NCBI RefSeq assembly: GCF_000473365.1 | Contig: NZ_KI421517.1 | Span: forward strand, 4,538,296-4,602,295 | Source: Adhaeribacter aquaticus DSM 16391 | GTDB taxonomy: Bacteria; Bacteroidota; Bacteroidia; Cytophagales; Hymenobacteraceae | Direction: 5' to 3' | Length of the DNA: 64,000 nt | Shown here: positions 1-64,000 of the stretch, in pieces | How positions within the stretch are numbered: position 1 is the stretch's first letter | Layout: each line of letters opens with the position of its first letter | Notes under the pieces: generated by a model | The model's input: only the letters and a program-made list of their open reading frames with translations | Databases searched by the model: none | Told to the model about the DNA's origin: nothing | Made by a program: the position numbers and the translations under genes

Positions 1-38
1 TTTAAACTTACTACTACGGAAGAAGAAAAAGTCATTTA

Positions 39-242
39 TTATAATTCAAGTTTCTGCAATTTCCCAAATTCCAGGTTTTGGATTAAAGCTGCCAATGCCT
101 CTTCTTTTCCTGCCAGGCCGTACCGATCCATATTCTTTAATGGCCGATCAGCTCTAAAATAGGCAATCAAAACAAAATGCTCATCGCGTAACTGGATATA
201 ATCCGGAATTTTGGCTTTGCCTTTAACTTTTATGATATACAT
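39..242 (-). CDS. Small conserved hypothetical protein (67 aa)
   Basis: A 67-residue cytoplasmic protein with no signal peptide or membrane segment. It starts MYIIKVKGKAKIP and ends in a short Leu/Lys-rich helix. I do not recognise a domain with an assigned function, though the sequence has the look of a small conserved Bacteroidota protein: a regular alternating strand pattern at residues 1-30, then a helix. It is read in the same direction as the transaldolase-like gene upstream, separated from it by an 86-bp gap filled by a palindromic element. The coding frame is clean and base composition matches its neighbours, so I believe it is real. Function unknown. Confidence 0.6.
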   Translation of the reverse strand: MYIIKVKGKAKIPDYIQLRDEHFVLIAYFRADRPLKNMDRYGLAGKEEALAALIQNLEFGKLQKLEL

Positions 243-247
243 ATTTT

Positions 248-325
248 AGTTGTCGGTGTCAGTTGTTGGTTACTGGTCTCAGATTTTATTATTATCTGAC
301 TACCCATAACCAACAACCGGCAACT
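248..325. repeat. 78-bp imperfect palindromic element (REP/MITE-like)
   Basis: The outer arms AGTTGTCGG plus TTGTTGGTTA (248-256 and 263-272, interrupted by TGTCAG) pair with TAACCAACAACCGGCAACT at 307-325. An inner stem pairs TCAGAT with ATCTGA around an AT-rich loop. The whole intergenic interval therefore folds into one long hairpin that abuts the stop codon of the transaldolase-like gene. The repeated GTTGTCGG/TTGTCAG/TTGTTGG words resemble dispersed intergenic repeats of Cytophagales (from memory, not searched). It could also act as a terminator or mRNA-stabilising structure. Confidence 0.65.
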
Positions 326-328
326 AAA

Positions 329-985
329 TTAAATATTTACTTTTTTATGATCGGCTAAAAATTTAGCTAAACCACTATCAGTAAGCGGGTGATTCAGAAG
401 AGACGTAATTACATTTAATGGACAGGTAACAACATCGGCTCCTACTTCGGCACACTGTAATAAGTGGATTACGTGACGTACAGAAGCTGCTAATACCTGA
501 GTTTGAAAGCCATAGTTGGAATAGATCTGAACTATTTGTTCAATTAAGGACATACCATCGGTTCCAACATCATCTAAACGACCAACAAACGGCGATACAT
601 ACGTAGCGCCTGCTTTAGCAGCTAATAATGCCTGACCAGCTGAGAAAATTAAAGTACAGTTAGTTTTAATGCCTTTTTCAGAAAAATATTTAATGGCTTT
701 TACACCATCTTTAATCATTGGCACTTTAACTACAATATTTGGGTGTAGTTCTGCCAGCATTTCGCCTTCCCGAATAATGCCTTCGTAATCTACCGCAATA
801 ACTTCAGCACTAATATCACCATCAACAATATCGCAAATAGCTTTATAGTGTGCCATTACGTTGTCATGACCACTTATGCCTTCTTTAGCCATTAAAGACG
901 GATTAGTAGTTACACCATCAAGAACGCCTAAATCGTAGGCCTCCTGAATGTCTTTTAGGTTTGCAGTATCAATAAAGAATTTCAT
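329..985 (-). CDS. fsa: Transaldolase / fructose-6-phosphate aldolase family protein
   Basis: A 218-residue TalC/FSA-type class I aldolase, the short transaldolase subfamily (about 215-220 residues). The start reads [13 protein letters not shown] and is followed by the family block GVTTNPSL near residues 24-31. The Schiff-base lysine is Lys87 in VVKVP. Near residues 105-150 are [19 protein letters not shown] and [11 protein letters not shown]. The enzyme would interconvert sugar phosphates in the non-oxidative pentose phosphate pathway (transaldolase) or cleave fructose 6-phosphate; sequence alone does not separate these. It is cytoplasmic. It lies just downstream of the SRP RNA gene, which has its own terminator, so the two are probably separate transcripts. 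Confidence 0.9.
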
Positions 986-1080
986 ATCAAAGATTAATGG
1001 GTTTAAGCCACAAATCTAAGGTATATCTTCAGTATTTAAATAATAAAAAGAAAAGAATTTAATTGGGAGTACCTGTGGAG

Positions 1081-1096
1081 AGGATAAAAAAAAAGT
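1081..1096 (-). terminator. U-tract terminator of the SRP RNA
   Basis: On the minus strand the closing helix of the SRP RNA is followed directly by CAC and a run of nine to ten T residues. The terminal stem plus U-tract form an intrinsic terminator. Confidence 0.7.
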
Positions 1097-1188
1097 GGCA
1101 AACCGAACATCGCACCGCTTCAACCGCCTACCCTTGCTTCTTTCCAGACCTGGGGGAGTTCAGCAGGAGCTGGTCGTGCCGATTTGCC
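1097..1188 (-). ncRNA. ffs: Signal recognition particle RNA (4.5S type)
   Basis: Read on the minus strand, this stretch contains CAGGUCUGGAAAGAAGCA, matching the conserved SRP RNA apical core (E. coli CAGGUCCGGAAGGAAGCA) that binds Ffh. The 5' end GGCAAAUCGGCAC pairs with the 3' end GUGCGA...UUUGCC to close the long hairpin of a small bacterial SRP RNA of about 92-95 nt. A Bacteroidota promoter lies immediately upstream and a U-tract follows. The RNA acts with Ffh and FtsY in cotranslational targeting of membrane proteins. Two open frames on the plus strand here (1063-1269 and 1095-1454) are antisense to it and are not genes. Confidence 0.93.
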
Positions 1189-1192
1189 GGTG

Positions 1193-1226
1193 CAAAAGTA
1201 GGTCAGGTTTTCGGATTATGCAAATA
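1193..1226 (-). promoter_or_regulatory. Promoter of SRP RNA (TTTG-N20-TACTTTTG)
   Basis: On the minus strand, TATTTG (1221-1226) and TACTTTTG (1193-1200) match the Bacteroidota -33 and -7 elements with a 20-nt spacer. Transcription would start a few bases downstream, at the 5' end of the SRP helix. Confidence 0.8.
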
Positions 1227-1469
1227 CTTTTTATTTTTTTACCTGTTTATTTTCCAAGTTCCTTGTTAACCTCAGAAAATCAGGCCAGTAATTTTTCCGT
1301 TTACCCCTCTAAAATATCTTATTTATTTAATATCAATATAGAATATTATATACAGTTACTGAATAATATCTTTAATTTTGCACCCACTAATTTTACAGGC
1401 TCCTTACCTGAACTTGTAATAAGATTTTTAGATTTAATTTATTCGATTTTATAAAGATTTTCGCTTAGA
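1227..1469. other. Intergenic region upstream of aspartate kinase
   Basis: AT-rich, non-coding. A TAATTTTG box at 1373-1380 fits the Bacteroidota -7 element and would give a leader of about 85 nt for the aspartate kinase gene; I see no clear -33 partner. No leader peptide or convincing riboswitch fold was found. Confidence 0.4.
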
Positions 1470-2849
1470 ATGCTAACAGTAGAAAAAATTGGCGGCACCA
1501 GCATGAGTGCGCTTCAGGATGTTTTAGACAATATTATATTGTACCAACGGTCCGGAGATGCGTTGTATAACCGTATCTTTGTAGTATCTGCTTTTTCAGG
1601 TGTTACCAATTGGTTATTAGAAAATAAAAAAACCGGTGAACCTGGTGTTTATCACCGGATAGTAGAACATAAGGATTTTCATCATGCCTTAAATGATGTA
1701 TCGGCCAAACTACAGGAAATAAATAAAAAATATGAATCACTGGGTTTAGATGTGGCCGCAGCTGACGCTTTCATTAGTCAGCGCATCCAGGAAGCCCAGC
1801 AGTTTTTAGAAAATCTGGTTAATGTATTGGCTTCCGGTTATGTAAGTTCGGAAAGTATTTTACAGGCTGCGCGGGAAATTTTAGCTTCTATTGGCGAATC
1901 TCACTCTGCCTTTAACCTGGTAAATATTTTACAAAACCGTGGTATAAACGCTACCCTAGTTGACTTAAGTGGTTTTCATGACCATGAGCCCTATACCATT
2001 GATCAGCGGATAGCCCATTCTTTTAAAGATATAGATTTTACCAAAACCATATGTGTAGTTACCGGATATACTAAAGGTACAGAAGGTATTATGCGGGAAT
2101 TTGACCGCGGATATTCCGAAGTTACCTTTAGTAAAATTGCGGTGGCGGTAAAGCCTCAGGAAGCCATTATTCATAAAGAATATCATTTATCTTCTGCCGA
2201 TCCTGCCCTGGTAGGAATTGAAAATTGTGTTCCGGTAGTAAATACTAATTATGATGTGGCCGATCAGTTAGCGGATGTTGGCATGGAGGCTATTCACCCC
2301 AAGGCGAGCAAGCCATTGGAAATGAATGGCATTAACCTGCGGATTAAAAACACCTTTGAACCGGAACACCCGGGTACGCTGATTACCCGCGAATATGTTT
2401 GCTCCCATAAAAGAGTGGAAGTAATAACCGGAACGGAGAAAGTTGTTATCATTGATATTTTTGATCCGCTAATGGTAGGCAACGTAGGTTCCGATTTAGA
2501 AATAATGCAGTTATTCTATAAATATGGCGTTAGTTACATTTTTAAATCTACCAGTGCTAACAGCATTTCCATGGTTATCTGGCAAAAAGATTTCAACCAG
2601 GACCTTATTAATGATTTAGAACAAGCCTTCCAACATATTACTGTTGAACCAGTGGCCATAGTTTGCATGATTGGTTCTAATATAGATCAGCCTGGAGTTT
2701 TAGCTAAAGCAGCAAATGCATTGGCAGAAAGCAATATTAATATAATAAGTGCTGGTTTCTCCATGCGAAAAGTAAACGCTCAGTTTATCGTTGCCCGGGA
2801 AGACTTCAAAAAATCTATAGTAGCTCTGAATAAAACCATGTTTTTTTAA
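1470..2849 (+). CDS. Aspartate kinase (Ask_Ect-like single-gene form)
   Basis: A 459-residue aspartokinase that would phosphorylate L-aspartate to 4-aspartyl phosphate, the entry to Lys/Thr/Met biosynthesis. The amino-acid kinase domain begins at once with VEKIGGTSM (KxGGTS motif, residues 6-11). Later blocks include GYTKGTEG, FDRGYSEVTFSKIAV (around 215-230) and the aspartate-site region ADQLADVGMEAIHPKA. Two ACT-type regulatory segments follow, the last around residues 390-459 (IGSNIDQPGVLAKAANAL). The start VEKIGGTSMS and the general style resemble the Ask linked to ectoine clusters rather than LysC or ThrA, yet no ectABC genes are in this window. It is monocistronic and ends in a strong terminator shared with corA. 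Confidence 0.88.
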   Translation: MLTVEKIGGTSMSALQDVLDNIILYQRSGDALYNRIFVVSAFSGVTNWLLENKKTGEPGVYHRIVEHKDFHHALNDVSAKLQEINKKYESLGLDVAAADAFISQRIQEAQQFLENLVNVLASGYVSSESILQAAREILASIGESHSAFNLVNILQNRGINATLVDLSGFHDHEPYTIDQRIAHSFKDIDFTKTICVVTGYTKGTEGIMREFDRGYSEVTFSKIAVAVKPQEAIIHKEYHLSSADPALVGIENCVPVVNTNYDVADQLADVGMEAIHPKASKPLEMNGINLRIKNTFEPEHPGTLITREYVCSHKRVEVITGTEKVVIIDIFDPLMVGNVGSDLEIMQLFYKYGVSYIFKSTSANSISMVIWQKDFNQDLINDLEQAFQHITVEPVAIVCMIGSNIDQPGVLAKAANALAESNINIISAGFSMRKVNAQFIVAREDFKKSIVALNKTMFF

Positions 2850-2880
2850 TCTGGAGTAAAAATCAGAATAAAATTTAAAA

Positions 2881-2920
2881 AGAAGAGGCTACCTAGTTTA
2901 GGTAGCCTCTTCTTTTTAAT
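2881..2920. terminator. Bidirectional intrinsic terminator
   Basis: A perfect 14-bp stem (AGAAGAGGCTACCT, loop AGTTT, complement at 2900-2913) is flanked by A-rich and T-rich runs. It sits between the convergent aspartate kinase and corA genes and can serve both. Confidence 0.9.
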
Positions 2921-2934
2921 AATATATTATATTA

Positions 2935-3888
2935 CTATAACCAGTTCTTGCGCTTAAAATACCACAGGAAGCTTAACGACGACAAAACCATTAAAAGTAA
3001 AGCAAAAGGATAACCATAATCCCATTCCAACTCCGGCAGAAATTTAAAGTTCATACCATACACACTGGCAATTAGTGTCGGGGGCATAAAAATAACTGTT
3101 ACTACCGTAAATATTTTGATAACCTGGTTTTGATCAATATTTACCAAACCTAAAAAGGTATTCTGCAGGTACTCCAATCTTTCAAAACTAAATTGGGTAT
3201 GCTGCAACAGAGAATTTATATCTTTTAAAATAATACGTAAACGCTCTTTCTCGGGGTCTTCCACTAAATCGCTTTTTAATAAAGACGATACCAACCGTTG
3301 TTTATCTACAATACTGCCCCTAATCAAAATAGTATTTTCCTGCAAACCGGTTATGCGGAGCAGAATCTCTTCTTCTATAGACCGTTCATTTACTAATTTT
3401 TTACTAATGGTATTGGTTTTCCGGGTCAAAAATTCAATAAAGTCTGCATCCAGGTCAATCTGAGTTTCCAGGAGCAATAAGAAAATTTGAATGGCTTTAT
3501 TGGCCGCCCCTTTTTTAAAGGTTTTAATTTTTCTTACCGTTTCGGCAAACGATTTTAAATCGGTACGCCGATGCGTAAAAAGAATGTCATCTTTAAAAAT
3601 AAAGGAAACTTGTTTGGTAATATAGGAGGCATTTTCATGAACCACAAAGGCACTATTAGCCTCAAAACCCGAGTCATCTTCAAAATAGCGGGAACTACTC
3701 TCAATTTCGGCTGCTTCCTGAGGAGTAAAGAATTCAATGTGGAAAAAATTCTCTACTTGCTTTTGTTCTTCATCACTCGGCGACTGCAAATCAACCCATA
3801 CCATTTTATTGGCATTATCCATTGCCAAGGATTCCGGACCTTTTTCCCATAGCAGCTCATTATCTTCTAAATAAAAACATCTAATCAT
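2935..3888 (-). CDS. corA: CorA-type magnesium/cobalt transporter
   Basis: A 317-residue CorA (2-TM-GxN) family divalent-cation channel in the inner membrane. The long acidic cytoplasmic N-terminal region (about 1-250) is followed by two C-terminal transmembrane helices. The signature YGMNF lies at residues 277-281, between TM1 (VVTVIFMPPTLIASV) and TM2 (YPFALLLMVLSSLSFLWYF). The basic tail KRKNWL is typical. Family members form pentamers that import Mg2+ and sometimes Co2+ or Ni2+. Length is usual for the family. Monocistronic, convergent with the aspartate kinase gene. No Mg-sensing leader was seen upstream. Confidence 0.92.
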   Translation of the reverse strand: MIRCFYLEDNELLWEKGPESLAMDNANKMVWVDLQSPSDEEQKQVENFFHIEFFTPQEAAEIESSSRYFEDDSGFEANSAFVVHENASYITKQVSFIFKDDILFTHRRTDLKSFAETVRKIKTFKKGAANKAIQIFLLLLETQIDLDADFIEFLTRKTNTISKKLVNERSIEEEILLRITGLQENTILIRGSIVDKQRLVSSLLKSDLVEDPEKERLRIILKDINSLLQHTQFSFERLEYLQNTFLGLVNIDQNQVIKIFTVVTVIFMPPTLIASVYGMNFKFLPELEWDYGYPFALLLMVLSSLSFLWYFKRKNWL

Positions 3889-4099
3889 AAAAACTGAAAG
3901 TAATCCGGTTACAATACCACTTAAAATTCAGGTTGTTTTTTGTTTAAACTTTAAACTATTTGCAAAAGTTATAAACTAGTATAATACCCTTTTCCAATCG
4001 CAAACTTATTATTTTCTGGCCAAAATAAGTACCTCTGTTTTTTTATTTATTGTGGTTTATAGTTATTGTGCTTAGGAAACAGGAATTGAAATAATAAAT

Positions 4100-4131
4100 T
4101 TTGCATCCTTCTGAATTGCACCTTAACTTTG
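4100..4131 (+). promoter_or_regulatory. Promoter of guaA; predicts a leaderless mRNA
   Basis: TTTG (4100-4103), a 20-nt spacer and TAACTTTG (4124-4131) match the Bacteroidota -33/-7 consensus. The -7 box ends only three bases before ATG (4135), so transcription should begin at or next to the start codon. This also argues against the TTG at 4129 as start, since it lies inside the -7 box. Confidence 0.72.
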
Positions 4132-4134
4132 CAC

Positions 4135-5664
4135 ATGCCAGAAAAAATAATAATTCTCGATTTTGGCTCGCAATATACACAACTTATTGCCCGTCGGGTT
4201 CGCGAGCTAAACGTTTACTGTGAAATCCATCCATTTAATAAAGTACCAGAGCTCAGTCCTGAGGTAAAAGGTCTTATTCTATCCGGCAGTCCCTGTTCTG
4301 TTCGGGACGAAGATCATCCTAACCCAGATATAAGCCAGTACCAGAACCAGGTACCTGTTCTTGGTGTTTGTTATGGTGCCCAATTATTAGCCCATGAAAA
4401 TGGTGGCGAAGTTTTACCATCTACCATTCGGGAGTATGGCCGGGCTTTATTAAGTGAGGTTCATGCTACCAACCGGTTAATGAAAGAAATAACCATTGGT
4501 TCGCAGGTTTGGATGTCGCATGGTGATACCATTAAACACGTACCAGAAAATTTTGAAGTTATAGCCAGTACCGAATCCGTTGCGGTAGCAGCTTATAAAG
4601 TACAAGGTCAGGAAACTTATGGTATCCAGTTTCATCCGGAAGTAACGCACTCCTCAGAAGGGAAAACCATTTTACGTAACTTTGTAGTACACATTTGTGA
4701 GTGCAGCCAGGACTGGACGCCGGATCAGTTTATTGAAACTACGGTTACCGAACTTCAAGATTTGATTGGTGACGATAAAGTAGTACTGGGATTATCCGGA
4801 GGTGTTGATTCGTCGGTAGCGGCCATGCTTATTCATCAGGCTATTGGCAAAAACCTATATTGTATTTTTGTTGACAATGGTTTGTTGCGAAAGAATGAAT
4901 TTGAATCGGTTCTGGAGTCGTACAAACACATGGGCTTAAATGTTAAAGGTGTTGATGCCAAGGACCGGTTTTATACAGCTCTTGCTGGAATATCAGACCC
5001 GGAATTAAAAAGGAAAGCCATCGGTCGTGTATTTATTGAAGTGTTCGACGACGAATCGCACCAGATAACTGATGTAAAGTGGTTGGCACAAGGCACCATT
5101 TATCCGGATGTAATTGAATCTGTATCGGTAAAAGGACCATCTGCCACTATAAAATCGCACCATAACGTAGGTGGTTTACCTGACTTTATGAAGCTTAAAA
5201 TAGTTGAGCCACTAAAAGCCTTATTTAAGGATGAAGTTCGTCTGGTAGGTAAAACCTTACACATTGATGAAAACATTATTGGGCGGCACCCTTTCCCTGG
5301 CCCAGGTTTAGCCATCCGCATTCTCGGCGACATTACCCCGCAAAAGGTTTCTATTTTACAGCAGGTGGATGATATCTTTATTCAGGGCTTACGTAATAAT
5401 GGCTTATACAACCAAGTTTGGCAAGCAGGAGCTATTTTGTTGCCGGTACAATCGGTTGGTGTAATGGGAGATGAACGTACTTATGAAAACGTGGTAGCCT
5501 TACGGGCTGTTTCCAGCGTAGATGGCATGACAGCCGATTGGGTACATTTACCGTATGAGTTTTTGGCTAATATCTCCAATGAAATTATAAACAAAGTAAA
5601 AGGTGTAAACCGCGTGGTGTATGACATTAGCTCTAAACCACCAGCCACCATTGAATGGGAATAA
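4135..5664 (+). CDS. guaA: GMP synthase (glutamine-hydrolysing)
   Basis: A 509-residue enzyme converting XMP, glutamine and ATP to GMP. The N-terminal class I glutamine amidotransferase domain (about 1-190) has the nucleophile Cys79 in GVCYGAQ and the His-Glu pair in QFHPEVTHS. The ATP-pyrophosphatase domain has the P-loop SGGVDSS near residue 225. The C-terminal dimerisation domain ends with PATIEWE, the usual GuaA terminus. Length is slightly shorter than E. coli GuaA (525). I start at ATG 4135 rather than the upstream in-frame TTG at 4129, because the TTG lies in the promoter -7 box. The stop overlaps the next gene by 10 bp, suggesting cotranscription. Confidence 0.95.
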
Positions 5665-7373
5665 TAAACGTGCAACTAAACGTATATATTAAAATTAAAT
5701 CTGCCTTTTTTATTGTTCTGCTTCTGGGTTCAGCTTTTCAGATAAAAGCACAATCTCAGAGAGAATTAGAAATACATGTGCAAAACAGTAAAGTTTTGCT
5801 GGAACAGCAGAAATATACTTTGGCCATGACAGCGTTATTGCCGGCAATAAATGCCGGCAATAACTTTAAAAATGCCCCGCAGGCGCTATATTTATATAGT
5901 GTTGCTGCGTTAAAGGCAAATAAGCTAAAAGAAGCAAATGACCAGGTACAAAAAATATTACAAGAATACCAAACCTGGGATAATCTGGATGAGGCAAGGT
6001 ATGTAGGCGCTAATATTGCCTTTGAACAACAAAACTTTGCCAAAGCTTTAACCTTACTGCAGGATATAAAAGATCCGGATTTTGAAGCTGATAAATCGGC
6101 CATCAAACAAAATTACCTGGAAAGGATTAATAATAAAGCGCAGCTAAGCGCCTTAGTACAACAGTTTCCGGAAGATAAAGACGTTGCGGTAGTGTATGCT
6201 AATAAGCTAATTAATGGCTGGTATGCTAGCCCGGATAAAAATACATTGGAGACAATTGTTTCTAAATTTAACCTCGATAAAAGCAAGTATACCCCTAAGG
6301 CTTCCGCTGCTTTATCCAGAAAAGGACAGTACAATGTAGCCGTACTCCTGCCCTTCCCGGTAACGGAGAAAGATCCGGCCACTATCCGGAAAAATCAGTT
6401 TATTACTGATTTGTACAGCGGTATGATAATGGCGAGAGATTCCCTGGCAAAGAATAATATTACAATTAACCTTTTTGCCTACGATGCTCCTTCTGATACA
6501 AACAAGGTAAAGGAAGTTTTAAATTTACCGGAAATGACTGGAATGGATTTAATTATTGGCCCGGTGTACAAATCGGCTAATAAAATTATTTCACGTTTTG
6601 CCCAGCAGCATCAAATAATTGCTATTAATCCTTTATCCGAAGATATTTCATTAATCCAGAACAATCCTTATTTATACCTGTTTCAGGCCTCATTAACTTC
6701 CCAGGGTACCAAAGCTGCAGATTTTGCTTATGATAATTTTTCATCTAAATCGGCGGTGCTAGTTTACGATAATACCGAAAATGGGCTGGAATTCGCCCGT
6801 GCTTACCGGCTGCAGTATGAAAAAAGAGGTGGTAAAATTACGGCCATAAAAGCCGTTAGCCCAAAAAGCTATGGTGGTACTGTTTATGGAGGTATAGATT
6901 TTAGCACGGTAGGGCATTTATTAATTTATTCTGATAACTATGCTTTAGCTGTAAATACCATAAGTACTTTACAAAGGCTAAGCACTAAAGTGCCCGTAAT
7001 AACTACCGCCTCCTGGTTAGAAATCAATCAACTTAGTCTGCAACAGTTAGATGACCAAGAAATTTATTTCTTACAACCGAAATACGTAGACAGTACTTTG
7101 CCTTTGGTTAGGGAATTTAAAAAAGATTATGTGGCCCGTTTTAACATACCGCCATCTTCTTACACCTATACTGGTTTCGAGTTACTTTATTATTTTGGTA
7201 ATATATTGTCTCGTTATGGGTCTAAATTTAATACAGCTCTGGCTTCTGAAGGGGCTATTTCCGGGGCTTTTTTGCAAGGCATAAACTTTACTGGTAAACA
7301 AGACAACCAGTACGTGCCTTTATTAAAATTGGAAAATCTCCAGATCATGGTAGCAAATCCAGTGTTTAAATAA
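5655..7373 (+). CDS. TPR plus periplasmic-binding-fold protein (Peripla_BP_6 / LpoA-like)
   Basis: A 572-residue exported protein. A hydrophobic signal peptide covers residues about 12-33 and probably ends at IKAQ. Residues about 35-200 are helical TPR-like repeats ([26 protein letters not shown]). From about 225 ([10 protein letters not shown]) the sequence follows a type I periplasmic binding protein: [46 protein letters not shown] and a C-terminal [16 protein letters not shown] plus binding-protein fold recalls LpoA, the outer-membrane activator of penicillin-binding proteins, and Bacteroidota proteins loosely annotated as ABC substrate-binding. No transporter genes are adjacent and no lipobox Cys is evident. 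Overlap with guaA and a 15-bp gap to hemL suggest one transcript. Ligand unknown. Confidence 0.75.
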
Positions 7374-7388
7374 TTTAAAATCCAGTTT

Positions 7389-8687
7389 ATGAATCATACT
7401 GCTAGTCAGCAATTATTTCAACGTGCACAAAAATCTATACCTGGGGGCGTAAATTCTCCTGTTCGGGCCTTCAAGGCGGTAGGCGGCACTCCGGTTTTTA
7501 TGAAATCGGCCAAAGGCCCTTACTTGTTTGATGAAGATGGCAACCAATACATTGATTTTATAAATTCCTGGGGGCCCATGATTTTAGGCCACGCCTGTGA
7601 TATGGTACAAGACGCCATAAAAGAGGTTTTACCTGATTCTTTTTCTTATGGTGCTCCTACCGAACGGGAAATAGAAATGGCGGAGCTAATCATTCGTATG
7701 GTTCCTTCCATAGAAAAAGTAAGAATGGTAAACTCCGGTACCGAGGCTACCATGTCCGCTATCCGGGTGGCCCGGGGATATACCGGCCGGGATAAAATAA
7801 TTAAGTTTGAAGGATGTTACCATGGCCACGGCGATTCTTTTTTGATTGCTGCCGGTAGTGGTGCCGTAACCTTAGGCGTGCCGGATAGCCCTGGTGTAAC
7901 CAAGGGTACAGCCAATGATACAATTACGGTACCTTATAATAATCTAGATGCTGTAAAACAAGCCGTAGCTGTTAACGAAAATCAGGTTGCAGCCCTTATT
8001 CTAGAGCCGGTAGTGGGCAATATGGGACTTGTACCACCAGCAGACGGATTTCTGGCCGGCCTCCGCGAACTATGTACTAGTGCAGGCATTGTGCTGATTT
8101 TTGATGAGGTAATGACCGGCTTCCGGTTAGCCAGAGGTGGCGCCCAGGAGTTATATGGCATTACACCCGACATGACAACCTTAGGAAAAATAATTGGCGG
8201 TGGTTTACCTGTTGGGGCCTACGGTGGAAAAAAAGAAATAATGGACTCTGTAGCTCCTGCCGGACCTGTTTACCAGGCTGGAACATTATCTGGAAACCCT
8301 ATTGCCATGGCCGCCGGTTTGAGTATGCTTAAATTCCTCCAGGGCCACGATGAAGTTTACGCTTATTTGAATAATATTTCCGATAAACTGGTACACGGAA
8401 TGCGAGACAATTTGCGGTCTGTGGGTATGGAGTATACTATCAACCATGTAGGTTCTATGTTCAGCCTGTTCTTCACGCGTAAACCGGTCACTGATTTTGA
8501 GTCAGCTAAAAAATCAAACTTGGAATTATTCAGTAAATATTTTAACGGAATGTTGCAGCGGGGTATTTACCTGGCACCGTCTCAGTTTGAAACTTTGTTT
8601 ATTTCTACGGCCATTACCGATGATTTAGCAGATCAATATTTAGAAGCTAACTTAGCTACCTTAAAAGATCTCCGGCAGTATTTATAA
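7389..8687 (+). CDS. hemL: Glutamate-1-semialdehyde 2,1-aminomutase
   Basis: A 432-residue PLP enzyme that converts glutamate 1-semialdehyde to 5-aminolevulinate in the C5 heme pathway. The start block IPGGVNSPVRAF (17-28) is diagnostic of HemL among class III aminotransferases. Other landmarks are NSGTEATMSAIR (115-126), EGCYHGHGD (141-149), FDEVMTGFR (238-246) and the PLP lysine Lys267 in TTLGKIIGGGLPVGAYGG. Length equals the family norm. It is 15 bp downstream of the TPR/binding-protein gene and is followed by a terminator hairpin, so it is probably the last gene of a guaA-led transcript. Confidence 0.95.
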   Translation: MNHTASQQLFQRAQKSIPGGVNSPVRAFKAVGGTPVFMKSAKGPYLFDEDGNQYIDFINSWGPMILGHACDMVQDAIKEVLPDSFSYGAPTEREIEMAELIIRMVPSIEKVRMVNSGTEATMSAIRVARGYTGRDKIIKFEGCYHGHGDSFLIAAGSGAVTLGVPDSPGVTKGTANDTITVPYNNLDAVKQAVAVNENQVAALILEPVVGNMGLVPPADGFLAGLRELCTSAGIVLIFDEVMTGFRLARGGAQELYGITPDMTTLGKIIGGGLPVGAYGGKKEIMDSVAPAGPVYQAGTLSGNPIAMAAGLSMLKFLQGHDEVYAYLNNISDKLVHGMRDNLRSVGMEYTINHVGSMFSLFFTRKPVTDFESAKKSNLELFSKYFNGMLQRGIYLAPSQFETLFISTAITDDLADQYLEANLATLKDLRQYL

Positions 8688-8709
8688 TTATTTCAGGCAT
8701 ATAAATGGG

Positions 8710-8748
8710 AAGGGCACTTGTTAAAAGAAGCAGGTGCTCTTTCTTTTT
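8710..8748 (+). terminator. Intrinsic terminator after hemL
   Basis: An 11-bp stem, AAGGGCACTTG (8710-8720) with CAGGTGCTCTT (8731-8741, two wobble pairs), is followed by TCTTTTTAT. Confidence 0.8.
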
Positions 8749-8807
8749 ATATGCTCAACTAAGCCAGATTCTTCTTAACTTTACATCTATAAAGAATTTT
8801 TATATTT

Positions 8808-9344
8808 ATGATCCTGACCGATAAAGAAATATTAGCCGAAATAGAAAAAGGAAATATTTTAATAGAACCTTTTAACCGCGCTTGCCTGGGAACAAATTCC
8901 TACGATGTGCATTTAGGCAAATATTTAGCTACTTACCAGGATGCCGTAATTGATGCCCGTAAACATAACCAGATTGCATCCTTTGAGATACCAGAAGAAG
9001 GTTTTGTATTGCAACCGAACACATTATATTTAGGTGTAACCGAAGAATATACTGAGTCGCATGCGCACGTTCCTTTTCTGGAGGGAAAGTCCAGTGTTGG
9101 GCGGCTAGGCATTGACATTCATGCTACAGCCGGTAAAGGTGATGTTGGCTTTTGCAATACCTGGACATTAGAAATATCTGTTACGCAACCAGTACGGGTT
9201 TATCACAAAATGCCTATTGGTCAGCTTATATATTTTGTGGTAAAAGGTGATATAGAAAACTTGTATAATAAAAAATCTTCGGCCAAATATAATGAGCGGA
9301 GTGTAAAGCCGGTAGAATCTATGATGTGGAAGAATAATTGGTAG
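8808..9344 (+). CDS. dcd: dCTP deaminase
   Basis: A 178-residue dCTP deaminase of the trimeric dUTPase superfamily, converting dCTP to dUTP for thymidylate synthesis. Landmarks are the start MILTDKEILAEI, GTNSYDVHLG (28-37), FLEGKSSVGRLGIDIHATAG (90-109) and the catalytic Glu122 in NTWTLEISV, followed by MPIGQLIYF. The tail KKSSAKYNERSVKPVESM matches the C-terminal lid region. Length is close to E. coli Dcd (193). A TAACTTTA box about 25 bp upstream (8776-8783) is a weak -7 element. The gene is probably monocistronic. Confidence 0.93.
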   Translation: MILTDKEILAEIEKGNILIEPFNRACLGTNSYDVHLGKYLATYQDAVIDARKHNQIASFEIPEEGFVLQPNTLYLGVTEEYTESHAHVPFLEGKSSVGRLGIDIHATAGKGDVGFCNTWTLEISVTQPVRVYHKMPIGQLIYFVVKGDIENLYNKKSSAKYNERSVKPVESMMWKNNW

Positions 9345-9529
9345 CTAAAAAGCTGATTAAAACACTCCCCAGTCTGCAGAACCTCCTTTCCTAAATTTTT
9401 TCGATAATATATTTAGATACAAGCACTTTTTGCTGAAATCTTTCGTAATATAATAAAATAGTCAACTTTTTTGGCTTGAATTGTGTTATTAAATTAGCCT
9501 AGTTAAATAGCACCTAACTGAAAGATATT

Positions 9530-10000
9530 ATGAAGAAGATAATTGTGATGTCCTGCGTAGTATTTGCCACTACATTCCACAGTATAGCCCAGGATAATTC
9601 ACCTGCAGCTGCCCGTGCAAATCATTTAACGGATAAAATGATTCGTGATTTACGCCTTAATAATTTCCAGGCTAATAAATTAAGAGCAATCAACCAGGAG
9701 AAGATTTCAAAGATAGCAGCTTTTGAAACGGAATTTGCCAACGATCCAACCTTAGTAGATAAAAACTGCAAGGGTGTTTGCAAAGAGCGTGACCGTGAAT
9801 TACAAAGCTTTTTAAGTGCGGAACAATATAGTAAATACTATGCTTCCCGGAACCAATATAATAAAGCTGATAGAGACTTCGCTGCTCAAATTGGAGCAAG
9901 ACCAACTTTAACTGCCGATGCTAAGGTTAAAATGCCAATAGGCGATAAAGTTGTAACAGGAGGATCAAAAACTCAGACTTTTGTAAAAGCCGACGAATAA
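9530..10000 (+). CDS. Small secreted helical protein (Spy/CpxP-like organisation), paralogue of 60115-60510
   Basis: A 156-residue protein with a clear signal peptide (MKKIIVMSCVVFATTFHSIAQ, cleavage after AQ). The mature part is mainly helical: residues 25-65 (LTDKMIRDLRLNNFQANKLRAINQEKISKI), then a CxGVC pair in DKNCKGVCKERDRELQSFLSAEQYSKYYA, and a low-complexity tail. The layout of a helix, a [D/E]R[E/K]L helix, then LS/LN-x-x-QYxxY is that of short Bacteroidota periplasmic proteins related in style to Spy/CpxP chaperones, but I cannot assign a family. The same plan recurs in the 131-residue protein at 60115-60510. Function unknown. Followed by a strong terminator. Confidence 0.7.
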   Translation: MKKIIVMSCVVFATTFHSIAQDNSPAAARANHLTDKMIRDLRLNNFQANKLRAINQEKISKIAAFETEFANDPTLVDKNCKGVCKERDRELQSFLSAEQYSKYYASRNQYNKADRDFAAQIGARPTLTADAKVKMPIGDKVVTGGSKTQTFVKADE

Positions 10001-10020
10001 TAATATATAGCCTTTATACA

Positions 10021-10062
10021 AAAAGAGGTGCTTCGGAATTATCTGGAGCACCTCTTTTATGT
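10021..10062. terminator. Bidirectional intrinsic terminator
   Basis: A perfect 12-bp stem, AAAAGAGGTGCT (10021-10032) with AGCACCTCTTTT (10047-10058), lies between the convergent secreted-protein gene and gldC. Confidence 0.88.
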
Positions 10063-10078
10063 TTATTATTTAATCTGT

Positions 10079-10411
10079 TTATTGTTTTTGGCTATCTTCT
10101 ACGTACTGCATTAATTCTTTACAAAGTGCACGCATCTTATCAGCCATTACGTTATCGCTGGTGGCAGTCTGAATGGTTTGGGCCATTGAACCAATGGTAT
10201 CAATAAAGAAATATTTCATTTCATCTACGGGCATATCCTTTGTCCATAAATCTATTTTCATGGTTCCTTCCTTATTGCGGTCCCATAAAGAAATATTAAT
10301 GGCTTTAGCAAAATGTATTTCTTCACCGGCGTCTGTTGCCCGCCAGCTAATGGCTTCAGGTATATGATCGTTATCTAAGGCTATACTAAAATGTATCTCT
10401 GATTTTTTCAT
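10079..10411 (-). CDS. gldC: Gliding motility protein GldC
   Basis: A 110-residue cytoplasmic protein matching GldC of gliding Bacteroidota. It starts MKKSEIHFSIALDNDHIPEAISWRA, followed by KAINISLWDRNKEGTMKIDLWTKDMPVDEMKYFF, both characteristic of the family. GldC is encoded in gliding and type IX secretion organisms; in Flavobacterium johnsoniae its loss weakens motility, but its biochemical role is unresolved. No signal peptide or membrane helix. It is 4 kb from gldAFG and in the same direction but separated from dnaN by a terminator. A TACCTTTG -7 box (10438-10445) lies about 27 bp upstream. Confidence 0.9.
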   Translation of the reverse strand: MKKSEIHFSIALDNDHIPEAISWRATDAGEEIHFAKAINISLWDRNKEGTMKIDLWTKDMPVDEMKYFFIDTIGSMAQTIQTATSDNVMADKMRALCKELMQYVEDSQKQ

Positions 10412-10437
10412 ATCAAATGGGTTAAGCTAATTTTTTG

Positions 10438-10445
10438 CAAAGGTA
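10438..10445 (-). promoter_or_regulatory. Promoter -7 element for gldC
   Basis: On the minus strand, TACCTTTG matches TAnnTTTG and would give a 5' leader of about 20-25 nt. No good -33 partner is visible. Confidence 0.5.
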
Positions 10446-10487
10446 ATAGAATAGCACCTGAAAACATGAACCAATTTTTCATTAAAT

Positions 10488-10520
10488 AAAAAAGGGAGGC
10501 CAGCTGGCCTCCCTTTTTTA
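10488..10520 (-). terminator. Intrinsic terminator after dnaN
   Basis: A palindrome centred on AGGGAGGCCAGCTGGCCTCCCT with flanking A and T runs. On the minus strand it lies 15 bp beyond the dnaN stop codon. Confidence 0.88.
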
Positions 10521-10534
10521 TTTATGCTTTTTAT

Positions 10535-11659
10535 TTACACGTAATTGTTCAACATTACTGGCATTACCAGCATCAGAATATTTTCGTTTTCGTCGTTGCT
10601 GGATGGCATTAATAAACCTGCCCGGTTTGGTGTGGAAAGCTCTAATGAAATCTCATCTGCATCAATATTATTCAACATCTCAATTAAGAAACGAGCGTTA
10701 AACCCAATTTCCATGTCCTCCCCGTCGTACTGGCACGTTAACCGCTCATTAGCCTCATTGGAGAAATCAAGGTCCTCAGCAGAAATGTGTAACTCGCTAC
10801 CAGCAATGCGCAAGCGTACCTGATGGGTTGTTTTGTTTGAATAAATAGATATCCGTTTAATTGAGCTTAATAAATCATAGCGGTCAATTACCAATTTATT
10901 TGGGTTTTGCACCGGAATCACATTTTCATAATCCGGATAACGCTCATCAATTAAACGGCAAACCATCCGGATGTTATCAAAGCTAAAGAAAGCATTGGAG
11001 TTATTAAATTCCACCCGTACTGTAGTAGGCTCAGCCGGTAAGGTAGATTTTAATAAAGTAAACGCTTTACGCGGTATAATAATGGAAGCACTATTTCCTG
11101 TTGCCACATCAAAACGACGATAGCGTAATAGCCGGTGTCCATCAGTAGCCACAAAGGTGATATTATTATCATTTAACTGAACAAAAATACCAGTCATAGC
11201 CGGGCGCAGTTCATCGGTACTAACCGCAAAAATTGTTTTATTAATGGCTCTGGCTAATAAATTAGAAGGTACTTCAATGGAGTTACTACCCCTTACTACC
11301 GGCACTCTTGGGAAATCGGTAGCATTTTCACCTGAAAGTTTATAGCGCCCATTGGCCGAACTTAATTCTATTGTATAAGTTTCTTCGTCAATGGTAAAAG
11401 TTACGGGCTGGTCCGGAAGGTTTTTTAACGTATCTAGCAAAATACGAGCTGGAGCGGCAATACGACCATTTTCTTTAGCCTCCACATGCAATTCGGTAAT
11501 CATGGACGTTTCCAGATCACTAGCAGTAATAGTAAGGGTACCTTCATTAATTTCAAAAAGGAAATTTTCCAGAATAGGTACTACCGGGTTATTGGTTACT
11601 ACACCGTTAATGCTCTGAAGCTGTTTCAATAATGCCGAAGACGATACAATAAATTTCAT
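10535..11659 (-). CDS. dnaN: DNA polymerase III beta subunit (sliding clamp)
   Basis: A 374-residue beta clamp, the ring-shaped processivity factor of the replicative polymerase. The start MKFIVSSSALLKQLQSINGVV and the block ILENFLFEINEGTLTITASDLETSM are typical of Bacteroidota DnaN. Three clamp domains are apparent: 1-120, 125-250 (ELRPAMTGIFVQL, ATDGHRLLRYR) and 255-374 (ERYPDYENVIP, GFNARFLIEMLN). The C-terminus VMPVML is the conserved end near the peptide-binding pocket. No dnaA or recF is adjacent, so this does not mark an origin here. It ends in a strong terminator. Confidence 0.95.
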   Translation of the reverse strand: MKFIVSSSALLKQLQSINGVVTNNPVVPILENFLFEINEGTLTITASDLETSMITELHVEAKENGRIAAPARILLDTLKNLPDQPVTFTIDEETYTIELSSANGRYKLSGENATDFPRVPVVRGSNSIEVPSNLLARAINKTIFAVSTDELRPAMTGIFVQLNDNNITFVATDGHRLLRYRRFDVATGNSASIIIPRKAFTLLKSTLPAEPTTVRVEFNNSNAFFSFDNIRMVCRLIDERYPDYENVIPVQNPNKLVIDRYDLLSSIKRISIYSNKTTHQVRLRIAGSELHISAEDLDFSNEANERLTCQYDGEDMEIGFNARFLIEMLNNIDADEISLELSTPNRAGLLMPSSNDENENILMLVMPVMLNNYV

Positions 11660-12030
11660 TCCGATCAGTCGTTTATATTTTTGGGTTAATCTGGTTATTT
11701 ATACTGGAATTGCAAGACCTGAAAACAAGCTTTGATATAATCTGCAGCTTGCCTAAGGAACATAAATTCAAGGTAGCAAATTAGGCTAAATTTATTAAAA
11801 TATTAAAACTTTTAAGCACGAAACCCAATAAATTTTCCGGTGTAAAATTTATTAGGTTTCGTGCCAGCAATTCTAAATTTGAAATAAAATTTCAGAAACT
11901 CTTTTCCTCCCAAAATAATCTTAAAACTGGAAGGAAATATAAAACAATTGAGAAAGTTTAGCCTGGTTTATTATTGATGAATGGTATTTTTAAAAAGAAA
12001 TAATCACCAAGCTTTCTAGTTAAAAAGTAT
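11660..12030. other. Intergenic region between gldG and dnaN
   Basis: A 371-bp AT-rich interval without a convincing reading frame. It contains a 21-bp inverted repeat (11816-11864) and the upstream region of dnaN, in which I could not identify a clear TAnnTTTG box. Confidence 0.5.
11816..11864 (-). terminator. Long inverted repeat, possible terminator of gldAFG
   Basis: The 21-nt arms (11816-11836 and 11844-11864; outer sequence GCACGAAACC) are complementary except for one position, with a 7-nt loop. On the minus strand the hairpin lies about 170 nt beyond gldG and is followed by TTAAAAGTTTTAATATTTT. It could end the gld operon, although the distance and the weak U-tract leave other roles open. 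Confidence 0.55.
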
Positions 12031-13731
12031 TTAATCTGCTGAGGCATATTTCCGCTTCCGAAGGTAATACTTTACTACTCCAAATAATAAAAGCAGCACC
12101 AACGGCAGAACCAGGTTTATTATTTGCCATTTGGTTTTTTCTTCTTTTATCTTCACCCGGTCCAGAGGTCTTAACTTTATTTCTTTTGCCCGTAGCGAAA
12201 TTAGGTTAGACTCATCCAGTAAATAATCGATTGCATTGGAAACAAAATCTTTATTGGCAAAGGTAGCTCCGGAATAACGGTCAAAGCCTAAACGGAAAGG
12301 CTGCATGGTTTTACCATTCACTTCATTTCGAATTAAATCGCCATCCGATACCACTATTAGTTTGGTGGGCTTTCCTTCCGCTTGCACGATAGTATTGGTC
12401 ACTCCGGCCGGTATAGGTCTGTTTTTAAATACGGAAGTAAATTTACCTTCTAACAGGTACCCCACAGCCTGAGGCCCGGCAGTAAATAACTTAGGATCAA
12501 CGGGTAATCGAGCTTCATTTAAACTTACATCTACCGGAGTACTGACCACCCGCGAATAAGGAGATGAAGCTATTAAAGGAGTTTTTTGGATTCCTGAAGC
12601 TTTAACTGTATCGATGGTGCTGATAAACTTAGCATAAATAGCATCTAAATTACGGGTAATGGGGTGTTTGCTAAAGCCATTAATCACTGGATAATAGCGC
12701 CAGTTCATCATTTGGGTTTGCGGTTGGTTACCCATCATACCCACCACCATTGGGATTTGTCCCGAGTTAATATCCTGAATCAAATCACCATTTACCCGTA
12801 CGCCATATTTAAACAGCATATCTTGTAAATTCACATCCAGGGGTAAAGCCACAGTACCTGCCGTCCGGATGCTATCCAAAGCAATATTAACCGCATCCAT
12901 CAAGAACAAAGCTTTGCCACCTCCTATTATAAACTGGTCAATTTTAAACTTTTCAGCTTCCGAATATTTTAAAAGAGGCTTGGCAATTACAATAGCATCC
13001 AGCGCCTTTAAGTCTGCTACCTTGGTTAAATCTACCCGAAACAGGTCATAATTTTTCTGGAGCGAAGTTATAAAATCAGCAGTTTCCAACGTACTTAATT
13101 CACCATGCCCCTCTATGTAGCCAATCCGCTTTTTTTGTTTCTGAATAAGCTGCCGTATTCCTGCTGCAAATTCAAATTCCAACCCTTCAATTGATTGATT
13201 CAAGCGCTCATCAGCCGAAGCCGCCTGATTGCCTTTAAGCAGCATAACGGGCACTTCTTTACCCTGGCTGGAAATAATTGCTCCTGGAAAAATCAACTTC
13301 TCAACCCGCTTTTCTCCTTCATTAGCAAACAAGTTAGTAGGCTGGATTCCCTTCCGCACCAACTGTTCATAGTAATTATTTCTTTTCTGAATATCCGAAC
13401 TGGCATCCGGATTAATGAAGTTAAAGGTAACCCGGTCTGAATGTACCTGGAATTCATTTAATAACTCCCTGGTTCCGTTCTGTAAGCGTTTAAACCTGGC
13501 AGGGAAATCTCCCTCCAGATACACATCAATTGTTATGTTCTGGTTTAAATCTTGTAATAATTGTTTAGTGGCCGGAGCAATGGTGTAACGTTTATCTTCT
13601 GTTAAGTCTAACCGGAAAAACTGCCCCGATAAAAGTATATTGATTAAAATAATTACACCAGCGGCAATGAGAAAACCGATAATATCGCGCTGTTTCCGGG
13701 AGGCGGTGGTGGGCGTTGTTTCTTCTACCAT
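12031..13731 (-). CDS. gldG: Gliding-associated ABC transporter substrate-binding-like protein GldG
   Basis: A 566-residue membrane-anchored protein. One transmembrane helix lies near residues 18-36 (IIGFLIAAGVIILINILLSG) and a second near the C-terminus (IINLVLPLVLLLLFGVVKYYL), flanking a large extracytoplasmic region of the ABC_transp_aux/GldG family. Family blocks include FRLDLTEDKRYTIAPATKQLL and GYIEGHGELS. In F. johnsoniae, GldA, GldF and GldG form a putative ABC transporter needed for gliding, though many gliding relatives lack it. The start overlaps gldF by 7 bp. Terminal gene of gldA-gldF-gldG. Confidence 0.92.
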   Translation of the reverse strand: MVEETTPTTASRKQRDIIGFLIAAGVIILINILLSGQFFRLDLTEDKRYTIAPATKQLLQDLNQNITIDVYLEGDFPARFKRLQNGTRELLNEFQVHSDRVTFNFINPDASSDIQKRNNYYEQLVRKGIQPTNLFANEGEKRVEKLIFPGAIISSQGKEVPVMLLKGNQAASADERLNQSIEGLEFEFAAGIRQLIQKQKKRIGYIEGHGELSTLETADFITSLQKNYDLFRVDLTKVADLKALDAIVIAKPLLKYSEAEKFKIDQFIIGGGKALFLMDAVNIALDSIRTAGTVALPLDVNLQDMLFKYGVRVNGDLIQDINSGQIPMVVGMMGNQPQTQMMNWRYYPVINGFSKHPITRNLDAIYAKFISTIDTVKASGIQKTPLIASSPYSRVVSTPVDVSLNEARLPVDPKLFTAGPQAVGYLLEGKFTSVFKNRPIPAGVTNTIVQAEGKPTKLIVVSDGDLIRNEVNGKTMQPFRLGFDRYSGATFANKDFVSNAIDYLLDESNLISLRAKEIKLRPLDRVKIKEEKTKWQIINLVLPLVLLLLFGVVKYYLRKRKYASAD

Positions 13732-14453
13732 TTCCGACTTTCCAATACCAGTTTAGTACCCAAAACAAGTAGTGCCACCACACTAACAAAATATACAATA
13801 TCGCGCGAATCAATCAACCCTCTACTTAAAGCTTCATAGTGATAAGATATACCTAACTGGCTGATTAAGAATGAGGTATTCCCCCAAACATCTACGGAAG
13901 CTATGTAATCAAATCCAGTATAAATCAGGAAACAGAAAAAAACCGCGAAAATAAAAGAGACAATCTGGTTATCGGTTATAGCGGAAGCAAAAACGCCTAT
14001 AGCCGTAAATATGGCGGCTAAAAAGAATAATCCAATATAGGAGCCAATGACTGCTGCTGTATCAATATTACCTACCGGATTGCCTAATGAATAGACACTG
14101 TAATAATAAAGGCCGGTAGGAACAAGGGCCAATAGAGCTAATATAAGGCAGGCCAAATACTTACCCAAGATGAGTTGTAAATCTGTTATAGGTTTGGTGA
14201 GCAACAACTCCATGGTTCCGGCTTTTTTCTCTTCGGAAAATGTACGCATGGTTATGGCCGGAATCAGGAAAAGAAAAACCCAGGGTGCCATGTTAAATAA
14301 AGTAAGCATATCGGCGTAGCCATATTCCAGCACGCTGGTATCGGGGAAAACCCACATAAATAAGCCTATAGCCACTAAAAAGACGCCAATAACAATATAG
14401 GCAATTAATGAATTTAAGAAACTGTTTATTTCTTTTTGCAGAACTGCAAACAT
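13725..14453 (-). CDS. gldF: Gliding-associated ABC transporter permease GldF
   Basis: A 242-residue ABC-2 type permease with about six transmembrane helices (for example residues 13-33, 56-76, 105-126, 140-162, 168-188 and 218-236). The block ITMRTFSEEKKAGTMELLLTKPIT at about 65-88 is the cytoplasmic coupling segment seen in ABC-2/NosY-like permeases. It lies between gldA (11-bp gap) and gldG (7-bp overlap), so the trio is translated together. Works with GldA as the membrane part of the gliding-associated transporter; substrate unknown. Confidence 0.92.
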   Translation of the reverse strand: MFAVLQKEINSFLNSLIAYIVIGVFLVAIGLFMWVFPDTSVLEYGYADMLTLFNMAPWVFLFLIPAITMRTFSEEKKAGTMELLLTKPITDLQLILGKYLACLILALLALVPTGLYYYSVYSLGNPVGNIDTAAVIGSYIGLFFLAAIFTAIGVFASAITDNQIVSFIFAVFFCFLIYTGFDYIASVDVWGNTSFLISQLGISYHYEALSRGLIDSRDIVYFVSVVALLVLGTKLVLESRKW

Positions 14454-14464
14454 GCTATTTTTAA

Positions 14465-15382
14465 TTATTTCTTATTAGTTAACTCCTGGAATATTTTTTC
14501 TAATGAATTTTCTTCCTGCCGAAGGCCTACTAAACTCCAGTTGTGCGCAGACGCCAGGCCAAAAATGGACGACCTTATATCTTTACCGGGCATAGATCGA
14601 ATACGGTAGGTATGCTGATCTAAAACTTCTACCGCAATAATACCCGTTATTTCGTGAAGCAATTCAATATTTACCGCCGATTCAAATTCGGCTATGGTGT
14701 GTACTTCGCCTTTATGCCTATTGGCTAAGGCTGCAACTTCGCTATCGGCCGCAATCTCTCCTTTGTTAATAATAACCACCCGATCGCAGAGAGCTGACAC
14801 CTCCTGCATAATATGCGTAGAAAAAATAACAGTCTTTTCCTGGCCAATATTTCTAATGAGTGCCCGGATTTCCTGTAATTGATTTGGATCTAGGCCTGTG
14901 GTAGGTTCATCCAGAATTAAAACCTCCGGATCGTGGATCAGGGCTTGAGCCAGACCTACTCGTTGGCGGTAACCTTTGGATAAAGAACCTATTTTTTTAG
15001 TTTGCTCAGCCGTTAACCCGCACAACTGCACCATTTCCTTTACCCGATTACTTAAAAACCCTCCTTTGAGGCCATACATATTGCCCACAAACTGTAGGTA
15101 CTCTTTTACATACATGTCCAGGTAAAGCGGATTATGCTCCGGCAAGTAACCAACCTGTCGCCGTACTGAAACCGGCGCCAGGGTAACATCTTCTCCATTA
15201 ACTAAAATAGTGCCTTCTGTAGGAGGTAAATAACAGGTAGCAATTTTCATGGTGGTAGATTTCCCGGCACCATTAGGGCCCAGAAAACCTAAAATCTGTC
15301 CTTTTGCAACTGTAAAAGAAATATTATCAACAGCACGCTGGCTTCCGAAAATTTTAGTCAGGTTTTTAACTTCTACCGACAT
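14465..15382 (-). CDS. gldA: Gliding-associated ABC transporter ATP-binding protein GldA
   Basis: A 305-residue ABC ATPase. Walker A GPNGAGKST is at residues 35-43, the Q-loop is near VGYLPEHNPLY, the signature is LSKGYRQRVGLAQAL, Walker B is VLILDEPTTGLDP and the switch His is in IFSTHIMQE. A C-terminal regulatory region of about 80 residues follows, as in drug/NodI-type ABC-2 ATPases. Its place directly before gldF and gldG identifies it as GldA. A TATATTTG box (15419-15426) lies about 37 bp upstream. Confidence 0.92.
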   Translation of the reverse strand: MSVEVKNLTKIFGSQRAVDNISFTVAKGQILGFLGPNGAGKSTTMKIATCYLPPTEGTILVNGEDVTLAPVSVRRQVGYLPEHNPLYLDMYVKEYLQFVGNMYGLKGGFLSNRVKEMVQLCGLTAEQTKKIGSLSKGYRQRVGLAQALIHDPEVLILDEPTTGLDPNQLQEIRALIRNIGQEKTVIFSTHIMQEVSALCDRVVIINKGEIAADSEVAALANRHKGEVHTIAEFESAVNIELLHEITGIIAVEVLDQHTYRIRSMPGKDIRSSIFGLASAHNWSLVGLRQEENSLEKIFQELTNKK

Positions 15383-15418
15383 GTAGGGTGGTTAGGTAAT
15401 GCTTCCTTTAAAAACGTG

Positions 15419-15426
15419 CAAATATA
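15419..15426 (-). promoter_or_regulatory. Promoter -7 element for gldAFG
   Basis: On the minus strand, TATATTTG matches TAnnTTTG, about 37 bp before the gldA start. It lies between gldA and the upstream short-chain dehydrogenase gene. No clear -33 match. Confidence 0.45.
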
Positions 15427-15439
15427 CTAATAATTGCTT

Positions 15440-16144
15440 CTATTTGCTGCGTTTCCCTTTTGGACGCAAAGGTCTTACCTCAATGTCTACGTGATGGTAA
15501 TTAGGCGGCGATTGTAAAACATGCAAAATGGTAGACGCAATATCTTCTGGTTGCATCATATTCTCCGGCGACGTGGCGTTTTCAAAATGATCAAAGAAAT
15601 TAGTATTTACTGATCCCGGATAAATACAGGTAACCTTAATTCCAAATTCCCGCACCTCCTTGAACAAGGCCTGCGACATACCTCTTACGGCAAACTTGGT
15701 AGCACAATACCCCGCCATTTTTTCTACGCCATTTAACCCGGCAATAGAAGAAATATTAATTATGTGTCCTTCATCCTGACTTTTCATACCAGGAATTACC
15801 GCCCGGGTACAATAATAGAGACCATGCACATTGGTATCAAACATCTGATGCCACTCCTCTACTGCTTGCTCTTCCAACAAGCCTTGCCGCCCCAATCCGG
15901 CATTATTTATTAACACCGAAACCGGAGAACCCAATTTATGTACTGTTTCCTGATGAGCCTGCTCCACCGCTTTTTGGTTCCGGATATCGGCTTGAATAAA
16001 TGAAAAGTTTTCGTTTTCTATATCGGGGGCAGTACGTCCCCACCCTGTCACAATGGCACCTTTCTCTAATAATGCTTTTACCGCTGCTAAACCAATGCCA
16101 CTACTTACTCCGGTTACTACCGCTACTTTATTTTTTAGATCCAT
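15440..16144 (-). CDS. Short-chain dehydrogenase/reductase (SDR), first of two
   Basis: A 234-residue classical SDR. The Rossmann motif TGVSSGIG is at residues 11-18, NNAG at 80-83, the catalytic Ser in INISS near 132, and Tyr146/Lys150 in YCATK. It is a cytoplasmic NAD(P)-dependent oxidoreductase with unknown substrate. It is closest in style to YdfG/Sor-type SDRs, with PEDIASTILHVLQSPPNYHHVDIEVRPL at the end. A second, divergent SDR lies 250 bp upstream in the same direction. No pathway partner is adjacent. Confidence 0.85.
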   Translation of the reverse strand: MDLKNKVAVVTGVSSGIGLAAVKALLEKGAIVTGWGRTAPDIENENFSFIQADIRNQKAVEQAHQETVHKLGSPVSVLINNAGLGRQGLLEEQAVEEWHQMFDTNVHGLYYCTRAVIPGMKSQDEGHIINISSIAGLNGVEKMAGYCATKFAVRGMSQALFKEVREFGIKVTCIYPGSVNTNFFDHFENATSPENMMQPEDIASTILHVLQSPPNYHHVDIEVRPLRPKGKRSK

Positions 16145-16393
16145 TTTAGTTTTTAAAAGTTAAAGAATCATGAATAAAACTTTTTCTACCTAATCCAGTA
16201 TTTATTATCAAGGGCAGTACCACCTTAGAGTAAACCGTCATTCACCTCTTACTAAATTTGCTATTCTTTTTAGCAACCAATCTTTTAGCCAAATCCACGT
16301 TATTTAGAAATCAAATTAAACTTTTGCTATATTTAATTATGTAGTTATAAATCAGAACGTAATAGAACAATAATGAAGTATTTCTTTAAATTA

Positions 16394-17107
16394 CTAACTT
16401 TCTATATCTCCTAATTGGGGACGGATAAGAATCTCCTCTACTACTGAATTGGGGGACATGTAATAAGCGTTACTAATGGCAGAGGCTACATCTTCGGACC
16501 GCATAAACCTATCTAATGGCAAATCAACACCCTCCCAACTGGCGGTAAAAGTGGCTCCAGGTAAAACAGCTGTTACCTTTACCTGATGGTCTTTTAGTTC
16601 TTCCCGCAATACTTTTGTCATGCCGTACAAGGCAAATTTAGAAATGCAGTAAGAGCCGCCATTGGCATAAGGTATTATACTGGCTGTAGAGCAAAGCATG
16701 AAAATATGTCCGGATTTCCTTTTTATCATATCACCCACAAAACCCTTCGTTATATAATAAGCACTATATAAATTGGTTTCCACCATGTATTGCAAAGTAG
16801 TGCTATCCTCTTCGGTTATCTTACCCGGAACGTACAAGCCGGCATTGTTTACCAGCACATCTACCTTTACGTTCAAGGACCGTACATACCTGATAAAGGA
16901 TTCTAGAGATAACTTATCACTAACATCAGTGGCCTGGTAAAATACTTTTGAAAAAGTATACTTTTGCTCGATCTCCAGTTTCAGGGCTTTTAAGTCTGCT
17001 TCCTTACGGGCACAAGTTATTATATGAAAACCATCCGCAGCAAATCTCTCGATAATAGCCCGGCCTATACCTTTAGTGCCACCTGTTACCAATATATATT
17101 TATGCAT
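16394..17107 (-). CDS. Short-chain dehydrogenase/reductase (SDR), second
   Basis: A 237-residue classical SDR. TGGTKGIG is at residues 8-15, NNAG at 87-90, the catalytic Ser140 in MLCSTAS, and Tyr153/Lys157 in YCISK. The C-terminus carries the same RSEDVASAISNAYYMSPNSVVEEILIRPQ-type ending as the neighbouring SDR, so the two may be old duplicates, although their sequences are well diverged. Substrate unknown. The 249-bp gap between them holds no gene I can support. It is divergent from mlaE (84 bp between starts). Confidence 0.83.
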   Translation of the reverse strand: MHKYILVTGGTKGIGRAIIERFAADGFHIITCARKEADLKALKLEIEQKYTFSKVFYQATDVSDKLSLESFIRYVRSLNVKVDVLVNNAGLYVPGKITEEDSTTLQYMVETNLYSAYYITKGFVGDMIKRKSGHIFMLCSTASIIPYANGGSYCISKFALYGMTKVLREELKDHQVKVTAVLPGATFTASWEGVDLPLDRFMRSEDVASAISNAYYMSPNSVVEEILIRPQLGDIES

Positions 17108-17190
17108 GTTTTTATATATTTTATAATATTCGCCGTAATATAGTCATTTGAAACATGACGCTGATAATATAGCCTTCGTATAAACCCAAC

Positions 17191-17919
17191 ATGAAAACTT
17201 TTGGTCGCTTTCTTATCTTTTTAAAAAGCCTTTTGGTTAGAGGCGAATCTTTTAGAATATTAGCTAACCGCACCCTAGACGAAGCCGTTTTAATAGGTAT
17301 AAACTCCATTTTTATTGTTGGGGTTGTGTCTACTTTTATTGGTGCTGTAACGTGTGTGCAGGTAGCTTATAATTTAACCAGTGCCTTTATTCCGAATTCT
17401 ACTATTGGCTTTATGGTTCGGGAAATGACGCTTTTGGAATTAGCACCTACCATTACTTCTATTGTACTGGCCGGTAAGGTAGGCTCTAATATAGCGGGTG
17501 GTTTAGGCACCATGCGCATTACAGAACAAGTAGATGCTTTGGAAGTGATGGGTATTAACTCAGCTTCTTATTTAGTCTTGCCTAAAATAATTGCCTCTAT
17601 GCTCATGTTCCCGCTCCTGGTAATCCTTTCTATGTTTTTATCCATTCTGGGCGGGTATGTTGCGGGCTCCTTAAGTGGCGCTTTAACCGGACAGGAATAC
17701 ATAGATGGTATTCGCCAAAACTTTATACCATACAACATAGTTTTTGCTTTAATAAAATCAGTGGTATTTGCCTTTCTTATTTCTTCTATTTCTTCTTTTC
17801 AGGGGTATAATACCAAAGGTGGGGCGTTAGAAGTGGGCGCAGCCAGTACAAATGCCGTTACCAACAGTATTATTGCGGTTCTTATAGCTGATTTTATTTG
17901 TGCTCAGGTACTTCTTTAA
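17191..17919 (+). CDS. mlaE: MlaE-family ABC transporter permease
   Basis: A 242-residue MlaE/YrbE permease, the inner-membrane part of the Mla phospholipid transporter that helps keep outer-membrane lipid asymmetry. About five to six hydrophobic helices are present. Diagnostic blocks are REMTLLELAPTITSIVLAGKVGSNIAGGLGTMRITEQVDALEVMGIN (about 75-120) and a C-terminal GGALEVGAASTNAVTNSII. It is followed after 60 bp by the mlaF ATPase. No MlaD (MCE) gene follows here; it is presumably elsewhere. Confidence 0.9.
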   Translation: MKTFGRFLIFLKSLLVRGESFRILANRTLDEAVLIGINSIFIVGVVSTFIGAVTCVQVAYNLTSAFIPNSTIGFMVREMTLLELAPTITSIVLAGKVGSNIAGGLGTMRITEQVDALEVMGINSASYLVLPKIIASMLMFPLLVILSMFLSILGGYVAGSLSGALTGQEYIDGIRQNFIPYNIVFALIKSVVFAFLISSISSFQGYNTKGGALEVGAASTNAVTNSIIAVLIADFICAQVLL

Positions 17920-17979
17920 AATATACGTAAAGCTGATTAGTGGAAATTAATACTAACTAATGACAAGCTCATTATTACT

Positions 17980-18894
17980 ATGATTGAAATACATAATATA
18001 CATAAATCGTTTAATGGAGTAAAAGTTTTAAATGGCATTTCAGGCATATTTGAGACAGGGAAAACCAATTTGCTTCTTGGTGCCAGTGGTACCGGAAAAA
18101 GCGTGCTCCTGCAGTGCATAGTGGGCTTAGTTAAGCCCGATATTGGCAGTATTACTTACGATGGTAAAGTATTTACCAATAATAAGCTTGATTTAAAACA
18201 GGAAATCCGCCGCAAAATAGGTATGCTGTTTCAAGGAAGTGCGTTATTCGATTCCATGACCGTAGAAGAAAATGTGGAGTTTCCGCTTAGAATGCTTACT
18301 AGCATGAGTCGTGGCGAGCGAAAAGACCGGGTTGAATTTTGCCTGAAACGCGTGGGCTTAGAGAATGCTGGTAAGAAAATGCCTTCTGAAATAAGCGGGG
18401 GTATGAAAAAACGAGTTGGCATTGCCAGAGCCATAGCTCCTAACTCCAGTTATTTATTTTGCGATGAACCAAACTCTGGTCTGGACCCCTTAACTGCTAT
18501 TAAAATTGATGAACTAATTTATGAAATTACCCAGGAATATGATATTACAACCGTGATTGTAACTCATGATATGAACTCAGTTATGGAGATAGGCGACAAA
18601 ATAATGTTCCTGCACAAAGGAAATAAGCTTTGGGAAGGCGGCCGGGATAATATTATGGATACCGATGTAAAGGAGTTACAGGAATTTATTTTTGCCAGCA
18701 GCTTAATGAAGGCAGCTAAGAAAGTAGAAGAAGAACTTGGTAGTTTGGAGGATATAACCTCCATAGCCGATAATAATGACGAGACAGCCGCTAAAGCCGA
18801 AAATAACACACCTGATTCTCCTAAAGGTACTGAAAGATATCTCAGGACCAATGCAGGCGGCGACCCTCCTGGTTCTCCTGATATGCTGGTATAA
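17980..18894 (+). CDS. mlaF: MlaF-family ABC transporter ATP-binding protein
   Basis: A 304-residue ABC ATPase. Walker A GASGTGKS is near residue 34, the signature ISGGMKKRVGIARAI near 138, Walker B YLFCDEPNSGLDP near 160, and the switch His in VIVTHDMNSV near 190. The GGMKKRV signature is typical of MlaF/Ttg2A. After about residue 245 there is a non-conserved acidic/polar extension of about 55 residues (EEELGSLEDI ... PPGSPDMLV) beyond the usual MlaF length of about 250-270. It energises lipid transport with MlaE. The reading frame ends inside the start of a terminator that serves the convergent operon. Confidence 0.9.
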   Translation: MIEIHNIHKSFNGVKVLNGISGIFETGKTNLLLGASGTGKSVLLQCIVGLVKPDIGSITYDGKVFTNNKLDLKQEIRRKIGMLFQGSALFDSMTVEENVEFPLRMLTSMSRGERKDRVEFCLKRVGLENAGKKMPSEISGGMKKRVGIARAIAPNSSYLFCDEPNSGLDPLTAIKIDELIYEITQEYDITTVIVTHDMNSVMEIGDKIMFLHKGNKLWEGGRDNIMDTDVKELQEFIFASSLMKAAKKVEEELGSLEDITSIADNNDETAAKAENNTPDSPKGTERYLRTNAGGDPPGSPDMLV

Positions 18895-18922
18895 AAAAAG
18901 CCTGTAATATTATTTACAGGCT
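18893..18922 (-). terminator. Intrinsic terminator for the etfB-etfA-nuclease operon
   Basis: The stem AGCCTGTAA/TTACAGGCT (18899-18907 and 18914-18922) is preceded on the plus strand by seven A residues. On the minus strand it is therefore hairpin plus T7, 31 bp beyond the nuclease gene. It overlaps the mlaF stop region. Confidence 0.8.
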
Positions 18923-18952
18923 CTACTAACAATCCAGAAAAACTCTGGTTAA

Positions 18953-19561
18953 TTAATTTCTTTTATTTATTTCATCCCGGATTTTAGCTGCCCGCTCATA
19001 ATCTTCTTTTTCCAGGGCTTCTTCTAACATCTTATTTAGTTCTTCTACCGAAATATCACGCAAATTGCTTTTACTTTCGGTGCTATAGCTGGCAGATGAG
19101 CTGGTGCTGGTCTCTATTTCATCAGTTTCTTCATCTTCCTCCTCTTCCAAGTCACTCAAAATAATGCCTGCTTCTGATAATACACTTTCTACAGTATAAA
19201 TAGGCACCCCAAAACGCAAACCTATGGCAATGGCATCTGACGGTCGTGCATCCAGATCAAATTGCCGCTCTCCGTCTGTACAAACAATTTTGGAATAGAA
19301 TACTCCTTCTTTTAAATCAGAAATAAGCACTTCCAAAATGGACACATCCAGGTGTTGGGCAAAAGATTTAAATAAATCGTGCGTCAGCGGTCGGTTAGGA
19401 CTTATCTTCTCAATCTGGATAGCAATGGATTGCGCTTCAAACATGCCAATAATAATGGGCAAACGGCGGTTACCCTCTTTTTCGCCCAAAACCAAGGCAA
19501 ACGAGCCGGTTTGAGATTGGCTGGAAGATAAACCTAAAATTTCTAATTGAATCTTTTTCAC
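18953..19561 (-). CDS. Bifunctional nuclease (BFN/DUF151) domain protein with UVR motif
   Basis: A 202-residue protein. Residues 1-130 form the BFN (DNase-RNase, DUF151) domain with LPIIIGMFEAQSIAIQIEK and the invariant DLDARPSDAIAIGLRFGVPIY (about 103-123). An acidic/Ser-rich linker (about 138-165) leads to a C-terminal UVR helix pair (LNKMLEEALEKEDYERAAKIRDEI), as in the UvrB-UvrC interaction motif. The name comes from plant and Thermotoga homologues; the bacterial role is unclear. It follows etfA by 10 bp, so it is cotranscribed with electron-transfer genes. Confidence 0.88.
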   Translation of the reverse strand: MKKIQLEILGLSSSQSQTGSFALVLGEKEGNRRLPIIIGMFEAQSIAIQIEKISPNRPLTHDLFKSFAQHLDVSILEVLISDLKEGVFYSKIVCTDGERQFDLDARPSDAIAIGLRFGVPIYTVESVLSEAGIILSDLEEEEDEETDEIETSTSSSASYSTESKSNLRDISVEELNKMLEEALEKEDYERAAKIRDEINKRN

Positions 19562-19571
19562 AGTTTCGTAT

Positions 19572-20543
19572 CTATTGACTCAAAGCTTTTGCTGCTTCGG
19601 TTAATTTTGGTAAAACATCAAACAAATCGCCTACAATACCATAATCAGCTGCTTTGAAAAAAGGCGCCTCCGGATCTTTATTGATAACGACAATTACTTT
19701 AGAAGAGTTAACTCCCGCTAAATGTTGAATGGCCCCGGATATTCCGGCGGCAATATACAAATTTGGACTGATAGTTATACCTGTTTGCCCCACGTGTTCG
19801 TGGTGGGGCCGCCAGCCAGCATCTGCTACTGGCTTTGAACAAGCGGTGGCTGCCCCCAAAGCATCTGCCAGATTTTCCAGCAAATGCCAGTTTTCCGGAC
19901 CACGCAAACCACGGCCGCCAGAAACTACTATATCTGCTTCGGCTACTGGCAATTTACCGGTAGCTTTAATTGTTTCCTTCGGTTTGCCAATTAAATCTGT
20001 ATTTTCCAAATCTACCATCAGAGCTTCTACCTCTGCTGCTCCCTCCTGTTCTACCACTTCCACAGCATTTTTCTTAACCGCTATTATTTTACGGTCGTTG
20101 GTAAGCAAAACGTCGGCAAATGCTTTTCCGGAAAATACTGTTTGTTTTACTTTAAAAGTGGTATCCGTTACTTCGGGCAAGGCAATAACATTAGATGCCA
20201 AGCTAGCATTTAAGCGAACAGCTAATCGGGATCCAATAGCTGCTGCTGTATTGGAATTAGGAAGGATAATTACGGTTGCCCCTGTAAGTTCAGCTGCCTT
20301 CGCAGTCACGCTTACATAGGCGCCAGGAACAAAATCCTTTAATTGACTATCGTTGTTATAAAACACTTTTTTTAATCCATATCTACCCATTACAGGTAAA
20401 TCAGCTGGATTTATTTCCCCAATTACTAATCCAATAGCGGTGGTTCCTAATTGAGCGGCCACCTGGCTACCGTAATAAGCTGTCTCAAAAGACGATTTTT
20501 TCACATGCCCATCGGCACCTTCTAGCAGAACTAATACCGACAT
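19572..20543 (-). CDS. etfA: Electron transfer flavoprotein subunit alpha
   Basis: A 323-residue ETF alpha subunit, cytoplasmic, that with EtfB carries electrons from acyl-CoA dehydrogenases to the ETF:quinone oxidoreductase. The start MSVLVLLEGADGHVKKSSFE is typical. The C-terminal FAD-binding domain (about 195-320) has VSGGRGLRGPENW, PVADAGW, the HEHVGQTGITISPNLYIAAGISGAIQHLAG block and VVINKDPEAPFFKAADYGIVGD. It sits 3 bp after etfB and 10 bp before the BFN gene. Length is usual for the family. Confidence 0.95.
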   Translation of the reverse strand: MSVLVLLEGADGHVKKSSFETAYYGSQVAAQLGTTAIGLVIGEINPADLPVMGRYGLKKVFYNNDSQLKDFVPGAYVSVTAKAAELTGATVIILPNSNTAAAIGSRLAVRLNASLASNVIALPEVTDTTFKVKQTVFSGKAFADVLLTNDRKIIAVKKNAVEVVEQEGAAEVEALMVDLENTDLIGKPKETIKATGKLPVAEADIVVSGGRGLRGPENWHLLENLADALGAATACSKPVADAGWRPHHEHVGQTGITISPNLYIAAGISGAIQHLAGVNSSKVIVVINKDPEAPFFKAADYGIVGDLFDVLPKLTEAAKALSQ

Positions 20544-20546
20544 AGC

Positions 20547-21284
20547 TTAAATTACTTTGGCTTCGTTTCTTAATAACCGAATTAATTCTTCGGCATTGGC
20601 AGCATCAATCATTTTAACACCTACCTTCTTCTCCGGCAAACTAAAGCTTTCATATTGTGTCTTAACGTCGGCACTAACAGGCTCAAGTATTTGTAAAGGC
20701 TTTGTACGGGCAGTCATAATACCCCGCATGTTAGGTATACGAGGCTCACACATAGGCTGCTGACAACTAACTATTAAAGGTAATTCTGCCGTTATTACCT
20801 CTTTCCCGCCTTCTATTTCCCGTTCTAAGTTGGCAGCGTGTCCTGTTACCTCTAATTTTATAGCCGGCGTAATAGCAGTTATTCCCAATAACTCCGCTAC
20901 CATGCCGTGTACCTGGAACCCGTTATAATCTACTGATTCCTTTCCCATTAAAATTAAATCGTAATCCGCTGACTTGGCATGATGTGCAATTTGCTGCGCT
21001 ACAAAAAAACCATCAGTCGGTTTAGCATTTATCCGGATAGCGTCATCAGCACCTATCGCTAAAGCTTTCCGAATGGTAGGCTCGGCATCCGCTTCACCCA
21101 CATGCAAAACTGTTAAAGTTCCAGCATTTGCTTCTTTCAGCTCTAACGCACGGGTAAGGGCATACTCATCATAAGGATTAATCACAAACTGTACTCCAGC
21201 CGTATTTAATGCCTTATTATCAGAGGTAAAAGCAATTTTAGTTGTGGTATCGGGCACGTTGCTAATACAAACTAATATCTTCAT
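20547..21284 (-). CDS. etfB: Electron transfer flavoprotein subunit beta
   Basis: A 245-residue ETF beta subunit. Landmarks are the start MKILVCISNVPDTTTKIAF, NPYDEYALTRALELKE (around 37-52), DLILMGKESVDYNGFQVHGMVAELLG (near 110-135) and the signature-like region ELPLIVSCQQPMCEPRIPNMRGIMTAR. It pairs with EtfA to bind FAD and AMP. First gene of etfB-etfA-BFN. A TATATTTC element just upstream of ATG would give a very short leader, but it deviates from the consensus at the last base. Confidence 0.95.
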   Translation of the reverse strand: MKILVCISNVPDTTTKIAFTSDNKALNTAGVQFVINPYDEYALTRALELKEANAGTLTVLHVGEADAEPTIRKALAIGADDAIRINAKPTDGFFVAQQIAHHAKSADYDLILMGKESVDYNGFQVHGMVAELLGITAITPAIKLEVTGHAANLEREIEGGKEVITAELPLIVSCQQPMCEPRIPNMRGIMTARTKPLQILEPVSADVKTQYESFSLPEKKVGVKMIDAANAEELIRLLRNEAKVI

Positions 21285-21308
21285 AGGTGAAATATAGACT
21301 TATACCTC

Positions 21309-21316
21309 TAAATTTG
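21309..21316 (+). promoter_or_regulatory. Promoter -7 element for the TPR protein gene
   Basis: TAAATTTG matches TAnnTTTG about 33 bp before the ATG at 21349. The -33 element is not clear in the 64-bp divergent region shared with etfB. Confidence 0.45.
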
Positions 21317-21348
21317 GGCGAAGTTAAATATTTTTAATTCAAATCGAA

Positions 21349-21681
21349 ATGACTACATCTCGTTTAGAACAACTTTTAGAATTTTATAAAGAAGATCCTA
21401 CGGATCCCTTCACCATTTATGCAATTGCTACAGAATATTTAAAAATTGATATTCAAAAGGCCAAAGAATTTTACGAATTACTTTTGCATGAACACGAAAA
21501 TTACATTGGAACTTACTATCACGCAGGTAAATTGTACGAACATATCGGTGAAAAAGATAAAGCAGAAAATGTATACAAAAAGGGGATGCAAAAAGCCCGG
21601 CAGGAAGGTCAGATGCATGCTTTCTCTGAACTGCAGGGAGCTTATAATAGCTTTATGGGACTAGATTATGAGGATGATTAA
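21349..21681 (+). CDS. Small TPR-like protein (110 aa)
   Basis: A 110-residue cytoplasmic protein made of about three helical hairpins: LEQLLEFYKEDPTDPFTIYAIATEYLK, then KAKEFYELLLHEHENYIGTYYHAGKLYEHIGEKDKAENVYKKGMQKA, which matches the TPR pattern (G-Y/L-A-P spacing). Such short TPR proteins are common in Cytophagales and are likely adaptors. It stands alone, divergent from etfB and convergent with the B12-protein operon. Partner unknown. Confidence 0.8.
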   Translation: MTTSRLEQLLEFYKEDPTDPFTIYAIATEYLKIDIQKAKEFYELLLHEHENYIGTYYHAGKLYEHIGEKDKAENVYKKGMQKARQEGQMHAFSELQGAYNSFMGLDYEDD

Positions 21682-21705
21682 TAGAACTGTTTTATAAGTT
21701 CTTTA

Positions 21706-22221
21706 TTAATTTATGCCCTTTTTGCGTTCTTTTCCGATTTTCTGCCGGATCAGTTCCCGTTTGTTATTAATGAGTTCGTTGTTTAAGCGGCTTAACTCAT
21801 CCAGCAATTCGGTTTCATCCATTTCGGCGGTAAAAGGAACATTATCTACCATTGAAATCTCTGCACTCTTACCCACTTCCCTTAATCTGCTACTTTTATA
21901 AGAGCCATCTTCCTGTGGCTCTACATAAAGGCTGCCAATAATTATAAACTGGTTGCCCATCCGCACTCCACTAAAGGTAATATAATGCGGCTGTTCTTCA
22001 ATCTGGATATTTAAATGCCAGCCTTCGGCAAAACCAAATTGACGGACAGCTTCTAAAAAATGCAATACCTGATCCAGGCTATTTACCTGGGCAAGCGCCG
22101 AAAAAGATTTATTGATGATAATTTTTGAGTCGAAAGCAAACTCAGAATAAAGTACTTCTAAAATTACTGCCTCCTTAGAGCAGCGTAAAACTAAACCCGA
22201 TGTTTTGGTATAGTTATTCAT
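21706..22221 (-). CDS. Orphan sensor-like (PAS-like) protein with C-terminal coiled coil
   Basis: A 171-residue soluble protein that I cannot place in a named family. Residues about 1-115 read like the N-terminal sensory segment of some histidine kinases: WHLNIQIEEQPHYITFSGVRMGNQFIIIGSLY is a strand pattern I associate with PAS-like folds. Residues 130-171 form a charged coiled coil (MDETELLDELSRLNNELINNKRELIRQKIG) where a kinase would normally continue, but the protein stops. The ATG follows the TAG stop of the B12-binding gene with no gap, so the two are translationally coupled and likely partners. The role is inference. Confidence 0.6.
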   Translation of the reverse strand: MNNYTKTSGLVLRCSKEAVILEVLYSEFAFDSKIIINKSFSALAQVNSLDQVLHFLEAVRQFGFAEGWHLNIQIEEQPHYITFSGVRMGNQFIIIGSLYVEPQEDGSYKSSRLREVGKSAEISMVDNVPFTAEMDETELLDELSRLNNELINNKRELIRQKIGKERKKGIN

Positions 22222-23289
22222 CTAAGCGGCAATAGGAATCAATTTATTTGCAACTTCCAGCGCCTGTAAAGCATTAGTACTGCAGGCATCTGCGCCTACT
22301 GTTTTCCAGAGTTCGGGAGCAGCATTGAATGGATACCCTCCCACCATTATTTTTATATGCGCCAATTGGGCATCAGCCCTAACAGCCGTAATTAAATCAG
22401 CAATGGCTCGGACATGATAGGTCATGGTAGCCGATACTAACAACAAATCTGCTTTTTCATCGCGGATGGTCTTTAAAATACTATCAATAGGCGTATTAGC
22501 TCCTAAATAATAAGTATCCCAGCCATCCATTTCAAAAAAATCAGCTACCATTCTAATTCCAATTTCATGCAGGTCACCGGCCACACAAGTTGCTACTAAT
22601 TTTTTACCATTCCGTTCGGTATCAAAAATTACAGTATACAGCTGCGACATAATCATTTGAGTGGCCGCTGTACAATAATGTTCCTGGGCTACACTAATTT
22701 GGTTTAACTGCCACAATCTACCAATTTCGTACTGAACCATTTGAAATACCTGCAGGTAAATATCCTGGACTTTCACGTTGTTTTCAACGGCTTCCAGAAT
22801 TAAGCGGCAGGCTTTGTTCCGGTTACCTTCTAATAAACAACGCAGGTAATTATCTGCTAATCTTTTATATGGAGAAGACTCCGGAATGAAGGTCTGGATT
22901 TCTTCCGAATGAGCTTCCAACTGGGTAAAGGCACCATTTAAATATTTAGCAGCTACAATATAGTTCTCAATGGGTAAGCGCTGGGCTAGTACTTCTTTTA
23001 AACAATTAATATTTACAATTAAATCTTTGGCCGGAATATTTCTGGCTGCCAGCATTTGCTGGGCCCAACCAATATAATCTTTAAACAATAAAGGGCTGGA
23101 TGATAAAATAGCCTCGGATAAATAAGAAAGGTGGTACCGAACATCTTGCAAGCATTTAGCGCGACCTTTGGGTCCATACTTTGTCTCCAGTTCCGGAAAT
23201 TGCCGGTACTGAAACTCCGTAGTAGCAGTCGCTATTTCCAGTTCATTTTTATAAATGAGCTCTGCTGTTCTTTTTTTAATGGCCGGCAT
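22222..23289 (-). CDS. CarH-like cobalamin-binding protein lacking a DNA-binding domain
   Basis: A 355-residue protein. Residues about 140-225 form the helical B12-binding cap with the W-x9-EH motif (Trp193, Glu203, His204), the residues that cover adenosylcobalamin in the light sensor CarH. Residues about 228-350 are the Rossmann-like B12 domain with the DxHxxG motif (Asp239, His241, Gly244), His241 being the expected lower cobalt ligand, and a later GGYPF. The N-terminal 140 residues are helical and have no MerR helix-turn-helix, unlike CarH/LitR. The residue after Trp193 is Gln, not the His used by Thermus CarH after illumination. It is the middle gene of a three-gene operon. Likely a light or cobalamin sensor acting through a protein partner. 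Confidence 0.82.
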   Translation of the reverse strand: MPAIKKRTAELIYKNELEIATATTEFQYRQFPELETKYGPKGRAKCLQDVRYHLSYLSEAILSSSPLLFKDYIGWAQQMLAARNIPAKDLIVNINCLKEVLAQRLPIENYIVAAKYLNGAFTQLEAHSEEIQTFIPESSPYKRLADNYLRCLLEGNRNKACRLILEAVENNVKVQDIYLQVFQMVQYEIGRLWQLNQISVAQEHYCTAATQMIMSQLYTVIFDTERNGKKLVATCVAGDLHEIGIRMVADFFEMDGWDTYYLGANTPIDSILKTIRDEKADLLLVSATMTYHVRAIADLITAVRADAQLAHIKIMVGGYPFNAAPELWKTVGADACSTNALQALEVANKLIPIAA

Positions 23290-23298
23290 TTCAGAAGC

Positions 23299-23598
23299 TT
23301 AATTCGCAAATTTTGAGAAGAACCTTACCTTAGCACTACGGGGCACTAATTTTAATCCCTTAGGAATTCCTTGATGGGAATCGTGGTAAACATGGCTCTT
23401 ATGCCACACCTGGTAACTATCTTCGTCGGCCCAATAAGTCATTAACCAGATTTCGTTCGGATTGTCTTGCGGACTAAATACTTCCATGCGCTGGAAGCCA
23501 GGGGCCGAATCAACTAAATGGGGACGATTAACAAATGCTTCCCGAACTTCCGGGGACATCTCATTGGCAATAGTAAAAGTACTTAAAGCAATAAACAT
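23299..23598 (-). CDS. Antibiotic biosynthesis monooxygenase (ABM) domain protein
   Basis: A 99-residue dimeric alpha/beta-barrel type ABM protein: MFIALSTFTIANEMSPEVREAFVNRPHLVDSAPGFQRMEVFSP, then EIWLMTYWADEDSYQVWHKSHVYHDSH. The latter matches the W-x-D/S-x-x-x-F/Y-x-x-W-x-x-S core of IsdG/HmoB-like heme-degrading or heme-binding members. It is cytoplasmic. Nine base pairs separate it from the B12-binding gene, so it is probably the first gene of that operon. Whether it binds heme or another tetrapyrrole is not shown by the sequence. Confidence 0.8.
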   Translation of the reverse strand: MFIALSTFTIANEMSPEVREAFVNRPHLVDSAPGFQRMEVFSPQDNPNEIWLMTYWADEDSYQVWHKSHVYHDSHQGIPKGLKLVPRSAKVRFFSKFAN

Positions 23599-23903
23599 AA
23601 CCTAAGCTTAAAAGTTAACAAAAACCTCTGTTCCTAAGCAGTTACTTGCCCGTACATTTCTCCAACAGAAGCTACCAATATATAAAAATACAAGCTGTTT
23701 TTTAATGGCCAAATATTATCCTAAAAAACTTCTAACAGCCCTATTTCAATAAAAACAATTCTTTAAACCCGCCGCAAACCTTTTACTCTGATTTACAGCA
23801 TTAAAACCAGTGGTAAAGAAATAATCTGCTGAACAGTATAATATTAATGGCTTTTTATTACTATAAAACCTGCCATATAGCCTAACAAGCAGTTTTTTTA
23901 CTT
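23599..23903. other. Intergenic region between the B12-sensor operon and the metal-efflux operon
   Basis: A 305-bp AT-rich region with divergent genes on both sides; it must hold the promoter of the ABM/B12 operon, but I see no box close to TAnnTTTG on the minus strand. The right end leads into the TCTAAT repeat operator. Confidence 0.4.
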
Positions 23904-23942
23904 TCTAATCCCACTCTAATGTCCGTCTAATGTTGCTCTAAT
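23904..23942 (+). promoter_or_regulatory. Four TCTAAT direct repeats, 11-bp period: probable response-regulator operator
   Basis: Exact TCTAAT hexamers begin at 23904, 23915, 23926 and 23937, each followed by a different 5-bp spacer. The 11-bp period puts all four on one face of the helix, as in PhoB/OmpR-class tandem sites. They end 10 bp before the -7 box of the efflux operon promoter and cover its -33 region. The OmpR-family regulator at 31060-31737 is the natural candidate to bind here. Confidence 0.8.
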
Positions 23943-23960
23943 ATGCCCATTGTAGCTTTG
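23933..23960 (+). promoter_or_regulatory. Promoter of the metal-efflux operon
   Basis: TTG (23933-23935), between the third and fourth TCTAAT repeats, and TAGCTTTG (23953-23960) with a 17-nt spacer. The -7 box matches TAnnTTTG exactly, whereas the -33 is partial, as expected for an activator-dependent promoter. The mRNA leader would be about 12-15 nt. Confidence 0.7.
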
Positions 23961-23977
23961 CCCAAGAACTTAAGATT

Positions 23978-25270
23978 ATGCAACGCCTACTAATTACTTT
24001 TATCCTGATTTTATGCATACGTTGGTCTGCTGGTGCTCAAGTGGCAAATGTGGTGCCCGGAAGTATAGCAGATACTATCAGTATTAATTTAGAAGAAGCA
24101 GAAAGACAATTTGTTTCCAATAATTTACTGTTATTATCAAAAAAGTATCAGATAGATGCTTCTAAGGCGGCCATTGTGCAGGCTAGTCTCTTTCCTAATC
24201 CAACTATTTCGCTTGAACAGAATATATACAATAATCTGAATAACCGGTATTTTGATGCAACCAGGTCCGGGCAAAATATAGTGGAGTACCAGCAACTTAT
24301 TCTTTTAGCTGGTAAACGCAAAAAGGCAATTCAGTTGGAACAGCTAAACGCTCAGATGACCGAGTTAGAGTATTTTGATTTGCTTCGCTCGCTCCGGTTT
24401 GAATTACGCACTACTTTTTACGAGCTGGGGTATCTGCTGCAAAATCAAAAATTATATACTTCTAAAATTGCCCCTATAGCAAAACTGGTTCAAGCCATGG
24501 AAGGCCAATACCAAAAAGGAAATATAGCCTTAAAAGAAGTAGTCCGGTTAAAAGCATTATTATTTTCCTTGGAAAATGAGCGGCTGAGCCTGCAAAATCA
24601 GATTCATCAAAAGGAAGCGGACATAAAACTATTAACAGGAGCCAAACCCAATGTTGTGGTGATTCCGGTTTTCAATCTGGATAATTTACAGGATAATCTG
24701 GCAAATTATAATGCTTCTTTATTATTAGAAACGGCCACTGCCTCCCGACCTGATCTTAAAATTTTTGAAATCAACATTAAACAACAAGAAACAAATTACT
24801 CATTTCAGAAAGCTTTAGCAACTCCCGACCTGGTCCTTGGAGGGATTTACGACCGGCAAGGTTCTTTTATCCGCAATTATACTGGCTTGCAGGTTAGTAT
24901 GCCGCTACCCATCTATAACCGGAACCAAGGGAACATTTCAGCGGCAAAAAGTTTAATTTCAAAAAGCAAGACCGACTATGAGCATTATCAAAAACAAGTA
25001 GCGCAAGAGGTTTGGCAGGCTTACTTAAGGGCACAGGAAACCGATCGGTTAGCTTCCAATTATAACCAGAATTTCACCCGCGACTTTGATAAACTGCTAG
25101 AGGGCGTCACTAACAGCTTTGGGAAACGCAACATTAGCCTGATTGAATTCACCGATTATTACGAAACATATACCGAAAGCTTAACCCAGTTACTCCAATT
25201 AAAAATGGCCCGGATTCAAGCGCTTGAAAGTATCAATCATATTGTAGGCCAACCTATTATAACTTATTAA
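23978..25270 (+). CDS. TolC/CusC-family outer-membrane efflux protein
   Basis: A 430-residue outer-membrane factor. The signal peptide ends near SAGAQ (residue 20). Two long coiled-coil TolC repeats follow, about residues 35-225 and 240-425, with motifs such as ASLFPNPTISLEQN, ELGYLLQNQKLYTSKIAPIAKLV, PDLVLGGIYDRQG and GLQVSMPLPIYNRNQGNISAAKSLI. The last is typical of CzcC/CusC-type proteins. It forms the outer-membrane exit duct of a tripartite RND pump. First gene of the operon, directly downstream of the TCTAAT operator. Confidence 0.9.
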   Translation: MQRLLITFILILCIRWSAGAQVANVVPGSIADTISINLEEAERQFVSNNLLLLSKKYQIDASKAAIVQASLFPNPTISLEQNIYNNLNNRYFDATRSGQNIVEYQQLILLAGKRKKAIQLEQLNAQMTELEYFDLLRSLRFELRTTFYELGYLLQNQKLYTSKIAPIAKLVQAMEGQYQKGNIALKEVVRLKALLFSLENERLSLQNQIHQKEADIKLLTGAKPNVVVIPVFNLDNLQDNLANYNASLLLETATASRPDLKIFEINIKQQETNYSFQKALATPDLVLGGIYDRQGSFIRNYTGLQVSMPLPIYNRNQGNISAAKSLISKSKTDYEHYQKQVAQEVWQAYLRAQETDRLASNYNQNFTRDFDKLLEGVTNSFGKRNISLIEFTDYYETYTESLTQLLQLKMARIQALESINHIVGQPIITY

Positions 25271-25281
25271 ATTTTAAATAA

Positions 25282-26391
25282 ATGAAAAGAAAAGTAACAT
25301 TATGTGCTTTTGCTTGCTTAACCGTTACCTGCTCTATGTTTAGCTGCCAGGACGAGAATATGGAAATAGTTAAAGAACCATCCGAGGCTTTTTGCTTAAG
25401 TGATTCTTTGGCAAGCCAGATTAAATTAGATACTGCTCTGGTAAAAAGCGTGGAGAACGAATTGGTATTATCCGGCAAAGTTACCTTCGATGAACAAAAG
25501 GTTTTTAAAGTTTACCCACTTGTAGGAGGTTATGTTCAGGATGTAAAAGTAGAACTGGGAGATTATGTTGAAAAAGGTCAGGTTTTGGCTATAATAAAGA
25601 GTGGCGAAATTGCAGATTTTGAAAAACAATTAATTGATGCCCGTTCTGCCATGCAATTAGCACATAAAAATTTAGATGCGGCCAATGATATGTATCAGGC
25701 CGGTTTAAATTCGGAACGTGACTATTTAGCAGCTAAGAAGGAACACCAAAATGCAAAGGCCGACCTACAAAAGATTGAGGAAATCTTTAAAATTTACAGT
25801 ATTTCCAGGGGTTCCGAATACATTGTTAAAGCACCTTCTTCGGGATTTATTGCCGAAAAAAACATAAACCGCGATACCCAAATTCGTCCTGACAATGCAA
25901 ATAATATTTTTACCATTTCTAGCATGAACCAGATTTGGGTAATGGCTAATGTGTATGAAACGGATATTGCCAAAATTCAAAGCGGACAGGATGTAGAAAT
26001 TATTACGCTTAGCTATCCAGATAAAATTTTCCGGGGTAAAATTGATAAAACCATGAATATTATCGATCCGGAAACGCGTGTTATGAAAGTCCGTATTCGG
26101 ATGGATAACCCGGATTATCTGTTAAAACCAGAAATGTTTGCAACGGTAAAAGTGCTTTACCCCGATACAAATAACCACGCAACTATTTCCATTCCTTCTC
26201 AGGATATCATTTTTGACTCTAGCCGCAATTATGTAGTTGTTTACCGGAAACGATGCGATTTAGAAGTGCGCGAAGTTTCTATTCTCCAAACAGCCGGCAA
26301 TAGAACTTATATAAAGAGCGGGTTGAAAGAAGGCGATATGCTCATGTCTCAAAATCAGCTGCTGGTATACAATTCTTTAAGAAATCAATAA
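25282..26391 (+). CDS. RND efflux periplasmic adaptor (membrane fusion) lipoprotein
   Basis: A 369-residue HlyD/CzcB-type adaptor. A lipoprotein signal peptide precedes a lipobox Cys in SMFSC (about residue 22). A barrel-sandwich hybrid domain starts at VYPLVGGYVQDVKVELGDYVEKGQVLAII. The coiled-coil hairpin covers about residues 115-165, followed by IVKAPSSGFIAEKNINRDTQI and a beta-barrel and membrane-proximal domain (RVMKVRIRMDNPDYLLKPEMFATVKV). It bridges the inner-membrane pump and the TolC-like duct. Eleven bp after the TolC-like gene. No His-rich metal-binding tail is seen. Confidence 0.9.
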   Translation: MKRKVTLCAFACLTVTCSMFSCQDENMEIVKEPSEAFCLSDSLASQIKLDTALVKSVENELVLSGKVTFDEQKVFKVYPLVGGYVQDVKVELGDYVEKGQVLAIIKSGEIADFEKQLIDARSAMQLAHKNLDAANDMYQAGLNSERDYLAAKKEHQNAKADLQKIEEIFKIYSISRGSEYIVKAPSSGFIAEKNINRDTQIRPDNANNIFTISSMNQIWVMANVYETDIAKIQSGQDVEIITLSYPDKIFRGKIDKTMNIIDPETRVMKVRIRMDNPDYLLKPEMFATVKVLYPDTNNHATISIPSQDIIFDSSRNYVVVYRKRCDLEVREVSILQTAGNRTYIKSGLKEGDMLMSQNQLLVYNSLRNQ

Positions 26392-26499
26392 TAGGTTATT
26401 TATTTTCTGCCCTACCCGAGCTCTTACTAAAAATAACCAACAAGACCCTTTAAAAACCTTTTGGGATGGCACCAGCGCAAACCAAGAATTTTCTTTCTA

Positions 26500-29400
26500 A
26501 TGAAAAAAATCATATCTAATCTTATTGGATTTAGCATCAAAAACAAAGGTTTCGTTTTTGTTCTGACTGTAGTTTTAATAATAGCCGGGGTAATTTCTTA
26601 TAGAAGTACTCCTATTGAAGCTTTCCCGGATGTTACAAACACTCAAATAACCTTGATTACACAGTGGCCAGGCCGGAGTGCAGAAGAGATTGAAAAGTTT
26701 GTAACAATTCCGGTAGAAATTGCGATGAACTCCGTTCCTAAAAAAACGGATGTCCGCTCCACTACCCTATTTGGCTTATCCGTAGTTAAAATACTTTTTG
26801 AAGACGAAGTAACGGATGATTATGCGCGGGTTCAGGTAAATAATATGCTGATGAATGTGGACCTGCCTGATGGTGTAAAGCCAGAAGTGCAACCGCCTTA
26901 CGGACCTACCGGAGAAATATTCCGGTATACTTTAAAAAGCAAAACCCGTACCGCACGCGATTTAAAAACAATTCAGGATTGGGTAATAGACCGGAATTTA
27001 CGAAGTGTAGCCGGGGTAGCCGATATTGTGAGCTTTGGGGGCGAGGTTAAAACCTATGAAATAAGTATAAACCCTTCGCAGCTATTTAAATATCAGATAA
27101 GCCCGCTGGATATATACGAGGCCGTTTCTAAAAGTAACATAAACGTAGGTGGTGATGTCATTTCCAAAAACAACCAGGCCTACGTAGTCCGGGGCATAGG
27201 TCTCCTGAATAATATTAAGGATATTGAGAATATAATTATTACCAATAATGACGGTACGCCGGTTTATATTAAGAACGTAGCGCAGGTGCAGGAGTCAGCT
27301 ATGCCCCGTATGGGACAGGTTGGTCGGGCAAATGACAATGATGTGGTAGAAGGCATTATTGTTATGCGTAAAGGTGAAGATGCTCAGGTAGTAATAAACA
27401 GAATTAAAGATAAAATAGAAGAGCTTAATACGCGTATTTTACCTGCTGATGTTCAAATTGATATATTTTATAATCGCGAAACGCTGATAAATTATGCCGT
27501 AAAAACAGTATCGCACAACCTCATGGAGGGCATTTTGCTGGTATCTTTCATTGTGCTCATTTTTATGGCCGACTGGCGCACTACCCTTATAATTTCTATT
27601 GTAATACCCTTAGCTTTACTATTTGCCTTTATCTGTCTCCGGCTCCGGGGCATGTCGGCTAACCTGCTGTCGATGGGAGCTATAGATTTTGGGATAATAG
27701 TAGACGGAGCAGTAGTAATGGTAGAAGGTATATTTGTGGCCCTGGATCATCATGCGCATAAACATGGCATGGAAAAATTTAATAAAATGTCCAAAGTCGG
27801 TATTATCCGCAAAACGGGCACCGAGATGGGGAAAGCCGTATTTTTCTCTAAACTCATTATCATTACCTGTTTGCTTCCCATTTTTGCTTTCCAAAAAGTA
27901 GAAGGTAAAATGTTTTCGCCGCTCGCCTTTACATTGGGTTTTGCCTTATTGGGTGCTCTAATTTGTACTTTAACCATTGTACCTCTTTTAGCCAGCCTGC
28001 TTCTTAAAAAGAATGTGCGGGAAAAAAGAAATGTTTTTGTTGAGTTTATTACCAATAACTCCATGCGCATTTTCAACTTTGGTTACCAACGCAAAAAATT
28101 TACCCTTTTGGTGGCTACTGTAGCGGTTGGTTTAGGCTTATTTAGTTTTAAATTTTTAGGTACAGAATTTTTGCCTCAGTTAGACGAAGGTTCTATTTAT
28201 GTGCGGGCAAGTTTGCCCATGAGCATTGCCTTAGATGAATCGGTGCGGCTAAGTACCGAAATGCGTCACGTTTTTCAGGAGTTTGAAGAAGTAAATCAAG
28301 TTATGAGCCAAACAGGGCGCCCGAACGATGGCACCGACCCCACCGGCTTTTATAACATTGAATTTCATGTGGACATTAAGCCAAAGGAAGAATGGAAAAT
28401 AAAGCAAACAAAAGAAGAGTTGATAGCTCGCATGAAGAAGAAACTGGAAAAATACCCGGGTATAATATTCGGATTTTCGCAGCCCATTTCTGACAATGTG
28501 GAAGAAGCTGCTTCCGGGGTTAAAGGTTCTATTGCGGTTAAAATTTATGGTACAGACCTGGACTTTTTGGATAATAAAGCGCAGGAGGTTTACAATCAAT
28601 TAGCTACTGTGCAGGGTATTGAAGATCTTGGGATTTTAAAGAATTTAGGGCAGCCAGAAATGCGGGTTGAATTAGATGAAATAAAAATGGCTCTTTATGG
28701 CGTAACAACTGCTGATGCGCAGAGTGTGGTAGAAATGGCTATTGGCGGTAAAGCCGCTACCCAGATATTCGAAGGAGAACGTAAATTTGACCTCCGGATC
28801 AGGTACCAGGACCTTTATCGCCAAACCGAAAAAGAAATTGCCCGCTTAATGGTGCCTACGCTAAAAGGCGGTCAGGTTCCTATCAGCGAAATAGCTACTA
28901 TTAAAACTATTACAGGCCCATCTCTTATTTTCCGGGATAACAATGAAAGGTTTATAGCAGTTAAGTTTTCGGTTAGAGGACGTGATATGGGAGGAGCGGT
29001 AAAAGAAGCCCAGGAAAAGGTTGAGAAAGCAATTAAATTACCTAAAGAAAACGCCATCCGCTGGACAGGCGATTTCGAAAATCAGCGGCGGGCGGAAGAT
29101 AGGTTAAGCCAGGTGGTACCAATCAGTATTCTGCTTATCTTTTTTATTCTCTTTAGTTTATTCGGCAATATGCGAGATGCAGGTCTGGTTTTACTAAATG
29201 TTCCTTTTGCTATTATTGGAGGTATTGCCGGCTTATTAATAACGGGTACAAACTTTAGTATTTCGGCCGGTATTGGGTTTATTGCCTTATTTGGTATCTG
29301 TATCCAGAATGGTGTAATCCTGATCTCAGTATTTAAAAGCAACCTGCACCAGGAAATACCAATGGCCAAAGCTATCCAGGATGGAGTACTTAGCAGAGTT

Positions 29401-29634
29401 CGTCCCGTTGTAATGACGGCCCTGATGGCGGCCATTGGTTTGGTTCCGGCAGCCGTATCAACCGGAATAGGCTCCGAAACGCAAAAACCGCTGGCTATTG
29501 TTGTAATTGGAGGTCTTATAAGTGGTACTATTCTAACGTTGTTTGTATTCCCAATTATTTTTGATTGGGTATATCGTCAGAAGGAACTTAAGGAAGCTAA
29601 AAACCCCAAATGGAAAAAACTTGAAGTTTTTTGA
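26500..29634 (+). CDS. Heavy-metal RND efflux pump, CzcA/CusA family
   Basis: A 1044-residue inner-membrane RND transporter with the 12-TM duplicated architecture (TM1 near 13-32, a large periplasmic loop, TM2-6 near 335-525, a second loop, TM8-12 near 860-1030). The TM4 motif GAIDFGIIVDGAVVMVEG has the paired Asp/Asp/Glu pattern of the CzcA-type (Zn/Co/Cd/Ni) proton relay rather than the CusA (Cu/Ag) variant, so I favour divalent-cation export. I start at ATG 26500 (MKKIISNLIGF); the frame is open upstream only by a TTG at 26461 that would add 13 unlikely residues. Third gene of the operon; ends near a terminator. Confidence 0.92.
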   Translation: MKKIISNLIGFSIKNKGFVFVLTVVLIIAGVISYRSTPIEAFPDVTNTQITLITQWPGRSAEEIEKFVTIPVEIAMNSVPKKTDVRSTTLFGLSVVKILFEDEVTDDYARVQVNNMLMNVDLPDGVKPEVQPPYGPTGEIFRYTLKSKTRTARDLKTIQDWVIDRNLRSVAGVADIVSFGGEVKTYEISINPSQLFKYQISPLDIYEAVSKSNINVGGDVISKNNQAYVVRGIGLLNNIKDIENIIITNNDGTPVYIKNVAQVQESAMPRMGQVGRANDNDVVEGIIVMRKGEDAQVVINRIKDKIEELNTRILPADVQIDIFYNRETLINYAVKTVSHNLMEGILLVSFIVLIFMADWRTTLIISIVIPLALLFAFICLRLRGMSANLLSMGAIDFGIIVDGAVVMVEGIFVALDHHAHKHGMEKFNKMSKVGIIRKTGTEMGKAVFFSKLIIITCLLPIFAFQKVEGKMFSPLAFTLGFALLGALICTLTIVPLLASLLLKKNVREKRNVFVEFITNNSMRIFNFGYQRKKFTLLVATVAVGLGLFSFKFLGTEFLPQLDEGSIYVRASLPMSIALDESVRLSTEMRHVFQEFEEVNQVMSQTGRPNDGTDPTGFYNIEFHVDIKPKEEWKIKQTKEELIARMKKKLEKYPGIIFGFSQPISDNVEEAASGVKGSIAVKIYGTDLDFLDNKAQEVYNQLATVQGIEDLGILKNLGQPEMRVELDEIKMALYGVTTADAQSVVEMAIGGKAATQIFEGERKFDLRIRYQDLYRQTEKEIARLMVPTLKGGQVPISEIATIKTITGPSLIFRDNNERFIAVKFSVRGRDMGGAVKEAQEKVEKAIKLPKENAIRWTGDFENQRRAEDRLSQVVPISILLIFFILFSLFGNMRDAGLVLLNVPFAIIGGIAGLLITGTNFSISAGIGFIALFGICIQNGVILISVFKSNLHQEIPMAKAIQDGVLSRVRPVVMTALMAAIGLVPAAVSTGIGSETQKPLAIVVIGGLISGTILTLFVFPIIFDWVYRQKELKEAKNPKWKKLEVF

Positions 29635-29661
29635 TTTTGTTTATTTGTATAGTTAAAAAGG

Positions 29662-29688
29662 GAGGTGGCTTAGCTGCCTCTTTTTTTT
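29662..29688 (+). terminator. Intrinsic terminator of the efflux operon
   Basis: An 8-bp stem, AGGTGGCT with AGCTGCCT (two G-U pairs) closing on a tight loop, followed by TCTTTTTTTT. It runs up to the stop codon of the convergent histidine kinase gene. Confidence 0.75.
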
Positions 29689-31057
29689 ATACTGTTTTTA
29701 ACGGAAAATGTATACTGACTTTTGTTCCCTTACCCGGTTCAGATTCTATTTGTAAAGTCCCATTATGCTGCCGGACAATTTTATCGGTTAAAGACAACCC
29801 AATACCCGTACCTGCCACTCCTCGGGCATTACGGGCCCGGTAAAAAGGCTCTTTAACATTTTTTATTTCGTCTGCCGGAATACCAATCCCATTATCCTGA
29901 ACTAAAATGGTAAAGCTTGTCTTGTCATATATAAGCTTTAATAAAATTTCTTTGCCGTTAGAGAATTTACAAGCGTTTTCTATAATATTGCTCATTGCAG
30001 ACCGAAATAAATTTGGACTTCCTTTTATTTCTAAAACCTCAGCAGTTTCCGGAAAATTTTCAAAGGAAAGTTTTATAGGTGGGCAACTTAAATTTTTTTT
30101 AACCTCCTCCTGTACCTCCAGTAAAATTTCATCAATTCGAAATACTTCTGTCTTGTTTGGATTTTCTTTATAATCTGTCTGAGCAAGGTTCAGTAAATCT
30201 TTAGTAAGCTTTTCCAGGCGTTCCACCTCTAACTGTAACCTTTCTAAAGATTCCTGGTAATCACTTTGTGACCGAACCCGGGTAAGGGTCACTTCTATTT
30301 CACCGGCAATAGCAGTTAAAGGATTTCGCAATTCGTGCGAAGCATTCGATATAAAATGTTTTTGAGTTTCAAAGGCTGTTTCAAGCCGTTCCAGCATTTG
30401 GTTGAAAGTGATAGACAACTGTGCTAATTCATCCTGCCCGTTGCCTTCGTTTAAGCGAAGATCCAGGTTTGTTATTTGAATTTTATTTACTTTTTTAATT
30501 ATATCCGTTATCGGATTTAAGGCCTGGTTAGAAGCCACTCGCCCCACCAATGCCATACCTAAAATACCAACCACAAAGCTTAATAAAAGAATATTTCGCA
30601 GATAGGTTAACTTACTTTTGCCATAAACATCCTGAGCTTGTACCACAATGTAAAAATCACCCTGATTATCCGGATAATAAATAGCAACGCCTTGCCGGTT
30701 ACCGAACTTAAACGTTTTATAAGTATTTTTTTCTAAAGAATTTAATAGCTTTTTTAAATTTTCAGATTCTTTTGTATTCCCGCTCTGCCAGTTTTTATGG
30801 TTTTTATTAAGTACCTGCACCTCCTCCCGGGGCAGCTTTTGCATAAACTTTTGCTGAATTTTATCCAGCGTAATTTTACTTAATTCATCTTGTTCCAAAT
30901 GAATTTGAGCAGCTATGGAAGCGCGTTCTTGTAACCGTTCATAAAACTCTTTTTGGGTATAGTTAGCAATCAGGATGTAAATAAATATACCCACTAAAAG
31001 AAAAAAACCGGCCATCAGGCAGGTGAAAATTATGGTAAGCCTGTTGCGAATGGTCAT
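29687..31057 (-). CDS. Sensor histidine kinase (CusS/CzcS-like)
   Basis: A 456-residue membrane histidine kinase. TM1 spans about residues 9-31, a periplasmic sensor 32-153, TM2 155-174 and a HAMP domain about 175-228. HisKA carries the phospho-acceptor His241 in SNASHELRNPLTAI. HATPase_c has NIIENACKFSNG (N box), DNGIGIP (G1) and GTGIGLSL (G2). It would sense metal in the periplasm and phosphorylate the response regulator encoded 2 bp upstream. It is convergent with the pump operon. No obvious Cys/Met/His metal cluster stands out in the sensor loop. Confidence 0.92.
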   Translation of the reverse strand: MTIRNRLTIIFTCLMAGFFLLVGIFIYILIANYTQKEFYERLQERASIAAQIHLEQDELSKITLDKIQQKFMQKLPREEVQVLNKNHKNWQSGNTKESENLKKLLNSLEKNTYKTFKFGNRQGVAIYYPDNQGDFYIVVQAQDVYGKSKLTYLRNILLLSFVVGILGMALVGRVASNQALNPITDIIKKVNKIQITNLDLRLNEGNGQDELAQLSITFNQMLERLETAFETQKHFISNASHELRNPLTAIAGEIEVTLTRVRSQSDYQESLERLQLEVERLEKLTKDLLNLAQTDYKENPNKTEVFRIDEILLEVQEEVKKNLSCPPIKLSFENFPETAEVLEIKGSPNLFRSAMSNIIENACKFSNGKEILLKLIYDKTSFTILVQDNGIGIPADEIKNVKEPFYRARNARGVAGTGIGLSLTDKIVRQHNGTLQIESEPGKGTKVSIHFPLKTV

Positions 31058-31059
31058 GT

Positions 31060-31737
31060 TCAGGAAGGTTCTTTTATAGAATAACCCATCCCTATAATGG
31101 TATGAATTAATTTTTGGTCAAATTCTTTATCAATTTTATTACGTAAATAATTCACATAAACATCCACCACATTTGATCCTAAATCCATATTAAAATCCCA
31201 GACATTTTCCAGCAAATCCATTCTTGAAAGCACTTTACCCTTATTTTTCATAAAGTATTCCAGCAAGGCAAATTCGCGAGCTGTAAGTACAATATTTTTA
31301 CCACCTCGGGTAGCAGATTTTGTATCCAAATTAAGTTCCAGATCAGCCAGCGTTAGAATTGCAGCAGTCTCCTGGTCTAATGACCGCCGCGTTAAAGCAC
31401 GTACCCGGGCTAATAATTCTTTAAATTTAAAAGGTTTAGTCAAATAATCATCCGCTCCATTATCCAGGCCGGTAACTACATCATCGGTACTGCTTAAGGC
31501 AGTTAGCATTAATATAGGCGTTTTCTTATTGTAGGTGCGGATGTGCTTACATAAATCCAAACCATTTATGTGGGGCAAAATCACGTCCATAATAATTAAA
31601 TTATAAAAATTCTGGAAAGCCAGGCTTTTACCTGTATTACCATCGAAAGCTACCTCCACCTCATACGATTGTTCCTGTAACCCTTTTTTGATAAAGGCGG
31701 CCACATTGGGTTCGTCCTCTATTAATAAAATATTCAT
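31060..31737 (-). CDS. OmpR/PhoB-family response regulator (CusR/CzcR-like)
   Basis: A 225-residue regulator. The receiver domain has acidic residues Glu7/Asp8/Glu9, phospho-acceptor Asp51 (IIMDVILPHINGLDLC) and Lys101 (LTKPFKF). The winged helix domain (about 128-222) includes ILTLADLELNLDTKSATRGGKNIVLTAREFALLEYFM and VDVYVNYLRNKID. OmpR-class winged helices bind direct repeats with an 11-bp period, which is exactly the arrangement of TCTAAT repeats at 23904-23942 before the pump operon. It is cotranscribed with the kinase (2-bp gap) and probably activates the efflux genes. Confidence 0.93.
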   Translation of the reverse strand: MNILLIEDEPNVAAFIKKGLQEQSYEVEVAFDGNTGKSLAFQNFYNLIIMDVILPHINGLDLCKHIRTYNKKTPILMLTALSSTDDVVTGLDNGADDYLTKPFKFKELLARVRALTRRSLDQETAAILTLADLELNLDTKSATRGGKNIVLTAREFALLEYFMKNKGKVLSRMDLLENVWDFNMDLGSNVVDVYVNYLRNKIDKEFDQKLIHTIIGMGYSIKEPS

Positions 31738-31820
31738 GGCTGCTTACGTCTAAAATTTTTAGGGTAACAAAATATAATAATCAGAAACTTAAACCATTAC
31801 CATATTAAGCGTTTTTAATG

Positions 31821-33119
31821 CTAGTGCTGTGGTTCCGGAGCAATCCGGGTGGGCGTATCTTTACCTGCTATAATACTTTCTGCTCCTTTGGCAATAGCCC
31901 GTATGGTTTGGGTTAAATTGGAGATATCTAATGACTCAAATTCATCATCAACGGAGTGGTACAGTTTGTCGGTATCTATTTTATCTGTAGACAAACTATG
32001 AGCCGGCACACCTAACCTGGCCAGCGTAGCATTATCCGACCGGTAAAAAAGATTCTCTTTCACGTAAGGATCCGGATGAAACTGAAAATTATAACCTGAT
32101 AAGCTTCTTTGCACAATCTGACCAAAATCAGATCGGTCGAAGCCAGTAATGAAGCCAGCATTTTTGCCAAACTGGCTTTCCTTTCCTATCATTTCAATAT
32201 TAAACATAGCAACTACCTGATCCGGATTAAGCTGTTTAGAAAAATACTGGGACCCGTAACCCCCTACTTCCTCAGCAGTAAAAGCTACAAACAGCAACGA
32301 TCTTTCATTATTTTTCTTTTGTTTAAAATGTTTGGCCAACGCAATAACGGCCGTAATACCGGAAGCATCATCGTCAGCGCCATTAGCAATAGAATCTCCA
32401 TTTACGGCCGGCTGAATGCCAATATGGTCATAATGCCCTGAGAAAATAACATACTCCTCTTTCCTGGACTTTCCGGGCAACATTCCCACCACGTTATTTA
32501 GCTTTTGTTCAACAACCTTATTCTGGGCATTCACCGAAAATTTAGTTGCTTGCGTTAAATCAGCCAAGACAAACACTACTGTGTTTTCAGCTTTCTCCAG
32601 GCGCATGTTCCGGCGGCCTAAATAAGTTTTATACCGTTGAAATATTTCTGCGTGGGCTGGATTTACCAAAACAATTAGGTTTTTCTTTTGATCAAGTAAG
32701 GACGAAGCCCGTGCTACAAAATTTTCGGAAGCCGAAATAATAGCTTGCTCCGGAGCTGGTGCGCCTTGACTAGTCCAGTTTACTGCTTCCTGAGAAGAGC
32801 TTATGAGTATTTGCTGATTAGGAATAACTACCTCATTCAGCGAAACCTCTTGTTTTATTGGTTCAACTGAATAAACAGAAAAAGATTGAGAATAGCTTTG
32901 TAAACCCGGGAAAGGCTGTAGCCCAATCTTTTTAAACTCTTGTTCAATAAAAGCACTGGCTTTAGTTATGCCAGGAGTAAAAACTTTCCGGCCCTGCATC
33001 TCATCAGTTGAAAGTGTTTTAACTATTCTGGTAACTTCCGCTTCTGATATAGTAGCTTTTTGGGCCATTCCCTGATTAATGGAGAAGAAAGTCAGGAGGC
33101 AAAAAATAGTTTTATTCAT
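31821..33119 (-). CDS. Secreted M28-family zinc aminopeptidase-like protein
   Basis: A 432-residue exported protein with signal peptide residues 1-20 (ending GMAQ). The M28 catalytic domain covers about 205-415. Zinc and catalytic residues are visible as SGHYDHIG (His229, Asp231), NGADDDASG (Asp249/250), FTAEEVGGYGSQYF (Glu283/284) and a later DNATLARLGVPAHSL. The N-terminal 25-200 region resembles the PA-domain-bearing part of Bacteroidota M28 peptidases. It likely trims peptides in the periplasm or outside the cell. A TACTTTTG box lies about 40 bp upstream (33158-33165). Confidence 0.9.
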   Translation of the reverse strand: MNKTIFCLLTFFSINQGMAQKATISEAEVTRIVKTLSTDEMQGRKVFTPGITKASAFIEQEFKKIGLQPFPGLQSYSQSFSVYSVEPIKQEVSLNEVVIPNQQILISSSQEAVNWTSQGAPAPEQAIISASENFVARASSLLDQKKNLIVLVNPAHAEIFQRYKTYLGRRNMRLEKAENTVVFVLADLTQATKFSVNAQNKVVEQKLNNVVGMLPGKSRKEEYVIFSGHYDHIGIQPAVNGDSIANGADDDASGITAVIALAKHFKQKKNNERSLLFVAFTAEEVGGYGSQYFSKQLNPDQVVAMFNIEMIGKESQFGKNAGFITGFDRSDFGQIVQRSLSGYNFQFHPDPYVKENLFYRSDNATLARLGVPAHSLSTDKIDTDKLYHSVDDEFESLDISNLTQTIRAIAKGAESIIAGKDTPTRIAPEPQH

Positions 33120-33157
33120 GGTTTATGTTAAGGTTATGTACAACTGTAATGGGGTTG

Positions 33158-33165
33158 CAAAAGTA
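33158..33165 (-). promoter_or_regulatory. Promoter -7 element for the M28 peptidase gene
   Basis: On the minus strand, TACTTTTG matches TAnnTTTG; leader about 35 nt. No convincing -33. Confidence 0.45.
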
Positions 33166-33265
33166 GGATTTCTTTTGATTTTAATTTAAGGCTAAAAATA
33201 GCACCCAATAATACCGGACCCGCATATAAGGTTGTTTAGTAGTAAGTTTGAAATATTTTTTGCCT

Positions 33266-33306
33266 AATAAAAAAGCCGCTGCTTTTAACAACGGCTTTTT
33301 TATTAG
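33266..33306 (-). terminator. Intrinsic terminator of the trp operon
   Basis: AATAAAAAAGCCG and CGGCTTTTTTATT form a 13-bp A/U-flanked stem with a 14-nt loop, about 45 nt beyond the trpA stop on the minus strand. Confidence 0.85.
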
Positions 33307-33350
33307 TTTAATTTTTCTTTATTTTCTACAATCAAGCTAAAAAATATAAT

Positions 33351-34145
33351 TTATTGAGCTACCGTTTCTGAGGCTTTTACTTCTCTTATATACTTCTCAA
33401 TATTCTGTTCCAGGTTTTCCTTTTCCTGAATAACTTTAATAAATGCACTGCCTATAATGGCTCCTTCGGCATATTTACAGGCCAACTCAAAAGAGCCGCG
33501 GTCAGAAATACCAAAACCAATAAGCTTTGGGTTTTGCAGCTTTAAGCTTTGTATTCGCTCAAAATACTGAATTTGCTTTTCATCGCCGCCTACTTTATTA
33601 CCGGTAGTACTCGCCGAAGAAACCATGTAAATAAACGAATTGGTCAGGTTATCTATTTTGCGAATTCGTTCTTCCGGCGTTTGTGGCGTAATCAGAAATA
33701 TGACACTTAGGTTATGCCGCTCAAAAAACGGACGGTATAATTCTTCGTAATCATGTAAAGGCAAATCGGGCAAAATCAAACCGTCTACCCCTACCCGCGA
33801 AGCTTCGGCACAAAACCGCTCAATGCCATACTGCATGACCGGGTTTAAATATCCCATTAAAATAATAGGTACTTCTACTTCGTTCCGAACCTCTTCTAAT
33901 TGTAACAATAGCTTTCTGATGGACATGCCATTTTTTAAAGCTACTGTATTACTAGCTTGTATAGTTGGCCCATCCGCCATTGGATCGGAATAAGGCATAC
34001 CAATCTCAATCATATCGGCGCCTGATTTTTCCAACGTTTTCAAGATAGTACCGGTACTTTCTAACTCCGGGAAACCAGCAGTAAAATATACATTCAGAAG
34101 GTTTTCTTTTTTTTCCTGAAACAGGCGGGTTAGTCTATTTTCCAT
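33351..34145 (-). CDS. trpA: Tryptophan synthase alpha chain
   Basis: A 264-residue TIM-barrel enzyme that cleaves indole-3-glycerol phosphate to indole, which passes to TrpB. The catalytic Glu is in [23 protein letters not shown] (about residues 45-65), which also holds the catalytic Asp. Others are [28 protein letters not shown] and [10 protein letters not shown] in place of the usual GFGIS. Last gene of trpEGDCFBA; its start overlaps the trpB end by 11 bp, so translation is coupled as usual for the alpha2-beta2 complex. Confidence 0.96.
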
Positions 34146-35337
34146 GAGGTACGTCGATATTATCTAAATAATTAATGATTGTGGCTAAATCCTTATCTCC
34201 ACGGCCAGACAGATTTAATACTACTACATCAGTTGGCTTCAGCTCCATTTTATTTAAGGCATATAAAGCATGGGATGATTCAATAGCCGGAATAATGCCT
34301 TCCATTCTGCTGCACATTACCAATGCTTCCATGGCTTCATCATCGGTAACACTGTATACTTTTGCCCGTCCGCTTTCAATTAAATGGGCATGTAACGGTC
34401 CAATACCCGGATAATCTAATCCGGCTGATATAGAATGTGGCTCTACAATCTGGCCGTCTTCGGTTTGCATTAACAAAGTTTTACTTCCGTGAATGATACC
34501 CAAAGTACCTAAAACCGAAGTAGCCGCTGAAAAGCCAGTATCAATGCCATGACCAGCTGCTTCTACTGCAATCAGGTTAACTTCTTCTTCATCTAAAAAA
34601 TGATAGTACGCACCAGCAGCATTACTTCCCCCGCCTACACACGCTACTACATAATCAGGTTTATCAGTTCCTTCTTTTTCCAGCAGTTGCGCTTTTATTT
34701 CTTCGCTGATAATTGCCTGGAAACGGGCTACCATATCGGGATATGGATGCGGACCTACAACCGACCCAATAATATAATGCGTATCTACCGGGTTACTAAT
34801 CCAATCACGAATCGCTTCATTGGTAGCATCTTTCAGAGTCTGACTTCCGGAAGTAACCGGAACAACCGTAGCTCCTAATAATTGCATCCGGGAAACATTA
34901 GGTTTTTGCCGCTCTGTATCTATTTTACCCATATATACCACACACTCCAAGCCCACCAAGGCACAAACAGTAGCTGTGGCTACGCCGTGCTGTCCGGCTC
35001 CGGTTTCGGCTATAATGCGGGTTTTACCCATGCGCTTGGCCAATAAAATCTGGCCAATGGTGTTATTGATCTTATGAGCGCCGGTATGAGCCAAATCTTC
35101 CCGCTTCAGGTAAATTTTAGCGCCAAATTTTTCAGATAAACGCTTAGCTAAATATAAAGGTGTGGGGCGGCCAACGTAATCACGAAGTAAATTATTAAAT
35201 TCTTCCTGAAAGGATGGATCGTAAATAATATTCAGGTATTGCTGGCGTAGTTCTTCTACCGCCGGGTAAAGCATTTCGGGAATATAAGCGCCACCAAAAT
35301 TTCCGTAGTAGCCTCGCTCATCAACTGCATATTTCAT
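34135..35337 (-). CDS. trpB: Tryptophan synthase beta chain
   Basis: A 400-residue PLP enzyme joining indole and serine to make tryptophan. The PLP lysine is in [18 protein letters not shown] (around residue 92). The phosphate-binding loop is [10 protein letters not shown] and the catalytic Glu region [15 protein letters not shown]. The start [22 protein letters not shown] is typical of TrpB1, the form that pairs with TrpA. Length is normal. It overlaps trpA by 11 bp and lies 80 bp after trpF. Confidence 0.97.
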
Positions 35338-35417
35338 TTTTTCTGTTTCTAGATGTTAAACACTAGATTATATTTTATAATTGGGTAAATGTTAATTCCT
35401 TTTGCCTTTGAATAACC

Positions 35418-36095
35418 TTACCTCTTTTTCTTATATTTAAAGCCTCTGATTCCTTTAAAAAACGCCTCTACCTTAGAATTATCTTTTAATGCCGGGCTTA
35501 TTTCAAACCGACTATTAATGTCCAGTCCTTTCAGCCCCGGTAGACTTAATTCTTTAATTTGATCTACATGTTCCAGATCAATGCCCCCGCTTAAAAAATA
35601 AGGTGTATCATAGGTATACTTTTTCAGGATGTCCCAATTAAATGTAGTGCCATTTCCACCGTATTGCTGCCCTTTGGTATCAAACAAGTAATAGTCGCAG
35701 GTTCCTTCAAACGCTTTCAGTTTTTCAAAATCGAAAGTATCATCCACTGAAAAAGCTTTAAACACAAGAAGCCCACTGGCCTTCAAATGGTTACATAATT
35801 CCGGGCTTTCCTCGCCATGTAACTGGACTGCATTTAAGTTATACTTTTGAACAGCATGTTGAATATTTCCCAACGTTTCATTAACAAAAACACCCACTTT
35901 TTTGGTACTGGCCGGAAATTTTTGCATTAAATTCAGGTCCAATTCCTCCCCTACAAACCGGGCAGATTTAGGATAAAATATAAACCCCATCCAATCAGGT
36001 TGCAAGGCTAATATTTCCTGCATATTAGGTGCCGAGCGCATGCCACAAACTTTAATTTGTAACGGCTGAAGACTTTCCTGATTATGGCTATTCAC
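35418..36095 (-). CDS. trpF: Phosphoribosylanthranilate isomerase
   Basis: A 225-residue TIM-barrel isomerase converting PRA to CdRP. The signature LQIKVCGMRSAPN has the catalytic Cys at about residue 17, and the general-acid Asp is in YYLFDTKGQQYGGNGTTFNW. PYFLSGGIDLEHV and LKGLDINSRFEISPALKD are the phosphate-binding and C-terminal blocks. The start is GTG (36095); no ATG lies between it and the conserved core, so a non-ATG start is likely. Ends in a basic KYKKKR tail. Thirteen bp after trpC. Confidence 0.95.
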   Translation of the reverse strand: MNSHNQESLQPLQIKVCGMRSAPNMQEILALQPDWMGFIFYPKSARFVGEELDLNLMQKFPASTKKVGVFVNETLGNIQHAVQKYNLNAVQLHGEESPELCNHLKASGLLVFKAFSVDDTFDFEKLKAFEGTCDYYLFDTKGQQYGGNGTTFNWDILKKYTYDTPYFLSGGIDLEHVDQIKELSLPGLKGLDINSRFEISPALKDNSKVEAFFKGIRGFKYKKKR

Positions 36096-36108
36096 GGGTA
36101 TTTTTATT

Positions 36109-36909
36109 TTAAGCGGTTGCTAATTGCTTTAAACTCTGAATAAAAGTAGCGCAGGCTTCGCCCGGATTGTTGGTTTTCATGAAGGCTTCGCCCATCAAGA
36201 ATCCCCGATAACCATAGTTTCTTAGATCCAGGATAGTTTCCGGTTTGCCGATACCACTTTCCGACACTTTTATAAAAGAATCGGGTATCAGAGAAGCTAA
36301 ATTTTTAGAAGTATCGATTGTTTGGGAAAAATCTTTCAAATTCCGGTTATTCACCCCTATTGCATCCACCTGGTCAGTTAAGGTTCTTTCCAGTTCCTCC
36401 TGATCGTGCACCTCCAGTAGAATTTGCATGCCTAACGAACGGGCAAACTTTGCAAATTTATTTACCTGATCTGCTTCCAGAATGGCTGCAATCAATAAAA
36501 TAACATCCGCTCCCATAGACTTTGCCTCAATTATCTGATATTCATCAATGATAAAATCTTTGCGTAAAATCGGGCATTGATTTGCATGGCGGGCTGTTGT
36601 CAGGTCTTCATAAGTACCTCCAAAAAATTGCTCATCCGTCAAAACGGAAAGCGCTGAAGCACCGGCTTGTACATATCCGCTGGTAGTTTGGGCTACCGAG
36701 GCTTCTCCATTTATTACTCCTAAGGAAGGCGACTTTCGCTTAAATTCTGCAATAATGCCATTTAAATCATCGCGTAGTAAATAGTCTTTAAAAGAAAAAG
36801 GTTGTCTTTCAAAAAAAGGACTACCCTCCAAGGACTTTGTGGATATACCAGCCTTTTTATCAGCTACTTCTTTTTGCTTAACGGCAACTATTTTATCAAG
36901 AATATTCAT
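36109..36909 (-). CDS. trpC: Indole-3-glycerol phosphate synthase
   Basis: A 266-residue TIM-barrel enzyme converting CdRP to indole-3-glycerol phosphate. Diagnostic motifs are IAEFKRKSPSLGVI (catalytic Lys, about residues 52-65), VLTDEQFFGGTYEDL, CPILRKDFIIDEYQI (catalytic Lys), GVNNRNLKDF and SESGIGKPE. A stand-alone monofunctional enzyme, not fused to TrpF as in E. coli. It lies 48 bp after trpD. Confidence 0.96.
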   Translation of the reverse strand: MNILDKIVAVKQKEVADKKAGISTKSLEGSPFFERQPFSFKDYLLRDDLNGIIAEFKRKSPSLGVINGEASVAQTTSGYVQAGASALSVLTDEQFFGGTYEDLTTARHANQCPILRKDFIIDEYQIIEAKSMGADVILLIAAILEADQVNKFAKFARSLGMQILLEVHDQEELERTLTDQVDAIGVNNRNLKDFSQTIDTSKNLASLIPDSFIKVSESGIGKPETILDLRNYGYRGFLMGEAFMKTNNPGEACATFIQSLKQLATA

Positions 36910-36957
36910 TTTTTATTATAATCCTATGGCTTCAAAACCACTGGTAGTAAATTTTAT

Positions 36958-37944
36958 CTAGGCTAATAATTTTTTGAAAGATGCCAGGGCTTTCCCGGAT
37001 TCTAAAGATTCGCGGGCCGCCGCAATAGCATCCGGTATAGTTAATTTAGCATCAGAGCAGAAAATACCTAACCCGGCATTAGCCAATACAGCATTTTTCT
37101 GCGCTTCTGTACCTGTTCCTTCCAAAACATTTATAAATATTTTGGCAGCCTCTTCAATCGTATTGCCCCCTGCTAACTCTTCTGGTTTAATTAAATTAAA
37201 CCCTAAGGCTTCAGGTGTAATGATATGTTCGCCATCTGCCATTACCATTTTAAACGAACCAGTTAACGACACCTCATCATATCCATCTAATGCATGCAAA
37301 ACAATAAACCGTTTATCTGATTGCTGGTAAAGATAGGAGTACAACCGCAACAACTCCAGGTTAAACACCCCTACCATCTGGTAATTAGGCATAGCCGGAT
37401 TTACCATAGGTCCTAACATATTGAAAAAGGTTTTTAAACCTAATTCTTTCCGGATTGGTCCTACATGCCCCATAGCCGGATGAAATACCGGCGCATGTAA
37501 GAAACATATATTCGCTTCGTCCAGCTTCCGTTTTAAATAATCTGAATCATCCGTAAACTGGTAACCAAAATGCGCCATTACGTTAGATGAACCACAAATA
37601 GAGGAGACCCCGAAATTACCGTGTTTGGCTACTTTATAACCCGCTCCGGCAACTACAAAAGAAGCAATGGTAGAAATATTAAAGGTGTCTTTTCCATCGC
37701 CACCCGTGCCACACAAATCTATTACGTCATGGGTTCCTAGCTCGGGTTTTATACATAATTCCAGCATGGCATCCCGAAATCCTTCCAACTCATTGACCGT
37801 AATATTCCGCATCAGGAAAACAGTCAGAAAGGCCGCCATTTCGCTCGGATTAAACTTTCCCTGACCTAAATCCAGCAGTACCTGTTTTGCAGTTTCCTTG
37901 GTTAATGCTTTCTGCTCAAAGAGCTGCATTAATATTTGTTTCAT
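36958..37944 (-). CDS. trpD: Anthranilate phosphoribosyltransferase
   Basis: A 328-residue enzyme transferring phosphoribose from PRPP to anthranilate. PRPP-binding GTGGDGKDTFNIST (about residues 79-92), KHGNFGVSSICGSSNVMAHFG and LGPMVNPA are hallmark blocks. Not fused to TrpG; that is the separate upstream gene (18-bp gap). Length is normal for the family. Confidence 0.96.
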   Translation of the reverse strand: MKQILMQLFEQKALTKETAKQVLLDLGQGKFNPSEMAAFLTVFLMRNITVNELEGFRDAMLELCIKPELGTHDVIDLCGTGGDGKDTFNISTIASFVVAGAGYKVAKHGNFGVSSICGSSNVMAHFGYQFTDDSDYLKRKLDEANICFLHAPVFHPAMGHVGPIRKELGLKTFFNMLGPMVNPAMPNYQMVGVFNLELLRLYSYLYQQSDKRFIVLHALDGYDEVSLTGSFKMVMADGEHIITPEALGFNLIKPEELAGGNTIEEAAKIFINVLEGTGTEAQKNAVLANAGLGIFCSDAKLTIPDAIAAARESLESGKALASFKKLLA

Positions 37945-37962
37945 AGTTTTTCAGTAAGATTA

Positions 37963-38562
37963 TTAGATCCAGCTCTTTTTAGGTGTAATGCTTCCTTTTA
38001 ACCAGCTGCGCATCATAGTTTCGCCGTGTTCTGTTAAAATAGATTCCGGATGAAACTGCACTCCCTTTACATTGTATTCTTTATGGCGGAGCGCCATAAT
38101 CTGCCCTTCAGCATCTAAAGCAGTTACTTCTAAACTACTAGGCATGGATCCTGGCACTACCACCCAGGAGTGGTACCGACACGCTTTAAATTCAGCAGGA
38201 ATTCCTTTGAAAATATATTCACTTTTAGAAGTTACCCGGATTTTGGTAGCTACTCCATGTTTTGGTTCAGGTAAATTATAAAGTGTCCCGCCAAAACTTT
38301 CAGCAATAGCCTGATGCCCTAAGCAAACCCCAAATATCTTTTTGGTAGGTGCATAACGCTGAATCAACTCCGGCATGATACCCGCTTCAGAAGGCACACC
38401 CGGTCCCGGCGATAACAAAATACTATCGTATTCTTCTACCTCGTCTACCCCTATTTTATCGTTCCGGCGAATATCCATTTTGGATCCATAACCTAACTTT
38501 TTAACCAGTTGCACCAGGTTATAGGTAAACGAATCATAATTATCCAGCACTAAAATTTTCAT
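37963..38562 (-). CDS. trpG: Anthranilate synthase component II (glutamine amidotransferase)
   Basis: A 199-residue class I glutamine amidotransferase supplying ammonia to TrpE. The nucleophile is Cys80 in FGVCLGHQAIAESFGG; LDNYDSFTYNLVQ is at the start, LSPGPGVPSEAG is the oxyanion region and VQFHPESILTEHG holds the catalytic His/Glu. Could in principle also serve aminodeoxychorismate synthase (PabA), but its place between trpE and trpD favours TrpG. Confidence 0.95.
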   Translation of the reverse strand: MKILVLDNYDSFTYNLVQLVKKLGYGSKMDIRRNDKIGVDEVEEYDSILLSPGPGVPSEAGIMPELIQRYAPTKKIFGVCLGHQAIAESFGGTLYNLPEPKHGVATKIRVTSKSEYIFKGIPAEFKACRYHSWVVVPGSMPSSLEVTALDAEGQIMALRHKEYNVKGVQFHPESILTEHGETMMRSWLKGSITPKKSWI

Positions 38563-38606
38563 CTTCTAATCTATCTAAAAAGCTTTCGCTTATTTGTTCT
38601 AATTTA

Positions 38607-40019
38607 TTATAATTCGGAGGCCCGCTCTAACGCTTTGCGCAAAGCAGCCAATTTGTGATGCACCTCATTTAGTTCCGATTCCATAACTGATTTGGCTACC
38701 ACCCCGGCACCAGCCTGGTAATGTAACTGGTTCTGCACACTCAGAAAAGATCGGATCATGATAGCATGGTTAAAATCACCGTTAAAACCGATAAACCCGA
38801 TACAACCGCCATAATAACCACGGCCGGTTGGTTCTAGTTCATCAATAATGCTCATGGCTTTATATTTGGGAGCTCCCGACAAAGTACCAGCCGGGAAAGT
38901 ATCAGCAACCATTAACATGGGGGCTACCTCTTTAGACCGGATACTGGTAACTTTTGATACTAAGTGAATAACGTGCGAGTAATACTGAACCTCTTTAAAC
39001 ACCTCTACTTTTACCTCGTCGCCATGACGGCCCAGATCGTTACGAGCTAAATCTACCAACATTACATGCTCTGCATTCTCTTTCGGATCATCATAAAGCT
39101 TACGTGCTAATTCGGCATCTGAGGCATCATTACCTGTACGGCGGAAGGTACCGGCAATTGGGAAAATACTGGCTTTGTTTCCTTTCAAAAGTATTTGGGC
39201 TTCCGGCGAAGATCCAAATATCTTGAAATTACCATAATCAAAATAAAATAAATAAGGAGAAGGATTAATGGACCGCAACGCCCGGTACACATTAAATTCA
39301 TCGCCTTTAAAACCTTGCGAGAATTTACGGGATAATACTATCTGAAAAACGTTACCGAGCATACAGTGCTGCTGTCCTTCTGCCAACACTTTCAGGAATT
39401 CTTCATCTGTAAAATTAGAGGTTTCGTCGTGATTGGCCGTAAACGTAAATGATGGAATATTTTTGTTCCGGATAAGTGCTTCCAGGTTAGCAATGCCAGA
39501 TCCCGCATTTTCTTCGTTTATGCTGTGTTCAAAAATATACAGATCATCTTTAAAATGATCGAATACAATAATGTACCGGTATAAACTATACAGAATTTCT
39601 GGCAAGCCCGGATGAGCTGTTTCTTTGGGTCTAAAGGCAATATCCTCAAAATAGGTTACCGCATCATAAGCCATGTACCCAAATAAACCATTATTAATAA
39701 AATTAAACTCATTCTGCTTTACATAAAAACAGTTTATAAACTGCTGTAAATGCTTAATGGCGTCTCTCCTGTCTTCCAGATGAAACTGCTGAGTTGTACC
39801 ATCCGGGTAATACTGGCTTATTTGCTGATCCTTAAGTTCAAATCCGCCCATCGGCTCACAACAAATATAGGAGAAGCTGTTTTCGTTGCCGTGGTAGTCC
39901 GAACTTTCCAGCAAAATACAGTTCCTGAACTTATCGCGCAGTTGTAAATAAATACCCACCGGGGTAACCGTATCGGCTAACAGGTGTTTATGGACGGAAT
40001 GTAACTTAAACTTATTCAT
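38607..40019 (-). CDS. trpE: Anthranilate synthase component I
   Basis: A 470-residue enzyme making anthranilate from chorismate with ammonia from TrpG. The N-terminal LLESSDYHGNENSFSYI (about residues 35-52) corresponds to the tryptophan feedback-binding site. The chorismate-binding domain (about 205-465) carries FQIVLSRKFSQGF, PSPYLFYFDYGNFKIFGSSPEAQ, PIAGTFRRTG, HVMLVDLARNDLGR, DTFPAGTLSGAPKYKAM and the final GAGVVAKSVMESELNEVHHK. First structural gene of trpEGDCFBA, 116 nt after the leader peptide stop, so under predicted attenuation control. Confidence 0.96.
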   Translation of the reverse strand: MNKFKLHSVHKHLLADTVTPVGIYLQLRDKFRNCILLESSDYHGNENSFSYICCEPMGGFELKDQQISQYYPDGTTQQFHLEDRRDAIKHLQQFINCFYVKQNEFNFINNGLFGYMAYDAVTYFEDIAFRPKETAHPGLPEILYSLYRYIIVFDHFKDDLYIFEHSINEENAGSGIANLEALIRNKNIPSFTFTANHDETSNFTDEEFLKVLAEGQQHCMLGNVFQIVLSRKFSQGFKGDEFNVYRALRSINPSPYLFYFDYGNFKIFGSSPEAQILLKGNKASIFPIAGTFRRTGNDASDAELARKLYDDPKENAEHVMLVDLARNDLGRHGDEVKVEVFKEVQYYSHVIHLVSKVTSIRSKEVAPMLMVADTFPAGTLSGAPKYKAMSIIDELEPTGRGYYGGCIGFIGFNGDFNHAIMIRSFLSVQNQLHYQAGAGVVAKSVMESELNEVHHKLAALRKALERASEL

Positions 40020-40063
40020 TAAAAATATGAAAAATATTTAAAAATCAGATGCTTATAAACGAC

Positions 40064-40090
40064 GAAAGCCCAAGTGAACTTGGGCTTTCC
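40064..40090 (-). terminator. Attenuator hairpin in the trp leader
   Basis: On the minus strand, GAAAGCCCAAG and CTTGGGCTTTC form an 11-bp perfect stem around TTCA, followed by GTCGTTTAT. It lies between the trp leader peptide and trpE. The U-tract is weaker than in the gene-end terminators here. A hairpin at 40125-40152 (CACCTTTTAG with CTAAAGGCGTG, overlapping the end of the leader ORF) could be the pause structure. I could not derive a clear antiterminator pairing. Confidence 0.78.
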
Positions 40091-40134
40091 ATTATACTTT
40101 ATGGTAAAATTACAGATATGCCGCGTTCACGCCT

Positions 40135-40188
40135 TTAGTTTTCTAAAAGGTGCCACCAACCAGCAATATGTAATCTATTTGTCGTCAT
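40135..40188 (-). CDS. trpL: trp operon leader peptide (17 aa, tandem Trp)
   Basis: A minus-strand reading frame of 17 codons plus TAA, peptide MTTNRLHIAGWWHLLEN, with two adjacent TGG codons at positions 11 and 12. It sits directly downstream of a consensus promoter and upstream of a terminator-like hairpin and trpE. This is the classical layout of ribosome-mediated attenuation: when charged tRNA-Trp is scarce, the ribosome stalls at the Trp pair and lets transcription continue into trpE. Tandem Trp in so short a frame at this position is very unlikely by chance. The predicted transcript start lies only about four bases before the AUG, so the leader would be read almost as a leaderless message. 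Confidence 0.85.
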   Translation of the reverse strand: MTTNRLHIAGWWHLLEN

Positions 40189-40195
40189 TGTGCTG

Positions 40196-40226
40196 CAAAT
40201 ATATAAGCAGTTTTTATTTATCCAAA
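40196..40226 (-). promoter_or_regulatory. Promoter of the trp operon
   Basis: On the minus strand, TTTG (40223-40226), a 19-nt spacer and TATATTTG (40196-40203) match the Bacteroidota consensus exactly. The -7 box ends seven bases before the trpL AUG. Confidence 0.82.
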
Positions 40227-40593
40227 ATATTTGTTCCCAAAAATTAAATCTGCGTTAAAAGCTTATATTTATACTACCCTAACGGGTACTTAGGTATAAT
40301 TACTTTATTTTACTTTTACAGCTATTTCTATTAAAAGACCTTACAACCTGAATAAAGAACATTATTTTATAAGTATTTTTACACTTCCTTCAGGTAATGT
40401 ACCGTATCAAATAATTTTATCTAGTTTATTACATTTTTATTATTAAAATATTATTTTTTTCAATAAGTTTACAACTCTATAGCAAATGGCTAACAATATT
40501 TTTAATATCAGGCCGTAATATAGGTGCTTATTTATAATTTCAAGAACGAGAATTTATTTTAAACTGATCTACCAAATACTTTAGCATTTACTT
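40227..40593. other. AT-rich intergenic region between trp promoter and BadF-type gene
   Basis: About 370 bp, very AT-rich, with no open frame or RNA gene I can support. It must contain the promoter of the plus-strand gene at 40594, but no clean TAnnTTTG box is visible near it. Confidence 0.4.
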
Positions 40594-41451
40594 ATGATTA
40601 TTATTGCTGATGGCGGCTCAACTAAAACTAGTTGGTGTTTGATTACCGAATCGAATTCTAAAGTTTATTTTAATACGGAAGGATATAATCCCTATTTCGT
40701 GGATACGTCTACTGTTATTGCATCGCTGCAAAAAAACTTACCTGAAAACTTGAATAAAGAAGAAATTTCAGAAGTTTATTATTATGGTGCCGGTTGCTCT
40801 ACACCAGAAAATAATGAAACAATAGCAGCAGCCATGCGGGCTGTTTTTGTAAATTCCAAAGTAAAAGTAGGTCATGATTTATTAGCAGCTGCCCGGGCTT
40901 TACTAGGAGTTGATGCTGGCTTTGCCGCTATATTAGGAACTGGTACCAATACCTGCCTTTACGACGGTAAAGATGTAACCCTGAATATTGATTCTTTAGG
41001 TTATTTTTTAGGTGATGAAGGCAGTGGCTCATTTTTAGGTAAACGTTTATTACGTGATTATATGCGCGGCTATTTGCCAGAAGGCATGTCAAAAATTTTC
41101 AAAGAAACCTACGAACTGAGCAACGAAGATATCTTTGATCATTTATACAACCGGCCTTTACCTAACCGCTTTTTGGCCAGCTTTAGCAAATTCTTGTACG
41201 AGAACAACAATTTTTCTTACTCACGGGAAGTGGTAAAAGAATCATTTGCGACTTTTTTCACTAATTTAGTTTGCCATTATCCAAGCTACCAAGAGCATAC
41301 TTTTAACTGTGTGGGTTCTGTGGCTTATAATTTCCGGGACGTTTTAGAAGAAGTAGCCCAGGAAAATAACATGGAAATGGGTACTATTATTCGCTCTCCA
41401 ATAGATAACTTAGTTTATTACCACCTGGTTTTAGCTAAAGGCGATATTTAA
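40594..41451 (+). CDS. BadF/BadG/BcrA/BcrD ATPase-family kinase (N-acetylglucosamine kinase-like)
   Basis: A 285-residue ASKHA-fold protein. Phosphate-1 loop ADGGSTKTSW is at residues 5-14, the phosphate-2 region GFAAILGTGTNTCLY near 110-125, followed by LGYFLGDEGSGSFLGKRLLRDYM, and an adenosine motif near VGSVAYNF. The length and DGGSTKT/GDEGSG motifs fit the N-acetylglucosamine/glucosamine kinase-like branch common in Bacteroidota, often linked to cell-wall sugar recycling. Substrate is not provable from sequence. Ends in a very strong terminator; monocistronic. Confidence 0.85.
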   Translation: MIIIADGGSTKTSWCLITESNSKVYFNTEGYNPYFVDTSTVIASLQKNLPENLNKEEISEVYYYGAGCSTPENNETIAAAMRAVFVNSKVKVGHDLLAAARALLGVDAGFAAILGTGTNTCLYDGKDVTLNIDSLGYFLGDEGSGSFLGKRLLRDYMRGYLPEGMSKIFKETYELSNEDIFDHLYNRPLPNRFLASFSKFLYENNNFSYSREVVKESFATFFTNLVCHYPSYQEHTFNCVGSVAYNFRDVLEEVAQENNMEMGTIIRSPIDNLVYYHLVLAKGDI

Positions 41452-41460
41452 TATTGTTTA

Positions 41461-41508
41461 CCAAATAAAAAAGGCTTCCGCCATTAGGCAGAAGCCTTTT
41501 TTATTTGG
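41461..41508 (+). terminator. Intrinsic terminator with 18-bp perfect stem
   Basis: CCAAATAAAAAAGGCTTC (41461-41478) is perfectly complementary to 41491-41508, with a 12-nt loop; the symmetric A/T runs make it potentially bidirectional. Confidence 0.9.
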
Positions 41509-41563
41509 TGCAACCACTAACTTTTTTCTTTTCTGCGTAAGAATCAGCTCCCAACCCTGAAAA

Positions 41564-42469
41564 ATGACAATATTTAGGAATACGCTGTTACTTTATTTAT
41601 TCCTGATTCCGCAGTTGCTATTTGCTCAGGAGTTGGCAAAGCCCGAACCCGACACCACTCTCCTGAAAAACCGCCTGATTTGGGGTTCAGCAGCATTAGC
41701 AACTGGCTATACCACCTCCTTAATTGTTTTAAGCAATACCTGGTACAGTAAAGCCGACAGAACCTCCTTCCATTTTTTTAATGATAATCATGAGTGGAAG
41801 CAAATGGATAAAATTGGCCATTTTTGGGGTGCCTTTCATCAAAGCCGGTTGGGAGTAGACTTTCTAAAATCTGCCAATGTTCCTGAAAAGAAAGCTATTA
41901 TCTGGGGCGGCCTGCTAGGCGTTGTTTTGCAATCGCCAATTGAATTATTGGATGGATATGTAGCCAGTTATGGCGCCTCCCTCGGCGACTTAGGAGCTAA
42001 TGCGCTGGGATCTGCCGCCGTTATTGCCCAACAATTAAAATGGGGACAGTTACGTGTTATTCCTAAATACTCCTTCCGGCCCACTCCTTTTGCTGCCAAC
42101 CGACCTAACGTTTTGGGAAGTACTTTTTCTGAACAATTATTAAAAGATTACAACGGCCAAACCTATTGGTTATCAGCGGATATTTCTGCTTTCTTACCCA
42201 AAACCTCCCGCTACCCTAAGTGGCTGAATATTGCTTTTGGCTACGGGGCTAACGGAATGGTACATGCCCACGACCTTACAAATCAACAAGCTGGCTACAC
42301 TAGCTACCGCCAATATTACCTGGCCCTGGATTTAAATCTACTGAACATAAAAACACAAAATAAATTTTTAAAAGGCGTGTTTTACGTATTGAGTGTGGTA
42401 CATTTGCCGGCCCCAGCCGTAGAATATAACCGGCACCAGGGAATTAGAATACACCCAATTTATTTTTAA
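41564..42469 (+). CDS. DUF2279 family exported protein
   Basis: A 301-residue protein with a signal peptide (MTIFRNTLLLYLFLIPQLLFAQ). The body contains W-rich and hydrophobic segments: RLIWGSAALATGYTTSLIVLSNTWY, FFNDNHEWKQMDKIGHFWGAFHQSR, IIWGGLLGVVLQSPIELLDGYVASYGASLGDLGANALGS. The pattern DKIGH...WGG...E..DG....GAS.GD..AN..GS is diagnostic of DUF2279/YfiM-like membrane proteins. Function unknown; probably outer membrane or periplasmic. Followed after 22 bp by the DUF2027-Smr gene. Confidence 0.82.
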   Translation: MTIFRNTLLLYLFLIPQLLFAQELAKPEPDTTLLKNRLIWGSAALATGYTTSLIVLSNTWYSKADRTSFHFFNDNHEWKQMDKIGHFWGAFHQSRLGVDFLKSANVPEKKAIIWGGLLGVVLQSPIELLDGYVASYGASLGDLGANALGSAAVIAQQLKWGQLRVIPKYSFRPTPFAANRPNVLGSTFSEQLLKDYNGQTYWLSADISAFLPKTSRYPKWLNIAFGYGANGMVHAHDLTNQQAGYTSYRQYYLALDLNLLNIKTQNKFLKGVFYVLSVVHLPAPAVEYNRHQGIRIHPIYF

Positions 42470-42491
42470 AATTTAGCTTAAAGTTAATATA

Positions 42492-43460
42492 ATGAATATA
42501 GGCGACCGCGTACGCTTGCTACATGGCCGGGAAGAAGGTATAATTACCCGCTTTATTGGCCCGGATCAGGTAGAAATTGCTATTGATAATGAATTCGTGA
42601 TCCCGGTTTTACGCCGCGAGATTGTGTTAATTGCAGCTGAAGAAGGTCAATTTTTTCGCAACGATGGTAACCCCGTTCCGGAAACAAGTAAAACAAAAGT
42701 AGAGTCTGTAAAAGCACCCGCTGTTTCCAGTTTAGGAATTTATGTAGCCCTGGCGCATCAATCTTCTGAGTTATTAGCTGTTACTATTATTAATAATTCG
42801 GATTATGATTTACTTTTTACTTACGGCGAGGAGCGGGAAAATAAATACAAAGGAGTAGCCAGCGATAAATTACATCCTAAAGCCTCCAAAGTAGTTGGTC
42901 ATTTACACCTGAAAGATTTTGATAAATGGCCGGATCTGGTATTACAGTTTATTCAGCACCGATCAAATACCTTAACTTTATTAGAACCTGGCATCAGAAG
43001 AATTAAATTTAAAGCTTCTTCTTTCTATAAAAGCAAAAAAACAGCTCCGGTGATCAATAAAGAAGCATACCTGTTTCAGGTAGATGTAAAAGCTCAGGCA
43101 ATTGATTTAAACAAACTACAGGATAAATTAACCGAACAACAAGAGGCGCCCACTGAAGTTTATACCTTAAAGGCCCCGCCGCACGAAGTTGATTTGCACA
43201 TTGAAAAGCTAACTGAGATTGATCCGGCGTTAATGAGCAACAGTGAAATGTTAAAATTACAGTTACGGACTTTTCAGGATAACCTGGATCGGGCTCTAGC
43301 TGCTAACATGCACGAGATTGTATTCATTCATGGTACCGGGAATGGTGTTCTGCGGCAGGAAATACATAAAATATTGAGCCGAAATAAATTAATTAAATAC
43401 TTTGAAGATGCCCGGAAGGAAAAGTTTGGCTACGGTGCTACTATGGTAAAATTGAAATAA
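42492..43460 (+). CDS. DUF2027 and Smr domain protein
   Basis: A 322-residue cytoplasmic protein. Residues 1-50 (MNIGDRVRLLHGREEGIITRFIGPDQVEIAID) form a small beta-barrel like KOW/Tudor. The middle (about 85-215) is the DUF2027 beta-rich domain. Residues about 235-322 are a Smr domain with VDLHIEKL and the GTGNGVLR loop (HGxGxG-like, IHGTGNGVLR). Smr domains, first seen at the end of MutS2, can nick nucleic acids or act in ribosome rescue; the Bacteroidota DUF2027-Smr form is uncharacterised to my knowledge. Confidence 0.87.
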   Translation: MNIGDRVRLLHGREEGIITRFIGPDQVEIAIDNEFVIPVLRREIVLIAAEEGQFFRNDGNPVPETSKTKVESVKAPAVSSLGIYVALAHQSSELLAVTIINNSDYDLLFTYGEERENKYKGVASDKLHPKASKVVGHLHLKDFDKWPDLVLQFIQHRSNTLTLLEPGIRRIKFKASSFYKSKKTAPVINKEAYLFQVDVKAQAIDLNKLQDKLTEQQEAPTEVYTLKAPPHEVDLHIEKLTEIDPALMSNSEMLKLQLRTFQDNLDRALAANMHEIVFIHGTGNGVLRQEIHKILSRNKLIKYFEDARKEKFGYGATMVKLK

Positions 43461-43500
43461 ATACATTTTAAGTTAAAGAACCAATACCAGTAATTATTAT

Positions 43501-43508
43501 TAATTTTG
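43501..43508 (+). promoter_or_regulatory. Promoter -7 element for RNase P RNA
   Basis: TAATTTTG matches TAnnTTTG 9 bp before the 5' end of the RNA; the -33 element is unclear. Confidence 0.6.
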
Positions 43509-43517
43509 TAAAAATAT

Positions 43518-43897
43518 AGCAAGCCGTCTTATCGCTGCGCCTTAGGGCGGAGAGGAAAGTCCGGGCAACACAGAGCATCTTACTTCCTAACGGGAAGGGT
43601 CTTTTCCGGGAACAGAAAAGATACAGCCAGTGCCACAGAAAATAACCGCCGTGTAAACGGTAAGGGTGAAAAGGTGCGGTAAGAGCGCACCAGTATTGCT
43701 GGCAACAGTAGTAGCTGGGTAAACCTTAGGAGTTGAAAGACCAAATAGGCTGACAGTGTCCTGCTTCGGCAGGGCTAAGGGCTGCTCGTCTGATGTCAGT
43801 GGGTAGGTTGATGGAGCCGGCGCGTGAGTTCCGGCCTAGATAAATGATAAGACCGGGAGCATTTGTTCCCGGACAAAACCCGGCTTACAGGCTTGCT
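43518..43897 (+). ncRNA. rnpB: RNase P RNA (bacterial class A)
   Basis: A 380-nt gene for the catalytic RNA that trims tRNA 5' ends. The 5' AGCAAGCC pairs with the 3' GGCTTGCT to form P1. Universal blocks are present: GAGGAAAGTCCGGGC, CCACAGAAAATAACCGCC near the middle, GGTAAGGGTGAAAAGGTG, GGTAAACC-type, and the 3' GATAAATGATAAGACCGG with an AACCCGGCTTACAGG end. The ends were set by the P1 pairing; the following TATTTTTATTTCCC may help termination. No tRNA gene is adjacent. Confidence 0.95.
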
Positions 43898-44009
43898 GTA
43901 TTTTTATTTCCCGCTCTTTTACCAATTTAAAAACTTCTTTTGCGTTTAACCGTCTTTTGGTTTAATTTTTGACTTTTCATACGCATCTAATACTAAACCC
44001 AGTGCTATA

Positions 44010-45176
44010 ATGCCTAAAATTTTAATAATTGACGATGAACGGAGTATCCGCTACACGTTAAAAGAAATTCTGGAGTACGAAAACTACACCGTAGACGAAG
44101 CTGAAAACGGAGAAGTAGGTTTGGATTTGCTTTCCAAAACCAAGTACGATGTAGTGCTATGTGATATTAAAATGCCAAAGATGGATGGACTGGAGGTCTT
44201 AAACCGGGCTATGGAAATGGTCCCGGATGTTCCATTTATTATGGTATCGGCACATGGAACTATTGAAACAGCAGTGGAGGCGACAAAAAAAGGAGCTTAC
44301 GATTTTCTGCAAAAGCCACCTGATTTAAACCGCTTGCTGATTACAGTGCGGAATGCCATAGATAAGGTTAACCTGGTTACTGAAACTAAAAAACTTAAAA
44401 AGAAAATTTCTAAAACCTTCGAGATGGTTGGAACCTCCCCGGCCCTCGAAAAGGTAAGAATAGCTATTGATAAAGTTGCCGTAACAGATGCCCGCGTTTT
44501 GATTACCGGACCTAATGGAGCCGGGAAGGAAATGGTAGCTCGTTTGCTGCATGAAAAAAGCAATCGTTCCAATGGACCATTAGTAGAAGTAAACTGCGCT
44601 GCCATACCAAGTGAGCTTATTGAGAGTGAACTTTTTGGTCACGAAAAAGGATCTTTTACTTCTGCGGTAAAGCAGCGTATTGGTAAGTTTGAACAAGCAA
44701 ATGGCGGCACCTTATTCCTGGATGAAATTGGGGATATGAGTTTATCTGCTCAGGCCAAAGTATTGCGGGCTTTACAGGAAAATAAAATTACGCGCGTAGG
44801 CGGCGAAAAAGAAATAGCTGTGGACGTGCGCGTTGTAGCCGCTACAAACAAAGACCTGATAAAGGAAATAGAAGCTAAAAATTTCCGGGAAGATTTATAC
44901 CACCGTTTAGGCGTTATTCTTATTCATGTTCCGTCTTTAAACGAGCGCCGGGAAGATATACCGGACTTAGTAAAAAAATTCCTGCATGATATTGCTCAGG
45001 ATTATGGAAATAAGCCTAAAACTATAACGCCGGGAGCTCTTACTTTCTTACAAACGCTGGATTGGCGTGGTAATATCCGGCAATTGCGAAATGTGGTGGA
45101 ACGGTTAATTATTATGAGTGATGATGTAATTACTGAAGAGGATGCCAAAGCGTTTGCCTTACCTGCCACTGCTTAA
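44010..45176 (+). CDS. NtrC-like response regulator, GAFTGA altered, no HTH
   Basis: A 388-residue protein. The receiver domain (1-120) has Asp8/9, phospho-acceptor Asp52 ([12 protein letters not shown]) and Lys102. An AAA+ sigma-54 interaction domain (about 138-370) has Walker A GPNGAGKE (167-174), Walker [10 protein letters not shown] near 234-242 and an arginine-finger region (FREDLYHRL). The loop that contacts sigma-54, normally GAFTGA, reads GSFTSA (214-219). The protein ends right after the AAA+ lid ([14 protein letters not shown]), without the Fis-type DNA-binding helices. It may work without binding DNA or not activate sigma-54 at all. No histidine kinase is adjacent. Confidence 0.88.
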
Positions 45177-45200
45177 ATAATATACCTTTTAATTATAATA

Positions 45201-45243
45201 GCCTGTCCGGTCATTTAATCTTACCGGACAGGCTTATTTTTTG
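45201..45243. terminator. Bidirectional intrinsic terminator
   Basis: An 11-bp perfect stem, GCCTGTCCGGT (45201-45211) with 45223-45233, then TTATTTTTTG, lies between the convergent NtrC-like and LuxE-like genes. Confidence 0.85.
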
Positions 45244-45246
45244 AAC

Positions 45247-46239
45247 CTACGTCACTAATAAATTACACCCCCTTATATCCGAATTATCGAATCGGCCCAG
45301 CACTTCAAACCGGCCGTCCGGATAAAGTTTCCCAATATCCTTGGTCTCTATAAAAGCACAGGAATCTATGTTTGCCAGATCTATTACATTTATTCCGCCA
45401 CTCCTTAAGTTATTTTGCATGGAAAACGGGTCATTTGGATCACGTAGCAAAATTTTTAACGTTGGCGAAGGCTCAAAAATACCCTTACCTTTTGAATATG
45501 CCTGCGATAAGAGTTCGGTCATGCCATACTCAGAATGAATGGAATCGACACCAAAAGCCTCCTGAAGAATAACGTGTAGTTCTTCCCGCACCATCTCTTT
45601 CCGGCGTCCTTTCATCCCCCCGGTTTCCATAATTATTACATCAGCAAGAGCACCCTTTTCTACATTTTCAGCTAAATCAAGCAAGGCATAGGTTACTCCA
45701 AAAAGCATTATCTTTTTACCAGTTTTGCGTGCTTGCCCTAGATTTGCGAGTAACTCCGAAATTTCGTTTAAATAAAAGCCCTGGAATTGCTGCCCAGATT
45801 GTTTAATAAAATGATTTACCATAGCTACCAAAGAAGAATTTCCTTGTTCCAGGTAAGAAGGTAGTAAGGCAAAAAAGATATAATCAGTTACCGGCCCATA
45901 AACAAATTCAAAAAGGCGCTGAGCATGATGTAGGTAATAATTTAATTCAGGAAGAAAATGCCTACTCCGGCTAGTTTGAGTAGTACCACTGCTTTGAAAA
46001 ATAGCTTCCGGATCAAATTCTCCTGTTTTTATAGCATGCGTCTTAAAAAACTCAATCGGCAAAAAAGGAATTTGAAAAAGCTCCGAAACTTCTTCTACTT
46101 TTATACCTAAATAACCTAGGTATTTTTTATAAATAATATTATTTTGAGACTGGTAACGAAACAAATCCAAAACCATATCCTGAAACTGAATTTCAGGCAG
46201 ATTATGTAATAATTGTTTATAATCGTATTTTGAAAACAT
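45247..46239 (-). CDS. LuxE/PaaK-family acyl-protein synthetase-like acyltransferase
   Basis: A 330-residue adenylate-forming-type enzyme related to LuxE (acyl-protein synthetase) and phenylacetate-CoA ligase. Motifs are PFLPIEFFKTHAI, IFQSSGTTQTSRSRHFLP (the S/T-rich nucleotide-binding P-loop, about residues 80-97), MMETGGMKGRRKE-like (IIMETGGMKGRRKEM), HSEYGMTELLSQAY and IDLANIDSCAFIETKDIGKL. I start at ATG 46239; the frame is open to a TTG at 46260 that would add seven residues. LuxE supplies acyl groups for bioluminescence, but no luxCDAB genes are here. The natural substrate is unknown; Bacteroidota carry such orphan genes. Confidence 0.82.
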   Translation of the reverse strand: MFSKYDYKQLLHNLPEIQFQDMVLDLFRYQSQNNIIYKKYLGYLGIKVEEVSELFQIPFLPIEFFKTHAIKTGEFDPEAIFQSSGTTQTSRSRHFLPELNYYLHHAQRLFEFVYGPVTDYIFFALLPSYLEQGNSSLVAMVNHFIKQSGQQFQGFYLNEISELLANLGQARKTGKKIMLFGVTYALLDLAENVEKGALADVIIMETGGMKGRRKEMVREELHVILQEAFGVDSIHSEYGMTELLSQAYSKGKGIFEPSPTLKILLRDPNDPFSMQNNLRSGGINVIDLANIDSCAFIETKDIGKLYPDGRFEVLGRFDNSDIRGCNLLVT

Positions 46240-46315
46240 TCTTAAAAGCTTATATAACAATTGTATACTTCAATCGTTAGAATTAGTAAATTTACTGTCA
46301 ATTTATAATAGCTGA

Positions 46316-46852
46316 ATGAGAAATTTATTACTCCTTCAAAAAGGTTTTTTCCTTTTACTCTTAATGGGAGCTCTGGCCTGTGAGCGGCCACCAACTTTTC
46401 CTAAAGAGCCTCATATAGAATTCAAAAGGATTGACCACACCTCTACTCCGGAAGGTTCTTCTAGAATAGACAAATTAGTTATTGTTTTAGATTTTGAAGA
46501 TGGTGACGGGGATTTAGGATTAACTGCCGATGATTTAAAAGTAGCCCCATATAATCAAGGAGATAATAGTACTAATTATTTTGTTGAAACTTTTATCCGA
46601 AGAAACGGGCAATTTGAGATTTTAGAATTACCCGCCAAATTCGGAGGAAGATTCCCGCCCCTGGCACCGGATGGCCGGGTTGGGCCACTAGAAGGAGAAC
46701 TGAAATACACCATAACCATTGACCAAAGAAACGTAGGTTCACTTATTAAAAAAGGCGATGTATTAAAGTTTCAAGTTAAAGTAAGAGATAAAGCTTTAAA
46801 CATGAGCAACACTATAGAAACCAGCCCTACCCTGCCTTTATTTACATTATAA
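46316..46852 (+). CDS. Putative lipoprotein, unknown function
   Basis: A 178-residue exported protein with a hydrophobic signal peptide and lipobox LMGALAC (lipid-modified Cys about residue 22). The mature part is beta-rich with a DFEDGDGDLGLTADDL segment that looks like a calcium-type acidic loop, and later ELKYTITIDQRNVGSLIKKGDVLKFQVKVRDKALNMSNTIETSP, suggesting an immunoglobulin-like domain. I do not recognise the family. Divergent from the LuxE-like gene with about 76 bp between starts. Ends in a strong palindromic terminator. Confidence 0.72.
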   Translation: MRNLLLLQKGFFLLLLMGALACERPPTFPKEPHIEFKRIDHTSTPEGSSRIDKLVIVLDFEDGDGDLGLTADDLKVAPYNQGDNSTNYFVETFIRRNGQFEILELPAKFGGRFPPLAPDGRVGPLEGELKYTITIDQRNVGSLIKKGDVLKFQVKVRDKALNMSNTIETSPTLPLFTL

Positions 46853-46869
46853 ATATATTATACCTTTAA

Positions 46870-46910
46870 CAAGAAGCCCTGATCAAAATTTTGATCAGGG
46901 CTTCTTGTTT
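46870..46910. terminator. Bidirectional terminator with 18-bp perfect palindrome
   Basis: AAGAAGCCCTGATCAAAA and its exact complement (46871-46906) make a near-loopless palindrome between the convergent lipoprotein and E1 genes. Confidence 0.88.
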
Positions 46911-46929
46911 AGAACATTTACGTTAAGTA

Positions 46930-49344
46930 TTAATAGATTGGCGGATACTTTTGCGGATTCACTTCGTGCATTATTTCATAAACCGCATCAAAAATATCTT
47001 CTGAGTTGGGCTTGGAAAAATAATCTCCATCCGAAGAATAAGACGGACGATGATCCGGCGCCGAAACTGTCCGTGGTTGAGAATCTAACCATTGGTAGGC
47101 CTCCTGTTCATCTAATACCTTTTGCATCATAAAACCAGTTCCACCGCCTGGTACATCTTCATCCGTAAAGATTACCCGATTGGTTTTCCGAATAGAATCA
47201 GCAATAAGATGATGGATATCGAACGGTAATAAGGTTTGTACATCTATAACCTCACACCGGATACCAAATTCTTCTAGCTGACGCGCAGCTTCCAGAACTA
47301 CCCGGCACATAGCACCATAGGTAACAATGGTAATATCCTCACCTTCCTTCAATACTTCCGGCACGCCTAAAGGCACCGTAAATTCACCAATATTCGCTGG
47401 CATCAGTTCTTTTAACCGGTAGCCATTAAGGGCTTCAATAATAATAGCCGGATCATCCGATTTAAATAAGGTATTATAAAACCCGGCTGCCTGGGTCATG
47501 TTACGGGGCACCAAAACGTGCATACCCCGTAAGGCATGCAATACCATACCAATGGGAGATCCTGAATGCCAGACTCCTTCTAACCGGTGACCACGGGTAC
47601 GAACAATTAAAGGAGCTTTCTGCCCTCCTTTTGTTCGGTAATGCAACGTAGCTAAATCATCCGATAAGGTTTGGATGGCATAAAGCAGGTAATCCAGGTA
47701 CTGAATTTCAGCAATAGGTCTTAACCCCCGCAGAGCAGCACCAATACCTTGCCCCACAATAGTACTTTCCCGAATACCAGTATCCGTTACGCGTAACTCG
47801 CCGTACTTTTCCTGCAACCCGGCAAACCCTTGGTTTACATCTCCAATTTTACCTACATCTTCGCCAATGGCAAATATTCTGGGGTCCCGGCTCAAAGCAG
47901 CATCAAAACAAGCACGTACTACTTCACGGGCATCCACCATAGGACTATCCTCGGTGTATATAGGCTTAATTTCTTCTACTAATAAAGGAGATTCATCCGA
48001 TTGGCTAATAACATAAGAATTATACCGGTCTGCATTTTCACCCATTACGGTTTCCAACCAACCAATCAATTCCCGTTTAGCCGATATCCTTTCTGTCCGG
48101 ATATGGCGCAAAGCTTTTTTTACCGCCTTTATTGCATCATACCGTAACGGAACCAATGTTTTCCGAAGCTCTTCTGTAATTTCTGTTAAACGAGCTACAT
48201 ATTCTCCGGAACTCTGGGCGATAACCTTTTCTAATAAGTCTAAAGCCTCGTCCTGATCATGCTTAATTTCGCTGATGTAAGCGTTCCAGGCATTGTTCCG
48301 GGCAATCCGTACAGTTTCTTTGGCTTCTGCCTCAATAGCGTTTAATACATCGGTGGTCGCAAACTCATTGGCCAAAATCCACTCCCGCATTTTTTTAATG
48401 CAATCATACTCTTCTTCCCAAGCCAGACGTTCCTTAGACTTATACCGCTCATGGGAACCAGAAGTGGAATGCCCTTGTGGCTGAGTCATTTCTTCTACGT
48501 GAATAAGCACAGGGACGTGCTCTTCCCGGCAAACGGCTGTTGCCTTAGCAAATACTTCTACTAAACCTGCATAATCCCAGCCTTTTACTTTATATATTTC
48601 GTAACCGGACTCGCCTTCGCCGTCTCTTTGGAAACCACTTAAAACTTCTGAAATATTGCCTTTAGTGGTTTGGTATTCATTAGGTACCGATATACCGTAC
48701 CCATCATCCCAAACTGCAATAAGCATGGGTATTTTTAAAACACCGGCTGCATTTATGGCCTCAAAAAATAATCCTTCAGAGGTAGATGCGTTGCCAATAG
48801 TTCCAAAGGCAACCTCATTCCCATTATGAGAAAAATCAGTAAATTGGCTTAATTCAGGATTCTGACGATATAATTTGGAAGCATAGGCTAAACCTACTAA
48901 TCTGGGCATTTGGGCCGCAGTAGGAGAAATATCAGCACTGGAGTTTTTTGCTTCTGATAGTTTTTTCCAATGACCATCTTCGTCCAGCAACCTGGTGCCA
49001 AAGTGCCCTGTCATGCAGCGGCCAGCAGTGGCAGGCTCCGCTTCTACATCCGTGTGGGCATATAACTGGGCAAAAAATTGCTCTAAAGTTAGCTCCTCAA
49101 TGGCTAACATAAAAGTTTGATCCCGGTAATAACCCGATCTGAAATCTCCATTCCGGAAAAAATGCGCCATTGCTAATTGCGCAACTTCTTTCCCGTCGCC
49201 AAATATACCAAACTTAGCTTTGCCCATGAAAACTTCCTTCCGACCTATCATACTGGCTTGGCGACTTTCCCAGGCAATACGGTAATCTCTTAATATTTCT
49301 TCTCTGCTAAGCTTTTGGGTTCTCAACAGTTCGGCTTTCTGCAT
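46930..49344 (-). CDS. 2-oxoacid dehydrogenase E1, fused alpha and beta subunits
   Basis: An 804-residue thiamine-diphosphate enzyme. Residues about 1-400 are E1 alpha (YYRDQTFMLAIEELTLEQFFAQLYAH, TAAQMPRLVGLAYASKLYR, WDDGYGISVPNEY). Residues about 455-804 are the E1 beta transketolase-like part (DAREVVRACFDAALSRDPRIFAIGEDVGK, GLRPIAEIQYLDYLLYAIQTLSDDLA, VIDVQTLLPFD, FTDEDVPGGGTGFMM). The ThDP-site GDG...NN reads GNA...DD here. The fused form is typical of Bacteroidota, where it serves branched-chain 2-oxoacids and/or pyruvate with E2 and E3 encoded elsewhere. Divergent from the DUF1573 gene. Confidence 0.93.
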   Translation of the reverse strand: MQKAELLRTQKLSREEILRDYRIAWESRQASMIGRKEVFMGKAKFGIFGDGKEVAQLAMAHFFRNGDFRSGYYRDQTFMLAIEELTLEQFFAQLYAHTDVEAEPATAGRCMTGHFGTRLLDEDGHWKKLSEAKNSSADISPTAAQMPRLVGLAYASKLYRQNPELSQFTDFSHNGNEVAFGTIGNASTSEGLFFEAINAAGVLKIPMLIAVWDDGYGISVPNEYQTTKGNISEVLSGFQRDGEGESGYEIYKVKGWDYAGLVEVFAKATAVCREEHVPVLIHVEEMTQPQGHSTSGSHERYKSKERLAWEEEYDCIKKMREWILANEFATTDVLNAIEAEAKETVRIARNNAWNAYISEIKHDQDEALDLLEKVIAQSSGEYVARLTEITEELRKTLVPLRYDAIKAVKKALRHIRTERISAKRELIGWLETVMGENADRYNSYVISQSDESPLLVEEIKPIYTEDSPMVDAREVVRACFDAALSRDPRIFAIGEDVGKIGDVNQGFAGLQEKYGELRVTDTGIRESTIVGQGIGAALRGLRPIAEIQYLDYLLYAIQTLSDDLATLHYRTKGGQKAPLIVRTRGHRLEGVWHSGSPIGMVLHALRGMHVLVPRNMTQAAGFYNTLFKSDDPAIIIEALNGYRLKELMPANIGEFTVPLGVPEVLKEGEDITIVTYGAMCRVVLEAARQLEEFGIRCEVIDVQTLLPFDIHHLIADSIRKTNRVIFTDEDVPGGGTGFMMQKVLDEQEAYQWLDSQPRTVSAPDHRPSYSSDGDYFSKPNSEDIFDAVYEIMHEVNPQKYPPIY

Positions 49345-49381
49345 GTATTATCTTTAAGGTTATAAATGGAAAGATCCAAAA

Positions 49382-49412
49382 CAAAACTACGTAAAAGCTT
49401 CCTCATATCAAA
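49382..49412 (-). promoter_or_regulatory. Promoter of the fused E1 gene
   Basis: On the minus strand, TTTG (49409-49412), a 19-nt spacer and TAGTTTTG (49382-49389) fit the Bacteroidota consensus; leader about 35 nt. Confidence 0.72.
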
Positions 49413-49537
49413 CCGGCAATGGCTTAATTAGGATTAGCAAATTATTAAAATCAGAAAAAAACGGGAACTTGTTTTTATTTAATTTTCTTTATATTTTTAC
49501 TAACAAAGTTGTGCTTACGCATTTATAAAACGAGAAA

Positions 49538-50662
49538 ATGATCAAAAACCTATTCCTTTCCCTGATTTGTTTTTGCTTGGCGGCATTTACCAATTCCTTA
49601 TTCGCCCAAGGTAAACTTCAGTTTGAAAAAGAAACCCATGATTTTGGCAATATTGCTCAGGGTGTTCCAGCAACTTACGAATTTAAATTTAAAAATGTAG
49701 GAAACCAGCCGGTTATTATTTCTAACGTTCAGGCTTCTTGTGGCTGCACCACCCCTGAATGGACAAAAACGCCTATTTTGCCCGGTAAAACCGGTTCTGT
49801 TAAAGCCCAGTATAATGCAGCCTCTATGGGTGCCTTCAACAAAAGCGTTACGGTAACTTCTAATGCATCCAATAGCAGCCTGGTTCTGTTCATCAAAGGG
49901 ACCGTACTGGATAAGTCACAGGTTAAATCCTCGGCTTCGGCTGTGCAAAAAGCACAAATTCAGTTTGAAAAAGAGACTTTCGATTTTGGCAATGTAGCCC
50001 AAGGCGTACCAGCTACCCATGAGTTTAAATTTAAAAATACGGGCGGTGAACCGTTAGTTATCTCCAATGTTCAGGCATCTTGTGGCTGCACCACCCCTGA
50101 ATGGACCAACACGCCTATTTTACCCGGTAAAACTGGTTCTGTTAAAGCCCAGTACAATGCGGCCTCTATGGGTGCTTTTAATAAAAGTATTACGGTAACC
50201 TCCAATGCTACTAATAGCAGCGTAGTACTGTATATTAAAGGTACTGTAGTAGAAAAGTCTCAAATTAAAGCCGCTGTTTCTCCGGAAGAAAAAGCTAACT
50301 CGCCTCGTGCTACTTTAAAAGTAAATTCCCATGATCTTGGAAAGCTGGAAACCGGCCAGAAAAGTGTTGCTAAAATAGTCATTAAAAATACAGGTAAACA
50401 GGATTTAACCTTGAATGCTGTGTCTTCTTCCTGCAACTGTGTTAGCTTAAAAAATTCTCCTGTAATTAAGCCAGGAAATGAAGAAATTGTGGAACTAACT
50501 TATAGTCCACGGTTGTTAGGAAATCAAACAGAGAAAGTAAAAATTCATACTAACGATATTATAACGCCAGAAGTAGCCATAAACCTGAATGCTAAGGTTG
50601 TAGAAAACTTATCGGCACAAAGCATATTAAAAGTTAACAGCAACGCTGTACCTTTTAAATAG
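49538..50662 (+). CDS. Secreted protein with three DUF1573 (ASPM/SPD-2/Hydin-like) domains
   Basis: A 374-residue periplasmic or surface protein with signal peptide residues 1-24 (ending LFAQ). Three immunoglobulin-like DUF1573 domains follow, about 27-127, 141-241 and 260-360. Each has F..ETHDFGN/HDLG, a V.ASCGCTTPEW or SSCNCVSL Cys-x-Cys motif, and a P.LPGKTGSVKAQYN strand. Domains 1 and 2 are nearly identical, showing a recent internal duplication (342-bp period). The exposed CxC motifs could bind metal or form disulfides. Ends with an intrinsic terminator (50691-50718). Confidence 0.88.
   Translation: MIKNLFLSLICFCLAAFTNSLFAQGKLQFEKETHDFGNIAQGVPATYEFKFKNVGNQPVIISNVQASCGCTTPEWTKTPILPGKTGSVKAQYNAASMGAFNKSVTVTSNASNSSLVLFIKGTVLDKSQVKSSASAVQKAQIQFEKETFDFGNVAQGVPATHEFKFKNTGGEPLVISNVQASCGCTTPEWTNTPILPGKTGSVKAQYNAASMGAFNKSITVTSNATNSSVVLYIKGTVVEKSQIKAAVSPEEKANSPRATLKVNSHDLGKLETGQKSVAKIVIKNTGKQDLTLNAVSSSCNCVSLKNSPVIKPGNEEIVELTYSPRLLGNQTEKVKIHTNDIITPEVAINLNAKVVENLSAQSILKVNSNAVPFK
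49619..50248 (+). repeat. Tandem duplication inside the DUF1573 gene (342-bp period)
   Basis: Segment 49619-49907 and segment 49961-50248 are clearly homologous at DNA level, including long identical stretches through the TCTTGTGGCTGCACCACCCC region; differences are mostly at third codon positions. The third domain (about 50310-50610) is much more diverged. Confidence 0.85.
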
Positions 50663-50690
50663 ATTTTTTCATAGTTTTATTTTGACTAAT

Positions 50691-50718
50691 GGCAGTGATT
50701 TTATCGCTGCCTTTTTTT
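50691..50718 (+). terminator. Intrinsic terminator after the DUF1573 gene
   Basis: GGCAGTGA (50691-50698) pairs with TCGCTGCC (50704-50711, one wobble), followed by T7. Confidence 0.8.
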
Positions 50719-50783
50719 ATGCCTTTTATTTTCTATAATTAACACTCCCTTTTTCATTCTGCTTCGTTTGCAATCAGCCAACC

Positions 50784-50818
50784 TTTGCCTTTATTATCCC
50801 CGTATGGTTGTATATTTG
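50784..50818 (+). promoter_or_regulatory. Promoter of alanine dehydrogenase
   Basis: TTTG (50784-50787), a 23-nt spacer and TATATTTG (50811-50818) match the Bacteroidota consensus at the upper limit of spacing; leader about 30 nt. Confidence 0.65.
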
Positions 50819-50852
50819 CATTGATTTAACAACAGCATAAGTAAAATTATAC

Positions 50853-51977
50853 ATGTTAATAGGACTCCCAAAAGAAATTAAAAATAACGAGAACCGTGTA
50901 GCATTAACCCCTGGCGGTGTTTCAGAATTAAGTAAAAAAGGTCATACAATATTTGTACAATCTACCGCCGGTTTAGGCAGCGGATTTAAGGACGCTGAAT
51001 ATGAAACTGCCGGTGCTACAATTTTACCAACCCTAGCAGACGTATATGCCGCCGCCGAAATGATTGTTAAGGTAAAAGAACCTATTGCGGCGGAATATAA
51101 TTTAATTAAGAAAGATCAATTACTATTTACCTATTTCCATTTTGCCTCCTCAGAAGAACTAACTCATGCTATGTTAGAGAGAGGTGCGGTTTGTTTAGCT
51201 TATGAAACAGTAGAAAGGCCAGATAAATCTTTGCCTTTATTGATACCGATGTCGGAAGTAGCCGGCCGAATGGCTCCACAGGAAGGTGCCAAATACCTGG
51301 AAAAGCCTTTGCAGGGCAGAGGGATTCTATTAGGTGGCGTACCTGGCGTAAAGCCCGGAAATGTTTTAATTTTAGGTGGCGGAGTGGTAGGAACCCAAGC
51401 AGCAAAAATGGCAGCAGGTTTAGGTGCCCAGGTAACTATCATGGATATTAACCTCACCCGGTTACGGGAGCTGGATGATATAATGCCTAAAAATGTCATA
51501 ACTCAAATGTCAAGCGAATATAACATTCGGGCAGCCATAAAAGAAGCTGACTTGATTATAGGGGCAGTTTTAATTCCTGGGGCTAAAGCACCGCATCTGA
51601 TAACCCGGGATATGCTTAAGGAAATGAAAGCTGGTACCGTTCTGGTAGATGTAGCGGTAGATCAGGGCGGTTGCATAGAAACTTGCCGACCTACCACACA
51701 CGAAGATCCAACATTTATTATTGATGAGGTGGTGCATTATTGTGTAGCCAATATGCCGGGAGCCGTACCTTATACTTCTACTCTAGCCTTAACCAATGCT
51801 ACGCTACCTTATGTTTTACAATTAGCCAATAAAGGCTGGAACGTGGCTTGCTCTCAAAACCAGGATTTAAAATTAGGCTTAAATGTAGTTCAGGGTAAAG
51901 TTGTTTATAAAGGAGTAGCCGAAGCCTGGCATCTACCTTTAGCGAACGTAAATGAGGTGCTGGCTGCTTCATTGTAA
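50853..51977 (+). CDS. ald: Alanine dehydrogenase
   Basis: A 374-residue NAD-dependent alanine dehydrogenase, interconverting alanine and pyruvate plus ammonia. Landmarks are the start MLIGLPKEIKNNENRVALTPGGV (substrate Arg15), KVKEP and the catalytic Lys near residue 74, FTYFHFAS (catalytic His about 96), the Rossmann motif VLILGGGVVGTQAAKMAAGLGA (about 170-191) and the C-terminal VANMPGAVPYTSTLALTNATLPY. Length equals B. subtilis Ald plus a few residues. Monocistronic. Confidence 0.95.
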   Translation: MLIGLPKEIKNNENRVALTPGGVSELSKKGHTIFVQSTAGLGSGFKDAEYETAGATILPTLADVYAAAEMIVKVKEPIAAEYNLIKKDQLLFTYFHFASSEELTHAMLERGAVCLAYETVERPDKSLPLLIPMSEVAGRMAPQEGAKYLEKPLQGRGILLGGVPGVKPGNVLILGGGVVGTQAAKMAAGLGAQVTIMDINLTRLRELDDIMPKNVITQMSSEYNIRAAIKEADLIIGAVLIPGAKAPHLITRDMLKEMKAGTVLVDVAVDQGGCIETCRPTTHEDPTFIIDEVVHYCVANMPGAVPYTSTLALTNATLPYVLQLANKGWNVACSQNQDLKLGLNVVQGKVVYKGVAEAWHLPLANVNEVLAASL

Positions 51978-52055
51978 ATCAAGCCATTGTATAATAAATT
52001 TTTCAGAAGTTACAGATTATAATTTTTAGATTTATAATTTGAGTACGCCCTACGC

Positions 52056-53963
52056 ATGTTTGAATATTCTTTCCGGATTTTAGCAAAAAGGCTAGTTTTA
52101 TTATTGCCATTTTATTTGTTGTTTCGGATTACTTTTTACTATTTCAATCGCGATATCTTTGCAGAAAGTAATCCGGAACAACTTTTTTTGGCTTTATTAC
52201 ACGGATTACGGTTCGATTTATCTTCGCTCCTGACCCTAAACTTGCCTTTTATAGGACTTTCTTTAATTGCTCCAAGGTCTGTTATAAAGAAAGTAGGATT
52301 TCAGCAGTTCCTGCTTTTCCTATATGGCATTCTTAACATTCCATTCTTTTTCCTTAACCTGGCTGATATTGAATATTTTAAATTTGTTGGCCGGCGCACC
52401 ACCAATGAATTATTTACTATAACGCAGGATATTCAGGATCAGGCCGGACAGCTAGCTTTCCATTATTGGTACCTGATTCTTTTTGCCTGTTTATTGGGCT
52501 ATTTGCTTATTAAGCTTTACCCTGTTTATAGGGAGCCTGATATTACTTACACTTTCTATCACCGCATTCAGAAAATTTTAGGCGTAATTTTTACGACCCT
52601 GATAATGGTTATTTTCATTAGAGGCGGCACCCAATACAAACCTTTACGCATTAATAATGCCTTTATTCATGAACCGGCTGTGGTAGGCAATATTGCCTTA
52701 AATAGCACCTTTACCTTTGTTCGTAGCATTGGCCATGTATCACTGGAAAGAAAAGAATATTTTAATAATCAAGTAGAAATTGCTCTTTATTTAGGGTTTG
52801 ACCCTCTTTATTATTTAAAAAAACAGGAATACCTGGTTAAGGATAATGTAGTAATAATCATTGTCGAAAGCCTGGCATCTGAATACACCGGGATTGAAAA
52901 CAACGGCCAGGGTTTTACCCCTTTTTTTGATTCGTTGGCCACTAAAGGCACCCTTTTCCGGGAAAACTATGCCAATGGTCAACAATCCATTTTAGCTGTC
53001 CCCTCCATTCTGGCTGGTTTTCCGGCTTTAATGGAAGACCCTTTTATTAGCTCAAATTATGAGACTGACCAACTTTTTGGTATCGGTGATATTTTAGAAC
53101 CTGCAGGCTTTACCACCTCCTTTTTTCATGGCGGAGCCAACGGCACAATGGGGTTTAATACTTTTACCAAGAAAATTGGGATAAAGCATTACTATGGCCT
53201 GGATGAATACCCTCAACACCTAAAAGAAAAGGACTACGATGGACTGTGGGGTATATTTGATGAGCCTTATCTGCAATATGTAACCCAAGTACTGCAAACG
53301 CAAAAGCAGCCATTTGCCAGCACCATTTTCACATTAAGCTCCCACGACCCGTATACCATTCCAAAACAGCATCAGAATAAATTTCCGAAAGGCAAAGTTG
53401 AGGTTATTGAAACATTGGGTTATGCTGATTATGCCTTGAGTAGATTTTTTCAAACAGCACAACAACAACCTTGGTACCCTAATACCTTATTTATTATTAC
53501 CGGCGACCATACCCAAAAAGGTTTTCGCCAAGACTATGCAAATGCGGTTGGCAAACACAAAGTCCCTCTTTTGCTGTTTCATCCTTCCAAATCTTTTAAT
53601 CATTTAAATACCCATCGGATAACCCAGCACGCTGATATATTACCCACTGTAGTGGATTACCTGAACATTAAAACCGATAAACTTTTGCCTTTTGGCAGTT
53701 CTGTTTTTGATACTACCAAAACCGGAAGAGCATTATATTTTAATGCCGGTGTTTCCACGCTTATTCATCAGGATTATATTACCCAACTCCGTCCGAATGG
53801 CGAAGTAGTTAATTACCAATACCAAACTCACAATTACAAAAAATTACCTAAACCCGAACCAGCCCTTCAGGCAAAGTACGGACAAGAACTAAAAGCCTAT
53901 GTGCAATATTTTACAAATGGCTTAATAGATAACAATTTGTATTATTGGATTAAAGAAAAATAA
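52056..53963 (+). CDS. LtaS-like membrane sulfatase-fold enzyme (LTA synthase family)
   Basis: A 635-residue inner-membrane protein with five N-terminal hydrophobic segments (residues about 8-28, 45-75, 85-110, 140-165, 175-200). The extracytoplasmic alkaline-phosphatase/sulfatase domain (about 265-600) has VVIIIVESLASEYTG (metal Glu), YANGQQSILAVPSILAG (nucleophile region), FFHGGANGTMGF, STIFTLSSHDPYTIP and FIITGDHT (metal Asp/His). Relatives transfer phosphoglycerol or phosphoethanolamine to surface glycans or lipids. Bacteroidota lack lipoteichoic acid, so the substrate is probably a membrane glycan or lipid A-like molecule. Confidence 0.88.
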   Translation: MFEYSFRILAKRLVLLLPFYLLFRITFYYFNRDIFAESNPEQLFLALLHGLRFDLSSLLTLNLPFIGLSLIAPRSVIKKVGFQQFLLFLYGILNIPFFFLNLADIEYFKFVGRRTTNELFTITQDIQDQAGQLAFHYWYLILFACLLGYLLIKLYPVYREPDITYTFYHRIQKILGVIFTTLIMVIFIRGGTQYKPLRINNAFIHEPAVVGNIALNSTFTFVRSIGHVSLERKEYFNNQVEIALYLGFDPLYYLKKQEYLVKDNVVIIIVESLASEYTGIENNGQGFTPFFDSLATKGTLFRENYANGQQSILAVPSILAGFPALMEDPFISSNYETDQLFGIGDILEPAGFTTSFFHGGANGTMGFNTFTKKIGIKHYYGLDEYPQHLKEKDYDGLWGIFDEPYLQYVTQVLQTQKQPFASTIFTLSSHDPYTIPKQHQNKFPKGKVEVIETLGYADYALSRFFQTAQQQPWYPNTLFIITGDHTQKGFRQDYANAVGKHKVPLLLFHPSKSFNHLNTHRITQHADILPTVVDYLNIKTDKLLPFGSSVFDTTKTGRALYFNAGVSTLIHQDYITQLRPNGEVVNYQYQTHNYKKLPKPEPALQAKYGQELKAYVQYFTNGLIDNNLYYWIKEK

Positions 53964-53974
53964 GAAAAATGTAT

Positions 53975-54442
53975 TTAGACCTGATGCGAAAATCCTAAAT
54001 CAGGATAGGCCGGAATGGCAGATAAGGGTATCATTTGCTGGCTTTGCCAATTTATTTCCCAGCAAAAATGTTCCAGGCCATTAGTTAATACCACAAACCT
54101 GGCTCGGATGGTTTTATTATAAGTACTTACCTGTTTAACTACCGCTGCCGTTATAGGAACCGTACTGGCTTTACATTCCACCAACATCAACGCCTGAGCG
54201 TCTGTTCCGTAGATACGTATATCTGTTCGCTTAGCTAATTGATTATATACCGTACCCCGCTCTACTGAAATAAGCCCTTTAGGGTATTGCCGGTGTCCTG
54301 TTAAATAATTGATAAAATGCTGCCGAACCCATTCTTCGGGCGTCAGAATTACAAATTTTTTACGTATGTTATCGAAAATAAAATGCTGGTCAGCAGATTG
54401 CCTGATTTTATATTCATAAGCCGGCAAGTTTAGAAGTTGCAT
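53975..54442 (-). CDS. HsdR N-terminal-like (HSDR_N_2) PD-(D/E)XK protein
   Basis: A 155-residue stand-alone domain resembling the N-terminal nuclease domain of type I restriction HsdR. Motifs are NVRKKF-like DNIRKKFVILTPEEWVRQHFINYL, then RTDIRIYG and LVECKAS, giving Asp74, Glu89 and Lys91 in PD-(D/E)XK order. No hsdM, hsdS or helicase is adjacent, so it is not a restriction system here; this solo form is widespread in Bacteroidota, with unknown role. A TAACTTTG box ends four bases before ATG, predicting a leaderless mRNA. Confidence 0.85.
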   Translation of the reverse strand: MQLLNLPAYEYKIRQSADQHFIFDNIRKKFVILTPEEWVRQHFINYLTGHRQYPKGLISVERGTVYNQLAKRTDIRIYGTDAQALMLVECKASTVPITAAVVKQVSTYNKTIRARFVVLTNGLEHFCWEINWQSQQMIPLSAIPAYPDLGFSHQV

Positions 54443-54446
54443 AAAG

Positions 54447-54454
54447 CAAAGTTA
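54447..54454 (-). promoter_or_regulatory. Promoter -7 element abutting the start codon of the HSDR_N_2 gene
   Basis: On the minus strand TAACTTTG, then CTTT and ATG. Same geometry as guaA, predicting a transcript starting at or next to the AUG. A -33 element is not clear. Confidence 0.6.
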
Positions 54455-54514
54455 CAGGTTTAAATAAAGGTTTACTAAGCCTAAAGAATAGACCAACAGA
54501 AATAAAATTTTAAG

Positions 54515-55288
54515 ATGAAAACAAAAGAGGATATTGTTAAAAATTGGCTGCCCCGGTATACCGGAGCGGCTCTAAACGAATTTGGAGAATACATTTTACT
54601 TACAAATTTTGTTAATTACATCCACATGTTTGCCGAAAAATATAATGTGGAGGTAAAAGGCCTTGATAAACCCATGCAAACAGCAACGGCCGAAAATATA
54701 ACCATAATTAACTTTGGTATGGGAAGCCCAATGGCTGCAACCGTTATGGATTTGCTATCGGCCATTAAACCAAAAGCCGCCTTATTTTTAGGCAAATGCG
54801 GCGCTATAAAAGACAAAGTTAAACTCGGCGATTTAATTTTACCTATTGCAGCTATCCGAGGCGAAGGTACTTCCAACGACTACCTACCCCCTGAAATTCC
54901 GGCTTTGCCTTCTTTCCGTTTACAACGGGCCGTTTCGTCTATGATTAAAAAATATGAAATGGATTACTGGACCGGCACCGTTTATACCACCAACCGGCGC
55001 GTATGGGAGCATGATGAAGAATTTAAAGAATACTTAAAAAAGGTACGGGTAACCGGTATAGATATGGAAACGGCTACCATTTTTGTAGTGGGCTTTATGA
55101 ATAATATTCCGCACGGTGCCCTTTTACTGGTTTCTGATAATCCTATGACACCAGATGGGGTAAAAACAGCTGAAAGCGACCGCAAAGTAACTACTAATTT
55201 TGTAGTGAAGCATTTAAACATTGGCATTGAAGCCATGCTGGAGCTTCGGGATTCGGGTGAATCTGTTAAGCACTTGATATATGATTAA
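54515..55288 (+). CDS. amn: AMP nucleosidase
   Basis: A 257-residue nucleoside phosphorylase-fold enzyme hydrolysing AMP to adenine and ribose 5-phosphate. Landmarks are TIINFGMGSPMAATVMDLLSAIKPKAALFLGKCGAIKDKVKLGDLILPIAAIRGEGTSNDY (about 64-125), the substrate Glu in GIDMETATIFVVGF, and LLLVSDNPMTPDGVKT. This is the short form found in Bacteroidota (E. coli Amn has an extra N-terminal domain). Monocistronic, with a bidirectional terminator downstream. Confidence 0.93.
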   Translation: MKTKEDIVKNWLPRYTGAALNEFGEYILLTNFVNYIHMFAEKYNVEVKGLDKPMQTATAENITIINFGMGSPMAATVMDLLSAIKPKAALFLGKCGAIKDKVKLGDLILPIAAIRGEGTSNDYLPPEIPALPSFRLQRAVSSMIKKYEMDYWTGTVYTTNRRVWEHDEEFKEYLKKVRVTGIDMETATIFVVGFMNNIPHGALLLVSDNPMTPDGVKTAESDRKVTTNFVVKHLNIGIEAMLELRDSGESVKHLIYD

Positions 55289-55315
55289 AAAGATAAGTAA
55301 CAACTAACCGGACGA

Positions 55316-55363
55316 AAATAAAACAGCCAGATGAGATAAATTCAACTGGCTGTTTTATTTAAA
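55316..55363. terminator. Bidirectional intrinsic terminator
   Basis: AAATAAAACAGCCAG (55316-55330) pairs perfectly with 55346-55360, between the convergent amn and SMR genes. Confidence 0.88.
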
Positions 55364-55392
55364 TTACTTAATAGCAATAGATTAACCTGTTG

Positions 55393-55713
55393 CTATTGTA
55401 CCGATACAAGCTTTAATCCTAATATTGATCCAATCAATAAAAAGATAAAAAATACCCGCCAAAAATCTGAAGGTTCATTAAAAAAGAAAATTCCTATAAT
55501 CACTGTCCCTACCGCTCCTATTCCCGTCCAAACAGCATATCCGGTGCCAATGGGAATGGTTTGAACAGCCTTATTTAACAATAAAAAACTAAGGGTAATG
55601 CTGAGGAAAAAGCCGATACTAAATTTTAAATTCGTAAAATTATTAGAAAGTTTTAAGCAGGTAGTAAAAGCTACTTCAAAGCACCCCGCTAATATTAAAT
55701 AAAACCACGCCAC
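55393..55713 (-). CDS. Small multidrug resistance (SMR) family transporter
   Basis: A 106-residue inner-membrane protein with four transmembrane helices (residues about 2-20, 32-50, 57-78, 84-104) and the essential Glu13 of the SMR family (AGCFEVAFTTCLK). IPIGTGYAVWTGIGAVGTVIIGIFFFNEP is the diagnostic TM3 block. The GYAVWTGIG sequence and context resemble SugE/Gdx guanidinium exporters as well as EmrE-type drug exporters; I cannot separate them. The start is GTG (55713). No guanidine riboswitch is seen upstream; a TAATTTTG box (55739-55746) is. Confidence 0.9.
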   Translation of the reverse strand: MAWFYLILAGCFEVAFTTCLKLSNNFTNLKFSIGFFLSITLSFLLLNKAVQTIPIGTGYAVWTGIGAVGTVIIGIFFFNEPSDFWRVFFIFLLIGSILGLKLVSVQ

Positions 55714-55738
55714 CGTTAACCTTGTTTATATAAGGGGG

Positions 55739-55746
55739 CAAAATTA
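55739..55746 (-). promoter_or_regulatory. Promoter -7 element for the SMR gene
   Basis: On the minus strand, TAATTTTG matches TAnnTTTG; leader about 22 nt. Confidence 0.5.
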
Positions 55747-55818
55747 ACAGAAGTTTTGGCGATATTTACATTTGATTAAGGTAAATCAGGAAAATATATG
55801 GTAAAGAGAAATTATCAT

Positions 55819-57132
55819 TTAAGAAATTAGTACCCGCTCTTGCTTAAATTTTTGATCCTTAATGGTCAATAAGCAAATAAGTCCTAGTACAAAAAATACC
55901 ATCAGGGCCAGCACACTGTTACGCATCGAACCAGTTAGTTGGGCAATTGCCCCATAAGCAAAAGTACCTAATACAATGGCCAGCTTTTCAGTGATATCAT
56001 AAAAGCTAAAATAAGAAGCAGTGTCTTTTGTATCAGCAGGAATTAATTTACTGTAGGTAGACCGTGATAAGGATTGGATACCGCCCATTACCAAACCAAC
56101 TGCCGCAGCTAAAGCATAAAAAGGGAATTCGCTATAAATGAAATATGCCCCAATACATATGCCAATCCAAATTACCACCGCAATAGCCAAGGTTTTGATG
56201 TTTCCTATTTTTTCTGATAAATAAGCAAAACCGTAAGCACCTAAAATGGCTACTAATTGCAGAATAAGAATAGTAATAATTAGTTTATACGACTCCAGAT
56301 GCAACTCTTTATCTCCAAAAATGGCAGCCACATTCATCACGGTTTGTACCCCCATACTATAGAAAAAAAAGGAGAGTAAAAAACGCTTTAAAAGACCTAG
56401 TTGCTGCACTTGGTTAAAAACCTTTTTTAATTCGTTAAAGCCATTCAAAATCCAATTGTGTTGGTGGGGTTTGGTATGCGTGTATTTAGGTAAGTAAAAG
56501 AAGGTATACTGCGCAAAAGCAAACCACCAAATTCCAGTTGTCAAAAAGGCTATCCGGGGAGGAAGGCTTTCATTAGCCGGATCTAAGCCAAATAGGGCGG
56601 GCTGTAAAACCAGGGCTAGGTTAAATATTAGTTGTAGTACGCTACCAATATAACCCAGGGCAAACCCACGGGCACTTAATTTATCATACTGGTCTTCTGT
56701 GGCAATATCAGGTAAATAAGAATTATAAAAAACAATGCTACCAGTCCACCCCATGGCGGCCAGCATAAATAAAAACATAGAGGTAGTAAAGGTTTCTTTC
56801 GTAAAAAAGAATAACCCGGCACAGGATAATGCGCCAATGGTGCAAAAAAATTGCAGGAACAACTTCTTCCGCCCACTATAATCAGCAATAGCAGTCAATA
56901 AAGGATTAAGAAAAGCTATTACTAAGTAGGAAAAGGAAATGCTATAGGAAAACAGTACCGACGAGTTTATATTAAACCCTAAAAAGATAATATTATCAGT
57001 TCCATCGGCATTACGGGTTACAGCTCCATAATATATGGGGAATATAGTAGAAATAATAACCAGAGAATAAACAGAGTTTGCCCAATCGTAGAAACACCAC
57101 GCCCGCGTAACTTTAGGAATATTTTTTTCCAT
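55819..57132 (-). CDS. MFS transporter, UMF1 (Atg22-like) family
   Basis: A 437-residue inner-membrane protein with 12 predicted helices. The start VTRAWCFYDWANSVYSLVIISTIFPIYY and GGIQSLSRSTYSKLIPADTKDTASYFSFYDITEKLAIVLGTFAYG (about 335-380) are diagnostic of the Atg22-like UMF1 group. Yeast Atg22 exports amino acids from the vacuole; bacterial substrates are unknown. Ends with a basic tail. No partner genes. Confidence 0.9.
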   Translation of the reverse strand: MEKNIPKVTRAWCFYDWANSVYSLVIISTIFPIYYGAVTRNADGTDNIIFLGFNINSSVLFSYSISFSYLVIAFLNPLLTAIADYSGRKKLFLQFFCTIGALSCAGLFFFTKETFTTSMFLFMLAAMGWTGSIVFYNSYLPDIATEDQYDKLSARGFALGYIGSVLQLIFNLALVLQPALFGLDPANESLPPRIAFLTTGIWWFAFAQYTFFYLPKYTHTKPHQHNWILNGFNELKKVFNQVQQLGLLKRFLLSFFFYSMGVQTVMNVAAIFGDKELHLESYKLIITILILQLVAILGAYGFAYLSEKIGNIKTLAIAVVIWIGICIGAYFIYSEFPFYALAAAVGLVMGGIQSLSRSTYSKLIPADTKDTASYFSFYDITEKLAIVLGTFAYGAIAQLTGSMRNSVLALMVFFVLGLICLLTIKDQKFKQERVLIS

Positions 57133-57573
57133 TTTTAATTTAGCTAAACCACAATTGGCCGGAAAAATTATTTTAAAACTATAGATTTATTTACAGAAGC
57201 AAGCCCTCAGACTCAAAGTCAAAAAAGTCTTCAAAATAAGTAGGTTATAAGCGACCTAAGCCAATATCTAATCCTTTAAAAACAAACCTTCTCAGCTGTC
57301 CAGCCAATAAAAAGATCTGACTTATCTTACCAATTTTAAATGCCTTTTGATTCTGCTTTTTAAATTTATCAGCACTTTTCTGTTAATGCCTTACATTTGG
57401 CTTTATCCTGAATAATTAGGAAATGCAAACCTTGTTCTTTAAACTTTAAACAGGTAATTATCAGGTAAAATCCTCAGTAAAAAAAAAGATTTAAACACAT
57501 TAGCCAATTTTACTACTTAAAGAAAAAAGAACAAGGTTTTTTATATTAAATCTTCTTAAACTTTTGAAAAATC
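57133..57573. other. Non-coding AT-rich interval with a 14-bp inverted repeat
   Basis: A 441-bp gap between the start of the MFS gene and the end of the M3 peptidase gene. No open frame is supported. It contains AAACCTTGTTCTTT (57427-57440) and its exact complement (57526-57539) 85 bp apart, with direct CAGGTAA repeats between them. Confidence 0.5.
57427..57539. repeat. Pair of 14-bp inverted repeats 85 bp apart
   Basis: AAACCTTGTTCTTT at 57427-57440 and AAAGAACAAGGTTT at 57526-57539 are perfectly complementary. Could bracket a small structured RNA, be the ends of a decayed MITE, or be coincidence in AT-rich DNA. Confidence 0.45.
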
Positions 57574-59628
57574 TTAAGAGGACATACTTGCTGTTGTTTT
57601 TAATAACCCAGTCCGGCGTAACAAAGCCTGTGGCGATGGCTCCTGGCCCCGGAACCGCTTATACAATTGCATAGGATGTTCACTACCGCCCGCCGATAAA
57701 ACATGTTGACGGAACAAATCACCTGTTTCCCGGTTAAATATACCTTTTTCCTGAAAAAATTCAAAAGTGTCTGCATCCAATACTTCGGCCCATTTGTAGC
57801 TATAATATCCGGATGAATATCCCCCTTGAAAAATATGAGAAAAAGAACAACTGGTATTAGTCCCCGGAACTGGTGGTAATAACTCTGTTTCCTGCAGTAC
57901 CTGCGCTTCAAAAGAGCCAACATCTGTTATAGTAGCCGGATCAGTGGTATGCCAACCCATATCTAACCGGGCTAACCCGATTTGGCGCACGGTAGTGTAA
58001 CCTGCCATATAATTAGAACTGTCTTTCAACTTTTGAATCAGTTCGGCTGGTAAAAGCTCCCCTGTTTCATAATGCCGCGCAAATAAATCAAGACACTCTT
58101 TCTCATATGCCCAATTTTCCATTACCTGCGAGGGTAGCTCAACAAAGTCCCAGTAAACATTTGTACCTGACAAACTGCCGTAAGTACCATTTGCTAATAA
58201 TCCATGTAAAGCATGGCCAAACTCATGAAACAGCGTTTTTACTTCGTTGAAAGTTAGTAAGGATGGCTTTGTTGACGTTGGTTTGGTAAAATTACAAACT
58301 ATAGCCACATGCGGTCGTTGTTCCAGGCCACCTAATTTTTTCTGGCCCCGGTAAGCAGTCATCCAGGCGCCATTGCGCTTACCAGCTCTCGGAAAAAAGT
58401 CAGCATAAAAAATACCAATATGTTTACCTCCCTCTTCCTCTACTTCAAAAGCTTTTACATCCGGATGATAAACCGGAATGGTGGTATTTTCTTTGAATAC
58501 TAAGCCGTAAAGCTTTCGAGCAACTTCAAAAACCCCCTTAACCACTTTTTCCAATTGAAAATAAGGTTTTAGAATTTCATCGTCTATGGTGTATTTTTCT
58601 TTTTTCAGTTTTTCTGAATAATAAGATAAATCCCATCGCTGTAGTTCGGCTGGTCCATTTTGGGCCAGTGCATATTTTGTTAAGTCTGATAATTCTTCTT
58701 GTGCTACAGGTTTAGCATATTGGAAAAGATTTTTCAGAAAATCAAAAACTTTTTCCGGGCTTTCCGCCATGCGTTCCTGTAATACAAAATCAGCATGCGA
58801 CTTAAAGCCTAGCAACTTAGCCCGTTGGTTCCGCAGGTTAACCATCTCCATAATAATGGACTGGTTATCGTTCTCATCATTTTTAAATGATCGTGAAGCG
58901 TAAGCGATGTATAGCTCCTCCCGCAAGTCCCGGTTTTCAGCATAGGTCATAAAAGGAATGTAGCTCGGGAATTGTAAAGTAAATATCCAGCTACCAGCTT
59001 TACCTTTTTCCTGCGCAGTTTGGGCAGCTGCCTCCAAAGCACTTTCGGGTAGTCCGGCCAGTTTAGTCGGATCATTTATTTCCAAAGTATAAGCATTGGT
59101 TTCGTGCAGCACATGTTCACCAAAAGCCAGAGATAGTTGTGCTAATTTTGCATCAATCTCTCTAAGTTTATTTTTACCATCTTCAGCTAATCCTGCACCA
59201 TTTCTTACAAATCCTTTATACGTCTTATCAAGTAAAGTTTGCTGCTCGGTATTAAGGACTAAATTACTTTTCTGATTATAAACAGCCTGTACCCGTTTAT
59301 AAAGCTCTTCATCTAAGGTTATATCATTTGAAAAAGCAGTAAGTAAAGGCGAAATATCCCTGGCTAACTTCTGAATTTCCGGATTGGTTTCAGCAGCATT
59401 AAGGTTAAAAAATATGCTGGAAATCCTATCAACCAATTCTCCACTGGCTTCCAAAGCCTCAACTGTATTACTGAAAGTTGGAGCTTCCGGATTATGAACA
59501 ATTGTAGCTATTTCTTGTTTACCTATTGCTATGGCTTCTTTAATGGCTGGTAAATAATCAACTGTTTCAATTTTATCAAAAGGAACAGTTTGAAAGGGCG
59601 TATCAAAAGGATTTAAGAGAATGCTCAT
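57574..59628 (-). CDS. M3-family metallopeptidase (oligopeptidase A / dipeptidyl carboxypeptidase)
   Basis: A 684-residue zinc oligopeptidase, usual length for PrlC/Dcp. The zinc motif HEFGHALHGLL with the third ligand Glu in SGTNVYWDFVELPSQVMENW is plain at about residues 470-510. The start NPFDTPFQTVPFDKIETVDYLPAIKEA and C-terminal VLSAGGSEHPMQLYKRFRGQEPSPQALLRRTGLL match the family. No signal peptide, so a cytoplasmic peptide-degrading role is likely. Dcp and PrlC are hard to separate by eye. Monocistronic. Confidence 0.93.
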   Translation of the reverse strand: MSILLNPFDTPFQTVPFDKIETVDYLPAIKEAIAIGKQEIATIVHNPEAPTFSNTVEALEASGELVDRISSIFFNLNAAETNPEIQKLARDISPLLTAFSNDITLDEELYKRVQAVYNQKSNLVLNTEQQTLLDKTYKGFVRNGAGLAEDGKNKLREIDAKLAQLSLAFGEHVLHETNAYTLEINDPTKLAGLPESALEAAAQTAQEKGKAGSWIFTLQFPSYIPFMTYAENRDLREELYIAYASRSFKNDENDNQSIIMEMVNLRNQRAKLLGFKSHADFVLQERMAESPEKVFDFLKNLFQYAKPVAQEELSDLTKYALAQNGPAELQRWDLSYYSEKLKKEKYTIDDEILKPYFQLEKVVKGVFEVARKLYGLVFKENTTIPVYHPDVKAFEVEEEGGKHIGIFYADFFPRAGKRNGAWMTAYRGQKKLGGLEQRPHVAIVCNFTKPTSTKPSLLTFNEVKTLFHEFGHALHGLLANGTYGSLSGTNVYWDFVELPSQVMENWAYEKECLDLFARHYETGELLPAELIQKLKDSSNYMAGYTTVRQIGLARLDMGWHTTDPATITDVGSFEAQVLQETELLPPVPGTNTSCSFSHIFQGGYSSGYYSYKWAEVLDADTFEFFQEKGIFNRETGDLFRQHVLSAGGSEHPMQLYKRFRGQEPSPQALLRRTGLLKTTASMSS

Positions 59629-60114
59629 ACCTCTAATTTTAATTATTTATTACATTTATGCTTTCTTAAGGTTGATAAAGAAACTAGTAGGACCTTTATT
59701 CTTTATCGAAAAAAATGAGAATACCTTAAGGAGTTTCAATATTAATAAAATATAAATAACATTAAACGATCCGTTGTTTTAAACATTTATATTTTATTAT
59801 CTTTAAAACCTCATTTAGTAACCTTACCTACTACCTGCCCAAAATAACTCAGTTTTAAAATATAATTTTTTTTATATATTCTATCAAAAGAAAACTTTTT
59901 TCTATATGTAGATTCCAGCCTATATAGCAAATAAATAATTTTACTTAATAATTTTTTTATATAAAAAATCAAATTATTTATACCTATATCGCCTTATTAT
60001 ATTGCATTATTTCAACAAAATAAAATTATAGTTATTCTGTGTAAAATTATTTAAATATATTTACAGCATCTAGTTTCTGATTCCTAAAACAGCACTAACT
60101 TTAAACTTACAAGT
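59629..60114. other. AT-rich intergenic region with an inverted repeat
   Basis: 486 bp with very high AT content, divergent genes on both sides. Contains AATAAAATATAAAT (59744-59757) and its exact complement (59785-59798) with an inner AACG/CGTT pairing. No open frame supported. A TAACTTTA near 60100 is a weak -7 candidate for the secreted-protein gene. Confidence 0.45.
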
Positions 60115-60510
60115 ATGAAAAGATCTGTTCTTACTTTGTGTTTCATTTGCTTTGTAACAGTGGTTACTTTAGCTCAGAATGTTCCATCCTCAACAGAAAA
60201 ACGGATAAGTTTACTTACCCGGGTTATGGCTTCTGAATTAGGGTTAAATGAAATTGAGTATATGAAGTTAAAATCTCTAAACACAGATCGGCTTATAAAG
60301 GCGGATGAACTGGCAGAGTTATATAAGCATGACCATGCTATGTTAGCCCGAAAAATTTACGAATTGGAAACCAGCTATGATCGGAAACTTAAGGCTATGT
60401 TAAACCCAAATCAGTTAAATACTTATGCCGCCTACAGGCATAGCCCAGCTTCAGACTTGGCCTTTTCAGATCCCAAAGGTGCCGCCTTATCGGGCAATGC
60501 TAAGCAGTAA
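60115..60510 (+). CDS. Small secreted helical protein, paralogue of 9530-10000
   Basis: A 131-residue protein with a signal peptide (MKRSVLTLCFICFVTVVTLAQ). The mature chain is helical: EKRISLLTRVMASELGLNEIEYMKLKSLNTDRLIKADELAE, then YELETSYDRKLKAMLNPNQLNTYAAYRHSP. This repeats the plan of the 156-residue protein at 9530-10000 (a helix ending in a [D/E]-R/K-x-L turn and L[S/N]xxQ[Y/L]xxY), with low identity. The style recalls Spy/CpxP-like periplasmic chaperones, but the family is not certain. Followed by a strong terminator. Confidence 0.7.
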   Translation: MKRSVLTLCFICFVTVVTLAQNVPSSTEKRISLLTRVMASELGLNEIEYMKLKSLNTDRLIKADELAELYKHDHAMLARKIYELETSYDRKLKAMLNPNQLNTYAAYRHSPASDLAFSDPKGAALSGNAKQ

Positions 60511-60535
60511 ATAAAAATATTTTCTTAAAATTCTA

Positions 60536-60567
60536 AAGGCAGCCTAACCGCTGCCTTCTTTTTTTGT
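60536..60567 (+). terminator. Intrinsic terminator
   Basis: AAGGCAGC (60536-60543), loop CTAACC, GCTGCCTT (60550-60557), then CTTTTTTT. Confidence 0.88.
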
Positions 60568-60609
60568 TATAGTTTAGGATTCACCTGTAATATTTAAGCT
60601 TTACCTAAC

Positions 60610-61914
60610 ATGCACGTTGTAGTAATTGGAAATGGCGTAACTGGAATTACAGCGGCAATCACCATTCGCAAACTTTCAGCTACGCATCAGATTACTGTTA
60701 TTTCTTCTGAGTCTGAACATTTTTTTTCCCGCACTGCCTTAATGTATGTCTATATGGGGCACATGCAGTACCAGCATATCAAACCGTACGAAGATTGGTT
60801 TTGGCCTGAAAACAACATAAATCTGCAACAGGGGCAGGTTACCTATATTGATGTGGAGCAAAAACAGGTGCTTTTGGATGATCAAGCCACATTAAACTTT
60901 GATAAATTATTGATTGCCACCGGCTCTAAGCCAAATATTTTAAACCTTCCCGGCAAAGAATTAAATGGGGTGCAAGGTTTTTATAGCCTGAACGACCTAC
61001 AAACTTTAGAGGCAAACTCGAAAGATGTAAACCGGGCAGTATTGGTAGGTGGCGGCTTAATAGGTATAGAACTAGCCGAAATGCTTTATACGCGTTGCAT
61101 CCCAGTTAGCTTTTTAGTGCGGGAAGAGCATTATTGGGGAAGTGTACTCCCTAAAGAAGAATCCCAAATGATTCAGAGCCACATTCTGGCCCATGGAATT
61201 GATTTACACTTAAAAGCAGAGGTCGAGGAAATATTGGGGGATGCTTCTGGAAAGGTAAGTGGCGTCAGAACAAAATCTGGTGAGGTAATACCTTGCCAGC
61301 TAGTAGGCTTGGGCATTGGGGTTTTTCCTAACATAGATTTAATCCGGAACTGTGGCATAAAAACCAATAGAGGCATTTTAGTAAATGAATACCTGGAAAC
61401 TAATATACCTGATATTTTTGCGGCCGGCGATTGTGCGGAACTGGAAAAGCCAGATCAGCAAAAGGTGGTAGAGCAGTTGTGGTATACTGGCCGGATGCAG
61501 GGCGAAACAGTAGCTTACAGCATATGCGGCACCAGAAAAAAGTATGAGCGGGGTATATGGTTTAACTCCGCTAAATTTTTTGATATAGAATATCAGACGT
61601 ATGGTAAAGTTTCTGCCCGGTTAGGGCCCGAAGAAGGAACCTTGTTATGGCAGCACCCAAACCGGAAGAAAAGCATCCGAATCAATTATTTGCTCCACAC
61701 GCAGGAAGTTATTGGTTTTAATTTATTAGGAATCAGGTACCGGCACGAAGTGTGTGAACGTTGGATAAGAGAAAAGAAAACCCTGGACTTTGTTCTAAAG
61801 CACCTAAAAGAAGCTAATTTTGATCCGGAATTTTATCGTCGCTATGAGAAGGAAGTGCTTCGTAAATTTAATGAACAATTTACGGCTACCTTTGCGTTAA
61901 AAGATAAAGGCTAA
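60610..61914 (+). CDS. FAD/NAD(P)-dependent oxidoreductase (pyridine nucleotide-disulfide type)
   Basis: A 434-residue flavoprotein. The N-terminal FAD motif VVIGNGVTGITAA is at residues 3-15, the ATG loop is LLIATGSKPNIL (about 102), the NAD(P) motif VLVGGGLIGIELAEML is near 145-160, and the second FAD segment is IFAAGDCAEL (about 270). Related to NirB-like and Fe-S reductase-like NADH oxidoreductases. No redox-active CxxxxC is evident, so it is not a disulfide reductase. It is followed by a small membrane protein (33-bp gap) and a polyferredoxin, suggesting it feeds electrons from NAD(P)H to a membrane Fe-S protein. Confidence 0.87.
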   Translation: MHVVVIGNGVTGITAAITIRKLSATHQITVISSESEHFFSRTALMYVYMGHMQYQHIKPYEDWFWPENNINLQQGQVTYIDVEQKQVLLDDQATLNFDKLLIATGSKPNILNLPGKELNGVQGFYSLNDLQTLEANSKDVNRAVLVGGGLIGIELAEMLYTRCIPVSFLVREEHYWGSVLPKEESQMIQSHILAHGIDLHLKAEVEEILGDASGKVSGVRTKSGEVIPCQLVGLGIGVFPNIDLIRNCGIKTNRGILVNEYLETNIPDIFAAGDCAELEKPDQQKVVEQLWYTGRMQGETVAYSICGTRKKYERGIWFNSAKFFDIEYQTYGKVSARLGPEEGTLLWQHPNRKKSIRINYLLHTQEVIGFNLLGIRYRHEVCERWIREKKTLDFVLKHLKEANFDPEFYRRYEKEVLRKFNEQFTATFALKDKG

Positions 61915-61947
61915 TATTATTTGTAGCTTCCATTAGAAAGTACCGTT

Positions 61948-62175
61948 ATGAGACTATCCAAAATCTATAATTTTACGGAAATGAATTCCTACCAGTTTGT
62001 TGCGGTAGTCGGAATAATTATGAGTGTAGGAGCTAATTTAATTTTATGGTTCCGAGATACACCCGTTCAAAACTTTTGGGCATTATATGTTTGCTGGAGT
62101 ATTTTATTTGTTATTGGCGCCATTATAAATTATAACAGCAAGCCTGATGATGGACATCATCATCACCACCATTAG
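61948..62175 (+). CDS. Small two-TM membrane protein ending in six histidines
   Basis: A 75-residue protein with two hydrophobic helices (about residues 15-34 and 44-62) and the C-terminus SKPDDG followed by HHHHHH and a stop codon. The His codons are mixed CAT/CAC, and the frame lies between two genes of the same operon with short gaps (33 and 14 bp), so this is a natural tail, not a cloning tag. The tail could bind metal or help Fe-S or heme assembly. I do not recognise a family. Confidence 0.75.
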   Translation: MRLSKIYNFTEMNSYQFVAVVGIIMSVGANLILWFRDTPVQNFWALYVCWSILFVIGAIINYNSKPDDGHHHHHH

Positions 62176-62189
62176 GAACTACATAAAGC

Positions 62190-63545
62190 ATGAGTAACCA
62201 CCAGGAAAGCTTATCTATTGGATATAATTATCAGGACGAAACCGATACCATACAAAAAGCCGCCCTGGCTTTATTTGCTGTAGGCTTATTGTTATTGGTT
62301 CTACCCCTTTTTAGCTTTAACCCAGAAGTAAATACATTTTTTCTTTGGGGTGGCACTACTCTATCTACCCTGGCGCTGCTCTTATATTTCTTCAGAACTT
62401 ACCAGAAAAGTCATCCGGGGGTCCGCAACAATGGTGTCTGGCTTCGGGGCTCTACCTCTCGCGGGAAAATTGCCTGGGTAACAGCCGTTGTCCTTACTGG
62501 TTTTTACATTATTCTTTATTGGTTTCCGCAATATTTAGGCAACCTGATTGAAGCCCTAAACCCTACAAGCCAATGGTTAAGAGGTAAACCAGCAGATCAT
62601 TGGTTTTTATATGGCTCTTTCTATACGCTGGCTATTCTGGTTATGGGAGTTCGGGCTATTTTAAAATACCGCCACAGCCCATACCAGATCATCCGGACCA
62701 TTTCCGTCATGCTTTTCCAGTTCCTATTTGCTTACCTCATCCCAGCTTTTCTAATGCTTTTGAATGAGCCCGAATTTTACTTTAGCTACTTCTGGCCATT
62801 GAAATACGATTATTTATTTCCAGGAACGTTAGGTTATCTAGCAAAGGAACCAGGAGCTTTAGGCGTTTTTATGGTTTTCTGGTCGGTAATAATATCTTTG
62901 ATTGGTGTACCTATACTAACTTACTTTTTCGGAAAAAGGTGGTATTGCAGTTGGGTGTGCGGATGTGGCGGGTTAGCTGAAACGGCCGGGGACCCGTATA
63001 GGCAATTATCTGATAAATCCAGAAAAGCCTGGAAATATGAGGTTGCTATAATCTACCCTATTTTAGGGTTTATAGTTTTAACAACCCTCCTGCTCTGGTT
63101 AAACTCCATGCTGGGTGGTTGGATTTTGGGTAGTTTATCTAATGGGTTTTCTCAAGCCTATGGCTTTTTTATTGGGGCTATTTTCTCCGGCGTAATTGGA
63201 GTTGGATTTTACCCGATTATGGGTTCACGGGTATGGTGTCGTTTTGGCTGCCCTATGGCGGCTTATTTAGGTCTATTACAAAAACATTTCTCCCGTTTCC
63301 GGATTACTACCAACGGCGGCCAGTGCATTTCCTGCGGAAATTGTTCTACCTATTGCGAAATGGGCATTGATGTTCGCTGGTATGCCCAGCAGGGAAAGCC
63401 CATAATCAGGGCCTCCTGCGTAGGCTGTGGCATGTGTGCTACTGTTTGCCCACGGGGTGTTTTAAATTTAGAAACAGGCCCTCAAGAAGGCAGGTATATG
63501 CCTACCAATCTTATTTCCCCGGAAAATATCCGAATTTTGAATTAA
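62190..63545 (+). CDS. Membrane polyferredoxin (4Fe-4S, NapH/CcoG-like)
   Basis: A 451-residue inner-membrane protein with about six to seven transmembrane helices (near residues 24-45, 50-68, 95-113, 145-160, 170-190, 225-245, 285-305, 315-335). Cys motifs are RWYCSWVCGCGG, RVWCRFGCPMAAYLG, and two C-terminal ferredoxin clusters, CISCGNCSTYCEMG and CVGCGMCATVCPRG (about 390-440). The pattern fits NapH/NosR/CcoG-type electron-transfer proteins. The last gene of the three-gene module, so it probably takes electrons from the flavoprotein and passes them to the quinone pool or another acceptor. Confidence 0.88.
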   Translation: MSNHQESLSIGYNYQDETDTIQKAALALFAVGLLLLVLPLFSFNPEVNTFFLWGGTTLSTLALLLYFFRTYQKSHPGVRNNGVWLRGSTSRGKIAWVTAVVLTGFYIILYWFPQYLGNLIEALNPTSQWLRGKPADHWFLYGSFYTLAILVMGVRAILKYRHSPYQIIRTISVMLFQFLFAYLIPAFLMLLNEPEFYFSYFWPLKYDYLFPGTLGYLAKEPGALGVFMVFWSVIISLIGVPILTYFFGKRWYCSWVCGCGGLAETAGDPYRQLSDKSRKAWKYEVAIIYPILGFIVLTTLLLWLNSMLGGWILGSLSNGFSQAYGFFIGAIFSGVIGVGFYPIMGSRVWCRFGCPMAAYLGLLQKHFSRFRITTNGGQCISCGNCSTYCEMGIDVRWYAQQGKPIIRASCVGCGMCATVCPRGVLNLETGPQEGRYMPTNLISPENIRILN

Positions 63546-63568
63546 TTATCCGGCCATAGCCGCACCAA

Positions 63569-64000
63569 CTATTTTATAAAATCCAGCAAAGCCCTGTGAA
63601 AGGTATCAGTGGCTTCTATATGCGGGATATGCCCCACATTATTTAGCTCTACTAGTTTAGCGCCTTTAATGGCCGCAGCTGTTTTCTTACCCAGCTGCGG
63701 ATATTGGCCAGCTTTAGCTAATACTTCTTTATCTTTAATTTGAGCTTTTCCTACTACGGTTCTATCTTCTTGCCCAATTATTACCAGAGTAGGTACTTTT
63801 ACCAACGGGAACTCGTGTACAACGGGCTGCTGATAAATCATATCATAGGTTTGAGCCGAAGCTACGGCCACTTGTAGAAAATCCGGGCTGCGGGTTTGGC
63901 CCGCTCCAGCTTTAATCAATTCTTCATACTCAGGTTTCCAGGCGACGTAATAAGTCTTATGGTAATTTCGCATGGATTCTTCAGTAGCTTTTAACTCATT
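63569..64000 (-). CDS. Alpha/beta hydrolase, C-terminal part (runs off window)
   Basis: The frame is open to the window edge, so the true start lies outside; an internal Met at 63973 is not the start. The visible 143 residues match the C-terminal lid and end of an alpha/beta hydrolase: VPTLVIIGQEDRTVVG carries the catalytic Asp region and LVELNNVGHIPHIEATDTFHRALLDFIK the catalytic His. The nucleophile Ser elbow is beyond the edge. Convergent with the polyferredoxin gene with a 23-bp gap. Substrate unknown. Confidence 0.85.
   Translation of the reverse strand, partial: NELKATEESMRNYHKTYYVAWKPEYEELIKAGAGQTRSPDFLQVAVASAQTYDMIYQQPVVHEFPLVKVPTLVIIGQEDRTVVGKAQIKDKEVLAKAGQYPQLGKKTAAAIKGAKLVELNNVGHIPHIEATDTFHRALLDFIK

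Follow-up and report, generated by a model that had tools for sequence, protein, structure and literature searches.

A probable ribosome-mediated trp attenuator with a predicted near-leaderless leader peptide in Adhaeribacter aquaticus and related Bacteroidia

Results

Organization of the trp locus

The DNA analysed here (hereafter the window) is the whole stretch of 64,000 nucleotides from Adhaeribacter aquaticus DSM 16391, whose minus strand carries a tryptophan biosynthesis operon in the order trpE-G-D-C-F-B-A (Table 1). Upstream of trpE we found a short frame with two consecutive Trp codons and, downstream of it, an 11-bp hairpin, both as the original prediction had described them, including the 17 codons and the TGG-TGG at codons 11 and 12. 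The distance from the leader stop to the trpE ATG (40019) is 115 nt instead of the 116 nt then claimed, with the hairpin beginning 45 nt past the stop. Folding of the 141-nt leader resulted in a free energy of −44.8 kcal/mol (z −4.5), a value equalled by none of 200 shuffles. In the free fold, the bases right after the hairpin pair with roughly codons 1 to 3 of the leader frame, a modelled pairing that looks accidental.

A search with the Rfam model Trp_leader (RF00513) gave 23.4 bits at the site (E 0.15), under the gathering score of 41, and no T-box family was present among the 19 Rfam matches obtained up to E 10 in the region 38000-42000. On the plus strand, a divergent gene (40594-41451, start MIIIADGGSTKTSW) lies about 405 nt from the leader; it showed no NCBIfam match at 1e-10, and the start of its product resembles a sugar-kinase-fold ATPase. 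A strong bidirectional terminator-like hairpin, with A- and T-runs, is located at 41465-41504 and attracts many sub-threshold Rfam matches.

Table 1. Positions in the window of the trp operon and of the predicted elements of its leader region.
Feature	Position	Strand	Remarks
Candidate −33 element TTTG	40226..40223	minus	Context ATTTTGGATAAA kept in L084-L086
−7 box TATATTTG (consensus TAnnTTTG)	40203..40196	minus	7 nt between box end and leader AUG
Predicted transcription start	40190..40191	minus	From published box-to-start spacing of 4 or 5 nt
Leader peptide frame MTTNRLHIAGWWHLLEN, then stop	40188..40135	minus	17 codons, Trp at codons 11-12
TGGTGG	40158..40153	minus	Tandem Trp pair of the leader frame (codons 11-12)
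Segment 1, GUU (Gly10/Trp11 codons) and CAC (His13 codon)	40160..40158 and 40152..40150	minus	Pairs with segment 2 in the MFE fold
Segment 2, GUGAAC, candidate antiterminator strand	40130..40125	minus	Starts 4 nt past the leader stop
Terminator hairpin GAAAGCCCAAG-UUCA-CUUGGGCUUUC	40089..40064	minus	11 bp, predicted; followed by tail GTCGTTTA
Segment 3, GUUCAC	40079..40074	minus	Terminator loop UUCA plus closing G-C pair; partner of segment 2
trpE	40019..38607	minus	First structural gene; best NCBIfam TIGR00564, E 1.8e-121, under that model's curated cut-off
trpG, trpD, trpC, trpF, trpB, trpA	38562..33351	minus	trpF models match under curated cut-offs

Conservation of the tandem-Trp leader

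The conservation check proposed in the original prediction was run on the trpE upstream regions of the window and of 80 Bacteroidota loci. A short tandem-Trp frame was found in 77 of the 81 regions, in a sample biased to near kin since the relatives were the best 80 of 588 confirmed TrpE matches; the frame was missing in L013, L022, L028 and the truncated L039. The levels expected by chance were much lower: such a frame occurred in 59 of 1,620 first-order Markov surrogates of the 81 regions, in 25 of 2,000 surrogates made from the region of the window alone, and in 51 of 1,320 603-nt tiles of its genome. Within the genus, the leader was present in 8 of 8 genomes. The peptide varies outside the tandem Trp codons, and the Trp pair is kept.

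An even class-level sample, in which TrpE was detected at E 1e-60 in 49 of 149 genomes, provided 48 upstream regions, 47 of them long enough for analysis. A frame with adjacent Trp codons (WW) was identified by script in 31 of the 47 regions, vs 29 of 900 surrogates. After one doubtful frame without a plausible ATG (L246) had been dropped and five WxW frames added, 35 of the 47 carried an accepted Trp leader (WW or WxW), and 12 did not. Altogether, conservation of the Trp codons and the hairpin holds within the genus and extends widely into the family and the class, the opposite of the refuting outcome (loss of the Trp codons among close relatives) named in the original prediction. A short frame with tandem codons ahead of its cognate operon, one of the marks of a ribosome-mediated attenuator, is thus present at this locus both as a frame and in its conservation.

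Two serial Trp leader peptides precede trpE in 15 of 15 loci from the genus containing Rufibacter (L091-L105), and also in the named Rufibacter loci L005 and L006, to which the leaders of L098 and L099 are identical, and in L019. Visual inspection of the 45 nt preceding the second Rufibacter leader revealed no −7 box. In Xanthocytophaga flavus (L017, 1388-1461), the Trp attenuator is separated from trpE by a tRNA-Trp (CCA) gene, which it may then control as well.

Antiterminator pairing

The antiterminator, whose pairing had been described in the original prediction as not obvious, could be located by sequence match and folding. Segment 2 (GUGAAC) is complementary to the GUUCAC sequence of the terminator loop and its closing pair and, in the free MFE fold, it is held by the Gly10/Trp11 (GUU) and His13 (CAC) codons. 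The fold therefore contains a candidate segment that would exclude the terminator and is held by leader codons. The six bases of segment 2 are identical in L004 and in L084-L090. The pairing in the window consists of 6 bp only (shuffle p 0.03).

Other lineages use different sequences for the corresponding pairing. GGGUGAA/UUCACCC is the class of the first Rufibacter leader, and GAACAGC/GCUGUUC that of the second one, of some Pontibacter leaders and of other Cytophagales. In Flavobacteriaceae the class is GUCGUGA/UCACGAC, with the UGA stop of the leader inside the match in 15 of 23 cases; many Sphingobacteriaceae carry GCCGG/CCGGC, Algoriphagus GGGAAA/UUUCCC, and Daejeonella CAGGGC/GCCCUG.

For a quantitative comparison, 106 leaders were kept. 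Those without a terminator call or with a score under 33 were excluded, and spurious WW frames (as in L017, L030, L031, L035, L042 and L094) were removed by score or by hand. Seven leaders were omitted after inspection (L010, L011, L012, L059, L069, L076, L083) and a further seven as near-duplicates (L084, L085, L098, L099, L104, L108, L110). In 39 of the 106 leaders, hand-picked at one to three per genus and not independent because 13 of them are from Flavobacteriaceae, the score of the best run between segment 2 and the terminator was 16.5 vs a permuted mean of 12.7, and the duplex energy was −14.5 vs −10.9; neither value was reached in any of 20,000 permutations. A further matrix of 11 classes was chosen post hoc, with the results already seen. 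These data show the parts of the attenuator, their conservation, and a complementarity between segment 2 and the terminator that survives changes of sequence among lineages.

It could be argued that the hairpin is a constitutive terminator or a processing element, and that the short frame is translated without any sensing of Trp. The short antiterminator of the window would fit this idea. On the other hand, the tandem Trp codons are retained while the rest of the peptide varies, and complementarity persists among lineages, so we regard this explanation as very improbable.

The best run touched the terminator loop in 88 of the 106 leaders, a count that includes 14 weak runs from Hymenobacter. 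It covered the loop and the 3′ arm in 21 of 23 Flavobacteriaceae and in 12 of 13 first Rufibacter leaders, and the 5′ arm and the loop in 13 of 14 second Rufibacter leaders. In Sphingobacteriaceae the match was mainly with the 5′ arm (5′ arm alone in 13 of 18), and capture of the loop is therefore not general. As a group, the 14 Hymenobacter leaders paired no better than their shuffles (mean p 0.61), and the scoring of contiguous runs detected no antiterminator in most of them; pairing was also weak in some Pontibacter and several Sphingobacteriaceae leaders. The layout had originally been equated exactly with that of Proteobacteria. The parts of a trp attenuator are indeed present but, in the window as in many relatives, the antiterminator strand is complementary to the loop of the terminator and not mainly to its 5′ arm.

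Folding of the leader in three ribosome states

Transcripts ending just past the terminator loop were folded free, with a ribosome on the Trp codons, or with a ribosome at the stop. In the window, the expected number of pairs between the upstream RNA and the terminator top or loop, counting any pairs of this kind, was 9.6 in the stalled state, 4.9 in the free state and 3.5 in the stop state. The stalled value exceeded the free one in 85 of the 106 leaders and the stop value in all 106, the latter result being partly built in because the stop state masks segment 2. When the full-length leader was folded, the probability of the terminator in the window was 1.00 in all three states, with mean values of 0.97, 0.96 and 0.99 for the set of leaders. 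Equilibrium folding of the full leader, with mean terminator probabilities of 0.96-0.99 in every state, was consequently rejected as evidence of switching. The near-certainty of the terminator in all full-length states implies that the switch must be kinetic, decided during transcription.

The terminator tail

An intrinsic terminator is predicted between the leader and the first gene, followed in the window by a weak U-tract (GTCGTTTA). In seven loci of the same genus (L084-L090), the hairpin is followed by six or more consecutive T, a run absent from positions 40063-40056 of the window. Given this poor tail, the window's own attenuator may be leaky, or even decaying in the present strain, with loss of the U-tract weakening termination while the leader and the pairing remain. 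This is a minor possibility in our judgment: the 11-bp stem, the loop, the Trp pair and GUGAAC are all intact, the tail of L036 (TGTCGTTT) resembles that of the window, and the hairpin is still listed in the terminator scan despite its weak tail. In L087-L090, the gap between leader and trpE is about 115-225 bases longer than in L084 and L085; the extra stretch in L090, the one examined among these four, contained no clear gene.

Promoter spacing and the predicted near-leaderless start

The original prediction placed a promoter seven bases before the leader AUG. A −7 box lies at that distance, and the upstream TTTG at −33 is only a candidate element. In Flavobacterium psychrophilum the motif TAnnTTTG occupies positions −12 to −5 (PMC9723704), and in probable promoters of F. 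johnsoniae the box and the start are separated by 4 or 5 nt (PMC6847099). The transcription start, proposed at 40192 with a near-zero 5′ UTR, would be moved by these published spacings to 40191 or 40190, giving a predicted UTR of 3 or 2 nt.

The spacing between box and AUG was measured in 99 leaders (110 loci minus seven near-duplicates and four without leader), with ATG starts preferred over GTG or TTG. Ninety of them had an exact box and seven a relaxed one, and none was found for L080 and L082. For exact boxes, the spacing was ≤9 nt in 51 of 90 and ≤10 nt in 54 of 90, and it was never below 4 nt. Similar values were obtained in the class-wide sample, where 18 of 26 exact boxes were at 4-10 nt and none closer than 4 nt. 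The minimum over the 116 exact-box leaders (90 + 26) was hence 4 nt, a distance at which the AUG would coincide with +1; such a limit is expected when the AUG cannot precede the transcription start. From the sequence data, with spacings most often of 4-10 nt, the proposal of a near-leaderless start is supported.

According to our own grouping, the spacing was exactly 4 nt in 14 of 14 Rufibacter leaders (measured to the AUG of the first of the two serial leaders), 7 nt in 7 of 7 leaders of the window's genus group, 5-6 nt in nine Flavobacteriaceae leaders, and 5-10 nt in Sphingobacteriaceae, with one at 13; in Hymenobacter, Pontibacter and other Flavobacteriaceae the nearest box was mostly 12-52 nt away. 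The exact box at the identical 7-nt spacing is found in L004 and L086-L090. The control consisted of 263 long frames from the genome of the window, taken from crude gene calls and each preceded by ≥60 nt of sequence. They contained 31 exact boxes within 72 nt, three of them at 4-10 nt and five at ≤9 nt. The difference between the class-wide sample and this control at 4-10 nt (18/26 vs 3/31) had a Fisher p of 4.5e-6, which is only approximate because the relatives are not independent. Short leaders are a minority in published data: 3.7% of 5′ UTRs are reported as <10 nt in B. thetaiotaomicron, 5.5% as leaderless in F. psychrophilum (PMC9723704), and in F. johnsoniae leaders of ≤10 nt make up 13% among transcripts that have a probable promoter (PMC6847099).

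Upstream of hisG, 21 of the 30 regions examined (from 50 matches) contained a short frame rich in His and preceded by an exact box, under a loose rule (at least four His in 12-50 amino acids) applied without a chance control. The spacing was 8-10 nt in 17 of the 21 by script, and in 18 when the nearer box of L135 is counted, where the script picked a farther box and the nearer one, at 10 nt, was seen by eye. These His leaders (L134-L162) often end in HHSS, and the genome of the window carries one of them (L135, about 1130-1270). Scanning of the fetched loci for leaders behind an exact −7 box revealed one possible ilv leader upstream of ilvD (L181, spacing of 18 nt) and no thr leader upstream of homoserine dehydrogenase genes. 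Elsewhere in the window, on the plus strand, TAACTTTG (4124-4137) stops 3 nt short of the ATG of a frame resembling GMP synthase, which may mark a further leaderless start or reflect a miscalled one.

An alternative for the promoter is that the same Trp attenuator is expressed with a longer, ordinary 5′ UTR from a real promoter further upstream, TATATTTG being a chance match. TAnnTTTG is a short motif, the nearest box lies 12-52 nt away in Hymenobacter, Pontibacter and some Flavobacteriaceae leaders, and leaders longer than 10 nt are found in 87% of those F. johnsoniae transcripts that have a probable promoter (PMC6847099). Against this, the box and its 7-nt spacing are constant in all seven leaders of the genus group, the distribution of exact-box spacings has a lower edge at 4 nt, and most his leaders are at 8-10 nt. 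We thus consider a longer UTR distinctly unlikely.

Discussion

The evidence described above leads us to propose, with a probability of about 0.83, that the trp operon of A. aquaticus is controlled by a ribosome-mediated attenuator whose leader mRNA starts 2-3 nt before the leader AUG. Through this leader device the cell very probably senses a shortage of tryptophan. From its parts we infer a transcription start, a mode of ribosome loading, stalling and a termination switch, which would operate as follows. The ribosome would load at the 5′ end, the 2-3 nt ahead of the AUG being too few for a Shine-Dalgarno sequence or an A-rich leader. With ample Trp-tRNA it would reach the stop codon and cover GUGAAC, and the terminator would form before trpE. 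When Trp-tRNA is scarce, the ribosome would stall at codons 11-12, melting the hold of the Gly10/Trp11 and His13 codons on GUGAAC. The freed GUGAAC could then capture the emerging GUUCAC of the terminator loop, and RNA polymerase would continue into trpEGDCFBA.

A broader reading for the Bacteroidia, which we see as evenly balanced, is that amino-acid attenuators would commonly be read by ribosomes loading at a bare 5′ end, with promoters set so that the leader AUG is 0-6 nt from +1, apart from the A-rich leader initiation of the phylum's ordinary mRNAs. According to this reading, the stretch around the leader stop would be, in many lineages, an antiterminator capturing the terminator loop, its sequence replaced repeatedly while the pairing is kept. 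In several Cytophagales the captured stretch would extend into the 5′ arm; in Flavobacteriaceae, as in the first Rufibacter leader, it would run into the 3′ arm, and the match in Sphingobacteriaceae is mainly with the 5′ arm. Rufibacter would have two Trp attenuators in series, the first predicted to be fully leaderless and the second internal.

Bacteroidota mRNAs are described as having no Shine-Dalgarno sequence and leaders mostly longer than 10 nt (PMC6847099), and a leader peptide at the 5′ end therefore raises a concrete question: does attenuation need leaderless initiation to keep ribosome and polymerase in step? The versions found in the window, in Flavobacteriaceae and in Rufibacter make this dependence directly testable. 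The analysis also yields many short leader genes, of which the one in the window is missed by the Rfam Trp_leader model, and an antiterminator layout that fits a new RNA family model.

Comparison with known systems

The trp leader of E. coli, the usual textbook example of attenuation, contains tandem Trp codons, competing hairpins and a stop codon near segment 2, and its ribosome is loaded by a Shine-Dalgarno sequence. The window resembles it in the short tandem-Trp leader peptide, the terminator before trpE, the competing hairpins and the stop near segment 2. It differs in having no room for a Shine-Dalgarno sequence, with a predicted UTR of 2-3 nt, and in an antiterminator that matches the terminator loop. 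Vitreschak 2004 is said to mention Bacteroidetes.

A leader RNA beginning at the initiation codon is described elsewhere. The attenuator RNA of Sinorhizobium meliloti trpL (rnTrpL) begins at the ATG of a Trp leader frame (PMC7298713); compared by its description, this system is alphaproteobacterial and has a UTR of 0, vs the predicted 2-3 nt of the window. Likewise, TrpL1 of Streptomyces lividans is a Trp leader peptide before trpE with three Trp codons, described as leaderless (PMC8079986), but actinobacterial; it too was compared by description. Closer to the window, "strong clues" for attenuation at amino-acid operons are reported in F. psychrophilum, with 5′ elements of pheA and hisG named, but the main text of that study makes no mention of trpE, and neither a leaderless leader nor an antiterminator was seen there (PMC9723704). 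A survey of 2010 stated that, to its authors' knowledge, leader-peptide systems had been unshown beyond Proteobacteria and Actinobacteria before its Firmicutes case (PMC2965389). Among the open-access papers searched, judged mostly from listings, none was found describing a trp leader peptide, leaderless leader or leader antiterminator for Bacteroidota. The tandem attenuators of Salmonella mgtCBR share with the double Trp leader of Rufibacter the presence of two serial leader frames, although the operons are different (PMC3641672).

Classical ribosome-mediated trp attenuation and leaderless trp leaders in other phyla are therefore already known. The present analysis adds an extent that spans the class, an antiterminator aimed mostly at the loop whose sequence has repeatedly been replaced, a tendency towards near-leaderless starts, and two serial Trp leaders in the genus containing Rufibacter.
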